A stretch of DNA of 64,000 nt, from assembly GCF_000374165.1 (NCBI RefSeq), contig NZ_KB893728.1:124001-188000 (forward strand), in the 5' to 3' direction. The position numbers were made by a program, and so were the translations under genes. Position 1 is the first letter of the stretch. Each line of letters starts with the position of its first letter. Source of the stretch: Parafrankia elaeagni (GTDB taxonomy: Bacteria > Actinomycetota > Actinomycetes > Frankiales > Frankiaceae). This document shows, one piece after another, positions 1 through 64,000 of the stretch. The notes beneath the pieces were generated by a model. That model made no database searches. It was not told the DNA's origin and saw nothing but the letters and a program-made list of their open reading frames with translations.

Positions 1-600
1 TGCTCGCCGCGTCGCCGCAGGTGGCGCGGGCGGTCGTCACCGCGGTCGCGGATCCGTCCGGGCACCGCCGGCTGGTCGCCCACGTCGTCCCGGCCGCGGC
101 CGGGAGCGGGCTGGACGTCCCCGGCCTGCGCGCTCAGGTGGCCGCGCGGGTGCCCGAGCACATGGTCCCGGCGCTGTTCGTCGCCGTGCCGGCGTTCCCG
201 CTCACCCCCAGCGGGAAGATCGACCGGGCGGCCCTGCCCGCACCCTCGGCGGCCGCCGGCGGCGGTGGGCCGGACCGTTCCGGTGACGGGGAGGAAAGCG
301 GCACCGCGGAGCCGTCCGACCCCGGGCGGGCCGGTGACCCGCATATCCCGAGGCCGCGGACCCCGGTGGAACGGCATCTTGCGGAGATCTTCACGGAGCT
401 GCTGGGCCTGGCCCGGTTCGACCTGCGGGAGAGCTTCTTCGTCCTCGGCGGGGACAGCATCCTGGCGATCAGGCTCGTCAGCCGCGCCGTCGAGGCCGGG
501 GTGGAGATCACGCTCCAGCAGGTCTTCCAGCATCCGAGCGTGGTCGAACTCGCCGCCGTCGCCACGGTCTCCCCGTCCGCCGGCCCGGGCGAGACCGCGG
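1..600 (+). other. NRPS module 1 fragment: A1 C-terminus and carrier domain T1
   Basis: Only the end of A1 is present, ending in the A10 motif [11 protein letters not shown] near 205-237, so its substrate cannot be read. T1 follows, with the 4'-phosphopantetheine serine in LGGDSI near 442-459. The LGGDS form is otherwise used in this protein only by T4 and T5, which sit directly before epimerase domains. Here no epimerase domain follows. Confidence 0.85.
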
Positions 601-3600
601 GGGACGTTCCGGTGGCGTCGGTGGCGTCGGTGGCGTCGGTGGACGTCCTGTCGGACGCCGTGCCGGACCGCGTGCCGGACCGCGTGTCGGATGCGGCGTC
701 GGACGTGGTGCCGGATGCCGGGGAGCGGCCCGCGGGGCGGCGCGGGCCTGACGACTTCCCGCTGGTCGTGGTGGAGGCCGCCGACGTAGCCGCGCTCGAG
801 GCCGCCCATCCGCGGCTGGTGGACGTCCTGCCGCTGTCGCCCGCGCAGCAGGGCGTCGTGTTCCAGACCCGGTACGAGCGCGCCGCGCCGGGGACGTATC
901 TCATGCAGTTCCGCCTGGTCATCGAGGGCGATCTGGACGCCGGCCGGCTGCGGTGGGCGCTGGGGCGGGTGCTGCGCCGCCATCCGAACCTGCGGGTCGC
1001 GGTCGCCGAGCTGGCCTCCGGGCGCGCGGTGCAGGTGGTCGTCGACGGCGCACGGCCCACCTGGGAGACCGAGGACCTGCGGGCCCTGCCCGCCGCCGAG
1101 CAGGACGAGCGGCTGGCCCGGCTCGCCCGTACCGAGCGGACCACGGCGTTCGACCCGTCCCGACCGCCGCTGATGCGGGTTCTGCTCGCCCGCGTCGGCG
1201 AGCGCCGGCACTGCCTGCTGTTCACCCATCACCACGTCCTGCTGGACGGCTGGTCGATGCCGCTGCTGCTCGCCGAGCTGTTCACGCTGCACGACGACGC
1301 CGACGCGCCGCTTGAGCCGGTGCCGCCGTTCACCGACTACCTGCGCTGGCTGGAACGCCAGGACCGCGACGCCGCCCGGGAGGCCTGGCGGACCGCGCTC
1401 GCGGGCCTGGACGGCCCCACCCGGCTCGGGGCAGGCGGCCCTGGCGGCCTGCGCCGCACCGAGATGATCGAGGCGTACCTTCCGGCGCCGGCCACCGAGG
1501 CCCTGAGCGACGAGGTCCGCCGGCGCGGGCTGACACTGAACACCGCGGTGCGGGGTGCCTGGGCGCTGGTCCTCGGAGCGCTCACCGGCCGGGACGACGT
1601 CGTGTTCGAGTCGCCGGTCGCGGGGCGGCCCGCGGCGCTGCGCGGATCCGACTCCATGATCGGCATGTTTCTGCACACCCAGCCGGTGCGGATCCGCACC
1701 CGGCCCGACGAGTCCGTGGCCGACCTGCTCACCGGCATCCAGCGGGAGCAGGCCGGGCTGGTCGAGCACACCCACCTGGGTCTGGCCGAGATCCAGCGGC
1801 TCGCCGGGCACGGTGCGCTCGCCGACACCATGGTCGTGTTCCAGAACTTCCCGATCGACCCGGCCGCGTTCGCCGAGATCGGCGGGCTGCGGGTCACCGA
1901 CGCGACGTCCACCGGGTCGACCCACTACGCGCTGCGCATCTCGGTGACGCCCGGTGACCGGTTGCAGGTGGTGGTCGGGTGCCGCGCCGACGCCGTCGAC
2001 CCCGCGGAGGCCGACCGCATCCTCGCCCGCTTCCTCGCGGTGCTCACCGCGTTCGCCGCCGGCCTCGACCGGCCCGTCGGTGAGCTGGACCTGCTGCTGC
2101 CCGACGAGCGCGCCCAGTTCACCACGCTCCCGGCGCCCGCCCTCCCGCCAGCGCCGGCACCTCTGCCGGACCCTGCACCGGCCTCGGAGCCGGAGCCGGA
2201 GACCGTCGCGGAGCTGGTGGCGGCGACGATTCGCCGGTATCCGGACCTGATCGCCGTCGAATGCGGCGAGGAGGCACTGACCTACCGCGAGCTCGATGCC
2301 CGGGCCGGCACGCTGGCCGCCCGGCTCCGCGCGCACGGCGCCGGACCGGAACGGGTCGTCGCGGTGGCCGTCCCGCGGTCGGTGGACCTCGTGGTCGGGC
2401 TGTGCGCGGTGCTGCGCACCGGCGCCGCCTACCTGCCGGTCGACCCGGACTATCCGCAGGCCCGCATCGCCGCGATGCTCGGGCAGTCCGAGGCCTCGGC
2501 GATCATCACCACCACGGCTGTCGGCCCGACGCTGCCCGCGCGCGACCTTCCCCGACTGCTGGTGGACGTCGAGCCGCGACCGACCGACGCCGACGGCCCA
2601 GGTGCGCCAGGTGCGCCAGGTGCGCCAGGTGCGCCGAGCGTGCCGGGGGGGCCGGCCCGCGCGGATCATCCGGCGTACGTCATCTTCACCTCGGGGTCGA
2701 CGGGGCGTCCCAAGGGCGTGGTCGTCCCGCACCGCGGGGTGGTCTCCTACCTGCGCTATCTCGCGGAGACGGTGCCGCTGCGACCGGGCACCGCCGTGCT
2801 CAACCTCGCCTCGGTGTCGTTCGACCCGTCGGTCCGCGACATCTTCGGGCCGCTGAGCACCGGCGGCCGGGTCGTCCTCGTCGCACCGGACGCCGCGCGC
2901 GACCCGGCGGCGCTGGTCACCGCGCTGCACCGGCACCGGGTGGACGTCCTGTTGTCCGTCGTGCCGGCGATGCTCACCGCCCTGTGCGCGGCGGCCCGCG
3001 CCGTGGCGCCACCGGCCCGTCCGGGCCTCCAGGTGATCATGACCTGTGGTGAGGCGCTGACCGGGACCCACCTGGAACCGGTGCCGGTGCTCGGCCCGGC
3101 CCGGGTGGTCAACCAGTACGGCCCGACCGAGACGACCATGAGCGCGCTTTACCACCCGGTCGATTCGGCTGGAGCGGCGGACCGGGTTCCGATCGGGCGT
3201 CCGGTACCCGGTGTCCGGGCGCAGGTGCTGGACCGCTGGCTGCGGCCGGCGCCGTCCGGTGTCGTCGGGGAGCTGTACCTGGCCGGTACCGGCGTGACCC
3301 GTGGCTACCTCGGCGCGCCGGCCGCGACCGCCGAGCGGTTCGTCGCCGATCCGTACGGCCCGGCCGGCACCCGCCTGTACCGCACCGGCGACCTGGCGGC
3401 CCGGCGCGCCGACGGCACGCTGGAGTTCCACGGCAGGGCCGACGACCAGGTGAAGATCCGCGGCTACCGGGTGGAACCGGGTGAGGTGGAGGCCGCGCTG
3501 GCGGCGCTGCCCGAGGTCGGGGCGGCCGCGGTCGTGGTGCATCGGGCCGGGGCGGCCGACGCCCGCCTCATCGCCTACGCCACCCCCGCGGCCACCTCCC

Positions 3601-6600
3601 ACGCCACCCCGGCCACCGAGACCGGGCACGCCACGGTCATGGAGCCGGCGGGGCTGCGGCGGGCACTGGCGGCGACCCTGCCCGCGCATCTGGTCCCGGC
3701 CCTCGTCATGGTCGTGGACGCGCTGCCACGCACCCCGAACGGGAAGGTGGACCGGGCCCGCCTGCCCGAGCCCGACCTGACCGCCCCGTCCGGCGGCGCC
3801 TCGGCGGCCACCGCGCGCGAGCGCGCTCTGTGCGCGCTGTTCGCCGACGTGCTCGGGCTGCCGTCGGTCGCGGCCGACGCCGGGTTCTTCGCCCTCGGCG
3901 GCCACTCGCTGCTGGCGACCGCCCTGGTCGGACGGGTGCGCCGGGAGCTCGGCGTCGATCTGGAACTGCGGGCTGTCTTCGAGGCGCCGACCCCGCGCGA
4001 GCTCGCCGCGCTGCTCGACGACCGCCTGCCCGCGCCGGGCCCGGGGCGTCCCGCCCTGGTGGCGTCCGCACGCCCGGAGCACCTGCCGCTCTCCGCCGCC
4101 CAGCGGCGGTTGTGGTTCCTGCGCCGACTCGACGGTGGACGCCCGACCTACCACCTCCCGGCCGTCGTCGAGATCGACGGCCCGCTCGACGTCGGCGCGC
4201 TGCGCGCCGCTCTCGCCGACGTCCTCGCCCGTCACGAGGTTCTGCGCACCGTCTACGCAGACGCCGCAGACGACCCCGCCGGCGCTCCGACGCAGCGCAT
4301 CCTCCCGGTCACGTCACCGCTGCTCACCCAGGCACTGGACGTCCTTCCGGACACCGGTCCGGAGGAGTTCCTCAGCCGGCCGTTCGACCTGGCCCGTGAC
4401 CTTCCGGTGCGGGCGGCGGTGCGGGCCCTGGGCCCCGAGCGGCACCTGCTCGCCTGGGTGGTCCACCACATCGCCGCGGACGGCTGGTCGATCGCGGCGC
4501 TGGTCCGCGACCTCGCCGGCGCATACACCGCCCGGGCCGGTGGAACCAGGCCGCGCTGGGCGCCGCTGCCCGTCCAGTACGCCGACTACGCGCTGTGGCA
4601 GGAGGATCTGCTGCGGCCGGGCGGGCCCGCCGAGACCCGGCTGGCCGGCTACTGGCGCGCCCAGCTGGCCGATCTGCCGGCCGAGATCGAGCTGCCCGCC
4701 GACCGGCCGCGCGGCCGGGGCACGGTGGGCGAGCCGAGCGGTTCCGGGGGCGGGGGCGACGTGCGCCTGCGCATCGACGCGGCGCTTCGCGCCGACCTGA
4801 CGGCGCTGGCGGCGGCGCACGGCGGCACCGTGTTCATGGTCCTGCAGGCCGCGCTCGCCGGACTGCTCACCCGGCTCGGGGCGGGCACCGACATCCCGCT
4901 CGGGACCGCTGTGGCCGGCCGCTCCGAGCCCGAGCTGCGCGACCTGGTCGGCTGCTTCGTCAACACGCTCGTCCTGCGCAACGACACCGGCGGCGACCCG
5001 ACCTTCGCGGAGCTGCTGCGGCGCGTGCGGGAGACCGACCTCGCCGCGCACGCGCACCAGGAGCTGCCGTTCGACCGGGTCGTCGAGCTGCTCAACCCGC
5101 CGCGGGCGGCCGGGCGGCACCCCCTGTTCCAGACGATGATCACCTATGACAACGCGCCCGGGACGCAGTTCGACCTCCCGGGCCTGACCGTGCGCCCGCA
5201 GGCGCCAGGCCCTCGCTCCGCGCGGATGGACCTGATCGTCGCCTTCTGGGACGCCGACCGGATCACCTCGGGCGCGGGCGACGCCGAGGCCGCCGGCACC
5301 GCGGGCGAGGGCGGTGGCCCGGGCGTCATCGAGGGCCGGATCGAGTTCGACACCGCGCTGTTCGACCAGGAGAGTGTCCAGAGTCTGGCCGACCGGCTGC
5401 TGCGGTTGCTGCGGGCGGCGGTCGCGGCGCCGGCCACCCGCCTCGGTGACCTCGACATCTTCGCGCCGGGCGAGCGACGTGCGCTGCTGGACGGGCCTCC
5501 GCTCGCGGCCGACATGGAATCCGCGGCGGGCACGGAGTCCGCGGCGTCCGACGTGGCCGCACCGGGAGAGCTGCTGCCCGCGCTCGTCGCGCGGTGCGCC
5601 CGGCGGACCCCGAACGCCCCCGCCGTCCTCCACGGCGATCGTGTCGTGTCCTACGCGCGGCTGTGGGCGCAGGCCGAGGATCTGGCGCACCGGCTGGCCA
5701 CGCTCGGCGCCGGACCGGAGACGATCGTCGCGGTCGTGCTGCCGCGTTCACCGGAGCTGCTGACCTCCCTGCTGGCCGTGCTGCGCTCGGGCGCCGCCTA
5801 CCTGCCGGTCGATCCCGAGACGCCACCGGAGCGGATGCGGCGGATGCTCGCCGACGCGGCGCCGGTCTGCCTGGTCACGACCGCCGGGTGCGCCCCGGAG
5901 ATCCGCCACGGGCTGGCCGCCACGGTGGTGCTGCTCGATGTCCGCGGCGCCGACGGGAGCATCGCCGGCACGGACGGCGACCCGCCCGCCCGGGCGGACG
6001 AGGACGTCCGGGCGGACGTCCGGGCGGACGTTCGGGCGGCACGCGACCTCCGGGAACTGCCGGTTCCCGACCCGCGGCATCCCGCCTACGTCATCTACAC
6101 GTCGGGCACGACCGGCGAGCCCAAGGGCGTTGTCGTCACCCACGGGGCGCTCGCGAACCTGCTCGCCGCCATGAGCGCACTGGTGCCGCTCGGCGCGGGT
6201 GACCGGATGACGGCGCTGGCCACCGTCGCGTTCGACATGGCCGTACCCGAGCTGTACCTGCCGCTGATCCACGGTGCGGCGGTGGTGATGGTCGACCGGG
6301 ACGTCGCCCGCGACCCGGCGGAACTCGTCGCGCTGACCGCCCGGACCGGCGTGACCGTCATCCATGCCACGCCCTCGACCTGGGCGGCGCTGCTGACGCG
6401 CGGCACGCCTGCGCCCGACGTGCGGATCCTCGTCGGTGCCGAGGCGCTGCCCGACCGGACCGCGGCCGGGCTGCGCACGCTCGCCGCGGCCGTGCCGCCC
6501 GTCCAGCTCTACGGGCCGACCGAGACCACGGTGTGGTCGGTGGCCGGCCCGGTCGGCGAGCGTGGTGCCGCGCTGGGGACCGTCCTGCCCGGCAACCGCG

Positions 6601-9600
6601 CCTACGTGCTGGACGCCGCGTTGCGGCCGGTGCCGCCGGGTGCGCCCGGCGAGCTCTACCTGGGCGGGGTGCAGCTGGCCCGGGGCTACCTCGGCCGCGC
6701 CGGCCTGACGGCCTCCCGGTTCGTCGCCGACCCCTTCGCCGCCGAGACCGCGGACACCGGCGACCGGATGTACCGCACCGGGGACCGCGTCCGGCGCGGC
6801 CGGGACGGGCGGCTGGAGTACCTGGGCCGGCTCGACCGTCAGGTCAAGATCCGCGGTCACCGGGTGGAGCCGGGTGAGATCGAGGCGGTCCTCGCCGCGG
6901 CGCCCGGTGTCGGTGAGGCGGCCGTGACGGTACGCGGCGACGACCGTGGCTCGGGCAGCGGCCACCTGGTCGCCTTCGTGACCCTGCCGGACTCACCGCC
7001 AGCCGCGGACCCGACCGCGGACCCGACCGCGGACCCGACCCCTGAGCCCGCAACCGAGCCCACCACCACCACCACGACCATCAGCACCGCCGCGGCGCGG
7101 ATCCGGGCGCATGCTGCCATGAGGCTCCCGGGCTACATGGTTCCCTCGGCAGTCGTCGTTCTGGACGCGCTGCCGCGCACCTCGCGCGGCAAGCTCGACC
7201 GCGCCGCGCTGGCCGCGATCGACATCCCCGCCGCGGACGGGCGGCGTGCCGGGCCCGCGCAGGGCCGGGCCCCGGCCACCGAGCGGGAACGCGCTCTCGC
7301 CGCCGCCTTCGCGGACGTCCTCGGGCTGGCCGGAACGCGGGCTCCGCTCGGCGTCGACGAGGGGTTCTTCGACCTGGGCGGGCATTCGGTGCTCGCTGTC
7401 GCACTGGTGAACCGGGTGCGGGCCGAGCTGGGCGTCGACCTGCCGGTGCGGGCCGTGTTCGACGCGCCGACCGTCGCCGGCCTCGCCGGCCTGATCGACG
7501 CCGCCGTCGGCGACGGGCAGCCGGGACCGGCCGGGCAGCGCCCCGCGGATCCGGCCAGGCCCCCGCTGCGGCGGCTCGACCCCGCCGAGCGGGGTCTCGG
7601 CCAGCAGGGTCCCGCCGAGCAGGATGCCGCCGTGCCGCTGTCCCCGGTGCAGCGGCGGCTCTGGTTCGTCCACCAGCTGGAACAGGGCCGGGCGCCGGCC
7701 TACCACCTGCCGGTCGTGCTGCGGCTGCGCGGGCGGCTCGACGTGGCCGCGCTGCGTGCCGCCGTCGCCGACGTGTGCGCCCGGCACGACGTCCTGCGGA
7801 CCAGCTATCCGGACGTCGACGGCGAGCCGCGCCAGCGGGTCGCCCCGCCGGACGACTCGTGGCCCGGGCTCGGTGTCGCCCGGGTGGACGAGGCGGGCCT
7901 GCCCGGCGCGCTGCGCGACGCCATCGCGGCACCCTTCGACCTGGCCGAGGCCGCGCCGGTGCGCGCCCAGCTGTTCTCCCTGACCGCCGCCGACCACGTG
8001 CTTCTGCTGGTGGTGCACCACATCGCCGCGGACGGGTACTCGATGGGTCCGCTCGCCGTCGACCTGGCGACGGCCTACACCGCCCGCCACGCCGGCCGGC
8101 ACCCCGGGCTCGCCGCACCGTCCGTCCGCTACACCGACTACACGGCCTGGCACCGCGCGCTGCTGGGCGCCGAGGACGACCCGGACTCCCTGGCCGGGCG
8201 TGACCTGGTGTACTGGCGGGCCCGTCTGGACGGCCTGCCGCAGCGCATCGCCCTGCCCACCGACCGCCCGCTCCCACACCGGCCGAGCGGGCGCGGTGAC
8301 GCACTGCGGGTGGACGTCCCCGCCCCGGTGCACACCGCGCTGACCGAGCTCTGCGCGGCGCGGGGGGCCACCGTGTTCATGGCTCTGCAGGCCGCGCTCG
8401 CGGCCCTGTTCACCCGCCTCGGGGCGGGCACCGACATCCCGATCGGGACGGTGGTCGCCGGGCGCACCGACGCCGCCCTCGACGGGCTGGTCGGCTGCTT
8501 CGTCAACACGGTGGTCCTGCGTACCGACACCGGCGGAGACGTCTCGTTCGCCGCGCTGCTCGACCGGGTTCGGGCCGCCGACCTCGCCGACCTGGCCCAC
8601 CAGGAGACCCCGTTCGACCGCGTCGTGGCGATGCTGGGCGCGGGCCCGACCGGCCCTGCGCCGCGGGGACCGATGCGCGGGGGCGACCTGGGGCACCCGC
8701 TCGTGCAGGTGATCCTGGCCAGTCAGCCGGACCTGGACGGCAGCACGCTCGCACTGCCCGGCCTGAGCTGCGAGCCGCTGCCCGGGCCCGCCGGAGGGGC
8801 CCGGGTCGAGCTGTCGTTCGCCGTCACCGAGCGCCGCGGCGCGGACGGGACGCCGGCCGGGATCCACATCAAGGCCGACTTCGCCACCGACCTGTACGAC
8901 CGGACGTCCGTCGCGGCGCTGGCCGCGCGGCTCGTCCGGCTGCTCACCGCGGCGGTCGACCAGCCCGCCCGCCCGATCAGCGCCCTGGAGATCGTCGGCC
9001 CGCAGGAGCGGGACGCGCTGCTCGCGCTGGGTACCGGCCGTGGCATGGACGCCGGCACCGGCACCGGCCGTGGTACCGGCACCGGCCGCGGCACGGACGC
9101 CGGCGGCTTCGGTCCGGGCGCGCTGCCGCAGTGGCCGGCGTCCGACCCGCTGGCGTCCGACCCCCTGGCATCGGTGCCCGCGGCGTTCGCCGCGCAGGTG
9201 GCCAGCCGGCCGGAGGCGCCCGCGGTGCATGCCGACGGCGGTGCGCTCAGCTATGCCGACCTGGCGGCCCGCGTGGAGCGGCTCGCCGACCATCTCGTGG
9301 CGGCCGGGGTCCGGCGCGGCGACCGGGTCGCGGTACTCACGGGTCGGGTGCCGGCCGCGATCGTCGCGTTCCTCGCGGTGCTGCGGGCCGGCGGGGCCTT
9401 CGTCCCGCTCGATCCGCGCCATCCGCAGGCGCGGATCCGGCGGGTGGCGGACCGGGCGGGCGTGTCGGCGCTGGTGACCGACGGCGCGGGGGAGCCCGGG
9501 GCGCTGGTTCCCGCGGACCGCCGCATCCTGGTCGACACGCTCGGCGGCGTGGTCGGCCGGAGCGACGGGGCGCCCTCGGGATCCGCTCAGGGCCTGGGCG

Positions 9601-12600
9601 GCGGCTCCGCGCGGGCCGTGGTCGGGCCGGACGATCTCGCCTACGTCATGTTCACCTCCGGGTCGACCGGCGAGCCCAAGGGCGTGGGTGTCACGCACCG
9701 TGGCGTTCTCGGGCTGGTGGCCGATCCCCGCTGGTCCGCCGGACCTCCGGTGCGGATGCTCGCGCACACCTCCTTCGGGTTCGACGGGACCATCCTCGAG
9801 GTGCTGGTGCCGCTGCTCACGGGCGGCGATGTGGTGCTCGCCGGTGACACCGTGCCGGACGTGGCCGAACTGGCCCGGCTCATCCGCGCCCACGAGGTGA
9901 CCTGCCTGTTGCTCATCGCCGGGCTGTTCCGGGTGGTCGCCGAGGAGGACCCCCGCATCCTCGCCACGGTGCGGGAGGTGCTGGCCGGCGGCGACGTGGT
10001 GCCCGCGGCGGCGGTGCGCCGCGTCCTCGAGCACTGCCCCGGCCTGCTGGTGACGGACGTCTACGGCCCGACCGAGGCCACGGTGTTCGCGACGGCCGCC
10101 CCGCTCGACAGCCCGGCCGCCCTCGACGCGGCGGGCCACGGCGTGCCCATCGGCCGGCCCCGGGCCGACGCCCGCGTGTACGTGCTGGACGCCGCGCTGC
10201 GCCTGGTGCCCGCCGGCGTCGTCGGGGAGCTGTACATCAGCGGCGGCGGTCTCGCCCGCGGCTACGTCGGCGCTCCGGGCGCCACCGCCACCGCCTTCGT
10301 GGCGGACCCCTTCGCCACCCGGGCAGGTACGCGGATGTACCGCACCGGGGACCTCGTCCGCTGGAACTCCGCCGGGCAGCTGGAGTTCGTCGGCCGTGAC
10401 GACCACCAGGTGAAGATCCGCGGGTTCCGGGTGGAGCTCGGCGAGGTCGAAGCGGCCCTGGCGGCGCTGCCGGGGGTCGCCGACGCGGCGGTCATCGCCG
10501 TCGACGGCCCGGCTGGCACCCGCAGCCTCGCCGGCCACCTCGTCGCCGCACCCGGCCGGGAGCCCGACCTCGCCGCGGCGCGTGCCTCGCTGGCGGGCAC
10601 GCTGCCGGCCCATCTCGTCCCGGCCTCGCTCACGGTGCTGGACCGGCTGCCGCTCACCGAGACGCACAAGCTCGACCGCGCCGCCCTGGCCCGGCTGACC
10701 CCTGCCGCCACGGCCCCGCGCCCGACCGGTGCCGGTGCCGGTGCCGGCGACGACGCCGCGTCCGCGGGCGAGCCGCGGAGCGCGCCGGTCACGGCGGTCC
10801 GCACGGAACCGGCCACCGGAGCGGCGAGCCGGCAGGAGGCCGACAGCCCGACGTCCCGGCTGGCCCGGATCTTCGCCGAGGTGCTGGGTCTGCCCGCGGT
10901 CGGGCCCGCCGAGAGCTTCTTCACCCTCGGCGGCGACAGCATCCTGTCGATCCAGCTCGTGAGCCGGGCCCGCCGGGCGGGCCTCGTGCTCAGCGCGCGG
11001 GACGTCTTCGAGCACCCCACCGCCGAAGCTCTGGCCGCGGTCGCCGTAACCACCACGGACCCGGGCACGGCGCCCGCAGGTGCGGCTGACCCGCCGGGCT
11101 CGCGCACCCTCGCGGCCGAGGGCGGCTGGAGCGGGGAGCGTGCCGGGCCGGTGCCGCTCACCCCGATCGTGCACTGGCTGCGGGAGCTCACCCGTTCCGA
11201 GGGAGCGGTCGGCCCGCGCGGGCCGCGGCGGACGGGCGACCCGGCCGACGAGTTCCAGCAGTCGATGCTGCTGCGGGTGCCGGCGGGCCTGGGCGAGCAC
11301 CGGATCCGCGGCGCGGTGCGTGCGCTCGTCGAACACCATGACGCGCTGCGCCTGCGGCTCACCCGGGCCGCCGGTGGACGGGTGTGGGCGCTGCGCGTCG
11401 ACGAGCCCGGCGACCGCGCCCCGAGCGGCGTCGGTGCCATCGCCGGGGCTGACATCGGGCAGGTGCGGCGGGTGGACGTCGCCGGGCTGGCGTCGGCGTC
11501 CGACCTCGCGGACGAGGTCCGCCGGCAGGCGGCCCGCGTGGTCGGCGAGCTGGACCCCGAACGGGGCCGGATGCTGCGGGTGGTCTGGTTCGACGCGGGT
11601 GAGGCCGCCGGACTGCTGCTGGTGGTGATCCATCACCTGGCGGTGGACGGGGTGTCGTGGCGGATCCTGCTGCCGGATCTGTACGAGGCGTGGGAGACCC
11701 TGGGCGAGGAGGGCGCCGAGGTGCGCCTCGCGCCGGTGGGTGTGCCGCTGCGCGCCTGGGCCCGATCACTGGCCGAACGCGCTCACGACCCCGTGCTGCT
11801 CGACGAGCTTCCCCACTGGCACGCGGTGCTCTCGGCCGGTGCCGCCGGTGCCGCCGGTGCCGCCGGTGCTGCCGGTGCGGTCCGCGATGCGGGGAAGCGG
11901 GCTGGTCCGGGCACGGGGGGTCCGGGCACGGAGGGCCCGGGAGCGGTGCTCCGGCAGGGTGCGCGGGCACTCGACCCGGTGCGTGACACGCGGGGGTCGG
12001 CGGGGCGGCTGGAGGTGTCGGTTCCGGCGGCGGTGTCACGGTCGCTGCTGGTGGAGGTGGCGCCGTGGCTGGGGTGCGGGGTGGAGGAACTACTGCTGGG
12101 GGCGTTGGCGGTGGCGTTGGACGGGTGGGGCGCCGCGGGCCCGGAGCCGGGTCCGAAGTCGGGTCCGAAGTCGGGTGCGGGCCCGGCGTCGGGCACGGGT
12201 GGGGTGCTGGTCGATGTGGAGCGACATGGGCGGGACGGGGCGGTGGACCTGTCGCGGACGGTGGGGTGGTTCACGGCGGTGGTTCCGGTGCTGGTGGAAG
12301 TGGGCGGTGTCGGTGTGGTGGGTGCGGTGCGCCGGGTGGTGGAGGTGCTGAGGAGGGTGCCGGGGGACGGGGCGGGGTTCGGGTTGTTGCGGTATGTGAA
12401 CGGGCAGTCGGGGGCGGTGCTGGCGGCTGCGGGCGGTGGCGCGGGGGTGGGGTTCAACTACCTGGGCCGGCGTGACGTGGGTGTGGGCTCGGGTGTGGGC
12501 GGGTGGTCGGTGGCTGATGGTGTGGATCTTTCCGGTGTGGGCGGCGGGGGTCTGGCGTTGGCGCATGCGGTGGAGGTGGCCGCCCTGGTGGTCGAGGGCA

Positions 12601-15600
12601 GCGGGGAGACGGGTGGCGAGCGGAGCGGCCCGGTGCTGAGGGCGTGGTGGTCGTGGGCGCCGGCGCTGTTCGGCGGGGGTGAGGTGGAGCAGCTCGCCCG
12701 TCGCTGGGTGGACGCGCTGACCGACCTCGCCGCGTTGGCTGCGCGGGCACCCACGGGTCCCGGCCAGCCGGGTGGACCGCGCCCGGGGCTGCCGGCCGGC
12801 GGGTACCTCCCGCTCGACTTCCCCCTGGTGCCGCTGAGCCAGGCCGAGGTGGACGAGCTGGCGGACCGGGTGCCGGGCCTGGTCGACGTCCTGCCGCTGG
12901 CGCCTCTGCAGGAGGGCCTGCTCTTCCACGCCCTGTACGACGATGACGGCGGGCGGGACACCGCCGGGCCGGGCACGTCCGACGTCTACACCCTCCAGCT
13001 GGCGCTGGACCTCGCCGGAGCCGTCGACCCGGGCCGCCTGCGCCGGGCGCTGGAAAGCGTGGTGGCCCGGCACCCGGCCCTGCGCGCGGCCTTCCTGACC
13101 GGGCTCGACAGCACGGGTGAACGCCCTGACACCGCGTCCCACGGCCCCGGGCCCCGGGCGGTCCAGGTGATCGCCGGCGCGGTCACCCTGCCCTGGCGGG
13201 AGTTCGACCTGGCGGGCCTGCCCGCCGCTGAACGCGAGGCCCAGGCCGAGCGGATCGCCCGGGCGCAACGGGCCGAGCGGTTCGACCTCTCCCGCCCGCC
13301 GCTGCTGCGGGCGGCACTGCTCCGACTCGGCGCCGCACCGATGCCCGACTCCGACCCTGGACCCGTGGGCGCGGAAACCCGATCAGCGGAACCCGGATCA
13401 GGCGACGACGGGGAAGCCCGGGGGGATCGGCTACGGCTCGTCCTCACCCACCACCACATCCTGCTCGACGGATGGTCGTTGCCGCTGCTGCTCGAGGACC
13501 TGCTCCGCGCCTACGCGGGAACCGGGTGGGAGACGCCCGCCAGGCACCACCGGGACTACGTGGCCTGGCGCGCCGGCCGGGACCGTGAAGCGGCGCGGCG
13601 CGCCTGGGAACAGGCACTCGCCGGGATCACCGGGCCGACCCTGCTCGCCGCGGCGGCCGCCCCGGCCGGGACCGCGACCGCCCCGGCCGGGACCGCGGCA
13701 GCGCCGGGTGTGCTGCCTGGGCAGGTCCACCTCGACGTCCCGCCGGGGCTCGCCCTGCGGCTGCGGACCTGGTCGCGGGCCCAGGGCCGCACCCTCGGCA
13801 CCCTTGTCCAGGGGGCGTGGGCGCTGGTGCTGGCGCGCGTGACGGGCCGCTCGGACGTCGTGTTCGGCACAACGGTCTCGGGACGCCCCGCCGAGCTCGA
13901 CGGTGTCGAGTCCATGATCGGCCTGTTCGTCAACACGGTGCCGGTGCGAGTGCGGACGTCCGCCGCGGACACCCCCGCGCAGCTGCTGGGCCGGCTTCAG
14001 GAGGAACAGGTACGCCTCCTCGACCACCATCATCTGGAACTGTCGGAGATCCTGCGGCTGACCGGTGCGCCGCAGCTGTTCGACACCCTGGTCGTCGTCG
14101 AGAACTATCCGCTGGGGGAGGCGACGGACCGCGCCCGCACAGCCGCCGGGCTGCGCGTCACCGACCTCCTGATCCGTGACGCCACGCACTATCCGCTGAC
14201 CGTGGTCGCGTTCGCGCACGGCGGTGCGCTGCGGCTCCGACTGGACCACACCCTCCCTCTCGTCGACCGGGCCACGGCGACGGTGCTGGGCGAGCGGCTG
14301 CTGGCGGTGCTCGCGGCGATCGTCGACGGCCCGGACCTCCCACTGGCCGGCATCGACGCGCTCGCCCCCGCCGAACGCCGCCGGATCCTCGGCGACTGGA
14401 ACCGGCCCGGCACCGACGGCGGGCCCGGTCCGGGGACGCTTGCCGACCGGCTGGCGCGGGGGCCACGGCTGCCCGGCGGCGCGGTGCCGGCGAACGTGCC
14501 GGAGCTGTTCGCGGCCCGGCTCCGCACGGCACCCGACGCGGTGGCGCTGCGCGACGGCGGCACCGTGCACACCTACGCCGAGGTGGACCGGTGGGCCGCC
14601 AGCCTCACCGACCGGCTCACGGCGGCGGGCGTGCGGCCCGGCGACCGGGTCGGCCTCCTGCTCGAGCGCGGTCCCGCGATGGTCGTGGCGATGCTCGCCG
14701 TGCTGCGGGCCGGCGCCGCCTACGTGCCGGTGGACGGACGGCTGCCGGTCGGACGCCAGCGCGTGCTCCTGACCGTGACCGGCGTGCGGGTACTGCTGGT
14801 CGACGGCACCACCGACGCCGGGCCTCTCACCGGTCTCGCCGTCCCCCTGCCCGTCCCGACGACCGTCTCCGGCGGCGACGGTGCCTGTGCCGGCGACGAG
14901 GTCCGCGGCGGCGAGGTCCGCGGCGGCGAGCTGCCCGGGATCGGGCTCGACAGCGCCGCCTACGTGATGTTCACGTCGGGATCGACCGGTGTGCCCAAGG
15001 GAGTGGAGATCACCCACCGCGGGGTGCTCAGCCTCGCCCTCGACCAGCGGTGGGTGCTCGGGCCCGGCGAGCGGGTGCTGGTGCACTCGCCCTACGGCTT
15101 CGACCCGTCCACCTACGAGGTGTGGATGCCGCTGCTCGGCGGCGGCCAGCTGGTCTTCGGGCCACCCGGCGAGCCCGACGTCGACGCGCTGGCCACCGTC
15201 ATCCGCGAGCACGGGGTGACCTCCGCGCTGCTGACCGCCGGGCTGTTCCGCATCGTCGCCGAGGAGGACCCGCTCGCGCTCGCCGGGGTGCGTGAGGTGC
15301 TGACCGGCGGCGACGTGGTCTCCGCGGCGTCCGTGCGGCGGGTCCTGGAGCACTGCCCCGACACGGTCGTCACGGACATCTACGGGCCGACCGAGATCAC
15401 CCTGTTCGCCACCCAGTATCCGCTGCGGGCCGGGGACGACGTCCCGGCGAGCGTGCCGATCGGCCGCGCCCGCCAGGGGATGCGCGCCTACGTGCTCGAC
15501 GACGCGCTGCGACCGGTGCCGCCGGGAACCGTCGGTGACCTGTACATCGCCGGTGACGCGCTGGCCCGCGGCTACGTGGCGGCCCCCGGCCTGACGGCCA

Positions 15601-18600
15601 CCCGTTTCGTCGCGGACCCCTTCGCCGGCCTTCTCGGGGACCTCGGCGCCACCGGCGGCGATCGCATGTACCGGACCGGTGACCTGGCACGCTGGACGTC
15701 CGAAGGCACGCTGGCGTTCGCCGGCCGCGCCGACGAGCAGATCAAGATCCGGGGGTACCGGATCGAGCCCGGTGAGGTCGAGGCCGCGCTCGCCGCCCAT
15801 CCGGACGTGACCGACGCGCTGGTCGCCCCGCTGGTCGGCCCGGCCGGTGCCACCGCGCTCGCCGGCTACCTCGTCGCCGCGCCGGGCCGGGCACCGGACA
15901 TCACCGCCGTCCTGGACACCGCGGCCGCGACGCTGCCCGCCTACATGGTGCCGGCGGCACTCGCCGTGCTGGAACGCCTGCCGATCACCGCGAACCACAA
16001 GGTCGACCGGGCCGCACTGCCGAGCGCCGACCTGACATGGCTCAGCCCGGGTGACACCGTCCAGAACCTGACTCCCAGCCTCGCCCGTGACGTCCCGCCG
16101 CCGCCCGCGGACGCTGGTGCTGGTGCTGGTGCTGGTGCTGGTGCGGGTGCGGGGACGGGGACGGGGGCAGTGGCGCAGGAGCTGCTGTGCGGACTGTTCG
16201 CCGAGGTCCTGGGGCGCCCGGCGGTCGGCGCCGCCGAGAGCTTCTTCGCTCTCGGCGGCGACAGCGTCCTGTCGATCCAGCTGGTGAGCCGGGCCCGGCG
16301 GGCCGGGCTGCTGTTCAGCGCCCGTGACGTGTTCGAGCGCCGCACCCCGGCCGGGCTCGCCGCCGTCGCCCGCCCGGCCGCCGGAAACGGGTCGGCGGGC
16401 GGAAGCGGGCCGGCCGCCGGAAGCGGGCCGGCGGGCGGAGCGCCGCGGGTGGATGACGCGACCGGCGATGTTCCGCTCACCCCCGTCATGCACTGGCTGC
16501 GGGAGCTGGTCCGTGACCGACCCGGCGGCCCGGCCGGCGGCACCGACGCCGGTCGGCTCGCCGGCTTCGCCCAGTCCGTGCTGCTGAGGGTCCCCGCCGG
16601 TCTGGGGGAGAAGCGACTCGCCCGCGCGGTGCGCACCCTGGTCGACCACCACGACATGCTGCGGGCCCGGCTGATCCAGAACGCCGAGTGGCACCTGCAC
16701 ATCCCCGCCCGCGGCAGCACTGCGAGCGTGGATGCGGACGCGAGCGCGGGTGCGGACGCGAGCGCGGGTGCGGGTGCCGGCGAGGAGCTGGCGCCGGTCA
16801 GCCGCGTGGACGTCACGGGTCAGTCGCCCGTCGAGGCCACGGACACGGTCCGGGCGTGGCTCGCCACCGCCATCGCGGACCTGTCACCCCTGACCGGCCG
16901 GATGCTGCGGGTGGTCTGGTTCGACGCGGGAGACGCCGCCGGCCTGCTGCTCGTGGTCGTCCACCATCTGGCTGTCGACGGGGTGTCGTGGCGGATCCTG
17001 CTGCCGGATCTCCACGAGGCCTGGGAGCTCGACACCGCCGGCCCCGGCGCCCGGAGCCTCGCCCCGGTCGGCTGTTCCTTTCGGGCCTGGGCCCGGCAGC
17101 TGGTGGCCCGCGCGACCACCCCCGAGGTACTCGCCGAACTGCCGTACTGGTGGGGGGTGCTCTCCGGCGGCGTTCCGCCGGTGGCCGGCCGGCCGGACCC
17201 GCTTCGTGACACGTGGGCGTCGGCGGGCCGGTACGCGGTGTCGCTCCCGACGGAGGTGTCGCGGTCGTTGCTGGTGGAGGTGGCGCCGCGACTGCGCTGC
17301 GGGATGGAGGAGCTGCTGCTGGGGGCGTTGGCGGTCGCGCTGGACGGGTGGGGCACCGCCGGTCCGGGTGCCGCCGCCGGTCCGGGTGCCGCTGCTGCTC
17401 CGGAGGTTGACGCTGGTCCACGGGCCGCTGACGGCTCGGGCGGGGTGCTGGTGGAGGTGGAGCGGCACGGGCGCGACGAGGGGGTGGATCTGTCGCGGAC
17501 GGCGGGGTGGTTCACGGCGGTGTTTCCGGTGCTGGTCGAGGTCGGTGGTGTGGATGTGGTGGGTGCGGTGCGCCGGGTCCGGGAGGTGCTGCGGGGGGTT
17601 CCGGGTGACGGATCGGGCTATGGCCTGTTGCGGTATGTGAACGGGCAGTCGGCCGCGGTGCTGGCCGGTGCCGGTGCTGGTGCGGGGGTGGGGTTCAACT
17701 ATCTGGGCCGGCGTGATGTGGGTTCGGGTATGGGCCCGGGCGCGGACGGATGGTCGGTGGCCGGCGATGTGGATCTTTCGGGTGTGGGTGGCGGTGGTCT
17801 GCCGTTGGCGCATGCCGTCGAGATCGGTGCGCTGGTGGTGGAGGATGCCGCGGAGAACGGTCCGGTGCTGACGGCGTCGTGGTCGTGGGCACCGTCGCTG
17901 GCCGGCGCGGACGAGATCCGCGACCTCGCCGACCGCTGGGTCCGCGCGCTCACCGACCTCGCGGGCCTGGCCCCGCGCGACGACGACCCCGTCCCGGCGG
18001 ACGAGGCCGAGTCTGGTCCGGCCGATCCGTGCCGCGGCGTCCCGCTGGTGGCGCTCACGGCGGCGGGGCTCGCGGACCTGCGAGCCAGGGTGCCGGGCCT
18101 GGCCGACGTTCTGCCGCTGGCACCGCTGCAGGAGGGCCTGCTCTTCCACGCACTGTACGGAGCCGGGAACGGTGACCTGCCCGCCGGCGATCACGCCGGG
18201 ACGTCCCACGTCGATCCGTACACGGCCCAGCTGGTGGTGGACCTCGCCGTGCCGGTGGACCCGGGCCGGCTGCGCGGCGCCTTCGAGGCCGTCCTGGCCC
18301 GGCATCCGGCGCTGCGGGCGGCGTTCCTGACCGGGGTACCCGGCGTCACCGGTGACCGGGACGGCTCGCGCTGGGCCGTGCAGGCCATCGCCGGGACGGT
18401 GGAGCTGCCCTGGCGGGAGGTCGACCTCGCCGGCCGGCCGGAGCCGGAGCGCGACGCCGCCCGGATCGCGGCCGCGGAGCGGTCAGCCGGTTTCGACCTC
18501 GCCCGCCCACCACTGATGCGGGTGGCGCTGCTGCACCTCCCGGCGGGCAGTGCACCGGCGGGCAGTGCACCGGCGGGCAGCACCGGGGCGGGCAGTGCCG

Positions 18601-21600
18601 GGGCGGTCCGGGCGCGGGTGGTGCTCACCCACCATCACATTCTGCTCGACGGCTGGTCGATGCCGCTGCTCGTCCGGGACCTGCTCGCCGCGTACGAGAG
18701 CGGCGGCCGGCTGGCGCCACCGGCCGCCTCCTACCGCGACCACCTGGTGTGGCTGGCCGGCCGGGACCGGGCCGCGGCACGCGCGGCGTGGGCCGCCGAG
18801 CTCACCGGGCTCGCCGAGCCCTGCCTGGTCGCGCCGGGCGCGCCCGAGATCGCCCCGGTCGCGCCCGCCCACCACGAGATCGAGCTGCCCGCGGAGCTCG
18901 GCGACGCGATGCGCCGTTTCGCCCGCGACCACGACCTGACCCTCAACACCGTGGTGCAGGGAGCCTGGGCACTGCTGCTGGCCCGCCTGACCGGACGCCC
19001 GGACGTCGTGTTCGGGGCGACGGTGTCGGGACGTCCCGCCGAACTCGACGGGGTCGAGTCGGTGATCGGGCTGTTCATCAACACCGTGCCGGTGCGGGTC
19101 CGGGTCGACCCCGCGGAGCCGGCGGCCAGCCTGCTGAGCGGTCTCCAGCAGGCCCAGGCCCGGCTCCTCGACCACCAGCATCTCGGCCTCGGCGAGATCA
19201 CCCGGCTCGCGGGACTGCCGCGGCTGTTCGACACGCTCGTCGTCTTCGAGAACTACCCGCTGGACGAGGCGCCGGCCGACCCGCGCCTGGTCGCCGTCAC
19301 CGGGCACGACGCCACCCACTACCCGCTCACCCTCGTCGTGCTGCCGGCGCGCCGCCCGCGGCTGCGGCTCGGGTACCGGCCCGACGCCGTCGGTGCCGAC
19401 CTGGCCGAGGCGATCGGCCGCTGGCTGACCCGCCTGCTGACCGACCTGACCGACCTGACCGACCTGACGGATCTGACGGACCTGACGGGCGTCCCGCGAC
19501 ACGGTGGCGCACCCGGCCGGCTGACCGGGTCGTTCGACCTGCTCGACGAGAAGGAGCGCCACCAGGTGCTCGTCGAGTGGAACGACACCGCGGTCACACT
19601 GCCCTCGGTCACCCTGACGGAACTGCTCGACGCCCAGATCGCGCGGACCCCGGACGCGGAGGCCGTCGTGTTCGAGGGCACCCGGCTGCGCTACGCCGAG
19701 CTCGACGCCAGGGTCACGGCCGTCGCGGCCTACCTGCGGGCCCGCGGAGTGGGTCCGGAACACCGGGTGGCCGTGGTCGTCCCGCGCTCGGACGGGCTGG
19801 TGGTCGCCGTGCTCGCCGTGCTGCGGGCGGGTGCCGCCTATGTCCCGGTCGACCCCGGGTACCCCGCGGAACGGGTCGCCACGATCCTGCTGGACGCGGC
19901 GCCCACCTGGATCCTCACCTCGGCGCAGCTGCGCGCCGCCGAGGCTTCCGGCGCCGGTGACCCCACCGGGGTCTCCGGCGCGGCGGCGGGCGGCGGGCCG
20001 TGCCGGCTCGACCCGCGGCACCCGGCCTATCTGATCTACACCTCGGGGTCGACCGGCGAGCCGAAGGCGGTCACGACCAGCCACGAGGCGATCGCCAACC
20101 GGCTGCGCTGGATGCAGTCCACCTACCCGCTCGGCCCGGGCGACCGGGTGCTGCACAAGACCCCGGTCACCTTCGACGTGTCGGTGTGGGAGCTGTTCTG
20201 GCCGCTGATCGCCGGAGCCACCGTGGTCGTCGCCCGGCCGGACGGGCACCGGGATCCCGGCTACCTGGCCGACCTCATCGCCACCGAGCGGATCGACACC
20301 GCCCACTTCGTTCCGTCGATGCTCGAGGTGTATCTGGACGAGATCGCGCGGCCCGGCCGGGACCGCACCGCGGCGGCCCCGCGCCGGGTGCTGTGCAGCG
20401 GCGAGGCACTGCCGGGCGAGCTGGTCCGCCGCTTCCACGAGGTGCTCGGCGACCCGTCCGCCGGCGGTCCCGGCGGTTTCGGCCGGACCGAGCTGCACAA
20501 CCTGTACGGGCCGACCGAGGCGGCCGTCGACGTCACCGCGTGGCCGTGCCCGCCCGGGCCTGCGGGGCCTGCGGGGCCTGCGGGGACGGTGCCGATCGGC
20601 CGGCCGGTGTGGAACACCCGCCTCCACATCCTGGACGCGGCACTGCGGCCGGTGCCGCCGGGCGTGCCCGGCGAGCTGTACCTGGCCGGGACGCAGCTCG
20701 CCCGCGGTTACCACGGCCAGCCGGAGGTCACCGCGGCCCGGTTCGTCGCCGCGCCGTTCGGCCCGCCAGGGTGCCGCATGTACCGCACCGGTGACCGGGC
20801 CCGCTGGCGCGCCGACGGCGCGGTCGAGTTCCTCGGCCGCGTCGACGACCAGCTGAAGATCCGCGGGGTCCGGGTCGAACCCGCCGAGATCGAGCACGTG
20901 CTCGCCGCCCATCCGGGCGTGGCCCGGGCAGCCGTCGCCGCCCAGCCGGGCCCCGGGGGCACGCGCCTCGTCGCCTGCGTGGTGCCCGTGCCGGACGCAC
21001 CGGCCGACGCGGGCGGCCTGCGCGCACACGTGGCCCGGGCGCTGCCCGAGCACTGCGTGCCCTCGGTCGTCGTCATGGTCGACGACCTGCCGCGGACAGC
21101 CAACGGCAAGCTCGACCGCCGGGCTCTGGCGGCCCTTGCCGCCGCGGGTCCGGCGGCGCATCGGCCGGAGCTGCTGGTGGCGCCCGAACCGTCGCCGGCC
21201 ACGCCCGCAGCGGCGTCTCCCCGGGCGCGGGCGCTGGCCGTCCTGTTCGCCCAGGTCCTGGGTCTGCCCGAGGTTCGACCGGAGGACGGGTTCTTCGACC
21301 TGGGCGGGCACTCGCTGCTCGCGATGCGCCTGGTCGGGCGGATTCGGGACGAGCTCGGCCTGGTGACCGGTATCCGCGACCTGCTCGCGGCGCCCAGTCC
21401 GACCGCGCTCGCGCAGCGGCTCGCCGACCAGCACCCGGAGCCGGACCCGGATTCGAAGCCGGACCCGGACCGGAGGCTGGAGGGGGCGTTCGATCCGGTC
21501 CTGCCCCTACGGGCCGGTGACGGGACCCCGCCGCTGTTCTGCGTCCACCCCTCGTCCGGGCTGAGCTGGGCCTATACCGGGCTGCTACCCGGTCTGGACG

Positions 21601-22271
21601 GTCGCCAGCCCGTCTACGGCCTGCAGGCGCCCGCGCTAGCAGGTCTCGGCACACCGTCCGGACCCGCCGGACCCGCCGGACCGGGAGCCTCCGTCGGCGA
21701 GCTGGCCCGGCGCCATCTCACGGCCCTGCGCACGGTGCGCCCGGAGGGCCCGTACCGACTGCTCGGCTGGTCCTTCGGCGGGGTCGTCGCGTACGAGATG
21801 GCGGTCCGGCTGCAGCAGGCGGGCGAGCAGGTCGAGCTCCTCGTCCTGCTGGACGCCTACCCGCCGGCCGGCGGGACCGCCGCCGAAACCGGACCGACCG
21901 CCGGAGCCGGTCGGGAGGTGCCGGAGGAACTGCGGGAGCACGCCGCGCTGGCCCGCCTCGACGAGGCGGCGCTCGACCGGCTCGCGGCAGTGTCCGCGGA
22001 GCACGAGCGGGCGCTGGCCGGCTTCGCCCCGGGGCGGTTCGACGGGGAGCTGGTGCTGTTCACCGCCGGGCAGGACCGGGGCCCCGGCGTGACGGGGACC
22101 GCGGCGTGGGCGGGGCACGTCACCGGCCGTGTCGTCGAGCACCCGCTGCCCTGTACCCATCACGAGATGCTCCGGCCGGAGCCGGCTGCCGCGATCAGCG
22201 CGGTGCTCGCCGAGCTGCTGGCCGCGGCCGACGCGGCCGACCCGGCCGACCCGGCCGACGCGGGTCACTGA
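1..22271 (+). CDS. Giant nonribosomal peptide synthetase, 5' end outside window
   Basis: Multimodular NRPS that assembles a peptide by the thiotemplate mechanism in the cytoplasm. The reading frame is open to the left edge and the first residues are the end of an adenylation (A) domain, so the GTG at 21 is not the true start. About 7,420 residues are visible. Domain order is (A1 tail)-T1-C1-A2-T2-C2-A3-T3-C3-A4-T4-E1-C4-A5-T5-E2-C5-A6-T6-TE. Carrier motifs are LGGDS in T1, T4 and T5, and LGGHS in T2, T3 and T6. Condensation motifs are HHVLLDGW (C1), HHIAADGW (C2), HHIAADGY (C3) and HHILLDGW (C4, C5). Both epimerase domains have HHLAVDG. The thioesterase has GWSFGG. The TGA stop is 48 bp before mbtH, which supports co-transcription. 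Linkers are rich in short in-frame tandem repeats. The product is not identified; an adjacent hydroxymandelate synthase/oxidase suggests hydroxyphenylglycine among the residues. Confidence 0.97.
611..637 (+). repeat. 9-bp tandem repeat in T1-C1 linker
   Basis: Three perfect copies of ggtggcgtc encode VAS repeats. [10 protein letters not shown] repeat follows immediately. They lie between the T1 carrier and the C1 condensation domain. Confidence 0.9.
780..4030 (+). other. NRPS module 2: C1-A2-T2
   Basis: C1 starts with [11 protein letters not shown] and has the catalytic HHVLLDGW near 1227-1250. Both match the D-accepting C4 and C5 more closely than C2 and C3. A2 has [11 protein letters not shown] near 2684-2716 and QYGPTETT near 3115. 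Reading the specificity positions by eye gives D-P-R-S-M-C-Q-M-S, which I cannot assign to a substrate. T2 has LGGHSLL near 3893. Confidence 0.8.
2601..2636 (+). repeat. 9-bp tandem repeat inside A2
   Basis: Four copies of ggtgcgcca (last copy one mismatch) encode [12 protein letters not shown]. They sit in a variable loop of the A2 adenylation domain just before FTSGSTG. Confidence 0.9.
4080..7500 (+). other. NRPS module 3: C2-A3-T3
   Basis: C2 is an ordinary L-accepting condensation domain ([20 protein letters not shown] near 4465). A3 has [11 protein letters not shown] near 6097. Its specificity residues read approximately D-M-P-H-L-G-L-V-W. This shares five positions with each of the published hydroxyphenylglycine, glycine and ornithine codes. 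The H-L-G-L core would suit hydroxyphenylglycine, which fits the adjacent hydroxymandelate enzyme, but the assignment is weak. T3 has LGGHS near 7376. Confidence 0.78.
7005..7040 (+). repeat. 12-bp tandem repeat near end of A3
   Basis: Three perfect copies of gcggacccgacc encode ADPT repeats, followed by a run of threonine codons, in the C-terminal subdomain of A3. Confidence 0.9.
11838..11873 (+). repeat. 9-bp tandem repeat inside E1
   Basis: Four copies of ggtgccgcc (the last with one change) encode GAAGAAGAAGAA within the E1 domain. Confidence 0.9.
11985..12600 (+). repeat. E1 segment paralogous to E2, with GTG/GGG-rich codon use
   Basis: This stretch of the first epimerase domain matches the second one (about 17215-17860) at nucleotide level over long runs, for example gtggggttcaactacctggg here against the same run with one change there. 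Valine is mostly GTG, glycine often GGG and leucine TTG appears. The flanking NRPS sequence prefers GTC, GCC and GGC. The pattern suggests a shared recent origin or gene conversion between the two domains. Confidence 0.7.
16113..16142 (+). repeat. 6-bp tandem repeat in A5-T5 linker
   Basis: Five perfect copies of gctggt encode alternating Ala-Gly between A5 and T5. Confidence 0.9.
17215..17860 (+). repeat. E2 segment paralogous to E1, with GTG/GGG-rich codon use
   Basis: Partner of the E1 segment at about 11985-12600. It has the same shift to GTG, GGG and TTG codons and long identical runs such as gtgaacgggcagtcg and gtggatctttc. The shift starts and stops inside the epimerase domain rather than at the domain edges. 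Confidence 0.7.
18542..18571 (+). repeat. 15-bp tandem repeat inside C5
   Basis: Two perfect copies of ggcgggcagtgcacc, followed by degenerate copies, encode AGSAP repeats shortly before the catalytic HHILLDGW of C5. Confidence 0.85.
19443..19487 (+). repeat. 9-bp tandem repeat in C5-A6 linker
   Basis: Five copies of gacctgacc or one-base variants encode DLT repeats at the end of C5. Confidence 0.9.
20559..20585 (+). repeat. 9-bp tandem repeat inside A6
   Basis: Three perfect copies of cctgcgggg encode GPA repeats in a loop of A6 after the YGPTEA motif. Confidence 0.9.
21480..22271 (+). other. NRPS terminal thioesterase domain
   Basis: Alpha/beta-hydrolase thioesterase that releases the finished chain by hydrolysis or cyclisation. 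It begins near [17 protein letters not shown]. The nucleophile serine lies in GWSFGG near 21765, an aspartate in LLDAYPP near 21849 and the catalytic histidine in CTHHEML near 22154. The end carries a DPADPADAG tail encoded by short repeats. A terminal TE means this is the last module of the assembly line. Confidence 0.9.
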
Positions 22272-22319
22272 AACCGGATTCCGCTCACGCGGGTCCTCCG
22301 ACGGCGAAGGAGCCGACCG

Positions 22320-22535
22320 ATGACGACCAATCCGTTCGACGACGAGAACGCCGAGTTCCTGGTTCTGGTCAACGACGAGAATCAGCACTCGCTGTGGCCG
22401 GTGTTCGCCGACGTCCCGGCCGGCTGGACCTCGGTGCACGGCCCGGCCGGCCGGGCCGAGTGCCTCGACTACATCGAGACGCACTGGACGGACCTGCGCC
22501 CGCGCAGTCTCGTCCAGCAGATGTCCGCCGGCTGA
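22320..22535 (+). CDS. MbtH-like NRPS accessory protein
   Basis: Small chaperone-like partner that binds NRPS adenylation domains and is often needed for their solubility or activity. It has 71 residues, the usual family length. The signature is well kept: [15 protein letters not shown], then VPAGW, and [18 protein letters not shown] in the second half. ATG is preceded by AAGGAG seven bases upstream. It lies 48 bp after the NRPS stop and 40 bp before the hydroxymandelate gene on the same strand, the common layout in glycopeptide-like and lipopeptide clusters. Confidence 0.96.
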
Positions 22536-22575
22536 GCTGTCCGCCCACCAGACGTCGATCCCGGAGGGGCGGTCC

Positions 22576-24840
22576 ATGCCCGAGAACACGCCTACCGACA
22601 GCCTGACCCCGCAGGCAGCGGCGGCCGAGCCGCCGGCGCGCCCGTTGACCGTCAGTCACGTCGTCTACTTCGCCGCGGACGCGCCCGCCACCGCCGCGGA
22701 CTTCGCCGACCGCTGGGGATTCCACCCCGTCGCCACCGCGGACGACGACGGCACCCCGGACGGCCCGGGCCGCGCGGTCGCACTGCGCCAGGGCGGGCTC
22801 AACCTGGTGGTCTGCGAAGGCCGGCATCCCGATCATCCCGCCGCGCGGTTCGTCGAGCGTCATGGGGACGGCTTCGGCGACCTCGCGCTGCGTACGGCCG
22901 ACGTGCGCGCCGCGGTCACCGAGGCCGTCGGGCGCGGGGCGCGGGTGGTCGCCGAGCCCACCGAACGGGACGGGCTGGTGTGCGCGGTGCTCGGCGGCTT
23001 CGGTGACATCCGGCACACCCTGGTCGAGCGGCCGGGGGCGGGGGAGGCCTGGCTGCCCGGGTTCACCCCGGTTGCCGACGGGATCGGTTTCGGCCCGGCC
23101 CCGGAGGCGGATCAGGGTGCGGATCAGGGTGCGGACCCGGTGACCGGGCTGACCGTGCTTGATCACGTGGCCGTCGCCGTCGAGGCCGGCACGCTGGACG
23201 AGACCGCGGCCTACTACCACCGCGTCTTCGGCTTCCGCACCGTGTACTCGGAGATCATGGTCCGTGACGACGAGGCGATGGACTCGAACGCCGTCCGCAG
23301 CCCCTCCGGTGACCTCACCCTGACGTTGATCTCCCCGAGCTCGGACCACAAGCCGGGCCACATCGGCGACTTCCTGGCCTGGCACGGCGGCCCCGGGGTG
23401 CATCATCTGGCGTTCGCGTCCACCGATCTGACCCGTACCGTCGACATCCTGCGTGATCGTGGTGTGGCCTTTCTCGACCCGCCGGATCTGTACTACGAGC
23501 GGCTCGCCAGCCGGGTCGACCTCACCCGGCATCCGCTCGACGAGGTGCAGCCCCGTGGGATCCTCGCCGACCGCGAGGAGGGCGGGCTGCTTTATCAGAT
23601 CTTCACCCGGTCCAGTCATCCGCGGCACACGCTGATTTTCGAGGTCATCGAGCGGGACGGAGCCCAGGCGTTCGGCAATCGCAACGTGCGCGCGCTCTAC
23701 GACGCGATCCAGGCCGAGAACGCCGAGATCGCCGGCCAGGTCGCCGTCCCGGTGGCCCCGGCTCCGGCTCCGCTGCTGACACCGGCGGATGCCGAAGCCG
23801 CCGCCGCCCGGCTGCTGCCGGCCGACGTCTGGGACTTCGTGCGTTCCGGGGCGGGCACCGAACGCACGCTGACCGCCAACACGACCATGCTCGACCGGGT
23901 CAGCCTGCTGCCCCGGGTGCTCGTCGACGTCTCCGCGGTCAGCACCGCGGGCCGGCTGCTCGGCAGCGACGTCCCGGCGCCGATGGCCGTCGCCCCGATG
24001 GCCTACCAGCGGGCGGTGCACCCCGACGGGGAGCTGGCGGCCGCGGCCGGCGCGCTGGCCGCGGGGGTGCCGTTCACTGTCAGCACGTTCAGCAGCGTCG
24101 CCGTCGAGGACATCGCCGTCACCGGCGCGGACCTGTGGTTCCAGCTGTACTGGCTCCGTGACCGCGGCGCGGTCGCCGAGCTGGTCGCCCGGGCCGAGCA
24201 GGCGGGTGCCCGGGCCCTCATGCTGACGGTCGACACCCCCCGGCTGGGCCGGCGCCTCGCGGATATGCGCCGGTCGTTCACCCTGCCACCGGACGTCGCC
24301 GCCGCGCACTTCTCACTGAACGCCGAGGGCGTCCAGGCCGGCGTCTCGGCGCTCGCCGCCCAGACCGCCGCGCTGGTCGACCCCGCGCTGAGCTGGGCGG
24401 ATCTCGACTGGCTGCGGGAGCGGACCAGCCTCCCCCTGATCTGCAAGGGCATCCTGCACCCCGACGACGCGGTGCGTGCCGCACGGGCGGGCGCCGCGGC
24501 GGTGGTCGTCTCCAACCACGGCGGGCGCCAGCTCGACGGGGCGGCGGCGAGCGTGACCGCGCTTCCCGCCGTCGTCACCGCGGTGCGGGCCGCCGTCGGT
24601 GACAAGGTCGACGTGCTTCTGGACGGCGGCGTGCGCACGGGAGCCCACCTGCTCAGCGCGCTCGCTCTCGGCGCCGACGGGGTTCTCGTCGGCCGTCCCG
24701 CGCTGTGGGGCCTGGCTCTCGGGGGCGCGACCGGCACCGCCCGGGTGCTGGGCCTGCTGCGCGCGGAGCTGGAGGACGCGATGGCTCTCGCCGGCTGCCC
24801 GGACCTCGCCGCCGCGGCGCGCCTGACCACCATTCACTGA
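22576..24840 (+). CDS. Fused 4-hydroxymandelate synthase / 4-hydroxymandelate oxidase
   Basis: Predicted bifunctional enzyme of the hydroxyphenylglycine pathway: 4-hydroxyphenylpyruvate to 4-hydroxymandelate, then to 4-hydroxyphenylglyoxylate. Residues 1 to about 395 are a two-part vicinal-oxygen-chelate dioxygenase of the HPPD/HmaS type. Iron ligands appear as His in LDHVAV, His in GVHHLAF and Glu in FEVIERDG. The HPPD-specific NEP and SQI motifs are absent and LTLISPSS stands there instead, as expected for HmaS. After a PAPAPLL linker, residues about 400-754 are an FMN-dependent 2-hydroxyacid oxidase with ICKGI, the catalytic SNHGGRQLD, LLDGGVRTG and GRPALWGL. The two are usually separate genes (for example in vancomycin-type and CDA clusters), so the fusion is notable. 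The frame is continuous, with GGAGG upstream of the ATG. The third enzyme, HpgT, is not in the window. Confidence 0.9.
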   Translation: MPENTPTDSLTPQAAAAEPPARPLTVSHVVYFAADAPATAADFADRWGFHPVATADDDGTPDGPGRAVALRQGGLNLVVCEGRHPDHPAARFVERHGDGFGDLALRTADVRAAVTEAVGRGARVVAEPTERDGLVCAVLGGFGDIRHTLVERPGAGEAWLPGFTPVADGIGFGPAPEADQGADQGADPVTGLTVLDHVAVAVEAGTLDETAAYYHRVFGFRTVYSEIMVRDDEAMDSNAVRSPSGDLTLTLISPSSDHKPGHIGDFLAWHGGPGVHHLAFASTDLTRTVDILRDRGVAFLDPPDLYYERLASRVDLTRHPLDEVQPRGILADREEGGLLYQIFTRSSHPRHTLIFEVIERDGAQAFGNRNVRALYDAIQAENAEIAGQVAVPVAPAPAPLLTPADAEAAAARLLPADVWDFVRSGAGTERTLTANTTMLDRVSLLPRVLVDVSAVSTAGRLLGSDVPAPMAVAPMAYQRAVHPDGELAAAAGALAAGVPFTVSTFSSVAVEDIAVTGADLWFQLYWLRDRGAVAELVARAEQAGARALMLTVDTPRLGRRLADMRRSFTLPPDVAAAHFSLNAEGVQAGVSALAAQTAALVDPALSWADLDWLRERTSLPLICKGILHPDDAVRAARAGAAAVVVSNHGGRQLDGAAASVTALPAVVTAVRAAVGDKVDVLLDGGVRTGAHLLSALALGADGVLVGRPALWGLALGGATGTARVLGLLRAELEDAMALAGCPDLAAAARLTTIH

Positions 24841-25029
24841 CCATCCGCCGCGGCTGGCCGGACCGCGACATCCGGCTGGTCATCCGCGCGTACGGCCGTT
24901 GCTCGGGGTAGTGGCTACTGCCGACCGGCGCAGTCCCGCGATCTCGGCGCCGCGCGGATGCCTGTGCGCGCTCCCGGCGGGGTGCGGAAAGGTCAGGCGC
25001 GGCCGGGCCGCTTCCGGGAGGATGACGTC

Positions 25030-25350
25030 ATGCACAAGCCCAGAGGCTCCCGGTTGTCGATCGGCTCCGAGGACTCCGTCCTCTGTCTGTGGTCGAAGGG
25101 GTCCGTGCTGTCCATCGGGTCGGTCGGCTCGGTGCTGTCGATCGGGTCCGTCGGCTCGGCGGTGTCCGTCCTCGGCGTGGGCTGCTACGCGTCGATCTTC
25201 AGCATCGGATCCTTCGCCAGCATCGGCTCGATCCACAGCGCCGCCTCCCGCTGGTCGGTGTTGTCCTGGCGGGCCCGCTGGGCGGCGCTCACCAACGGCA
25301 CCCCGAGCAACCCCGGCCGGGACGTTCGGACGTCCCGGCCGGGGTCGTGA
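25030..25350 (+). CDS. Ser-Ile-Gly-Ser repeat protein, unknown function
   Basis: A 106-residue protein whose residues about 8-70 are a run of short repeats of the form S-[IV]-G-S-x-x-S-[VL], for example SIGSVGSVLSIGSVGS. A regular serine/hydrophobic spacing of this kind would fit a small beta-solenoid or an amphipathic surface, but that is inference. There is no signal peptide or long membrane segment. I chose the ATG at 25030 because GGGAGG lies just upstream; an in-frame ATG at 24958 has no good ribosome site. The C-terminal codons form the stem of a strong hairpin (25311-25344). It faces the aldo/keto reductase gene tail to tail with 12 bp between stops. I do not recognise a characterised homologue. 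Confidence 0.65.
   Translation: MHKPRGSRLSIGSEDSVLCLWSKGSVLSIGSVGSVLSIGSVGSAVSVLGVGCYASIFSIGSFASIGSIHSAASRWSVLSWRARWAALTNGTPSNPGRDVRTSRPGS
25311..25344. terminator. 15-bp perfect hairpin shared by convergent genes
   Basis: CCCCGGCCGGGACGT pairs perfectly with its complement at 25330-25344 around a TCGG loop. It lies inside the last codons of the repeat-protein gene and just past the stop of the leftward aldo/keto reductase, so it can serve both transcripts. There is no T-tract, as is common in high-GC actinobacteria. Confidence 0.75.
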
Positions 25351-25362
25351 CACTTCGGGCGA

Positions 25363-26253
25363 TCAGGCTTCGGGAATCTCCCGTCCCCAGGCGGCCCGCG
25401 TGATCGCTTCCGGCTCGGGGCCGCCGCGTGCCCCGGTGTCCAGTGTGTCGATCGACGCGAGCTCGGCGTCGGTGAGCGTGAAGTCGAAGATGTCGAAGTT
25501 CTCCGCGATCCGGGTCGGTGACACCGACTTCGGGATCGCCTGTCGGCCCTGCTGGAGGTGCCACCGCAGCATCACCTGAGCAGTGGTCTTCCCGTGTGCC
25601 GTGGCGATCTCGACGAGCGTCGGGTCCTCTAGGGTGCTGCGGCGGTCGTCGTCGCCCCAGCCGGGGTAGAAGGTGATCCCGCCGATCGGGGACCACGCCT
25701 GGGACAGGATGCCGAGCTTGTCGTCCTTCTCCAGCAGTTCGGTGTTGCGGAAGTAGGGGTGCACCTCGATCTGGTTGACCGCGGGTACCACGGTGGTGGC
25801 GTCGAGGAGCCGGTCGAGGTGGTCGGGCAGGAAGTTGCTGACGCCGATGGCGCGCACCTTCCCGTCGGCCAGGAGCGTCTCGAGGGCTCGGTAGGCGTCG
25901 ATGGTGAGGTCGAACTCGCTCGGCAGCGGCTGGTGCAGGATCAGCAGGTCGAGCTGGTCGACGCCGAGCTTGCCGACCGCCTTCTCGAACGCGTGCAGGG
26001 TCTCGTTGTAGCCGTAGTCGCTGATCCAGACCTTGGTCTCGACGAAGATGTCGTCGCGGGCGAGGCCTGACCGGCGGATCCCCTCGCCGACGCCGCGCTC
26101 GTTGCCGTAGGCGGCGGCGGTGTCGATCAGCCGGTAGCCGACCCGCAGCGCCTCCTCGACCGCGACCGCGGTCTCCTCGGGCGGGGTCTGGAAGACGCCG
26201 AAGCCGAGGGCGGGCAGCCTGACGCCGTTGTTCAAGCTCAGATCGGTGCTCAT
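25363..26253 (-). CDS. Aldo/keto reductase, 2,5-diketogluconate reductase-like
   Basis: NADPH-dependent cytosolic oxidoreductase of the aldo/keto reductase superfamily, 296 residues, full length. The catalytic tetrad is visible: Asp and Tyr in DTAAAYGNE (about residues 45-53), Lys in ETKVW and His in LLILHQP. The cofactor-binding stretch IPKSVSPTRIAEN is near the C-terminus. It begins MSTDLSLNNGVRLPALGFGVFQ, typical of the diketogluconate reductase branch. The natural substrate cannot be told from sequence. It is transcribed towards the NRPS locus and need not belong to it. Confidence 0.92.
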   Translation of the reverse strand: MSTDLSLNNGVRLPALGFGVFQTPPEETAVAVEEALRVGYRLIDTAAAYGNERGVGEGIRRSGLARDDIFVETKVWISDYGYNETLHAFEKAVGKLGVDQLDLLILHQPLPSEFDLTIDAYRALETLLADGKVRAIGVSNFLPDHLDRLLDATTVVPAVNQIEVHPYFRNTELLEKDDKLGILSQAWSPIGGITFYPGWGDDDRRSTLEDPTLVEIATAHGKTTAQVMLRWHLQQGRQAIPKSVSPTRIAENFDIFDFTLTDAELASIDTLDTGARGGPEPEAITRAAWGREIPEA

Positions 26254-26554
26254 GCCTCCACGCTAGGTACCGGCACACCGTCCAGGGAGGTCGGGTCAGT
26301 ACCCCCCTCGCCAGCCCGATCAGCGGCGAGGCGAGCGCGGAGACAACAAACCCGGCGACGAACACCGGCTCCCGGCGGGATCGACTTTTGCCGAGAATCC
26401 GCACAGCAGTTTCGGATCTCCACTTGGGAACAATGGGGTGCCTGGTCGGTATCCACGCCGAGTCGGCAGTCGCACGGCGTTCCGGCGACGGCCTGGGTAG
26501 CCTTTCCCCCGCGCTACCGCGGCAGAAACCGAACCGAACGAAAGGGTATATCTG
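26254..26554. other. Divergent intergenic region, no gene seen
   Basis: The 301 bp between the leftward aldo/keto reductase and the rightward CsbD-like gene should hold both promoters. I see no convincing coding frame, repeat or palindrome. The GC content drops towards 26520-26554, just before the CsbD-like start. Confidence 0.5.
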
Positions 26555-26863
26555 ATGTCTCAGCAGGAGCAGCAGCAGCGCCAGCAGGTCGAGCAGCAGC
26601 TGCGCCAGAACTGGCGGCAGCTTCGCTACCCGCTGCTCGACCAGTTCGGTCAGGTCAGTGCCGCCGACCTGGACGCGGCGAACGGCATCAACGACCTGAT
26701 CGCGCGGATCGCCGACCGGACGCACCACAGCGAGGGGTACGTCGAGAACCGCCTGCGGGAGCTGGTCAGCGCGGGGGCCGGCCAGAGCCGGAGCGGGCAG
26801 TTCGACGAGCGTTTCGGCAGCGAGCGGAGCGGCGGCCAGGGGCAGTCCTTCGGCTCCCGCTAG
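26555..26863 (+). CDS. Small CsbD-like glutamine-rich protein
   Basis: A 102-residue hydrophilic protein. The N-terminus is a glutamine-rich helix (SQQEQQQRQQVEQQL). The middle, NWRQLRYPLLDQFGQVSAADLD followed by a charged helix, resembles the CsbD stress-protein fold (N-W-x-Q-L, then L-x-x-x-D-L). The C-terminal third is a Gly/Ser/Arg-rich tail. CsbD-like proteins are induced by general stress and have no known biochemical activity. GAAAGGG lies about ten bases before the ATG. The family call is tentative; the gene itself looks real. Confidence 0.6.
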   Translation: MSQQEQQQRQQVEQQLRQNWRQLRYPLLDQFGQVSAADLDAANGINDLIARIADRTHHSEGYVENRLRELVSAGAGQSRSGQFDERFGSERSGGQGQSFGSR

Positions 26864-26989
26864 TCAACGGGACCGCACCGGGCAGACGGGGCGGGAGACC
26901 GGCCCGCCGGTTCCCGTGACCGGCGTCGCCGCCTGACGCGTGCCTGCCCGGTGTCGGTCCCTCCGGGCCCACCGCCCTGGGCGACGGCG

Positions 26990-27205
26990 TCAGTGGGCCT
27001 GATCCGTATCCGTCGACCGCGCCGAGAGCAGTGTCCGGAACTCCAGCAGGTCGTCGATCAGGGCCGCGGTCTCGGCGGTCTGGGGCAGCCGGCGCAGCTC
27101 CGCCAGTATCACATCGGTCTCCGACAATGTCGGAATGCTGTCCATGGACATCACCATTGACAGGACATCGTCCACGGAACACCCGCCAGTCAGGGTCAGG
27201 GGCAT
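26990..27205 (-). CDS. Small hypothetical protein
   Basis: About 71 residues from the ATG at 27205; a TTG at 27238 in the same frame would add 11. The sequence is mainly helical and leucine-rich (ETDVILAELRRLPQTAETAA, then LIDDLLEFRTLL). Third codon positions are mostly G or C, as in neighbouring real genes. The ribosome site is weak. No family is recognised. It lies downstream of the haem-transport operon on the same strand with an A/T hairpin between them. Confidence 0.35.
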   Translation of the reverse strand: MPLTLTGGCSVDDVLSMVMSMDSIPTLSETDVILAELRRLPQTAETAALIDDLLEFRTLLSARSTDTDQAH

Positions 27206-27292
27206 CTTCTGCTCGGTGGGACGCCCAATGCGGAACAAGTTTCGTCCGGGACGATGTGGGGATTGTTACGACCGAGGTGTCGGCCTGTTACT

Positions 27293-27310
27293 TTTTTCTG
27301 ACAAGAAAAA
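27293..27310 (-). terminator. A/T hairpin after hmuV
   Basis: TTTTTCT and AGAAAAA form a 7-bp stem around GACA, a few bases past the hmuV stop. It is conspicuous because the surrounding DNA is otherwise GC-rich. It could end the hmuTUV transcript or be part of a promoter for the small leftward gene beyond it. Confidence 0.4.
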
Positions 27311-27313
27311 CCG

Positions 27314-28201
27314 TTACGATTTGCTCGGCGGGTGATTCCCTCGTGATTCCGGCCACTTGTGGTGGACCAAGGGCCCCGCGCGGCCGCCCGCCGGCTCGGG
27401 ATGGCTGTGCCGGCCGGGGAGGACCAGCCTGGCCGGGCGTAGCGGATGGTCGATCACGGTGACCGGATGGTCGTAGGTCTCGGTCAGGATGGTGCTGGTC
27501 AGCGCCTCGGCCGGCGTACCCAGGGCGCGTAGCCGCCCACCGGCGAGGACGGCGACGGTGGTGGCGTGCACCGCGGCGAGGTTGAGGTCGTGGACGACGA
27601 CGACCACGGCGCGGCCCGCGTCCGCCATCCGGCGCGCCGTCATCAGGACGTTCTCGGTGTGCCGCAGGTCCAGGGCGGCGGTCGGCTCGTCCAGCAGCAG
27701 GACGGGGGTGTCCTGGGCGAGGACCCGGGCGAGGCTGACCCGGGCCTGCTCCCCGCCGGACAGGTCGGTGCAGCGGCGGGCGGTGAGGTGGGCGACGTCG
27801 GCGACGGCCAGCGCCGTGCCGACGGCCGCGTCGTCCCGGTCGCGGTCCGGTGGCCAGGGCGCCCGGCCCAGCCGGACCACGTCCTCGACGGTGAACGGGA
27901 AGCGTGGCGTGCCGCTCTGGGGGAGGACCGCGCGCAGGCGGGCGAGCGCGCCCGGCCGGTAGCTGCCGATCGGGCGCCCGAACAGGCTGACCTCGCCGGT
28001 CGTGCGGGTGCGGGGGGTGGGGCGGTCACCGGCCAGCGCGGCGAGCAGGGTCGACTTGCCCGCTCCGTTGGGGCCGACGATCGCCAGCAGCTCCCCGGCG
28101 CGCACGGTCAGCGTGATGTCGTCCAGCAGCCGGCCCGTCGGCGTGTGGACGGACAGGCCGGCTGCGGTCAGGACCGGTTCACCGGCCGCGTCCACGGTCA
28201 T
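27314..28201 (-). CDS. hmuV: Haem ABC transporter ATP-binding protein
   Basis: ATPase that drives haem import through the HmuU permease, on the cytoplasmic face of the membrane. About 295 residues. Walker A is GPNGAGKST (about residues 42-50), the signature is LSGGEQAR, Walker B is VLLLDEPTAALD and the switch histidine is in VVVHDLN. The FecE/BtuD-like layout fits the FecCD importer group. The ATG at 28201 overlaps the hmuU stop by four bases, which implies translational coupling. It is the last gene of the hmuT-hmuU-hmuV operon. Confidence 0.93.
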   Translation of the reverse strand: MTVDAAGEPVLTAAGLSVHTPTGRLLDDITLTVRAGELLAIVGPNGAGKSTLLAALAGDRPTPRTRTTGEVSLFGRPIGSYRPGALARLRAVLPQSGTPRFPFTVEDVVRLGRAPWPPDRDRDDAAVGTALAVADVAHLTARRCTDLSGGEQARVSLARVLAQDTPVLLLDEPTAALDLRHTENVLMTARRMADAGRAVVVVVHDLNLAAVHATTVAVLAGGRLRALGTPAEALTSTILTETYDHPVTVIDHPLRPARLVLPGRHSHPEPAGGRAGPLVHHKWPESRGNHPPSKS

Positions 28202-29460
28202 GCCCACCCGCCGTGGGCGTTGCGGGTGCGGCGCAGCAGCAGGACGAACACGGGTCCGCCGACCAGGGCCGTCACCACGCCGAGCGGGACCTCCGCCGGC
28301 ACGGCGATCGTGCGCGCGGCCAGGTCGGCGAGGACCACGGTGCCGGCGCCGACCAGTGCCGAGGCGGGGAGCAACGTCGCGTGCCGCGGGCCGCCGACGA
28401 GACGCACCAGATGCGGGGCGACCAGGCCGATGAACCAGATGATCCCGGTGAACGCGACGGCGGCGGCGGTGAGCAGTGCGACCAACGCGACCGCCTGCCG
28501 GTGGGTGCGCTCGACCGGCAGGCCGAGATGTGCCGCCTCCCGCTCCCCGAGGGCCAGCAGGTCCAGCGGGCGGGCCAGGCGCAGGGCCAGCACCAGCCCG
28601 GCCAGGCCGGGCGGAGCCACCGCCGCGAGCGCCGTCCAGGTCGCGCCGCCGATGCTGCCGAGGCTCCAGAAGGTGATGTCGCGCAGCTCCTGGTCGTTCG
28701 CTGTGAAGATCGCCAGGCCGACGAGGGCGTTGGCGACCGCGCCGACCGCGACGCCGGCGAGCATCAGGGTGATGATCTCCGTCCGGCCGTCCCGGCGGGC
28801 CGCGAGGTAGACCACGGAGGTGGCGAGCAGCCCGCCGAGGAAGGCGGCCGTGGGCACGGTCCACTGGCCGAGCAGGGCGGGTGCGGCGACGATGGCGGCC
28901 GCGGCGCCCGCGGCCGCCCCGCCGGAGACTCCGACCAGCGCCGGATCGGCCAGCGGGTTGCCGGACAGCCCCTGCAGGATCGCGCCGGCGCAGCCGAGGC
29001 ACGCGCCGACCAGCAGCCCGAGCAGGACGCGGGGCAGTCGGATGTTCCAGACCACCGCGTCGTGCCGCGCGCTGACCTCCACTCCGAGGGTGCCCAGGCC
29101 GAGGTGCTCGGCGAGGACGCCGAGCACGGACAACGGTGGGACACCCACTGCGCCGGTCGCGGCGCTGAGCACCGAGGCCGCCGCGACCGCGGTGCTCAGG
29201 AGGACCAGTGCCGACGCCGCACGGCCCCGCCGGACTGGCCCGCGCCCGCGCAGGCGCGGCTTCTCCACGGGCGGGCTGCCAGCGGGCGGGCTGCCAGCGG
29301 GCGAGTTGGCCGCGGGCGAGTTGGTCGCGGACGGGCCGGCCGTAGACGGGCGGCCCCCGCTTCGGACAGCTTCGGGGACGGCCGGCGGGGCAGGGCCGTC
29401 CGTTCCCGCCGGGCCCCCGGGCGCCGGCGCCCGGGCGCCCTCGGCCGGGGGCCGGGTCAC
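28198..29460 (-). CDS. hmuU: Haem ABC transporter permease
   Basis: Integral membrane permease of the FecCD family that moves haem (or a ferric siderophore) across the membrane. 420 residues starting with GTG; the stop of hmuT overlaps this start. The first 80 or so residues are a Pro/Ala/Ser-rich cytoplasmic extension with repeats such as SPPAGSPP, unusually long for the family. The hydrophobic core begins near ASALVLLSTAVAAASVL. Typical FecCD phrases follow: SGNPLADPALVGVSGGAAAGA and later GLVAPHLVRLVGG. Confidence 0.92.
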   Translation of the reverse strand: MTRPPAEGARAPAPGGPAGTDGPAPPAVPEAVRSGGRPSTAGPSATNSPAANSPAGSPPAGSPPVEKPRLRGRGPVRRGRAASALVLLSTAVAAASVLSAATGAVGVPPLSVLGVLAEHLGLGTLGVEVSARHDAVVWNIRLPRVLLGLLVGACLGCAGAILQGLSGNPLADPALVGVSGGAAAGAAAAIVAAPALLGQWTVPTAAFLGGLLATSVVYLAARRDGRTEIITLMLAGVAVGAVANALVGLAIFTANDQELRDITFWSLGSIGGATWTALAAVAPPGLAGLVLALRLARPLDLLALGEREAAHLGLPVERTHRQAVALVALLTAAAVAFTGIIWFIGLVAPHLVRLVGGPRHATLLPASALVGAGTVVLADLAARTIAVPAEVPLGVVTALVGGPVFVLLLRRTRNAHGGWA

Positions 29461-30617
29461 CGCAGCCCCGGGTGGAGCGCGTCCACCAGTTCGTCGAGCG
29501 CGGCGGGGGTGCGCGGGCCCAGGCCGAGCAGTTCCAGGTCGTCGAGGTCGATGACCGCCCGGTTCTCGCCGGCGGTGGTCTGGGCGACTCCCGGCAGCCG
29601 GAGCAGCCCGTCGATCCCGCCGACCGACTCCAGGCCGTCGCTGAGCAGCAGCAGGTGATCGGGATCCGCGGCGACCAGCGCCTCGGCCGTCAGCGGCGTG
29701 AACTCACCCAGCCCTGCCGCGCTGCCGGCGTCGACACCGTGGGCGGCCTCGATCAGCAGGTCCGCCCCGCTGCCCTCGCCGCCGATCATGGCCACGTTCT
29801 GCTGGCCGCGCACGTAGAGGAAGGCGACCTTCGGCGAGTCCGTGGCACCCGCGGCCCGCTCGAGGACCTCGTCCAGCTCGGTCTGCGTGGTGGCCGCCAG
29901 CGCCGCACCGCGGCCCGGCACGCCGAGCGCCGCGCCCACGGCCCGGATCTTCGCGTCGACGCCGTCCAGCGACTCGGCGCCCCGCTCGACGATCACGGTG
30001 GGAACGCCCGCCGACCGCAGCTGTTCGATGACGGGGGGAGGGCCGGCCTCCGGTGTTCCCACCAGGACCGTCGGCCGCAGGGCGAGGATGCCCTCCGCGG
30101 CGAGTGACCGCTGGTAGCCGATCTTCGGCTTGGCCGCGGCCTCGGGCGGATAGGTGGCGGAGACGTCGGTCGCCACCACCTGGTCACCGAGCCCGAGCGC
30201 GAAGACGATCTCGGCGATCTCGCCGTTGAGGGGAATGATCCGGCTGACGTCGGTGACGGTCACGTCGCCACTGCCGGCCGAGGACACGGTGACCGGCAGC
30301 ACGGGAGCCGCCTCGGACGGCCCCGCGGACGGCCCCGCGGACGGCCCCGCGGACGTCGACGACGAGGGCGCGGCCGGCGGTTCCGCCTCGTCGGACGACC
30401 CACAGCCGGCCAGCAGCATGCCGGCCACCGCGGCGACCGCGAGGACGGCCGTCACCCGCAGCTGTGCCGGCAGAGCCCTGGCCCGCTGCGGGCCGTGACT
30501 CCTTCGGCGGGCGACGGATGGACGGCGCCCCGCCCGCCGGGCCGGGTGTTCCTCCCGGTGCCGCGCACCGTGCTCGATATCAGGATCGGACCAGGTCACT
30601 GCCATCACGCTCCGCAC
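29457..30617 (-). CDS. hmuT: Haem-binding lipoprotein of ABC transporter
   Basis: Substrate-binding lipoprotein that delivers haem to HmuU. 386 residues from the GTG at 30617; an ATG at 30605 is an alternative. A hydrophobic segment ends in the lipobox LLAGC at about residue 72. That makes the N-terminal region unusually long, so the true start may be downstream or the region may be a real extension. A Ser/Gly/Pro linker (GPSA repeats) follows the cysteine. GYQRSLAAEGIL carries the Tyr typical of haem-binding HmuT/PhuT/ShuT proteins. Haem therefore seems more likely than a siderophore as ligand. A near-consensus iron box lies upstream at 30656-30674. Confidence 0.9.
   Translation of the reverse strand: MRSVMAVTWSDPDIEHGARHREEHPARRAGRRPSVARRRSHGPQRARALPAQLRVTAVLAVAAVAGMLLAGCGSSDEAEPPAAPSSSTSAGPSAGPSAGPSEAAPVLPVTVSSAGSGDVTVTDVSRIIPLNGEIAEIVFALGLGDQVVATDVSATYPPEAAAKPKIGYQRSLAAEGILALRPTVLVGTPEAGPPPVIEQLRSAGVPTVIVERGAESLDGVDAKIRAVGAALGVPGRGAALAATTQTELDEVLERAAGATDSPKVAFLYVRGQQNVAMIGGEGSGADLLIEAAHGVDAGSAAGLGEFTPLTAEALVAADPDHLLLLSDGLESVGGIDGLLRLPGVAQTTAGENRAVIDLDDLELLGLGPRTPAALDELVDALHPGLR
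30316..30351 (-). repeat. 12-bp tandem repeat in hmuT linker
   Basis: Three perfect copies of gacggccccgcg (plus strand) encode the GPSA repeats between the lipobox and the mature domain of HmuT. Confidence 0.85.
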
Positions 30618-30655
30618 ACGTTCGGAATAGCCTCTTCCGGTCGCATCCGATTAAA

Positions 30656-30674
30656 TTAAGTTAGCCTTACTTAA
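30656..30674 (-). promoter_or_regulatory. IdeR/DtxR-type iron box
   Basis: TTAAGTTAGCCTTACTTAA is a 19-bp interrupted palindrome matching the DtxR/IdeR consensus (TWAGGTWAGSCTWACCTWA) at most positions. It sits 39 bp before the hmuT GTG in an A/T-rich patch. It predicts repression of hmuTUV when iron is plentiful. Confidence 0.85.
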
Positions 30675-31347
30675 TCAAGTGCCTGGCGGGACGTGGTGTG
30701 TCACCCGGTGTCGGCCGGGCCTCCGCTGCCGGCGGACAGCGCGACGTTATGCGTCGGGGCGAACACGCGACAACGTCGCCCACGGCCGAACGGCACGATC
30801 GTGCGCGCGGCACCGACACCGCGGATCGCCGTGCCGCGGCCGGCGGCCGCCGGCCCTCGGCCCTCGGTCCGTGGCCCTCCTGTGGCCTCCCTGGTCCCCG
30901 GAACGCCAGGTGCCCCCGTGCACCGCGAACAGGGCGGGTGTCAGGAGCCAGGGCCGGATGGTCGGTCGTCGCATGGGGTCGAACGGCAGGAACACCCGCA
31001 GGCGGTGGGAAGCTCTTGAACGAACCCCTGACCGGCTCCGATCCTCATCCGAACAGAGCCGGCCCGCCGGTGGACCGGCGGAGCGCGCCGGCGGAGCGCG
31101 CCGGCGCGGGACGCGGCGCGTATCGCGGAGTCGGGACATGAGGTTCGCGGGGTCGAAACGCGCCGACGGTATTCCGGAGGGCGCTGGATTCTCCGTACGG
31201 GAATTCGGATCGCGGTTGTCGCCGCGGCAGTCGAGTGGTCTTTCCGCGGCCCGCCGAGAACCCGTGCGTCAGATCCCCGGGACGCAGGGTTTCTGTGGCG
31301 CAGAGAGCGGTGGTCACCCGTGGGTGCTCCCGGCTTCGTGATTTTAT

Positions 31348-31376
31348 CCGACTTTTCATCTGACTTTTTCAGTCGG
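31348..31376. promoter_or_regulatory. T-rich inverted repeats upstream of thioesterase
   Basis: CCGAC and GTCGG flank a nested CTGA/TCAG pair around a run of T, with gactttt present twice as a direct repeat. This is one of the few A/T-rich patches in the region and could be a regulator site or a weak terminator. Confidence 0.35.
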
Positions 31377-31390
31377 TGCTGGTAGGGGAC

Positions 31391-31440
31391 GGCTAGGGGT
31401 GTCCGGCCCGGCGAAGTCGCTCCTAGCCTCGTTCCGAGGC
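31391..31440 (+). promoter_or_regulatory. Overlapping, mutually exclusive hairpins in leader
   Basis: GGCTAGG (31391-31397) can pair with CCTAGCC (31422-31428). GCCTCG (31426-31431) can pair with CGAGGC (31435-31440) around TTC. The two stems share bases 31426-31428, so they cannot form together, as in an attenuator. They lie about 240 bp before the thioesterase ATG. Confidence 0.35.
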
Positions 31441-31681
31441 TGCCCCGGGTCGGCTATCCGCGCGGGCGGAACGGATATCCGGTCGCGGCCGGACATCCGT
31501 TATCGCCGCTGACCGTGGGCCTACCCGCAGAGGTGGATTCTGATGTCGCTCGTCGCCCCGCACCTGGCCTGCCGGGCACCGACCAGTCGGAAACCGGCCA
31601 GCCGGCAACTTCCGGCCCGACACTGGTTACCGAGACCGCGCGCACCGAGCCGGCCCCCGCTCAGGAAACGGACCCTGCCTG

Positions 31682-32443
31682 ATGACCAGCACCACGCCCG
31701 ACGACAGCCTGTGGCTCCGCCGGTTCCACACCGCCCCGGAGAGCCGCGTCACCCTCGTCTGCTTTCCGCACGCCGGGGGATCGGCCAGTTTCTTCTACCC
31801 CGTCTCCGCCGCGCTGCAGCCGACCCTGCAGGTCGCCGCCCTGCAGTACCCGGGCCGCCAGGACCGGCGGCACGAGCCCGGCCTGGGCAGCATCGCCGAG
31901 CTCGCGGAGGCCGTGTTCGCCGCCCTGCGGCCGTCGCTGGAACGGCCGGTCGCCTTCTTCGGCCACAGCATGGGTGCCACCCTCGCCTTCGAGGTCTCCC
32001 TGCGGATGCAGGAGCGGCTCGGACGCAGCCCGGTGACCCTGTTCGCCTCCGGCCGCCGCGCGCCGTCCCGCCACCGGCACGAGACGGTCCACCTGCTCAA
32101 CGACGACGGCATCGTCGGCGAGCTGAAGAAGCTGAGCGGCACCGACTCCCGCGTGCTCGGCGACCTCGAGCTGCTGCGCATGATCCTGCCGGCGATCCGC
32201 AGCGACTACCGGGCTGCGGAGACCTACCGTTACACCCCCGGCCCCCGACTCGACTGCCCGATCGTCGCGCTGACCGGCGACCAGGACCCGAAGGTCGACC
32301 TCGACGAGGCCGGCGCCTGGGCCGAGCACACCACCGGGCCCTTCGAGCTGCACACCTACTCCGGCGGGCACTTCTTCGTGGCCAACCACCAGGCCGCGGT
32401 GATCAACCTGATCTCGGACCAGCTGCTCTCCCTGACGATCTGA
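31682..32443 (+). CDS. Type II thioesterase
   Basis: Stand-alone editing thioesterase that removes wrong acyl groups from carrier domains of NRPS or PKS assembly lines. 253 residues, full length. The oxyanion region is VCFPHAGGSASFF, the nucleophile is in FFGHSMGA (about residue 98), the acid is in LTGDQDPKVD and the catalytic His is in SGGHFFV. AGGAAACGGA precedes the ATG by about ten bases. It is separated from the NRPS by the haem operon but is its most likely partner in this window. The dehydrogenase gene follows 47 bp downstream on the same strand. Confidence 0.93.
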   Translation: MTSTTPDDSLWLRRFHTAPESRVTLVCFPHAGGSASFFYPVSAALQPTLQVAALQYPGRQDRRHEPGLGSIAELAEAVFAALRPSLERPVAFFGHSMGATLAFEVSLRMQERLGRSPVTLFASGRRAPSRHRHETVHLLNDDGIVGELKKLSGTDSRVLGDLELLRMILPAIRSDYRAAETYRYTPGPRLDCPIVALTGDQDPKVDLDEAGAWAEHTTGPFELHTYSGGHFFVANHQAAVINLISDQLLSLTI

Positions 32444-32490
32444 CCCATACCCCATACCCATACCCCGTGCCGAGCACCGAGGAGTCGCCC

Positions 32491-33438
32491 GTGTCCGCGT
32501 TACCCAGCCATCGGCCGCTGGACGCCCCCGGCGCGCAGGGTGGTCCCGGGCAGCCGCCCGCACCACCCGGGACGCCCGCGCCGATCCGCCGGGTGGGCAT
32601 CGTCGGGTGCGGCACCATGGGTGCCGCTGTCGCCGAGCTCTGCGCACTCGCCGGGCTCGACGTCCGGGTCGTGGTGTCCCCACGTGATGTCTCGGCCGCG
32701 GCCGGGCGCCGCCGGATCACCGACTCGCTCGACCGCGGCGTCCAGAAGGGGCGGCTGACCACGGCCGACCGTGATGCCGCGCTCGCCGCGATCGAGCTGA
32801 CCACGCGCCTGGACGATCTGGCCGACCGGCAACTGGTGATCGAGGCGATCCACGAGGACGAGGGTGCCAAGGTCGACCTGCTGTCCGCGCTGGACCGGAT
32901 CGTCGAGGACCCGGACGCGATCCTCGCCTCCAACACTTCATCGATCCCGATCGTCCGGCTGGGCAGGTGCACCCGCCGCGCCCGCAACGTCATCGGCCTG
33001 CACTTCTTCAACCCGGTGTCGGTGCTGCCACTGGTCGAGGTGGTCTCCTCGGTTCTCACCAGTGAGGACGTCCGGGACCGGGCCGAGCACTTCGTCGCCA
33101 CGGTGCTGGGCAAGGAGCCGATCCACTCGCCGGACCGGGCCGGCTTCCTCGTCAACGCCCTGCTGATCCCCTACCTGCTCGCCGCGATCCGGATGGTGGA
33201 GTCCGGGCTGGCGACCCCGGCCGTCATCGACCAGGGCATGACGTCCGGCTGCTCGCACCCGATGGGGCCGCTGCGCCTCGCCGACCTCATCGGCCTCGAC
33301 GTGACGGCGGCAATCGCCGACGCGCTGTACGACGAGTTCAAGGAGCCGCTCTACGCACCCCCGCCGCTGCTGCAGCGGATGGTCGAGGGCGGCCTGCTGG
33401 GCCGCAAGCGCGGCCGCGGCTTCTACGTCTACTCCTGA
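32491..33438 (+). CDS. 3-hydroxyacyl-CoA dehydrogenase (3-hydroxybutyryl-CoA type)
   Basis: NAD(P)-dependent dehydrogenase that interconverts 3-hydroxyacyl-CoA and 3-oxoacyl-CoA. About 315 residues from the GTG at 32491, preceded by GAGGAG; an in-frame GTG at 32467 is possible. A Pro/Gly-rich leader of about 30 residues precedes the Rossmann motif GIVGCGTMG. ASNTSSIP, the catalytic His region GLHFFNPVSVLPLVEV and the C-terminal GRGFYVYS are all present. The fourth codon is TTA, very rare in such DNA. It follows the type II thioesterase closely, so a role in making or tailoring a building block of the peptide (as the hydroxyacyl dehydrogenase PglA does in phenylglycine formation) is possible but unproven. 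Confidence 0.9.
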   Translation: MSALPSHRPLDAPGAQGGPGQPPAPPGTPAPIRRVGIVGCGTMGAAVAELCALAGLDVRVVVSPRDVSAAAGRRRITDSLDRGVQKGRLTTADRDAALAAIELTTRLDDLADRQLVIEAIHEDEGAKVDLLSALDRIVEDPDAILASNTSSIPIVRLGRCTRRARNVIGLHFFNPVSVLPLVEVVSSVLTSEDVRDRAEHFVATVLGKEPIHSPDRAGFLVNALLIPYLLAAIRMVESGLATPAVIDQGMTSGCSHPMGPLRLADLIGLDVTAAIADALYDEFKEPLYAPPPLLQRMVEGGLLGRKRGRGFYVYS

Positions 33439-33467
33439 GGCCCTGTACCCCGGACTGGCCGCCAGGA

Positions 33468-34440
33468 TCAGCCGCCTCTGCCGGTGCCTGGCCCAGCGGC
33501 TCCCTGCCGCCGTCGGCCCGGGCGAGAGCCAGGCCGCCGAAGGCGAGTGTGATCAGGGCCAGGCCGCCGAGGAGCAGCGCCCAGGGTCCGAACCGGATGA
33601 TCAGCCGAGCCGACAGCCCGAGCGAGAACGCCGCGATCACGACGGCGATCGGGACGAACGCGAGGCCGGCCTGCAGGGAGGTGTAGCCCAGCACCCGCTG
33701 GACGTAGAGGGTGCCGTAGAACAGCAGGCCGAACATGCCGGCGATCAGCAGGAACTGCACCAGGTTGGCCGCGGCGACGGTCCGCGAACGCAGCATCGCC
33801 AGGGGCAGCAGGGGCGCGGCGGCGGTGGCCTCCCGGGCGAGGAAGCCCGCCAGCAGCACGATCGACAGCGGGCCGAGCAGCAGGGTCTCGCCGGTCCGCC
33901 AGCCCACCTGGCCGGCGTTCACGATGGTGAACACGAACAGCATCAGCCCGGCCGTCACCAGCGCGGTGCCAGGGACATCCACGCTGCGGCCCCGACCCAG
34001 CCCGGGGCCGGTGTCCCTGGGCAGCGTGCGGAGCGCCCCGACGATCACCGCGACGCCGACCGGTGCGTTGACGAAGAAGATCCAGTGCCAGCTGGCGAGG
34101 TCCGTGAGCGCCCCGCCGATCGGTGGGCCCACCGCGGCGCCGGCGGCGGAGGCGAAGCTGTAGGCGGCGATGGCCTGCGCCTGCGCGCGCGGTTCCGGCG
34201 ACCGACCAGGTCACCGAGCCGGCCGGCGAGCATCAGCAGGCCGCCGAACGGGACCAGGTAGGCGTTGACGACCCAGACCAGGTTCGCCGACGAGAAACCG
34301 AGACCGCGCTGCAGGTCCGGCAGCGCGACGTTGACGATGTTCTGCTCGAGAACGATCAGCATCTGGCCCGCGCAGAGCACGGCGAGCGCCAGCCCGGGCG
34401 ATCCCCGTCTTCCCTGGGCGGACTGGGTGGCCTGGGTCAT
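33468..34440 (-). pseudogene. DHA2-type MFS exporter, internally deleted and truncated
   Basis: The start is normal (ATG at 34440; GLALAVLCAGQMLIVLEQNI, then WVVNAYLVPFGGLLMLAGRLGDLVGR). After GRLGDLVGR the frame changes and the text resumes at PRAQAQAIAAYSFASAAGA, VGPPIGGALTDLASWHWIFF. Compared with EmrB/QacA-like exporters, roughly 60 residues covering the second and third membrane segments are missing at about 34200. Beyond about 33500 the family resemblance also ends, although several further membrane segments would be expected, and the remaining frame runs into the end of the dehydrogenase gene. It probably once exported the peptide or another toxic compound and is now inactive. Confidence 0.8.
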
Positions 34441-34507
34441 CAGCCGGTCTCCTCACCTTGCCTGCGGTCAACAGACACGGTGGAGGCACTGGAGGCCCCG
34501 CGAAAGA

Positions 34508-34525
34508 AGGCACTTTTTCGTGCCT
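34508..34525. promoter_or_regulatory. Inverted repeat upstream of broken exporter
   Basis: AGGCAC and GTGCCT flank TTTTTC. GGAGGCAC occurs again about 35 bp to the left. The position, 68-85 bp before the exporter start on its strand, suits an operator, but no adjacent regulator gene remains. Confidence 0.35.
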
Positions 34526-34538
34526 CCGTCACAACGAT

Positions 34539-34591
34539 GTGCCCGTGCCCGTGCCCGTGCCCGTGCCCGTGCCCGTGCCCGTGCCCGTGCC
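34539..34591. repeat. (GTGCCC)8 hexanucleotide microsatellite
   Basis: Eight perfect copies of gtgccc plus a partial ninth, non-coding, between the exporter pseudogene and the phytase-like gene. Such arrays are prone to length change. Confidence 0.95.
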
Positions 34592-34690
34592 AGCCTGCGC
34601 CTGCGGCTGCGGGCCGGGTGGCGGAGCCGGCTGGGTGGCAGGCGCGGGACCGGGCGCCTGCCACCGTGCGCGGGTCTGCCGACCCGCGGA

Positions 34691-36355
34691 TCAGCGCCGC
34701 GGGCCGCCCTTCGCGGTCACGGTGATGGTGACGGTCGCGGTGCTGGTGTGGGCCGGGAGCCTGGTGGTGTCGACCACCAGGAAGGCGCCGTCGTCCTGCT
34801 GCCCGTTCGGCAGGATCTTGGGCTTGAGCTGGAAGGGTGGCGTGGTGTTCGTCAGACCCGCGATGCCGAAGTCGTTGTCGTTGCTGATGACGAGGGTGCG
34901 TCCGCCGTCCGTCGTCGCGACGCCCTCGACCTTGTCGTGGCCGAAGAAGCCGCCGGTCGGGTCGAGCGTGCTGACCAGGCCGGCCAGGTCGACGTCCAGC
35001 GTCTTGCCCACCGGGCGGATGCCGAACGACGCCAGGGTCGCCGCCGCGGTCGCCGTGTCGGTGCTGCCGACCGTCGCCTCGATGGTCCTCCCGGGCGTGC
35101 CGAGCAGCAGGCCGCCCTGGCCGGCCGTGTACACCGCGCCGGGCACGGACGCCTTCGGGCCCACGTCGGTCGCGCCGGTCAGGTCGATCGTGAAGATCTT
35201 CTTGAACGCGCCCGGCTCGAAGTTGCCGTCCCGCTCGGTGACCAGGAACCTCGAGTTGCTGATCGCGGTGATCTCGCTGACCGCGCCCGCGTTGCGCAGC
35301 GGGTCGTCCAGCAGGTACACGTACTCGTGGGTGGCCCTGGTGCGCAGGTTGTAGGTGACGACGCGCAGGGTGGGGACGGTCACCGGCCGCGGGGTGAGGT
35401 CCTTCTGCGCCAGCGCCGACTGCATCATCCCGACCAGCGTGGAGCCGTCCGGCGTGATCGTCAGGCCCTCCATGCCGCGGTTCGGCATCCGGTTCGCGAG
35501 CTCCGCGGGCAGCGCGCCGTTGAACGGTGACAGCCGCTCGATCGCCCGGCCGTGACGGTCGAAGTGGGTGATGTAGGGCCCATACTCGTCGGAGACCCAG
35601 AACGTGCCGTCGCGCAGGGCGACCAGACCCTCGGGGTCGTAGCCGTTCGGGTCGGCGGTGAGGACGTTCCCGTTGATGTCGAGAATCGTCTCGCCGGTGC
35701 TCGCCTCGGTGCTGACCCGCCCGTTGTAGGGGGTGCCGTCGGCGGCCCGCAGCGGAATGGTCCGCAGCAGCGTCGCGCGGCCGTCGACCAGGCGGAACCT
35801 CCCGATGGCCGGGGTGAACGCCGGCAGTGGCTCGATCTTCACGCCGTTCGGGCCGTCGACGTTCGGGCCGCGGTCGGTGAGGCCGTAGAACTCGTCCCGC
35901 GAGCCGGGCACCGGGTAGATGGACGAGCCGTAGGCGCCGCCCTTGATGGTGACCCCGCCGATCGTGGCCAGTGGCGGGACCTGTGTGGCGTACCGGGTCA
36001 CGGCGTCGCTGACGGAGTAGGTGAACGTGTCGGTGCCGGTGAAGCCGGGCTTCGGCACGTAGCTGAAGGTGCCGTCCGGGTTGAGGTGCAGTGTTCCGTT
36101 CGCCGGCGCGGTGTTCGCGACCAGGGTGACCGGGCGGCCGCTGTCGTTGCGCAGCACACCGCCGCCGCGGACGGTCAGCGTGTCGCCGGCCGCCGTGCGG
36201 TAGGCGTCGCCCCGTGCCGCCAGCGCCTGCCCGGGCTGCGGGCCGCCGCTTCCGCCGCCGTCTCCGCCGCCGGCCTGGGCGACGCCCGCCCCGGCACCGA
36301 GCAGCGCGACAGCCAGTGCGCCCGCGGTTACGCTGGTGACGCTCCGACGATTCAT
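34691..36355 (-). CDS. Secreted phytase-like esterase with N-terminal Ig/cadherin-like domain
   Basis: Exported protein of 554 residues with a clear Sec signal (RRSVTSVTAGALAVALLGAG, cleavage near AQA). Residues about 45-110 form a tandem Ig/cadherin-like module (GTLHLNPDGTFSYVPKPGFTG, then TDTFTYSVSD). The rest matches the esterase-like phytase family, a beta-propeller fold: LTDRGPNVDG, YDPEGLVALRDGTFWVSDEYG, GMEGLTITPDG and GFFGHDKVEGVATTDGG. A role in releasing phosphate from organic phosphate outside the cell is inferred. AAGGGGG precedes the ATG. It diverges from the phoX gene and shares a 299-bp control region with it. Confidence 0.88.
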   Translation of the reverse strand: MNRRSVTSVTAGALAVALLGAGAGVAQAGGGDGGGSGGPQPGQALAARGDAYRTAAGDTLTVRGGGVLRNDSGRPVTLVANTAPANGTLHLNPDGTFSYVPKPGFTGTDTFTYSVSDAVTRYATQVPPLATIGGVTIKGGAYGSSIYPVPGSRDEFYGLTDRGPNVDGPNGVKIEPLPAFTPAIGRFRLVDGRATLLRTIPLRAADGTPYNGRVSTEASTGETILDINGNVLTADPNGYDPEGLVALRDGTFWVSDEYGPYITHFDRHGRAIERLSPFNGALPAELANRMPNRGMEGLTITPDGSTLVGMMQSALAQKDLTPRPVTVPTLRVVTYNLRTRATHEYVYLLDDPLRNAGAVSEITAISNSRFLVTERDGNFEPGAFKKIFTIDLTGATDVGPKASVPGAVYTAGQGGLLLGTPGRTIEATVGSTDTATAAATLASFGIRPVGKTLDVDLAGLVSTLDPTGGFFGHDKVEGVATTDGGRTLVISNDNDFGIAGLTNTTPPFQLKPKILPNGQQDDGAFLVVDTTRLPAHTSTATVTITVTAKGGPRR

Positions 36356-36526
36356 CCGTTCCCCCTTCGCACGCGCGCCCCGTAGCGCGCGCCGTCGGCG
36401 AGCCTGCGCCGCCCTGATGGACGCGCGGCGTCCCCCGCATGGCCCAGCCGTAAACCGCGTCGCACATGTCGGTTATCTGCGCAGTACGGGGGGCCTGCGT
36501 CGCGGCGGGCCCGGGCAGCGCGGAAC

Positions 36527-36559
36527 GTTGGCCGGCGGTTCATCCTGGGTTCGCGCACC
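36527..36559 (+). promoter_or_regulatory. Candidate PHO box, three 11-bp direct repeats
   Basis: Three consecutive 11-mers begin GTT at exact 11-bp spacing: GTTGGCCGGCG, GTTCATCCTGG and GTTCGCGCACC. Streptomyces PhoP boxes are 11-bp direct repeats starting with GTTC, so this is a plausible phosphate-starvation operator between two secreted phosphatase genes. Only the first half of each unit is conserved. Confidence 0.45.
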
Positions 36560-36600
36560 GGCCCGCCGCGGCAGCCCCGGGCTGGTTAACGTCGCCGACG

Positions 36601-36633
36601 CAGCGATCAAAACACAGCGATCAGCAGCGATCA
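36601..36633 (+). promoter_or_regulatory. CAGCGATCA triple direct repeat before phoX
   Basis: Three perfect copies of CAGCGATCA at 36601, 36615 and 36625, ending 21 bp before the phoX start codon. The spacing of 14 and 10 bp, close to one helical turn, suggests a regulator binding site or promoter-proximal element. Confidence 0.5.
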
Positions 36634-36654
36634 CGCGGACGTGACGGAGGAAAT

Positions 36655-38592
36655 GTGCACGACGACGCCGACGACGCCGGTTCGAATCCCACCGAGAACC
36701 CGAGACTCTCCGACCTCATCGCGGCCCGGGTGAGCCGCCGGACGCTTGTCGGCGGCGGAATCGCCGCGGCCACCGCAGGCTTTCTCGGAGCGTCCGGCGT
36801 CACCGCGGCCAGCGCCGGTGGTCCTGGTGGCGGTCGCCCCGGCCACCCCGGCGGCCCGGGAGGCCCCGGGCGGGGCCTGCTCGGTTTCACCGAGGTCCCG
36901 ACCAGCACCGCGGACACCTTTGTCGTTCCCGCCGGCTACACCTTCCAGGTGATCGTCCCCTGGGGCACGCCGCTGGCGCGGAAGGGCCCGGCCTGGAAGA
37001 AGGACGCGTCGAACAGTGCGGCCGACCAGGCCGTCCAGGTGGGAATGCACCACGACGGAATGCATTTCTTCCCGACCGGCCGCGGCTCCGCCGAGAACCG
37101 TGAGGGCCTGCTGGTCGTCAACCACGAGTATGTCGACCAGGGCCTGCTCTTCCCGGACGGCGGTGCCACGATCACCCCGGAGAAGGTCGCGAAGGCGCTA
37201 GCCGCGCACGGCGTCAGTGTCATCGCGATGCAGCTGCAGGGCGGGAAATGGGTCAATGTCGACTCCCGCTACAACCGGCGTATCACCGGGGCCACCCCGG
37301 TGACCTTCTCCGGTCCGGTCTCCGGCCGGCACCCGGAGCTCGCGGCGAACACCGCCCCGCAGGGCACGCTGAACAACTGCGCGAACGGATGGACCCCCTG
37401 GGGCACCTACCTGACCTGCGAGGAGAACTGGAACGGCTATTTCGGCACCACCGACGCAGCCTGGAGCCCGAACGCGGCGCAGAGTCGTTACGGGGTGGGC
37501 GCGGCAAGCGGCTACAACTGGCACACGGCCGACCCCCGGTTCGACGTCGCCAGGAACCCGAAGGAACTGAACCGGTTCGGCTGGGTGGTCGAGATCGACC
37601 CGTTCGACCCGAAGTCCACGCCGGTGAAGCGCACCGCGCTCGGCCGGATCAAGCACGAGGGCGCCACCGTCGTCGAGCAGGACGACCGGATCGTCGTCTA
37701 CACCGGCGACGACGAGAACGGTGAGTACCTCTACAAGTTCGTCGGCTCCCAGCCGTGGCGCAGGCTGCGGCGCGAGGGCAGGAGCCCGCTGGACCACGGC
37801 ACCCTGTACGTCGCCACCTTCGGCGCGGACGGTTCGGGCACCTGGGTTCCGCTGGTGTTCGGCAAGGGCCCGCTCACGGCCTCCGCCGGGTTCGCCGATC
37901 AGGCCGACGTCCTGCTGCGCACCCGCCAGGCCGCGGACGCGGTCGGGGCGACGAAGCTCGACCGCCCCGAGTGGGTCGCGGTGCACCCGAAGAGCCACGA
38001 GGTCTTCGTCACCCTGACCAACGGAAGCAACGGACCGACGCCGGCGAACCCGCGGGCGAACAACATCTACGGGCACATCCTGCGTTTCCGTGAGAAGGGC
38101 AACGACAACACCGCGCTGTCGTTCACCTGGGATGTCGCCTTCTACGCCGGCGACCCGTCCTACCAGCCCGAAGGCGCCTCGGTGCCGGCGAACCAGCCCC
38201 TGTTCGGCTCGCCCGACGGCCTGTGGGTCGACCGCGACGGCCGGCTGTTCATCCAGACGGACGTCTCGAACAGCTCGCAGAACCTCGCGTCCCGCAAGCA
38301 CGACCGGATCGGCAACAACCAGATGCTGGTCGCCGACCCGGGGACCGGCGAGATCCGCCGGTTCCTGACCGGCCCGCGCGGCTGCGAGATCACCGGCATC
38401 ACCGCGACACCCGACGGCACCTCCCTGTTCGTCAACGTCCAGCACCCCGGTGAGTCCACCCCGGCCTTCGGCGCCCCGACGCCGGAGAACCCGCGGGCGG
38501 TCAGCAACTGGCCGGACTTCGACCCGGCCGGCCGCCCCCGCGCGGCCACCGTCGTGATCCGCCGCCGCGACGGCGGCAAGATCGGAACCTGA
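36655..38592 (+). CDS. PhoX-type alkaline phosphatase, Tat-exported
   Basis: Secreted calcium/iron-dependent phosphatase of the DUF839/PhoX family, 645 residues from the GTG at 36655. GGAGG stands four bases before it; the longer open frame upstream has no ribosome site. SRRTLVGGGIAAATAGFLGA is a twin-arginine signal. Family phrases include LLVVNHEYVDQGLLFPDGG, ANGWTPWGTYLTCEENWNG, GRIKHEGATVV, YTGDDENGEYLYKFV and WVAVHPKSHEVFVTLTN. The protein is complete, and a perfect 18-bp hairpin follows the stop. It diverges from the phytase-like gene, and together they look like a phosphate-scavenging unit. Confidence 0.92.
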   Translation: MHDDADDAGSNPTENPRLSDLIAARVSRRTLVGGGIAAATAGFLGASGVTAASAGGPGGGRPGHPGGPGGPGRGLLGFTEVPTSTADTFVVPAGYTFQVIVPWGTPLARKGPAWKKDASNSAADQAVQVGMHHDGMHFFPTGRGSAENREGLLVVNHEYVDQGLLFPDGGATITPEKVAKALAAHGVSVIAMQLQGGKWVNVDSRYNRRITGATPVTFSGPVSGRHPELAANTAPQGTLNNCANGWTPWGTYLTCEENWNGYFGTTDAAWSPNAAQSRYGVGAASGYNWHTADPRFDVARNPKELNRFGWVVEIDPFDPKSTPVKRTALGRIKHEGATVVEQDDRIVVYTGDDENGEYLYKFVGSQPWRRLRREGRSPLDHGTLYVATFGADGSGTWVPLVFGKGPLTASAGFADQADVLLRTRQAADAVGATKLDRPEWVAVHPKSHEVFVTLTNGSNGPTPANPRANNIYGHILRFREKGNDNTALSFTWDVAFYAGDPSYQPEGASVPANQPLFGSPDGLWVDRDGRLFIQTDVSNSSQNLASRKHDRIGNNQMLVADPGTGEIRRFLTGPRGCEITGITATPDGTSLFVNVQHPGESTPAFGAPTPENPRAVSNWPDFDPAGRPRAATVVIRRRDGGKIGT

Positions 38593-38605
38593 CGCCCGGA
38601 CGGGG

Positions 38606-38648
38606 TGTCGCCGCCGTCCAGCCCGTGACAGGCTGGACGGCGGCGACA
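38606..38648 (+). terminator. 18-bp perfect hairpin after phoX
   Basis: TGTCGCCGCCGTCCAGCC pairs perfectly with 38631-38648 around a 7-base loop, 13 bp past the phoX stop. No T-tract follows. Confidence 0.85.
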
Positions 38649-38776
38649 GCACGGAGAGACCCGGACCGGCCCAGGAGAAGCTGCTCATCGATCCCTCCGT
38701 GCCGGGGGAGCTCCGTCGTGGGGGTAAGGACGTAGGTCCCGTTCTGTTCGCCTCCCGTACACGGACTCTGTTGTGC

Positions 38777-42310
<3,534 letters not shown>

Positions 42311-42321
42311 GCCGCGGCTGA

Positions 42322-42352
42322 CCGACCTTCCGCCTGAAAAGCGGAAGGTCGG
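42322..42352 (+). terminator. 12-bp perfect hairpin after nifJ
   Basis: CCGACCTTCCGC pairs perfectly with GCGGAAGGTCGG around CTGAAAA, 11 bp past the nifJ stop. Confidence 0.85.
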
Positions 42353-42418
42353 CGGTCCGACCCGGCCCGGACACCCATCCCACCAACCTCGGGGACCAGC
42401 GCTGTCGGCACTTCCTGA

Positions 42419-42556
42419 AGACTGACCCCTGCGCCCAACACGCCGGACTCCGCCACCCACGCCCGCGACATACTCGGCTGGCAGCACCGCTGCCCCGACC
42501 TCGACGACATCGTCACCGACGAACGGGCGTTCACCGAGGAGACGAGAGTGCCGTGA
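42419..42556 (+). pseudogene. C-terminal relic of UDP-glucose 4-epimerase (galE)
   Basis: A short frame ending in TGA at 42554-42556 reads DSATHARDILGWQHRCPD then LDDIVTDERAF. This closely resembles the C-terminal tail of GalE-type epimerases (A-x-x-x-L-G-W-x-P-x-x-P-D-L-x-x-I-V-x-D-A-x-x-F). An in-frame stop lies at 42416, so the rest of the gene is gone. The relic's stop overlaps the galK GTG (GTGA), as expected for a former galE-galK operon. Confidence 0.65.
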
Positions 42557-43728
42557 CCGGATTCCCGAGCGCCTTCGGCGCGGAACCCGAGGGAGTCTGG
42601 GCCGCGCCCGGCCGGGTCAATCTGATCGGCGAGCACACCGACTACAACGAGGGGCTCGTCCTGCCGATCGCCCTGTCCCAGACCGTGCGGGCGGCCGCCC
42701 GTCGACGGGATGACGGACGGATCCGGTTGCGCAGCGCCCAGCAAGACAGCCGGGTCGTCGACCTGACGGCCGGCGACCTGCGGCCCGGTGGCATCACCGG
42801 CTGGGCAGCCTATCCGGCTGGCGTGGTGTGGGCGCTGGTCGAGGCCGGCCATCTCGTGGGCGGTGCGGACCTGCACTTCGACAGCGACGTCCCCGCCGGG
42901 GCCGGCCTGTCCTCCTCCGCGGCCCTCGAATGCGCCACCGCGGCCGTGTACAACGACCTCTACGACCTCGGGCTGACACCCGAGGGACTCGCCTCGATCG
43001 CCCATCGCGCCGAGAACGCCTTCGTCGGAGTGCCCTGCGGAGTCATGGACCAGACCGCGTCGGCCTGCTCCGCCGCGGGGACGGCACTGCTGCTCGACAC
43101 CCGGTCCATGGCCCGCCGCCACGTCCCGTTCGATCCCACGGCCCATGGTCTGGACCTGCTGGTCCTGGACACCCGCGTCAGGCACGACCTCACGGACGGC
43201 GCCTACGCCGAGCTCCGCGCCGGATGCGAGCACGCGGCCGAGCTCCTCGGCCTACGAGCGCTGCGCGATCTCACCACCGACGACATCACCACCGACATCA
43301 CCACCACCGGCGACCCCGCCGTGGACGGCCGCCGATCCGTCCTGAGTCGGTTGCCCGCCGCGCTCCAACCGTTGGTCCGCCACGTCGTGACCGAGAACGA
43401 ACGTGTCATCGAGGCCGTCGCGATCCTGGAGGAAGGCGTTCTACCCAGGCTGGGCCCCATCCTTACCGCCGGGCATGCCTCCCTGCGGGACGACCTGCGC
43501 ATCTCCTGTCCCGAGACCGACCTTGCCGTGGCAACTGCCGTCGAGGCCGGCGCGCTCGGCGCGCGCATGACCGGCGGTGGCTTCGGCGGCTCCGTGATCG
43601 CCCTCGTCCCCGCGCACCGGACCGCGGCGGTCACCGAAGCCGTGACCGCCGCCTTCCGCGCGGCCCGCCACCGTGCCCCGTTCGCCTTCACCGCGGCCAC
43701 CTCCGCCGGCGCACACCGCATCCGGTGA
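42553..43728 (+). CDS. galK: Galactokinase
   Basis: GHMP-family kinase that phosphorylates galactose with ATP, first step of the Leloir pathway. 391 residues starting with GTG. The galactokinase signature is APGRVNLIGEHTDYNEG (about residues 18-34), the ATP loop is PAGAGLSSSAALE and the third GHMP motif is MTGGGFGGSVIAL. GVMDQTASACSAAG is also typical. A TTDDITTDITTTGDP insert in the middle is low-complexity. No galT and only a galE relic are present. The GTGA overlap with the relic means initiation may once have been translationally coupled. Confidence 0.95.
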   Translation: MTGFPSAFGAEPEGVWAAPGRVNLIGEHTDYNEGLVLPIALSQTVRAAARRRDDGRIRLRSAQQDSRVVDLTAGDLRPGGITGWAAYPAGVVWALVEAGHLVGGADLHFDSDVPAGAGLSSSAALECATAAVYNDLYDLGLTPEGLASIAHRAENAFVGVPCGVMDQTASACSAAGTALLLDTRSMARRHVPFDPTAHGLDLLVLDTRVRHDLTDGAYAELRAGCEHAAELLGLRALRDLTTDDITTDITTTGDPAVDGRRSVLSRLPAALQPLVRHVVTENERVIEAVAILEEGVLPRLGPILTAGHASLRDDLRISCPETDLAVATAVEAGALGARMTGGGFGGSVIALVPAHRTAAVTEAVTAAFRAARHRAPFAFTAATSAGAHRIR

Positions 43729-43800
43729 ACCGGCGGGCAGAAGCCGTGGCTCCATCGCCTTGGTCGCTCGGTCCTGGGTCTCCGTCTGACCGGATTCTGG

Positions 43801-43828
43801 CTCGGCGCTCGGCGCTCGGCGCTCGGCG
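43801..43828. repeat. (CTCGGCG)4 tandem repeat
   Basis: Four perfect copies of a 7-bp unit in the 197-bp gap between the convergent galK and fumarylacetoacetase genes. Non-coding. Confidence 0.9.
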
Positions 43829-43925
43829 CTCGTGGCCGGTGCCTTTGCCTTGTCCGGACTGTCTCGTGTCGGTCGGGGCGGGAACGTACGTCCCGTCTCG
43901 CCGCGGAGCACGTGGGGGGCGACTG

Positions 43926-45152
43926 TCAGGGCATCGGCCGGGGCGGCTGGACCCGGCCGGTGACCGCGCCGAGGGAGACGGCCCCGCCGTGAACTCCGGT
44001 GGCCGTGGCGGTGATGCTGACGTGGTCGTCGTCCCGCAGGAAGGTGCGGACGGAACCGTCGGGCAGCTCCAGCGGTTCCCGGCCGCCCCAGGTCAGCTCG
44101 ATGAGCGACCCGCGCTGATGCTGCTCGGGGCCGGAGACCGTCCCGGACGCGAACAGGTCCCCGGTACGCAGCGAGGCCCCGTTGACGGTCAGGTGCGCCA
44201 GCTGCTGGGCCGGCGTCCAGTACATCAGCCCGAAGGGCGGGCGGCTTACCAGGTGCCCGTTGATCCGCACTTCCATCCGGATGTCGAGGCCCCACGGTGC
44301 CGTCGCGGCGTCGTCCAGGTAGGGGAGCAGCGCCACTTCGCGGGCAGGGGGCGGGACCCGGGCCGCCGCCAGCGCCGTGAGCGGCACGACCCAGGGCGAG
44401 ACCGAGGTCAGGAAGGACTTTCCCAGGAAGGGGCCGAGCGGCACGTACTCCCAGGACTGCAGGTCACGCGCGGACCAGTCGTTGACGAGGCACACTCCGA
44501 ACACGTGCTGGTCCAGCTCCTCCAGTGTTACCGGCCGGCCCAGCTCCGACGGTGTCCCGACCACGAACCCGATCTCCGCCTCGATGTCCAGCTGCTGCGA
44601 CGGCCCGAACGTGGGTGGGCCGTCCGCGGGTCCCCTGCGCTGGCCATGTGGGCGGGCCACCGGCGTGCCGGACACCACCACGGTTCCCGAGCGCCCGTGG
44701 TAGCCGAGGGGCAGGTGCAGCCAGTTGGGAGTCAGCGGCGCACCGCCGGGACGGAACAGGCGGCCGAGATTCTCCGCATGGTGCCGCGAGCTGTAGAAGT
44801 CGACGTAGTCGGCGATAGCGACCGGCAGGTGCAGGCGAGCCTCCTCCACCGGAACGAGGTGCGGCCCGACCAGGGAGCGGTGCCGTTCCTCGGTCAGCCA
44901 CCCGACCAGATCGGCGCGTAGCGCCTTCCACCGTCGTGGCCCCAGTGCCAGGAACGCGTTCAGCGACCCCGTGGCGTGGACGGGGTCGCCGGTGACACCG
45001 GCCAGGTCCAGCACCCGGTCACCGATCGCCACCCCCGTGCGGGGCCGGCTGTCCCACCGCGTGGAGAACACGCCGTAGGGCAGGTTCTCCAGACCGAACC
45101 CGTCGTCGGCGGGAACGTCGCCGCTCAGCCAGCTCGCGGCGGAGGCTGTCAT
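43926..45152 (-). CDS. Fumarylacetoacetase
   Basis: Hydrolase that splits fumarylacetoacetate into fumarate and acetoacetate, last step of tyrosine/homogentisate breakdown. 408 residues. Visible family features: FGLENLPYGVFST near the start, FYSSRHHAENLGRLFRP, PLGYHGRSGTVVVSGTPV, DIEAEIGFVVGTPSELG, and NDWSARDLQSWEYVPLGPFL with its metal-binding acids. The ATG at 45152 overlaps the stop of the preceding small gene by four bases. It is the last gene of the leftward hppD-hmgA-(145 aa)-fah operon. Confidence 0.94.
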   Translation of the reverse strand: MTASAASWLSGDVPADDGFGLENLPYGVFSTRWDSRPRTGVAIGDRVLDLAGVTGDPVHATGSLNAFLALGPRRWKALRADLVGWLTEERHRSLVGPHLVPVEEARLHLPVAIADYVDFYSSRHHAENLGRLFRPGGAPLTPNWLHLPLGYHGRSGTVVVSGTPVARPHGQRRGPADGPPTFGPSQQLDIEAEIGFVVGTPSELGRPVTLEELDQHVFGVCLVNDWSARDLQSWEYVPLGPFLGKSFLTSVSPWVVPLTALAAARVPPPAREVALLPYLDDAATAPWGLDIRMEVRINGHLVSRPPFGLMYWTPAQQLAHLTVNGASLRTGDLFASGTVSGPEQHQRGSLIELTWGGREPLELPDGSVRTFLRDDDHVSITATATGVHGGAVSLGAVTGRVQPPRPMP

Positions 45153-45586
45153 ACCGCGCCGTCCGCGCCGCTCGCGCGCAGCAGCCCGAGGGCGACGAGG
45201 TCACCGGCCGGTTCGGCGATGCCGCAGGTGCCGAAGGAGGTGAACAGCGCCCGGGCCCGGTCGGCGTCGGCAGCGGACCACTGTGCCATGACCGCGGGCA
45301 GCTCGCCCGCGGGCGTCGTCACCACGAGCGCCACCGGATCCGGGGACTCCCGCGGCCCCGCCCGCCCCAGCGCCTCGACCAGTTCGCCGAGGCGGGCCGC
45401 CGGCACGACGAACCTGGCCACCATCGTCCGCAGGCCCGCGGGGCGGAACCGGTACGCGGCGAGCGCCGCGTCCATGGGTGCGTTGCCCGGTGGGAACAGG
45501 GCGGCATCGTCGAACAGGCCGGCCAACAGCCGGCTGACGGTGCTGCCGCTCGGGGCGCCGGCCAGGCCGGTGCGCGGATTCGTCAT
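45149..45586 (-). CDS. Hypothetical protein, probably shortened
   Basis: A 145-residue protein between homogentisate dioxygenase and fumarylacetoacetase, overlapping both by four bases. It starts with LLAGLFDDAALFPPGNAPMD and ends with SFGTCGIAEPAGDLVALGLL. From memory, actinobacterial proteins with both of these ends are about 300 residues long. Here the two ends are joined by only about 80 residues, which suggests an in-frame internal deletion. Function unknown; conservation next to homogentisate genes would imply an accessory role. Translation of the downstream gene may depend on it through coupling. Confidence 0.65.
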   Translation of the reverse strand: MTNPRTGLAGAPSGSTVSRLLAGLFDDAALFPPGNAPMDAALAAYRFRPAGLRTMVARFVVPAARLGELVEALGRAGPRESPDPVALVVTTPAGELPAVMAQWSAADADRARALFTSFGTCGIAEPAGDLVALGLLRASGADGAV

Positions 45587-46785
45587 GTGTCCGTCCCAGG
45601 GCGGGACCAGGACCAGGCGTAGTCCCCGTCGTCGGCGGCCAGCGCGCCCTCACCCAGGTCGAGCGGGTGGAAGGTGTCGACCATGACCGCGAGCTCGTCG
45701 ACATGCTCGACGCCGAGAGAACGCTCGACCGCCCCGGGCGCGGGGCCGTGGGAATGCCCGCCGGGATGCAGCGAGACCGAGCCCCGGCCGATGCCCGATC
45801 CCCGGCGGGCCTCGTAGTTCCCGTCGACGTAGAACATCACCTCGTCCGAGTCGACGTTGGAGTGGTAGTACGGCACGGGGACCGCCCGCGGGTGGTAGTC
45901 GACCTTGCGGGGGACGAAGTTGCACACCACGAAGTTCCGGCCTTCGAACACCTGGTGCGTCGGCGGGGGCTGGTGCACCCGCCCGGTGATCGGCTCGAAG
46001 TCGGCGACGTTGAAGGCGTACGGGTACAGGCATCCGGCCCAGCCGACGACGTCGAAGGGATGCTGGGGGAACACGTGCACCGTTCCCGCCAGGCCGTCCC
46101 GGCCCAGGCGGTGCCTGACGTGGACCTCGACATCCGTACCCTGCACCAGCATCGGTTCGGCCGGCGCCCGCAGGTCACGCTCGCAGTACGGCGCGTGCTC
46201 CAGGAACTGCCCGTACCGCGACAGATAGCGGCTCGGCGCCGCGATGTGGCCGCTCGCCTCGAGCGAGTAGAGGCGCAGCGGATCTCCCCCGGTGGGCACC
46301 CACCGGTGGATGACGGCCCGGGGGAGCACTACGTAGTCTCCGGGCCCGACGTCCAGCGCGCCGAACGACGTCTCGACCGTCGCGCCGCCGCCCTCGACGA
46401 AGACGCACTCGTCCCCGACCGCGTTGCGGTAGTACGGCGACGCCACGGAGGCCACCACGTAGGAGATCCGGACGTCGCCGTTCCCCAGCAGCAGCCGCCG
46501 CCCGGTGACCGCGTCGGCGGCCTTGTGCTCCTGGCCCGGAAAGAGCTCCGGCAGCCGCAGGTGGCGGGGCCGCAGCGGCATGTTCGCGACCAGTGTCTGG
46601 TCCGGCAGCTCCCACACCCGCGAGCCGACGATCGCCGAGGGAACGAACCGGTGGTAGAGCAGCGAGGAGTCGGACGAGAATCCCTCCGCGCCGACGAGCT
46701 CCTCGCGGTACAGGCCGCCATCGGGCCGCCGGAACTGCGTGTGACGTTTCGGCGGGACGTCGCCCACCTGCCGGTAATAGGCCAT
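45583..46785 (-). CDS. hmgA: Homogentisate 1,2-dioxygenase
   Basis: Non-haem iron dioxygenase that opens the ring of homogentisate to maleylacetoacetate. 400 residues. It begins MAYYRQVGDVPPKRHTQFR, typical of the actinobacterial form. Iron-site and family phrases are PPPTHQVFEGRNFVVCNFVP, YYHSNVDSDEVMFYVDGNYE and SLHPGGHSHGPAPGA. GGAGG stands close before the ATG. It lies 62 bp after HPPD and overlaps the next gene, forming the tyrosine-degradation operon. Confidence 0.95.
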   Translation of the reverse strand: MAYYRQVGDVPPKRHTQFRRPDGGLYREELVGAEGFSSDSSLLYHRFVPSAIVGSRVWELPDQTLVANMPLRPRHLRLPELFPGQEHKAADAVTGRRLLLGNGDVRISYVVASVASPYYRNAVGDECVFVEGGGATVETSFGALDVGPGDYVVLPRAVIHRWVPTGGDPLRLYSLEASGHIAAPSRYLSRYGQFLEHAPYCERDLRAPAEPMLVQGTDVEVHVRHRLGRDGLAGTVHVFPQHPFDVVGWAGCLYPYAFNVADFEPITGRVHQPPPTHQVFEGRNFVVCNFVPRKVDYHPRAVPVPYYHSNVDSDEVMFYVDGNYEARRGSGIGRGSVSLHPGGHSHGPAPGAVERSLGVEHVDELAVMVDTFHPLDLGEGALAADDGDYAWSWSRPGTDT

Positions 46786-46847
46786 CGGGCCACCTCCCTC
46801 CTTCCGCCCTGACGTCCGCCCTGCCTGACCGCTTCTCCGGCCCGGTC

Positions 46848-48092
<1,245 letters not shown>

Positions 48093-48175
48093 TCACACGT
48101 CAGGGGAGTTTTCAAACGCGGCGTTCAGGCGCGGCATTCACGCGTGGCGGCGAGGCAGCCCGACTGCTCGGTTGC

Positions 48176-48859
48176 TCAGCCGGCGCGGGCGTCGCTGGGC
48201 GGCGGCTGGACGAGGTTCGCCTGGTAGGCGATCACCACCAGCTGGGCGCGGTCGCGGGCGCCGAGCTTCGTCATCGACCGGTTGATGTGGGTCTTGACGG
48301 TGAGTGGTGAGAGGAACAGGGCTTCGGCGATCTCGTCGTTGGACAGGCCGGTCGCCACCAGCCGGACGACCTCGGTCTCCCGGTTGGTGAGCCGGTCCAG
48401 CGAGCCCGTCGCAGGGCCCGCCGAAGGCCGGGGGTGGGAGACGTAGTCGGCGATGAGCTGGCGGGTGGCGAGCGGGGACAGCAGGGCCTCGCCGCGGGCG
48501 ACGACCCGTACCGCGTTGATCAGCTCGTCGGGCTCGACGCCCTTGCCCAGGAAGCCGCTGGCGCCGGAGCGCAGCGCCTCGAAGACGTACTCGTCCAGCT
48601 CGAAGGTCGTCAGGACCAGGACACGGGTGGCGGACAGCCGTGGGTCGGTGGTGATCGTCTGGGTGGCGGCGATGCCGTCCATGCCGGGCATGCGGATGTC
48701 CATGAGCGTGACGTCGGGCGTGAGCTCGCCGGCCAGCCGGATCGCCTCGGCGCCGTCGGCGGCCTCGCCGACGACCGTCATGTCGGGGGCGGCGTCGATG
48801 AAAACCCGGAATCCGGCCCGGATCAGCGGCTGGTCGTCGGCCAGCAGCACCCGGATCAC
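48176..48859 (-). CDS. NarL/LuxR-family response regulator
   Basis: Two-component response regulator, 227 residues. Receiver domain at residues 1-120 with the phosphoryl-acceptor Asp54 in TLMDIRMPGMDG, acidic pair ADD near residues 7-9 and the conserved Lys in GFLGKG. LuxR-type helix-turn-helix follows (LTNRETEVVRLVATGLSNDE, then LSPLTVKTHINRSMTKLG). The ATG overlaps the kinase stop by four bases, so the pair is coupled. Targets are unknown; the MMPL gene diverges from the kinase and is an obvious candidate. Confidence 0.94.
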   Translation of the reverse strand: MIRVLLADDQPLIRAGFRVFIDAAPDMTVVGEAADGAEAIRLAGELTPDVTLMDIRMPGMDGIAATQTITTDPRLSATRVLVLTTFELDEYVFEALRSGASGFLGKGVEPDELINAVRVVARGEALLSPLATRQLIADYVSHPRPSAGPATGSLDRLTNRETEVVRLVATGLSNDEIAEALFLSPLTVKTHINRSMTKLGARDRAQLVVIAYQANLVQPPPSDARAG

Positions 48860-50166
48860 GCCTCGCCCCCGGCACCGGCTGTGGCGCTGGTCGTGGCGCC
48901 CGGGCCGGCGGGTGGTGGGAGGGGCAGGCAGGCCGCGATCGTGAAGGCGCCGTCGCCGTCCCGGTCGACGTGCAGCTGGCCGCCGAGCGCCGCCGCGCGT
49001 TCCCGCATGCCGATGATGCCGTGCCCGGCCACGTAGCCGGGGTCGGTGGCGCCGTTCGGCTCAGACGTCGTCCCGGGGACGTCCACCGCCGTCCCCCTGA
49101 CCGTTCCCGCGGGGCCCGCGTCGCCCAGGCCCGTCGGCGGGCCGCCGCTGCGGACCTGGATGCGCAGGTCATGCTGGTCGTAGGCGAGCCGCACCCGGGT
49201 GTGCCCGCCGTCACCGTGCTTGTAGGCGTTGGTCAGGGACTCCTGGACGATCCGGTACGCGGCCAGGTCGACGAGCGCCGGCAGCTCCCGCTCCGGCCCG
49301 GTGGAGCTCCAGCTCAGCGGCAGCCCGCTGGCGGCGAAACCGGCGACGAGCTCGTCGAGGTGGGCGAGCCCGCGGGCCGGTCGGGTGGCGATCGGCTCGT
49401 CCGGCTCGCGCAGCACCCGCACGAGGGACGACAGCTCGTCCAGGACGGTGCGGCTGGCCTGACGGACGTGGCCGAGCGACTCCTCGGCCCGGTCCGGGTC
49501 GGTGCGCAGGACGTGCGCGGCGACGGCGGACTGCACCTTGATGAGCGCCACGTGGTGACCGACGACGTCGTGCAGCTCACGGGCGATGCGCAGCCGTTCC
49601 TCGGCGACCTGCCGCCGGGCCTCCTGCTCCCGGCCCTGTTCGGCGCGCCGCGCCCGGTCCTCGACGGCGACGATGTAGTCGCGGCGACCGCGTACCGAGT
49701 AGCCGGCGAGCGTGGCGAGGCCCAGCCAGGTCCACGTCGAGGCGATGTCCTTGGCCGATGGGCCGCCCGGCAGGCTTGCCAGGGTGGACGCCAGGCCGGC
49801 GAGGACGGCGAAGTACCACACGACCGCGCCACGCCGCTGGACCGCGACGGTGTAGATCGCGACCCCGATCGCCAGCAGAAGCACGGGGTTCCCGAGGTCT
49901 GCCGCCGCACCGACCGCGCGCAGCCCGGCTGTCGCGGCGAGGACCGCCAGTGGCCAGCGCCGCCGCAGTAGCAGGACGAGTGCGGCCAGCATGCCCAGGA
50001 CGACCGCGGGCAGGGCTAGCGCGTTCGCATTGGCGGCCGGGGTGGCGACGGCGGCGCAGAGGCCGGTGCCGAAGGTGGCGAGCACCACCAGGCAGTCGAC
50101 CAGCGGGGGCCGGGCGTGGGCCTGCTCCCGCAGGGACGCCCACGCAGGGGTGAGTCCGACGGACAT
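48856..50166 (-). CDS. Sensor histidine kinase (HisKA_3 type)
   Basis: Membrane sensor kinase partner of the NarL-type regulator, 436 residues from the ATG at 50166. The frame is open upstream, but MSVGLTPAWASL is the first sensible start. Residues about 25-150 hold several membrane segments (VLGMLAALVLLLRRRWPLAV, PVLLLAIGVAIYTVAV). The phospho-acceptor is in RIARELHDVVGHHVALIKVQ. The ATPase domain has VQESLTNAYKHG and GHGIIGMRERAAALGGQL. There is no large extracellular sensor, so it probably senses membrane or cell-wall state. Confidence 0.92.
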   Translation of the reverse strand: MSVGLTPAWASLREQAHARPPLVDCLVVLATFGTGLCAAVATPAANANALALPAVVLGMLAALVLLLRRRWPLAVLAATAGLRAVGAAADLGNPVLLLAIGVAIYTVAVQRRGAVVWYFAVLAGLASTLASLPGGPSAKDIASTWTWLGLATLAGYSVRGRRDYIVAVEDRARRAEQGREQEARRQVAEERLRIARELHDVVGHHVALIKVQSAVAAHVLRTDPDRAEESLGHVRQASRTVLDELSSLVRVLREPDEPIATRPARGLAHLDELVAGFAASGLPLSWSSTGPERELPALVDLAAYRIVQESLTNAYKHGDGGHTRVRLAYDQHDLRIQVRSGGPPTGLGDAGPAGTVRGTAVDVPGTTSEPNGATDPGYVAGHGIIGMRERAAALGGQLHVDRDGDGAFTIAACLPLPPPAGPGATTSATAGAGGEA

Positions 50167-50224
50167 TGTGCTCACGGTACCGGCGGTAGCTCTGCTGTCG
50201 ACCTGCGTCAACGGTATGTCCCAG

Positions 50225-50242
50225 GTACCGCGGACGCGGTAC
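50225..50242. promoter_or_regulatory. Inverted repeat between kinase and MMPL genes
   Basis: GTACCGC and GCGGTAC flank GGAC, a perfect 7-bp-arm palindrome in the divergent interval, 59 bp before the kinase start and 114 bp before the MMPL start. It is a plausible operator for the neighbouring response regulator. Confidence 0.5.
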
Positions 50243-50355
50243 GCGCCCTCTACCGCGTGCTGCGGCCGCGGCAGCGGAGTACACCCATGACGGTACGTGC
50301 AAGTGACGACGCTCGCTGGATGTGCGCGGACCCGTCCGGGAACAGGGTTGTCGGC

Positions 50356-52662
50356 ATGGCTCTTTACCTCCAGCGGCTCGGCCGCTTCTCCTACCGGAGG
50401 CGAGGTCTGGTCCTCGCCCTGTGGCTCGGAGTCCTGTTGGTCGCGGGGGCGGGCGCCGCCACCCTGTCGGGCCCGACCGTCAACGGTTTCACCATGCCGG
50501 GCACCGAATCGCAGCGGGCGCTCGACCTGCTGGAGGAACGCTTCCCCGAGGCCGCCGCCGACGGCGCGACGGCCAGGATCGTGTTCGCGACGCCCGACGG
50601 GTCGCCGCTCACCACACAGCGGTGGCAGGACGCGGTCGGCTCGGTCGTCTCGTCCCTTCAGGGCACGGCCGCCGTCGCCACCGTCGCCGATCCGTATCAG
50701 GGGCGGATCTCCGAGGACGGCTCGGTCGGCTTCGCCCAGGTCACCTACAGTGTCGCCGCCGCCGACATCTCCGATGAGGCCCGCGGCACCCTCGACCACG
50801 CCATCGAGACGGGGCGGGCCGCCGGCCTGACCGTCGAGGCCGGCGGCGAGGCCGTCCAGGAGGCCGGCGCGCACGGCGCGTCCGAGCTGATCGGCCTGGG
50901 CGTCGCCGCGGTCGTCCTGTTCATCACACTGGGTTCGCTGGTCGCTGCCGGTCTGCCGCTACTGGTCGCGCTGGTGGGTGTCGGTATCGCGGTGAGCTCG
51001 ATCATCGCCGCGACCGGGTTCATGGATCTGTCGGCGAACACCCCGACCCTCGCGGTGATGCTCGGCCTCGCCGTCGCGATCGACTACTCGCTGTTCGTCG
51101 TCTCCCGTTACCGCCAGGAGCTCGCGCGGGGCCACGGCCGCCAGGACGCGGCGGGTCGCGCGGTCGGCACAGCCGGGTCCGCGGTCGTGTTCGCCGGCCT
51201 GACGGTGGCGATCGCGCTGGTCGGCCTGGCCGTCGTCAACATCCCGTTCCTGACCGAGATGGGTGTCGCGGCAGCCTTCGCCGTGCTGCTGGCGGTCGTC
51301 GTCTCCCTGACCATGGTGCCGGCGCTGCTCGGCTTCGCCGGTGCCCGGATCCACCCACGCCGTTCGAGGGCGGACCAGAGCGGCGACTCCCGGGGGCGGC
51401 ACCTGCCGAGCGCCCCGACCCGGGCGCGCCGCTGGGTCACCTGGGTCACCCGCCACCCGGTCGCCGTCCTCGTCGCCACCGTCGTCGCCCTGGGCGTCGC
51501 GGCGATCCCGGCACTCGACATGCGGCTCGCTCTGCCCAACGACGGCGCGGCCGCGCCGGACACCTCGGCCCGCAAGGCCTACGACCTGCTGTCGGACAAC
51601 TTCGGCACCGGCTTCAACGGCCCGCTCACCATCACCGTCGACACCCGGTCGACCACCGGTACACCGGTCGCCGACCCCCAGGCCGTCGCGGACGCCATCG
51701 GCGCCGAGATCAGCCGGCTCGACAACGTCGCCACCGTCCGCCCGGCACAGGTGAACGCGGCCGGTGACACGGCGATACTCGGCGTCGTCCCGGAGACCGG
51801 CCCCTCCGCCACCGAGACCGCTGACCTGGTCCGCACCATCCGCGACCTGCCCTCACCCGACGGAGCCGAGGTCTCGGTGACGGGAACCACCGCGCTCGCC
51901 ATCGACGTCACCGACTCGCTCGGAGACGCGCTGCTGACCTACCTGCTGGTCGTTGTGGGTCTCGCGCTCATCCTGCTCTGCCTGGTCTTCCGTTCCGTGC
52001 TCGTCCCGCTCAAGGCGATCGGCGGCTTCCTGCTGACCGTGGTCGCGTCGCTCGGTGTCGTGGTCGCGGTCTTCCAGTGGGGCTGGTTCGCCGGGCCGCT
52101 CGGGATCGAGGGCCAGACCGGGCCGATCACGAGCCTGCTGCCCGTGCTGATCATCGGCCTGGTCTTCGGACTTGCCATGGACTACCAGGTCTTCCTGGTC
52201 ACAGGCATGCGTGAGCAGCATGTCCATGGGGCCCGGCCCACCGAGGCGGTGATCTCCGGCTTCGACCACGGAGCCCGGGTGGTCTCCGCCGCGGCCATCA
52301 TCATGATCAGTGTCTTCGCCGGGTTCATCCTCAGCCCGGAGATCCTGTTCAAGCAGGTGGGCCTGGCGCTCGCGCTCGGCGTCGCCATCGACGCCTTCAT
52401 CGTCCGGATGACCCTCGTCCCCGCGGTCATGGCACTGCTGGGGCGTTCTGCCTGGTGGATGCCGCGCTGGCTCGACCGCGTGCTGCCCAACGTCGACGTC
52501 GAGGGCACGCGGCTGGTGGACCACGGGTCACCCGCGCAGGCGGCGCCGGATGGGCTGGCGCCGGAGCTGTCCGGATCTCCGGCCGGCTACGCTGCGGTGA
52601 TCCGCCAGAGCGACGGCGACCACGCGGACACCGGGCCGGTCGGGTCCAGGCCCGGCCGATGA
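50356..52662 (+). CDS. MMPL/RND-family membrane transporter
   Basis: Large inner-membrane transporter of the MMPL family, 768 residues with two repeats of about six membrane segments. I chose the ATG at 50356 because MALYLQRLGRFSYRRR is the usual family start; an ATG at 50287 is also in frame. Family features: GPTVNGFTMPGTESQRALDLL, SANTPTLAVMLGLAVAIDYSLFVVSRYRQEL, and later GLVFGLAMDYQVFLVTGMREQHVHG and FGLALALGVAIDAFIVRM-like text. Members export lipids or drugs using the proton gradient. It diverges from the two-component system, which may regulate it. Confidence 0.93.
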   Translation: MALYLQRLGRFSYRRRGLVLALWLGVLLVAGAGAATLSGPTVNGFTMPGTESQRALDLLEERFPEAAADGATARIVFATPDGSPLTTQRWQDAVGSVVSSLQGTAAVATVADPYQGRISEDGSVGFAQVTYSVAAADISDEARGTLDHAIETGRAAGLTVEAGGEAVQEAGAHGASELIGLGVAAVVLFITLGSLVAAGLPLLVALVGVGIAVSSIIAATGFMDLSANTPTLAVMLGLAVAIDYSLFVVSRYRQELARGHGRQDAAGRAVGTAGSAVVFAGLTVAIALVGLAVVNIPFLTEMGVAAAFAVLLAVVVSLTMVPALLGFAGARIHPRRSRADQSGDSRGRHLPSAPTRARRWVTWVTRHPVAVLVATVVALGVAAIPALDMRLALPNDGAAAPDTSARKAYDLLSDNFGTGFNGPLTITVDTRSTTGTPVADPQAVADAIGAEISRLDNVATVRPAQVNAAGDTAILGVVPETGPSATETADLVRTIRDLPSPDGAEVSVTGTTALAIDVTDSLGDALLTYLLVVVGLALILLCLVFRSVLVPLKAIGGFLLTVVASLGVVVAVFQWGWFAGPLGIEGQTGPITSLLPVLIIGLVFGLAMDYQVFLVTGMREQHVHGARPTEAVISGFDHGARVVSAAAIIMISVFAGFILSPEILFKQVGLALALGVAIDAFIVRMTLVPAVMALLGRSAWWMPRWLDRVLPNVDVEGTRLVDHGSPAQAAPDGLAPELSGSPAGYAAVIRQSDGDHADTGPVGSRPGR

Positions 52663-52680
52663 GTCATCGGCCGGGGCTCT

Positions 52681-52710
52681 GGAAGGCCGCCGTGGATCCG
52701 GCGGCCTTCC
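52681..52710 (+). terminator. 11-bp perfect hairpin after MMPL gene
   Basis: GGAAGGCCGCC pairs with GGCGGCCTTCC around GTGGATCC, 18 bp past the MMPL stop. Confidence 0.8.
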
Positions 52711-52733
52711 TCGTCCCCTCCTGCTGCTCAGAA

Positions 52734-52751
52734 CGCTCCGGTGACGGAGCG
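52734..52751 (-). terminator. 7-bp hairpin after second aldo/keto reductase
   Basis: CGCTCCG and CGGAGCG flank GTGA, just beyond the aldo/keto reductase stop on the minus strand. It forms a tail-to-tail terminator pair with the MMPL hairpin. Confidence 0.6.
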
Positions 52752-52767
52752 CTCCGGCGTCGGAGCC

Positions 52768-53790
52768 TCAACGGCGACGAAGGGCCGGCTTGCTGAGGAC
52801 GGGCGGCGTGTACCCGGCGTCCTCCGGGTTGAGGTTCACCCCGGGCGGGACGATCTCGTCGATCCGGTCCAGTGTCGCGGTGTCCAGGACGACATCGGCG
52901 GCGGTGAGCTGGCTTTCCAGATGTTCCATCGTGCGCGGACCGATGATCGCGGAGGTGACCGCCGGGTGGCGCAGCACGAACGCCAGCGCCAGCTCGATCA
53001 GCGTGATGCCTGCCTCGGCGGCGAGGTCACCGAACGCGATCGCGGCCTCGACCTTGCGCTGGTTCGCCGGCAGGGACAGGTCGTAGCGGTTGGGGACCCG
53101 GGCCGTGCGGGTGCTGGTGACCTCGCCGCCGCCGCGCTTGTAACGCCCGGAGAGGAAGCCGCCGGCGAGCGGGCTCCACGGCAGCACGCCGAGTCCGTAC
53201 TTCTGCGCCACCGGCAGCAGATCGGCCTCGATGCCGCGGACGAGCAGCGAGTAGGGCGGCTGCTCGGTGACGAACCGTTCGCGGTGCCGCCGCTCGGCGA
53301 CCCACTGCGCCTCAACCACCTCGTGGGCCGGGAACGTCGAGCTGCCGAAGTAGCGGATCTTGCCGGCGCGGACGAGGTCGGTGAGAGCGCCGAGGGTCTC
53401 GTCGATGTCGGTCGACGGGTCGGGGCGGTGCACCTGGTAGAGGTCGATCCAGTCGGTGCCGAGGCGCCGCAGGCTGTTCTCCACCTCGGTGATGATCCAG
53501 CGGCGGGACAGGCCGCGCTGGTTGGTGTCCGGGCCCATGGGCATGAACAGCTTGGTCGCCAGCACGACGTCGTCACGTCGGCCGGCCAGGGCCTTCCCGA
53601 CGATCTGTTCGGACTCACCGGCGGAGTAGACGTCCGCCGTGTCGATGAAGTTGATTCCGGCGTCCAGCGCCCGGTGAATGATCTTTATCGAGTCGTCGTG
53701 GTCCTGGTTGCCCCAGTCCCCGAACATCATGGCGCCGAGGCAGAGCGGGGAGACCCGCACGCCGGTGCGGCCGAGTACGCGGTGATCCAT
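52768..53790 (-). CDS. Aldo/keto reductase, YajO/Tas-like
   Basis: NADPH-dependent reductase of the larger aldo/keto reductase group, 340 residues from the ATG at 53790; upstream in-frame residues lack family resemblance. MDHRVLGRTGVRVSPLCLGAM is the standard start. Catalytic residues: Asp and Tyr in DTADVYSAGESE, Lys in LATKLF and His in YQVHRPDP. Cofactor binding is near IIGPRTMEHLESQL. It diverges from the LuxE-LuxC pair with a strong palindrome between them. If co-regulated, it could reduce the fatty aldehyde that pair would make; this is inference. Confidence 0.92.
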   Translation of the reverse strand: MDHRVLGRTGVRVSPLCLGAMMFGDWGNQDHDDSIKIIHRALDAGINFIDTADVYSAGESEQIVGKALAGRRDDVVLATKLFMPMGPDTNQRGLSRRWIITEVENSLRRLGTDWIDLYQVHRPDPSTDIDETLGALTDLVRAGKIRYFGSSTFPAHEVVEAQWVAERRHRERFVTEQPPYSLLVRGIEADLLPVAQKYGLGVLPWSPLAGGFLSGRYKRGGGEVTSTRTARVPNRYDLSLPANQRKVEAAIAFGDLAAEAGITLIELALAFVLRHPAVTSAIIGPRTMEHLESQLTAADVVLDTATLDRIDEIVPPGVNLNPEDAGYTPPVLSKPALRRR

Positions 53791-53895
53791 GTGACCCCAG
53801 TATGGGGGTGCAGGGCAGGCGCGGACAGCCGTCGCACTCGCCGGGCCCGGCGCTTCCCCTCCTGCCGACATCCACGGGGACCGTGGGATCTCCTC

Positions 53896-53928
53896 TTGAC
53901 ATCTGAAACTATACTCGCGAGTCTAGTT
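53896..53928 (+). promoter_or_regulatory. TTGACA element followed by 22-bp palindrome
   Basis: TTGACA at 53896-53901 is a consensus -35 hexamer. Five bases on, 53907-53928 is a palindrome with arms AACTATACTCG and CGAGTCTAGTT, one mismatched pair. It overlaps the expected spacer and -10, as a repressor site of the TetR or MarR kind would. The palindrome ends 25 bp before the luxE-like GTG. A clear -10 at 17-18 bp spacing is not visible. No regulator gene is adjacent. Confidence 0.75.
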
Positions 53929-53953
53929 CTGTCGCGGTCGGAGGGAGATTCTG

Positions 53954-55303
53954 GTGAGTGGTGCAGTGGAGCGCCTGACAGGGCTCGTGCAGTCGGAGAA
54001 CCGTTTCGCCATTCCGTACGCGGAGCTGCGCGAGGCCCAGGTCGAGGCCATGAACGAGCGTTTCCAGGAACGCCGGGACCGCATCCGGCTGCTCGCCTTC
54101 CGCGCGAAGGAGGAGAAGGTCACCGAGATCCGGTCACTGGCCGACGCGGTACCGCTGCTCTTCCCGCACACCGCGTACAAGAGCTATCCCGAGAGCTTCC
54201 TCGCCGAGCAGAAGTGGGACCGGCTCGGGAAATGGCTCGGCACCGTCTCGGCCCATCCCCTCGCCCCGATCGACACGACCGGCATCACCGATATCGATGA
54301 CTGGGTCGCGCGTTACGAGGAGAACCGGCACTACATCTCGTGCTCGAGCGGCACGACCGGAAAGTCGGCGATGCTGATCGCCTCGGAGCGGGACATGGAC
54401 TGGTCCCGCCTCGACACGGTCGGAGTGTTCTCCTGGGGCTCCGGTGTCCAGCCCGCGCGGGACCGCCGGATGATGGGCCTGGCGCCGAGCGCCAGCGTGC
54501 CGAAGAACAACATCATCCGGGACGCGCAGGTCGCCGCCTTCGGCGACCCGCGGTTCGAGCCCTTCCGGCTGCCGATCCCACCGATCACCATCGGCGAGAT
54601 GACGAAGATGGTGGTGCTGCGCCGGGCGATGGCGGAGGGCACCGCCCGGCCCGAGGAGATCGCCGCCTTCGAGGCGACGTCGCGGGAACGGGCGGAGATC
54701 CTCGACAAGTCCTATGTCATCGCCGCGGAGACGCTCGTCGCGGCCCGCGGGGACAAGCTCATGCTCGCCGGCATGTGGAACGCGCTTCACCACATCGCCA
54801 GGCTGGTACGGGATCTCGGCTACAGCGGCGACGACTTCCACCCCGACAACTGCATCTACGTCGGCGGCGGCCTCAAGCGCGCGCAGCTCCCGCCGGACTA
54901 CCAGCAGTTCGTGCACGAGACCTTCAACATTCCCGCCACCCGCACCTTCCAGAACTACAGCATGCAGGAGCTCAACTCCGGCATGCCGCGCTGCCGGGAG
55001 GGCGGCCGCTACCACGTGCCGCCGTGGGTCGTCCCGTTCGTCCTCACCCGGGACGGCGACGCACTGCTTCCGGAGACCGGCGGCGAGGTCGAGGGCCGCG
55101 CCGCGTTCTTCGACCTGGCGCTCGACGGCCGCTGGGGCGGTGTGACCACCGGCGACCGGATCGCGCTCGACCACGGCCCGTGCTCCTGCGGGAACGCCGG
55201 GCCGAGCATCCGCGACAGCATCGTCCGCTACGCGGACCTGGAAGGCGACGACAAGATCGGCTGCGCCGGCACCGTCGACGCCTACGTGAGGGGCCTGTCA
55301 TGA
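53954..55303 (+). CDS. LuxE-like acyl-protein synthetase (ANL superfamily)
   Basis: 449-residue adenylate-forming protein resembling LuxE acyl-protein synthetase, which activates a fatty acid with ATP and passes it to a LuxC-type reductase. The ATP/AMP-binding loop is SCSSGTTGKSAM (about residues 132-143). C-terminal phrases FQNYSMQELNSGMPRC and TGDRIALDHGPCSCGNAGPSI are typical of the LuxE/PaaK-like branch. GTG start with GGAGG upstream. The stop overlaps the luxC-like ATG by four bases (ATGA), so the two are translationally coupled. No luxA or luxB luciferase genes are present, so bioluminescence is not implied. Confidence 0.8.
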   Translation: MSGAVERLTGLVQSENRFAIPYAELREAQVEAMNERFQERRDRIRLLAFRAKEEKVTEIRSLADAVPLLFPHTAYKSYPESFLAEQKWDRLGKWLGTVSAHPLAPIDTTGITDIDDWVARYEENRHYISCSSGTTGKSAMLIASERDMDWSRLDTVGVFSWGSGVQPARDRRMMGLAPSASVPKNNIIRDAQVAAFGDPRFEPFRLPIPPITIGEMTKMVVLRRAMAEGTARPEEIAAFEATSRERAEILDKSYVIAAETLVAARGDKLMLAGMWNALHHIARLVRDLGYSGDDFHPDNCIYVGGGLKRAQLPPDYQQFVHETFNIPATRTFQNYSMQELNSGMPRCREGGRYHVPPWVVPFVLTRDGDALLPETGGEVEGRAAFFDLALDGRWGGVTTGDRIALDHGPCSCGNAGPSIRDSIVRYADLEGDDKIGCAGTVDAYVRGLS

Positions 55304-56742
55304 CCACCACCGAAGCCGAACCGGCCGCCCCCGCCCCCGCTGCCGCCCACGCTCCCGAGCAGGACGTCATCCGGGTCGACCACTTCATCCGCGGGCGGCT
55401 TGTGCGCGGTGGGGCGGTGCACTACCGGTCCCGTGACCTCGGCGTCGAGTTCGCCACCCCCGAGATCTCGCTGGACGCGCTGGTCACCCCGCGCTCGGAG
55501 CTGCCTCCGCTGCTGGACGTCAGCACCGAGGAGATCATCGACTTCCTCGCCGCCTGCGGTGAGCGCCTGGTCCTGGAGGACAACGTCCACCTGCAGGAGG
55601 CGGCCGAGCGCATCATCGCGACGAACCCGCTGCCGCGGCGGGTGGTGGAGAACCTGTTCCGCGTCGCCCGGCACCGGCTGACGAAGCGGGCGCTGTGGGG
55701 CAGCATCGAGACCAACTTCGCCGACCCGGCGGCGCTCGACGGCTGGGTCGACCGGGTCGACTTCCACGGCAACCACGGCGCGCTGCGCGCCTTCCCACCG
55801 CGGATGATCCACATGCTGGCGGGCAACTCGCCGACCGGCTGCATCTCCTCGATCGCCCAGGGTGCGCTGGTCAAGGCGGTCAACGTCTTCAAGATGCCGT
55901 CCAGCGACCCGTTCACCTGCGTCGCCATGCTGCGCACCATGGCCGAGGTCGACCCGGAGCACCCGGTCGTCCGCTCGATGTCGGCGGTCTACTGGCGCGG
56001 CGGCGACGAGCGCATCGAACGCACCCTCTACCGCCCGCAGTACTTCGACCGGATCGTGGCCTGGGGCGGCGGCGACGCGATCACCAACGTCATCCGCTAC
56101 CTGGGCCCGGGCCTGCAGCTCGTCTCGTTCGACCCGAAGACGTCCATCTCGATGGTGGGGCCCGAGGCCTTCACCTCCGACACGGTGATCGGCGAGGTCG
56201 CCGAGGCCGCCGCCGTCGACGTCTCCGTGTTCAACCAGGAGGCCTGCCTGGCCAGCCGTTTCATCTTCGCCGAGGGCGAGCGGGACGGTATCGAGAAGTT
56301 CTGCGCGGCCCTGCAGGAACGCCTCGGCGTCGACCGGGAGATCGCCTCGGCCGTGGCGCTGCCGCTGCCCGTCGACACCCGCGACGAGATCCAGATGCTG
56401 CGGGTCATGGACGACGACTGCAAGGTCTGGGGGGCGCCCGACGGCCGCGGCCTGGTCATCCTGACCTCCGAGCCGGTCGACTTCCACCCCAGCAACAAGA
56501 CGGCGAACGTCGTGCACGTCGACTCGCTCGACGACGCCGTCCGTCACGTCAACGTCGCGACGCAGACGATCGGCATGTACCCGCCGGCGCGCAAGCGGGC
56601 GATGCGCGACCGCCTCGCCAGCGCCGGCGCGCAGCGGGTCGTGCGCCTCGGCGGTGCGGCGAAGCACGTCGAGGGCGGCCCGCACGACGCGATGTTCCCG
56701 CTCCAGCGCTTCGTCCACTGGATGTCCGACGAGGACGCCTGA
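55300..56742 (+). CDS. LuxC-like acyl-CoA/acyl reductase
   Basis: 480-residue reductase of the LuxC family, which converts an acyl-enzyme intermediate to aldehyde with NADPH. An Ala/Pro-rich start (residues 5-20) is followed by the family body. MLAGNSPTGCISSIAQGALVK is in the dinucleotide-binding region. The acyl-accepting Cys is probably in VFNQEACLASRFIF (about residue 317). MPSSDPFTC and the C-terminal MFPLQRFVHWMSDED are also characteristic. Coupled to the LuxE-like gene. The pair resembles a stand-alone fatty acid reductase without luciferase. Confidence 0.85.
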   Translation: MTTTEAEPAAPAPAAAHAPEQDVIRVDHFIRGRLVRGGAVHYRSRDLGVEFATPEISLDALVTPRSELPPLLDVSTEEIIDFLAACGERLVLEDNVHLQEAAERIIATNPLPRRVVENLFRVARHRLTKRALWGSIETNFADPAALDGWVDRVDFHGNHGALRAFPPRMIHMLAGNSPTGCISSIAQGALVKAVNVFKMPSSDPFTCVAMLRTMAEVDPEHPVVRSMSAVYWRGGDERIERTLYRPQYFDRIVAWGGGDAITNVIRYLGPGLQLVSFDPKTSISMVGPEAFTSDTVIGEVAEAAAVDVSVFNQEACLASRFIFAEGERDGIEKFCAALQERLGVDREIASAVALPLPVDTRDEIQMLRVMDDDCKVWGAPDGRGLVILTSEPVDFHPSNKTANVVHVDSLDDAVRHVNVATQTIGMYPPARKRAMRDRLASAGAQRVVRLGGAAKHVEGGPHDAMFPLQRFVHWMSDEDA

Positions 56743-56780
56743 CGACGCCTGACGAGGCCGGACGAGGCCGGACGAGGCCC
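56743..56780. repeat. Short GACGAGGCCG tandem repeat after luxC-like gene
   Basis: The 103-bp gap before the FKBP gene starts with degenerate copies of gacgacgcct and then gacgaggccg. Non-coding. Confidence 0.7.
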
Positions 56781-56845
56781 CCGGCGCCACTCGGGGTTCC
56801 GGGGGTGCCAGCCGGTCGGCAGGCCGGCGCCCATAGGGTGGATGC

Positions 56846-57214
56846 ATGGAAAAGCCCGAGATCGACTTCGTGGACCCGACCCCGCCGACCGATCTGGTCG
56901 TCAGGGACCTCACCGAGGGGCAGGGAGCTGAGGCCACCGCCGGCCGGACCGTCTCGGTCCACTACGTCGGCGTGTCCCACAGCTCGGGTGAGGAGTTCGA
57001 CGCCTCGTACAACCGCGGCCAGCCGTTCCGGTTCCGCCTCGGTGCCGGTCAGGTCATCTCCGGCTGGGACCAGGGCGTCCAGGGGATGAAGGTCGGCGGG
57101 CGCCGGCAGCTCGTCATCCCGCCGCACCTCGCCTACGGCTCGCGCGGCGCCGGTGGCGCCGTCAAGCCCAACGAGACCCTCGTCTTCGTCGTGGACCTGC
57201 TCGGCGTCAGCTGA
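56846..57214 (+). CDS. FKBP-type peptidyl-prolyl isomerase
   Basis: Single-domain FKBP that speeds cis-trans isomerisation of prolyl bonds during protein folding; 122 residues, no signal peptide. Visible core: GRTVSVHYVGVSHSSGEEFDAS, then FRLGAGQVISGWDQGVQGMKVGG and IPPHLAYGSRGAGGAVKPNETL, FVVDLL. These contain the aromatic pocket residues of active FKBPs. Its 3' end overlaps that of the convergent Maf gene by eight bases. Confidence 0.96.
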   Translation: MEKPEIDFVDPTPPTDLVVRDLTEGQGAEATAGRTVSVHYVGVSHSSGEEFDASYNRGQPFRFRLGAGQVISGWDQGVQGMKVGGRRQLVIPPHLAYGSRGAGGAVKPNETLVFVVDLLGVS

Positions 57215-57899
57215 CCGCCGGCGGCCGAAGTCCCGGCGGCCGAAGTCCCGGCGGCCGGAGTCCCGGTGGCCGAACCCCCGGCGGCCGGAGTCCCGGCACG
57301 GTGCGGCCGGGCTGGTCGGGGCGGTCGAACTCCCGCAGCAGATCGGTGAGGACGCTGACGGGGAGCCCGACAACGGTGTCGTACTCCCCGTCGATGCGGT
57401 CCACCAACGCCCCGCCGGCCCCCTGGATCGCGTAGCTCCCCGCCTTGTCCAGCGGCTCGCCCGACGCGACGTACGCGGCGATCTCGTCGTCGCCGAACGC
57501 ACGCATCGTGACCGCGGTGGTCGCACTCCGCCCGTGGCAACGACCCGTCACCCCGTGGACCACGACGACACCGGTGGTCACGTGGTGCGTCCGGCCGCGC
57601 AGTTCCCGCAGCGTCCGCGCGGCGTCCTGCTCGCTGTCGGGCTTGACGAAGATCCGCCCGTCGAGGCCGACGACCGTGTCACAGCCGACGACCAGCGCCT
57701 CCGGTTCGGACCGGGCCACGGCCAGTGCCTTGCGGCGGGCCACCTGCACCGTGAAGTCCGACGCGCCGTCGTAGTCGTGGAGCGTCTCGTCCACGCCGCT
57801 GGTGACGACGGTGAACTCCAGGCCCATGCCGGTCATGATGGCGCGGCGGCGCGGTGAGCCCGAGGCGAGAACGATCCGGTATCCGGGCACGGCGCCCAC
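57207..57899 (-). CDS. Maf-family nucleotide pyrophosphatase with PPG-repeat tail
   Basis: House-cleaning nucleoside triphosphate pyrophosphatase of the Maf/YhdE family, which removes modified nucleotides. GTG start at 57899, 230 residues, about 25 longer than usual. Family features: RIVLASGSPRRRAIM (residues 7-21), VVGCDTVV, and GSYAIQGAGGALVDRIDGEYD, then VVGLPV. The additional C-terminus is GLRPPGVRPPGLRPPG-like, encoded by a 15-bp tandem array. The stop overlaps the FKBP stop region. Confidence 0.93.
   Translation of the reverse strand: MGAVPGYRIVLASGSPRRRAIMTGMGLEFTVVTSGVDETLHDYDGASDFTVQVARRKALAVARSEPEALVVGCDTVVGLDGRIFVKPDSEQDAARTLRELRGRTHHVTTGVVVVHGVTGRCHGRSATTAVTMRAFGDDEIAAYVASGEPLDKAGSYAIQGAGGALVDRIDGEYDTVVGLPVSVLTDLLREFDRPDQPGRTVPGLRPPGVRPPGLRPPGLRPPGLRPPAVS
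57221..57295 (-). repeat. 15-bp tandem array encoding Maf C-terminal tail
   Basis: Five copies of a 15-bp unit (gcggccgaagtcccg and close variants) lie end to end and encode the GLRPP repeats. The reading frame stays open in every copy. Confidence 0.95.
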
Positions 57900-57918
57900 G
57901 CTACCGGCCCCATCCCGG

Positions 57919-59045
57919 TCACCTCGCGGGTGGAGTCACCGGGCGCGCGGGGTGCGTGGCCCGCGCCGGCCGGCGTAGCAGCACCACCGCGGGGACGATG
58001 CCGACCAGGGCGAGGCCCGCCGTCACCCACCAGGTTTCCCGGAAGGCGTGCAGGGACGTCCCGGTGCCCACCGACGACTCGCCGAGGATCGCGATGGCGA
58101 CCGCCACTCCGAGCGCGAAGCCCGTCTGGCGCAGCATGTTGACCACCGCGGAGCCGGTCGCGAACGACTGCGGCGGCAGCGATCCCGAGGCGGTGGCCAT
58201 CATGGTGGGCAACGTCAGGCCCACACCGATGCCGGTGAGGAGCATGCCGCCGAGCACCCCGGAGACGTAGTTCTGCGGGCCACGAACAGTGCCAGCAGCA
58301 CCACGGCACCGAGTAGCGTCCCGAGCAGGGCCGCGGACGTCCACCCCCAGTCGCCGCCGCGGACGAGCCCCGCCGTCAGCAGCCCGATGCCGCCGGTCGC
58401 CAGCACCACCCCGAGCGGGTCGGGCCGCTCCGTCGGCTGGCCTGCCAGCTTCGGCAGCCACCGGCGCCCGGCCACCAGGGCCGCCAGACCGACAGGGATG
58501 TTCACCAGGAAGGCCCAACGCCAGCTCGCGGCGACGAGCAGACCGCCGATCACCGGGCCGATCGCCGCCGCCATGCCGCCGATGGCCGTCCACGCCCGGA
58601 CGGCTCCCTGGCGGTGCTCGGCGCTGTGGGCGGCGAGCACCAGACCCAGCGAGGTCGGCGTCACGAGGGCGGCGCCGACGGCCTGCGCCAGCCGGAAGCC
58701 GATCAGCATCTCGACGTTGCTGGCGGCCGCGCAGGCCGCGGACGCCGCCGTGAAGATCACGACGCCGAGCAGGAAGCCGAGATCGCGGCGGTAGCGGTCC
58801 GCCAGCCGGCCGAAGAACACCAGCAGCGCGGCGTAGCAGACCGCGTACCCGTTGAGGACCCAGGACAGCGTGCCCAGATCGCTCTCGCCGAGGTCGCGGG
58901 CGATCTGCGGCAGCGCCACGTTGACGACGAACAGGTCGAGGTTCACCAGGACCACGCCGGCGCAGACGATCAGCAGCACCCCGCGCCCGGACGCCGTCCT
59001 GGCCGACTGTGTGGTGGGGCCCCGCTCCACCGTGAGTTCCGTCAT
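57919..59045 (-). pseudogene. DHA2-type MFS exporter with internal deletion and frameshift
   Basis: The N-terminal part (ATG at 59045) is a normal DHA2 MFS protein: GRGVLLIVCAGVVLVNLDLF, WVLNGYAVCYAALLVFFGRLADRY, GGMAAAIGPVIGGLLVAASW. After VLLALFVAR near 58275 the frame shifts and the text resumes as NYVSGVLGGMLLTGIGVGLT, LPTMMATASGSLPP, to a proper C-terminus at 57919. A stretch of perhaps 130 residues of the 14-segment family is missing at the junction. It diverges from an HxlR regulator, which probably once controlled it. Confidence 0.82.
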
Positions 59046-59061
59046 GGAACTCACCCTAGGA

Positions 59062-59080
59062 GCTTGCAGTTCTATCAAGC
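59062..59080. promoter_or_regulatory. Inverted repeat between MFS pseudogene and hxlR
   Basis: GCTTG and CAAGC flank CAGTTCTAT in the 54-bp divergent gap, a likely HxlR operator. TAGCGT at 59088-59093, six bases before the regulator's ATG, would suit a leaderless transcript. Confidence 0.45.
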
Positions 59081-59099
59081 AACCCACTAGCGTGGAGTA

Positions 59100-59591
59100 A
59101 TGGAGCGCAAGAGCTTCGCCGGCATGCACTGCTCGGTCGCCCAGACGCTGGAGATCGTCGGCGAGTGGTGGACGATGCTGATCGTCCGCGACGCCTTCCT
59201 CGGGGTGACCCGCTTCGACGACTTCCAGAAGCGGCTCGGCATCTCCCGCAACATCCTCAACCAGCGCCTGGCCGGCCTGGTCGACGCCGGAGTGCTGACC
59301 CGGGTGCCCTACCAGGACAACCCCCCGCGCCACGACTACCGGCTCACCGACAAGGGCCGTGACCTGTGGCCCGTCCTGACCGCGATGCGCGAGTGGGGCG
59401 ACCGGCACGCCGCGCCCGACGGGCCGCCCCTGCAGCTGCGGCACACCGGCTGCGGGGAGGTCTTCCACACCGTGCTCGGCTGCTCCGAGTGCGGCGAGCC
59501 GGTCAGCCTGCGCGACGTGCGCGCGGCCCCCGGCCCCGGCGACCTCGACGGCATCGTCCGCACCAGGCCGCCACGCCGCGACCCCGACTGA
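59100..59591 (+). CDS. HxlR-family transcriptional regulator
   Basis: Winged-helix DNA-binding regulator of the HxlR/MarR-like group, 163 residues. CSVAQTLEIVGEWWTMLIVRDAF and FDDFQKRLGISRNILNQRLAGL (residues 10-62) form the recognition region. RHDYRLTDKGRDLWPVL is the wing and following helix. The C-terminal part has a CGEV...CSECGEP pattern that may bind a metal. It diverges from the broken MFS exporter and most likely regulates it. The ATG has only GGAG two bases away, so it is probably leaderless. Confidence 0.93.
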   Translation: MERKSFAGMHCSVAQTLEIVGEWWTMLIVRDAFLGVTRFDDFQKRLGISRNILNQRLAGLVDAGVLTRVPYQDNPPRHDYRLTDKGRDLWPVLTAMREWGDRHAAPDGPPLQLRHTGCGEVFHTVLGCSECGEPVSLRDVRAAPGPGDLDGIVRTRPPRRDPD

Positions 59592-59623
59592 CGCACCGGC
59601 AGCCCTGAACGATCAGACGGGCG

Positions 59624-59800
59624 TCAAAACGTCCGCAGCTCCGGATCGGCCTTGATCGCGGCGACGGTCTCCACCTCCTGCCCGAGACCGCGGGCAAGGA
59701 ATGCTTCGGTCACCAGCATCGCGTCGCCCGGGTCGTCCTCGGCGAGCAGAACGGAATAGGAAGGGCTGGGCACGGCGGCGACCATCACCGGCATCTCCAT
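59624..59800 (-). pseudogene. Relic of a CheY/Rcp1-type receiver domain
   Basis: A 58-residue frame starts like a response-regulator receiver (YSVLLAEDDPGDAMLVTEAF) and ends IKADPELRTF, which in intact Rcp1-like receivers lies after the phosphorylated Asp. The central part, including that Asp and its LLDLNLP-like strand, is missing, and the normal end is also lost. The join is in frame. It is unlikely to be functional. Confidence 0.65.
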
Positions 59801-59874
59801 GGCTGTAGGTCGGCGGGTGCGCCCCCCGACGCACCGTTATCGTCGGACACCATCGCGGGTGTCGCGGGCGGCAG

Positions 59875-60480
59875 TCAGGAACGGCGGGCCCGGTGGTGGG
59901 CGGCGCGGGCACGGTTCCCACAGGCCTGGTCCGAGCACCAGCGGCGTCGGCCGGGCCGGGACGCGTCGAAGAACAGCAGCGCGCACTCGTCGCTGGCGCA
60001 CTCCCGTAGCCGCGCGACGTCCGGGCTGCCCAGCAGTTCTACGGCGTCCCGCGCGACCGTGGCCAGTGCGGCCTCGACCGGGGCGCGCCCCGGATGGAGC
60101 TCCTGGGAGCCCAGGCCGGTGAGCTGCGGGGCCAGGCCCGCGTGCCGGGCATGCGTGTTGATCGTCCGGAGATCACTGCCGTCGGCTGCCCCGCCGTCGA
60201 TCGCGGCCCGCGCCGTGCGGTAGACAGCCTCCCGCAACCGGCGAGCGGACCGCAGCCGCGCCTCGGTGACCGTCGGCGGCTCCGTCAGCAGGCCCGCGGC
60301 CACGAACCAGCGGCCAAGATCCTCCCCGGAGCGGAGTCGCTCGAAGCTACGGCGCCAGCGCTCGCCCACCGTCGCCGTGTATGCCAGGCAGAGCCGGCCG
60401 GAGAGGAACCGGAACTGCAGCTCCCAGTCGGGCAGCTCGCCCGGCGGGAGCACCCGGACAGCGGTTGCCACGCCCTTCAT
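59875..60480 (-). CDS. CGNR zinc-finger putative regulator
   Basis: 201-residue protein of the ABATE/CGNR family, predicted stress-response or regulatory DNA-binding protein. The N-terminal ABATE domain starts near FRFLSGRLCLAYTATVGERW. The zinc finger at the C-terminus is CASDECALLFFDASRPGRRR, then WCSDQACGNRARAAHHRARR, with four cysteines in the expected order. The ATG at 60480 is the left end of a palindrome shared with the divergent gene, leaving no room for a ribosome site, so translation is probably leaderless. Confidence 0.9.
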   Translation of the reverse strand: MKGVATAVRVLPPGELPDWELQFRFLSGRLCLAYTATVGERWRRSFERLRSGEDLGRWFVAAGLLTEPPTVTEARLRSARRLREAVYRTARAAIDGGAADGSDLRTINTHARHAGLAPQLTGLGSQELHPGRAPVEAALATVARDAVELLGSPDVARLRECASDECALLFFDASRPGRRRWCSDQACGNRARAAHHRARRS

Positions 60481-60504
60481 GTAACGACTATAAGTCGTTA
60501 CATG
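60478..60504. promoter_or_regulatory. Symmetric divergent promoter/operator palindrome
   Basis: The 21 bp between two divergent ATGs are arms GTAACGACT and AGTCGTTAC around ATA. With the start codons included the symmetry spans 27 bp. Overlapping -10-like hexamers occur on both strands: TATAAG at 60489-60494 (plus) and TATAGT at 60492-60487 (minus). Each lies six to eight bases from its start codon, as expected for leaderless transcripts. A dimer bound here would block both genes. Confidence 0.8.
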
Positions 60505-61230
60505 CGGAGCATCGACGAAGCAGCTGTCAGGACGTCCGAGGCCCGGCGCGAGGCCTTCGGCCAGGCCACCGCCGCCTTCACCGCACTGGTGGCGAGGGTC
60601 GGGTCGGAGGACTGGCAGCTTCCCGCTCTCGGTCAGTGGACGGTGCGCGACCTGGTGGGCCACGCCAGCCGAGCGCTGTCGACGATCGAGGCCTACCTGC
60701 CGACAGCCGCCCAGCCCGCACCGGTTGTGCAGGGAACGCGGGCCCGGCAGGCCGGCAGGCCCACCGATCCGGTGCTCGACGCGGACGCGTACGAGTTGGC
60801 CGGGCCGGCGGACTACTACCTCGCGGCGCGGGCCAGCCTCGGGGATCCCGCCGCCGTGGCCGAACGTGGCCGCGTCGCCGGCCGGGCCCTCGGCGCGGAC
60901 CCGGCGGGCGCGGTGTGCACGCTCGCCACCCGGGTGCTGGCCCTGGTGGCCGCCACCGCGGACAACACCCTGATCCGCAGCCCGGTCGGCACGATGGCCT
61001 TCGTCGACTACCTGCCGACGAGGACCTTCGAACTGACCGTGCACGGCCTCGACCTGGCCCGTGCGCTCCCGGGCGACAGCGGGCCGGGGGCCGGGGCCCC
61101 GCTCGGCTCGGCCCTGGCCGCTGGTCTCGACCTTGCCGCGGAGCTGGCGGCCCGCGGCCCCGATGCCGCTGACCTGCTGCTGCTCCTCACCGGGCGCGGT
61201 TCGCTGCGCACCGGTCTGAGCGCGCTCTGA
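60502..61230 (+). CDS. MDMPI/DinB-superfamily protein (TIGR03086-like)
   Basis: 242-residue protein with the N-terminal domain of mycothiol-dependent maleylpyruvate isomerase. Visible features: helix AFTALVARVGSEDWQLPALG, then QWTVRDLVGHASRAL, where the His is one of the usual metal ligands. VDYLPTRTFELTVHGLDLARAL carries the second conserved His. Members are metal-dependent, thiol-related enzymes; the substrate cannot be told. The ATG at 60502 is the right end of the palindrome shared with the CGNR gene, so the two are very likely co-regulated. Confidence 0.85.
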   Translation: MRSIDEAAVRTSEARREAFGQATAAFTALVARVGSEDWQLPALGQWTVRDLVGHASRALSTIEAYLPTAAQPAPVVQGTRARQAGRPTDPVLDADAYELAGPADYYLAARASLGDPAAVAERGRVAGRALGADPAGAVCTLATRVLALVAATADNTLIRSPVGTMAFVDYLPTRTFELTVHGLDLARALPGDSGPGAGAPLGSALAAGLDLAAELAARGPDAADLLLLLTGRGSLRTGLSAL

Positions 61231-61329
61231 TTCCAGCCGGCCTCTCCCAGCCCGCCGCTGATCCCAGCCGGCTTCTGACCCTGCCCGCGTCTGACCGCCC
61301 GCCCGACTACCGGTCCGCCTCCACGCCGC

Positions 61330-61520
61330 GGCCTCCTCCAGGGGCACGGAACACCGCTGCCACCGTCCCAGACGACGGGCTGACCGGTTTCCAGCTCCAC
61401 GGCGGTGATCAGCAGCCGCTGAGCTGGCCAGGCCTCCGTACCGAGCACGAATCTCATGTCGGCGATCGCGCCCGCCGAGGTTCCCACGATCAGACCGGCA
61501 TCGGCGAGGTCCAGATTCAC
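61330..61520 (-). pseudogene. Patatin-like phospholipase relic
   Basis: The frame starts at a GTG overlapping the amylase stop and reads MNLDLADAGLIVGTSAGAIA, with the patatin nucleophile motif G-T-S-A-G. It jumps directly to EAWPAQRLLITAVELETGQP and VVWDGGSGVP, which in intact patatin-like proteins lies over 100 residues later. The glycine-rich N-terminus and the whole C-terminal half with the catalytic Asp are absent. The remaining downstream frame is arginine-rich noise. Confidence 0.65.
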
Positions 61521-63232
61521 CCCGTCCCGGTCGTCCCACGGCGCCGGATGCGCAGCCAGCAGTAGCCGTAGCCGGCCAGGTCGAGGTCGACGGCGCCGCC
61601 GTCACCGGCAGTCAGATCGCCGCCGGACCCGCCGGACCCGTGGGAGCCGCGGAAGCCGCCGGACCCGGCCAGCTGCGTCAACCGGTCGCCGGACTCGACG
61701 CCGGCGAGCGCGAGGCGCGTGGCGACGGGTTCCCGACCGAGGTTGTGCACCGTCACGACGGTCTGGCCGTCCAGATCGCTGCGGTGGACGAACAGGGCGG
61801 GGGCGCCGGGGCAGTCGAGCACGGCGCCGTCGCCCCAGGCGAGTTCCGGGCAGCGCCGGTAGACGCGGATCATCGCGGTGAACCAGGACAGCAGCGAATC
61901 GGGATCGTCCTGCTGGGCCGCCACGTTGACCTTCGCCGGGGCGAAGTCGCCCTCGACGACCGGGCCGACGAGGTGGTCGGGCTCGACAGCGGAGAAGCCG
62001 CCGTTCGGGCCGTCCGTCCACTGCATCGGCGTGCGCACGGCGAGACGGCCCTCGGCAGCCAGGTTCTCGCCCATCCCGATCTCCTCGCCGTAGAAGAGGG
62101 TCGGGGTGCCGGGCAGCGCGAACAGCAGACTGTAGACGAGGCGCAGGCGCGCCGGGTCCCCGTCGAGCATCGGGGGCAGCCGCCGGCGCAGCCCGCGGTC
62201 GTACAGCTGCATCGACGGGTCGGGGCCGAACGCGGCGAAGACCTCCCCGCGCTCGTCGTCGCTCAGTTTGTCGAGCGTCAGCTCGTCGTGGTTGCGGACG
62301 AAGGTCGCCCAGTGCCCGTCCTTCGGTGCGGCCGGCCGCTCCCGCAGCGTGGTGGCGAGCACGGAGGCGTCCTCCCGGGCCATCGCCAGATAGAGCTGCT
62401 GCATACCCGGGAAGTCGAAGCACATTGTCAGCTCGTCGCCGTCCTCGTCGCCGAAGAACGTGCGAAGCTCCGGGTAGGGAAGGTTCACCTCGCCGAGCAG
62501 GATCGCCTCGCCGCTGCGACGGGACAGAAAAGCCCGCAGGTCACGCAGGAAGTCGTGGGGGTTCGGCAGGTCCTCGGCGTCCAGCGCGCCGGCGGTCTCC
62601 AGCAGGAACGGAACCGCGTCGACCCGGAAACCGGAGACGCCGAGTTCCAGCCAGAAACCGAGGACCCGGGCGATCTCGTCGCGCACGTCGGGACTGGTGA
62701 CGTCGAGGTCGGGCTGGTGCTTGTAGAACCGGTGTAGATAGTACTGGCCGGCTTCCTCGTCGTACTGCCAGACGCTGTCCTCCTTGTCCGGGAACACCAC
62801 GTCGGACGGGCCGTCCTCCGGTGGCTCGTCCCGCCACACGTAGAAGTCGCGATAGGGAGAATCCCGGCTGGAACGCGCGGAACGGAACCAGGGGTGCTGG
62901 TCGGAGGTGTGGTTGACGACGAGATCGATGATCACCCGGATACCGCGGTCGCGGGCGAGCCGCAGGAACTCGACCAGGTCGCCGTGGGTGCCCAGACGCG
63001 GGTCGACGCCGTAGAAGTCGGTGATGTCGTAGCCGTCGTCGCGGTCGGGGGATGGGTAGAACGGCATCAGCCACAGGCACGTGACGCCAAGTTCGTGCAG
63101 GTGGTCGAGCCGTTGGGACAACCCGCGGAAGTCGCCGCAGCCGTCGCCGTCGGAGTCGGAGAAGGTCTCGACGTCCAGGCAGTAGACGACTGCGGTCTTC
63201 CACCAGAGGTCACCCGTCCTGGTCAGCCTCAT
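61517..63232 (-). CDS. GH13 alpha-amylase family protein, trehalose-synthase-like
   Basis: Glycoside hydrolase family 13 enzyme, 571 residues, acting on alpha-glucans or trehalose/maltose. It begins WWKTAVVYCLDVETFSDSDG, like trehalose synthases. GH13 regions: DLVVNHTS (region I), GFRVDAVPF (region II, nucleophile Asp), LLGEVN (region III, acid Glu) and FVRNHDE (region IV). The C-terminal beta domain is short and contains a Gly/Ser-rich insert (GGFRGSHGSGGSGGD). The start overlaps the luciferase-like gene stop by four bases, so the two are coupled. Confidence 0.93.
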   Translation of the reverse strand: MRLTRTGDLWWKTAVVYCLDVETFSDSDGDGCGDFRGLSQRLDHLHELGVTCLWLMPFYPSPDRDDGYDITDFYGVDPRLGTHGDLVEFLRLARDRGIRVIIDLVVNHTSDQHPWFRSARSSRDSPYRDFYVWRDEPPEDGPSDVVFPDKEDSVWQYDEEAGQYYLHRFYKHQPDLDVTSPDVRDEIARVLGFWLELGVSGFRVDAVPFLLETAGALDAEDLPNPHDFLRDLRAFLSRRSGEAILLGEVNLPYPELRTFFGDEDGDELTMCFDFPGMQQLYLAMAREDASVLATTLRERPAAPKDGHWATFVRNHDELTLDKLSDDERGEVFAAFGPDPSMQLYDRGLRRRLPPMLDGDPARLRLVYSLLFALPGTPTLFYGEEIGMGENLAAEGRLAVRTPMQWTDGPNGGFSAVEPDHLVGPVVEGDFAPAKVNVAAQQDDPDSLLSWFTAMIRVYRRCPELAWGDGAVLDCPGAPALFVHRSDLDGQTVVTVHNLGREPVATRLALAGVESGDRLTQLAGSGGFRGSHGSGGSGGDLTAGDGGAVDLDLAGYGYCWLRIRRRGTTGTG

Positions 63233-64000
63233 GCCTGCGCCGCTCCCGCCCGGGCCGCGGTCGGCCGCTGTGCCGTCGGACGGGTCGCCGCGGTGCCGGA
63301 GCCGCCGGAGCCGCCGGAGGTGCCGGGGGTGCCAGGGATGTCGGTGAGCTGCGGCAGGACGGATCCGGCGAACACCTCGATGAACTCGTCCAGGTGCTGG
63401 CCGACGTGGTGCAGGAAGATCTCCTCGTAGCCGAGCTCGGTGTACCGCGTGAGCTGCTCGGCGTGCCAGCCCAGGTCGCTGGAGATGTTGACGGACTCGG
63501 CGACGACCTCCGGCGGGACGTGCGCGGACACCGCGTCGAACGTGTCGATGTGGTCGATGTCCCAGCAGGCCGGCGGCGCGAACACGTTCGAACGCCACTG
63601 GTCGTGGGCGATGCGCGTCGCCTCGTCGGCGTCAGGGGCGTAGCTGAGGTGAACCTGCAGGCGCAGCGGGCCGCGCCCGCCGGCGTCGCGGTAGGCGTCG
63701 GCGACCGCACGCAGCCGCTCCTCGGGCCCGTTGACGGTGATCAGGCCGTCCGCCCATTCCGCGCACCACGCCGCCGTCTCCGGGCTGACGGCCGCGCCGA
63801 CGAGCGCCGGCGGTTCGGCGGGCAGCGTCCACAGCCGGGCCCGGTCGACGGTGACGAGTCCGTGATGGGTGACCTCCTCGCCGGCGAACAGCGCACGCAG
63901 GACGTCGACGCACTCCCGCAGCCGCGCCGCCCGCACCGGCTTCGCGGGCCACGGATCGCCGGTGATGTGCTCGTTGCTGGCCTCTCCGGTGCCGAGCGCG
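63229..64000 (-). CDS. Luciferase-like monooxygenase family oxidoreductase, 5' end outside window
   Basis: Partial gene; the frame continues past the right edge. The visible part starts GTGEASNEHITGDPWPAKPV, close to the G-x-G-E-x-x-N-E-H motif of the F420/FMN-dependent luciferase-like family that includes F420-glucose-6-phosphate dehydrogenase. LWTLPAEPPALVGAAVSPET and WADGLITVN are also typical, as is LGYEEIFLHHVG near the end. About 257 residues are visible, with a Thr/Ala/Arg-rich tail after DIPGTPGT. Whether it uses F420 or FMN cannot be judged. It is coupled to the amylase gene. Confidence 0.88.
   Translation of the reverse strand, partial: ALGTGEASNEHITGDPWPAKPVRAARLRECVDVLRALFAGEEVTHHGLVTVDRARLWTLPAEPPALVGAAVSPETAAWCAEWADGLITVNGPEERLRAVADAYRDAGGRGPLRLQVHLSYAPDADEATRIAHDQWRSNVFAPPACWDIDHIDTFDAVSAHVPPEVVAESVNISSDLGWHAEQLTRYTELGYEEIFLHHVGQHLDEFIEVFAGSVLPQLTDIPGTPGTSGGSGGSGTAATRPTAQRPTAARAGAAQA

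Follow-up and report, generated by a model that had tools for sequence, protein, structure and literature searches.

A LuxE-like and LuxC gene pair without adjoining luciferase genes in Parafrankia elaeagni, probably a TetR-controlled acid reductase of catabolism

The window analyzed here, a stretch of 64,000 nucleotides of the Parafrankia elaeagni genome, contains a luxE-like ORF (53954-55303, + strand) and a luxC ORF (55300-56742, + strand) that overlap by the ATGA at 55300-55303, and this raises the question of what such a pair does with no luxAB genes adjoining it. An earlier note made from the sequence took the coupled genes, together with a divergent aldo/keto reductase (AKR) gene, for a fatty aldehyde/alcohol system. 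The coupling was confirmed and the second product belongs to the LuxC family. The lack of luxAB holds for the surroundings of the pair, but one of the 14 window proteins (7 + 7) run against Pfam fell in the luciferase-like monooxygenase family; its ORF (63229-63999) lies 6.5 kb away and is cut by the window edge. Our reading, to which we give a probability of about 0.7, is that the pair represents the LuxC/LuxE acid reductase in a variant form, controlled by TetR and used in catabolism without luciferase, the AKR being incidental.

The LuxC-like reductase (480 aa) matched PF05893 with 188 bits against a cut-off of 21, and P. luminescens LuxC in hhalign with an E value of 2.4e-42. The putative catalytic residue, Cys316 in an NQEAC motif, is invariant in 19 alignment rows and in place in the 96 usable relatives. 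Having both the family model and the catalytic Cys, the protein is a predicted LuxC reductase; its structural model has a pLDDT of 80.

The LuxE-like protein (449 aa, GTG start) matched no model of Pfam or NCBIfam, no PF04443 match was found anywhere in its own genome and two of 21 relatives reached E<=1 with that model (best 0.0024); since the family model is unmatched, the protein is named LuxE-like here and not filed in PF04443. A PDB search with the single sequence gave nothing useful. The profile scores favored LuxE (26.0 bits) over PaaK (13.4 bits), and the profile search of the PDB showed the same preference, but hhalign with a smaller alignment does not separate PaaK (1.1e-6) from LuxE (1.7e-6). 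In Foldseek the top matches of the predicted model were PaaK ligases, with a PaaK-like fold over nearly the whole protein; LuxE (7xc6) was not among the 50 matches listed by Foldseek or VIA-align, which carries no weight either way. In VIA-align the match runs to residues 444-449 of the model and to about 337-345 in PaaK proteins of 422-435 residues, and there the protein ends. LuxE is an ANL domain lacking the C-terminal domain, and its truncated build follows from the length of the P. luminescens protein (370 aa). On the predicted model, the LuxE-like protein is likewise an ANL adenylating domain of PaaK type without the C-terminal domain. The near-terminal Cys of LuxE is the acyl acceptor; its putative counterpart, Cys437, is kept in 108 of 108 relatives and shares a column with the P. 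luminescens Cys in the MAFFT alignment, the global hhalign placing it about 2 residues off. Grouping with CoA ligases for aromatic acids, which the earlier note regarded as evidence against its proposal, is thus not clearly observed: the protein has the fold, the SSGTTGK loop and the CxCG motif of the PaaK-type phenylacetate-CoA ligases, but differs from them in the missing domain, the invariant Cys and the coupling to LuxC.

We found 338 relatives of the LuxE-like protein among 84,980 species genomes searched, and the luxE-luxC pair occurs across Actinomycetota and Pseudomonadota. From 108 loci a usable LuxE was obtained in 108 and a usable LuxC (at least 380 aa, no stops) in 96, which make up the tree. 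Genes in these loci were called with a home-made GC-frame script. Because an early form of it overlooked LuxE in many loci of lower GC content, the locus counts rest on tblastn. Among the 80 best loci, which include genomes G002, G001, G004 and G002 again as L075, L077, L085 and L088, luxC lies directly 3' of luxE in 69 and a divergent TetR gene (TetR1) is present in 64. A second copy of the pair, with a linked TetR1, is located on contig C47 of the P. elaeagni genome (L031). A general third partner gene was rejected: an SDR resembling PRK06197 is found in 45/80 loci (39/61 among those with at least 18 kb) and a stand-alone lipoyl domain in 23/80, and neither was seen adjoining the pair of the window.

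The divergent AKR (340 aa, PF00248) is encoded at 52768-53790 on the - strand, its start being more likely at 53790, as in the relative L032, than at 53871. A three-gene fatty alcohol system, in which this enzyme would take the aldehyde to alcohol, is very improbable. The AKR was present in all ten genomes searched with 82-100% identity, and it adjoins the pair in only two of them, this genome and that of P. colletiae, between which the entire region is shared; in the other eight it is on a different contig or separated from the pair by hundreds of kilobases to megabases. Such a core gene, apart from the pair in most genomes, does not support the system, and its best solved relative is a DON 3-epimerase (9wk1). 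AKR genes are also found downstream of the pair in L041, L043, L050 and L215, and in L076 at a distance of 120 bp in divergent orientation, but they are of another subfamily: four that were compared are 59-81% identical to each other and 39-42% identical to the AKR of the window. We judge the latter to be a bystander, and the search for the same three-gene layout that had been suggested as a check on the proposal was negative over the ten genomes.

Transcription of luxE would start from a promoter with TTGACA at 53896-53901 (+ strand) as the presumed -35 element and, after a 17-bp spacer, GAGTCT (53919-53924, + strand) as the presumed -10, a weak match that the consensus scan did not list; a Shine-Dalgarno sequence, GGAGGGAG, follows at 53940-53947 (+ strand; GGAGG at 53940-53944). 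The 22-bp near-palindrome AACTATACTCGCGAGTCTAGTT (53907-53928), with one mismatched pair, is the predicted TetR2-type operator. It had been described as overlapping TTGACA; both elements are present, but the palindrome begins 5 bp beyond the hexamer and covers the spacer and the presumed -10. TTGACA is found in all four Parafrankia sequences compared (the window, L032, L033 and L034) and is absent from the related L076; in L032, the nearest relative, the palindrome is without mismatch. By itself such a palindrome is not rare in the window, which contains five of 22 bp with at most one mismatched pair versus an average of 3.7 in 20 first-order resamples; that of luxE has 13 A/T of 22, whereas the remaining four, with 0-5 A/T each, are rich in G+C. 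Because the palindrome is conserved and common to TetR-linked relatives, inducible control, as the earlier note supposed, is likely.

The clade of the window lacks an adjacent TetR1 and carries the operator instead. In distant relatives the same operator is located between luxE and a second type of TetR gene (TetR2), whose orthologue in the P. elaeagni genome follows a P450 gene on a separate contig (G000:C60:72360-73007). The operator occurs at luxE in 12 of 59 genomes, and TetR2 in 12 of these 12 versus one of the other 47 (Fisher p 1.2e-11, a value that overstates independence because the operator/TetR2 genomes all belong to two genera; the TetR2 cut, 68% vs 47%, was chosen after the results were known). 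The suggested search for the palindrome together with a TetR gene was positive, and by sequence the operator and its putative cognate regulator are found together in this genome, where the TetR2 promoter has no operator and no second site was found at up to one mismatch. Since the window clade contributed to the 18 training sites of the operator matrix, the scores of that clade are not independent; outside the training set L076 scored 22.7 bits (weak) and L115 28.7 bits. At up to two mismatches a reversed control gave equal or more matches in most genomes, and weaker sites consequently mean little.

Most likely the TetR2-type repressor of C60 binds the operator and a pathway compound would release it, as the shared sites and the co-occurrence suggest. 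Binding by the paralogous TetR1 of the C47 copy, which the same genome encodes, or by another of its 29 TetR-like matches is unlikely: TetR1-linked promoters show a different motif (ATAATGA in 41/69) and none of the 69 exceeds 10.3 bits with the operator matrix, while the C60 protein keeps the recognition region of L039-L043 (TTKASLYAR), unlike TetR1.

By homology, the LuxE-like protein would adenylate a carboxylic acid with ATP and load the acyl group onto Cys437, from which it would pass to Cys316 of LuxC for reduction to the aldehyde with NAD(P)H. Of the earlier proposal that a fatty acid is reduced to aldehyde, acid-to-aldehyde chemistry of the LuxE/LuxC type remains the best reading, but the fatty substrate is unproven. 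The substrates of LuxC and LuxE are fatty acids, and this homology would favor a fatty acid reductase proper, making long-chain fatty aldehydes that would go into waxes, lipid signals or the lipids of membranes or spores; so would the finding in Caballeronia, where a distant relative (29% and 34%) has a wax ester synthase gene at a distance of about 7 kb. We consider this quite improbable, as the reductase reached only 173 bits with the long-chain fatty acyl LuxC equivalog NF052251 (cut-off 750), the close relative L067 lies among CaiB, thiolase, KstD-like, enoyl-CoA hydratase and carboxymuconolactone decarboxylase-type genes, and more distant relatives lie near P450, amidohydrolase, AMP-ligase or enoyl-CoA hydratase genes. 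The operator sites do not support a wax, spore-lipid or lipid-signal role either. Nine strong sites were found away from luxE: four by TauD/P450 genes, one by a Rieske gene, two in G029 and the rest in G025 and G033; gene surroundings were considered for the TauD/P450, Rieske and G029 sites. The site pairs between P450 and TauD genes, in the related genomes G026 and G027, suggest catabolism, although they represent one syntenic locus; the neighbors of the two strong sites in G029 suggest no such pathway. Since another distant relative adjoins a PKS, and given the wax ester synthase, some members of the wider family may serve biosynthesis.

An aryl acid reductase, with adenylation of an aromatic acid by the PaaK-like protein and formation of the aldehyde by its partner, would agree with the fold and with structure matches that include ClxA, solved with 3-amino-4-hydroxybenzoic acid. 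In PMC10179220, GriC of the grixazone pathway of Streptomyces griseus is described as making an acyl-AMP that a separate reductase, GriD, converts to the aldehyde. The likeness drawn is one of described chemistry, an activating protein plus a separate reductase; the acid on which GriC/GriD act is aromatic, and their role is biosynthetic. We regard this reading as rather unlikely, for the profile scores favor LuxE over PaaK, and the near-terminal Cys and the absent C-terminal domain resemble LuxE. The catabolic reading is preferred: the most likely use, judged from context, would be a step in the breakdown of a bulky terpenoid, steroid or aromatic acid, which seems a likelier substrate than a fatty acid.

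Compared with luminous bacteria, the pair shares with P. luminescens LuxC/LuxE (LuxE 7xc6) the two-protein acid reductase, the catalytic Cys of LuxC and a partner that is a truncated ANL domain with a near-terminal Cys. It differs in the order luxE-luxC with no LuxD between, the absence of luciferase genes beside it, a partner below Pfam recognition, TetR-type control and the catabolic-looking neighborhoods of its relatives. The TetR1-linked modules of Nocardia, Novosphingobium and Sphingobium have the same enzyme pair (LuxE 58-72% identity), but TetR1 adjoins them and many have a promoter motif of TAATG type, where the window clade has no adjacent TetR1 and a TetR2-type operator. A broader view, possible but somewhat doubtful, is that the partner represents an unrecognized sister family of LuxE, apparently passed between Actinomycetota and Pseudomonadota, that forms with LuxC a TetR-controlled acid reductase of aerobic catabolism, reduction of a recalcitrant carboxylate to the aldehyde being the step that lets its breakdown proceed; one Parafrankia copy would have left the control of its own TetR and come under the operator of another TetR encoded at an unlinked site. 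With the partner named a LuxE-type subunit, a widespread gene pair would gain a function and, if true, the reading would indicate an unusual reductive step in catabolism; compact two-gene acid reductases would add to the biocatalysis toolbox, and the operator switch offers a testable case of regulatory rewiring. No description of the pair in actinobacteria or sphingomonads was found among the titles and abstract starts listed from the open-access literature. PMC10653915 gave no passage for acyl-CoA, fatty-acyl or LuxC, and under these terms it does not treat the pair of the Sphingobium plasmid. In annotated plasmid records the LuxE-like partner appears as a hypothetical protein, and the reductase beside it is often tagged with bioluminescence.

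Two overlapping ORFs of the 7.6 Mb source genome, encoding a LuxE-like protein (53954-55303, + strand) and a LuxC-family reductase (55300-56742, + strand; PF05893, 188 bits), are coupled through an ATGA overlap, which bears out the gene pair proposed in the earlier note. Among named genomes the closest match, at 94% for LuxE, was on a contig from P. colletiae Cc1.17, which puts the source genome close to Parafrankia. Compared with P. colletiae, dN/dS values were 0.13 for the LuxE-like and 0.11 for the LuxC ORF, and purifying selection appears to act on both genes. Another such pair, on contig C47 of the source genome, shows 70 and 59% identity to the window pair.

No Pfam or NCBIfam model matched the LuxE-like protein. 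Based on a profile search of solved structures, its top match was LuxE (7xc6_E, E 4.6e-6), with phenylacetate-CoA ligases ranking behind (E 0.026 and weaker). The AlphaFold model (pLDDT 87) has a PaaK-type fold; VIA-align pairs it with the N-domain of PaaK, and it lacks the C-terminal domain. All rows in an alignment of 21 relatives keep the SSGT-G-form adenylation loop, the GD of the TGD/SGD motif and C437, the 13th residue from the C-terminal end of the window protein; CxCG is present in most rows, not all. The near-terminal cysteine was kept in 108 of 108 in a wider set of relatives. When P. luminescens LuxE, taken from a laboratory plasmid, was added to the family alignment its near-terminal Cys fell in the C437 column, although global hhalign put it about 2 residues off. 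Using the smaller alignment, hhalign did not tell LuxE and PaaK apart; the wider family profile gave 26.0 bits for LuxE versus 13.4 bits for E. coli PaaK. Since the profile, fold, cysteine and hhalign results combine in this way, we call the window protein LuxE-like, a putative sister family and not a filed member of PF04443.

The LuxE-like protein had a match at E<=0.001 in 20 of 59 genomes, its own included. In 84,980 species genomes, a pattern-based scan yielded 338 relatives, the best 80 of which were kept as loci; they belong to Parafrankia, Nocardia, Pseudonocardia, Actinomadura, Streptomyces, many Novosphingobium, Sphingobium, Sphingomonas and others, and several are metagenome bins. 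Among these best 80 of 338, LuxC lies directly downstream in 69, a divergent TetR (TetR1) within 450 bp in 64, and both together in 57. The 96-row LuxE tree intermixes the phyla, and some of its deep forks are modestly supported. Transfer between phyla is suggested because the LuxC sequences of six Sphingobium/Sphingomonas loci, one of them carried by a plasmid of Sphingobium that types as conjugative, are 75-78% identical to the window LuxC, as against 59% for the C47 copy. Tandem LuxE-like genes, two each, occur in the sphingomonad loci L113, L116, L129, L130 and perhaps L106.

A 22-bp near-palindrome (53907-53928), referred to here as the operator, is found upstream of luxE in four Parafrankia sequences (the window, L032, L033 and L034), is perfect in P. 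colletiae and has a weaker form upstream of luxE in L076. The spacer and -10 of the presumed TTGACA promoter (53896-53901) would lie under it, as expected for a repressor. TetR1 was not adjacent to the pair in any of the 7 rows (5 distinct sequences) of the window clade, which has 100/99 support in the LuxE tree. At all 69 TetR1-linked loci the operator matrix scored at most 10.3 bits, and 41 of the 69 carry another promoter motif, ATAATGA. The operator is linked to a second TetR type, TetR2: two tandem copies stand between luxE and TetR2 in six relatives (L039-L043 and L050) with LuxE only about 40% identical to that of the window, and L037 and L038 have a single site each with TetR2 adjacent. 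The TetR2 orthologue of the source genome is on another contig (C60, 72360-73007), directly behind a P450 gene. A TetR2 match of at least 68% was present in 13 of 59 genomes, the remaining 46 reaching at most 47%; the operator was at luxE in 12 of the 13 and in none of the 46, counts that come from two genera only and are not independent. When no more than one mismatch is allowed, the 59 genomes contain 30 distinct sites, 21 directly upstream of luxE, and 46 operator strand matches versus 15 for the reversed control pattern. At two mismatches the reversed control equalled or exceeded the operator in frequency in most genomes, and sites weaker than one mismatch therefore carry no weight. Inducible control, which had been proposed from the palindrome, is likely, since the operator is kept at luxE and is common to the TetR2-linked relatives. 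A DUF222 gene (L033:8821-9933) is directly upstream of luxE in genome G005, and in G001 a homologue occupies the equivalent position.

The earlier note had also included the divergent aldo/keto reductase (52768-53790, - strand) in a three-gene system acting on fatty acids. All 10 genomes searched, the source genome included, have this enzyme (82-100% identity). It adjoins the pair only in the source genome and in P. colletiae and lies elsewhere in the other 8; it was rejected as partner of the pair and is best read as a bystander. Its closest solved relative is DON 3-epimerase. An aldo/keto reductase partner in other genomes is possible, as one of a different subfamily adjoins the pair in L041, L043, L050, L215 and L076.

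Going by the LuxE and LuxC families, the predicted chemistry is acid activation, acyl transfer to cysteine and reduction to aldehyde. The fatty substrate was unsupported; the context argues, with limits, for a catabolic role. Nine strong operator sites in the 59 genomes are away from luxE, and neighbour genes were examined at seven. Four lie as two pairs, flanked by a TauD dioxygenase on one side and a P450-SDR pair on the other, at a locus that G026 and G027 have in common; one adjoins a Rieske oxygenase gene, and two in G029 are by genes not suggestive of a catabolic pathway; the remaining two are in G025 and G033. Catabolism is also favored by the neighbours of the close relative L067 (CaiB transferase, thiolase, KstD-like, enoyl-CoA hydratase and MFS genes) and of more distant relatives (P450, amidohydrolase, AMP-ligase or enoyl-CoA hydratase genes). 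A single role for the whole family is argued against by two distant relatives: in L072, on a Pseudonocardia plasmid, the LuxE-like and LuxC genes come directly after one for a type I PKS, a P450 gene stands two genes further along, and biosynthetic use is likely; the other has a wax ester synthase gene about 7 kb away. GriC/GriD (PMC10179220) provide a precedent in principle for two-gene acid reductases that do not serve luminescence, and by this precedent the pair is a variant of an already known type. The parts of interest are the unrecognised LuxE-like family and the apparent operator switch.

Operator-like sites G025:C295:1977 and G033:C22:24288 are in genomes without a LuxE-like protein match, the former with a weak TetR match on the same contig. 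A stand-alone 76-aa lipoyl-domain protein is encoded near the pair in 23 of the best 80 of 338 loci, mostly sphingomonads, and in the plasmid locus L067 (20773-21003), which also has E1 alpha and beta genes nearby. In the window, fumarylacetoacetase and homogentisate dioxygenase-like genes (43926-46785) lie upstream of the pair, at a distance of about 7 kb. An open frame of 7422 codons (3-24840), NRPS-like by eye, is followed by an MbtH gene and by a gene for a protein of 754 aa that contains HPPD/glyoxalase-like and FMN-dehydrogenase domains.
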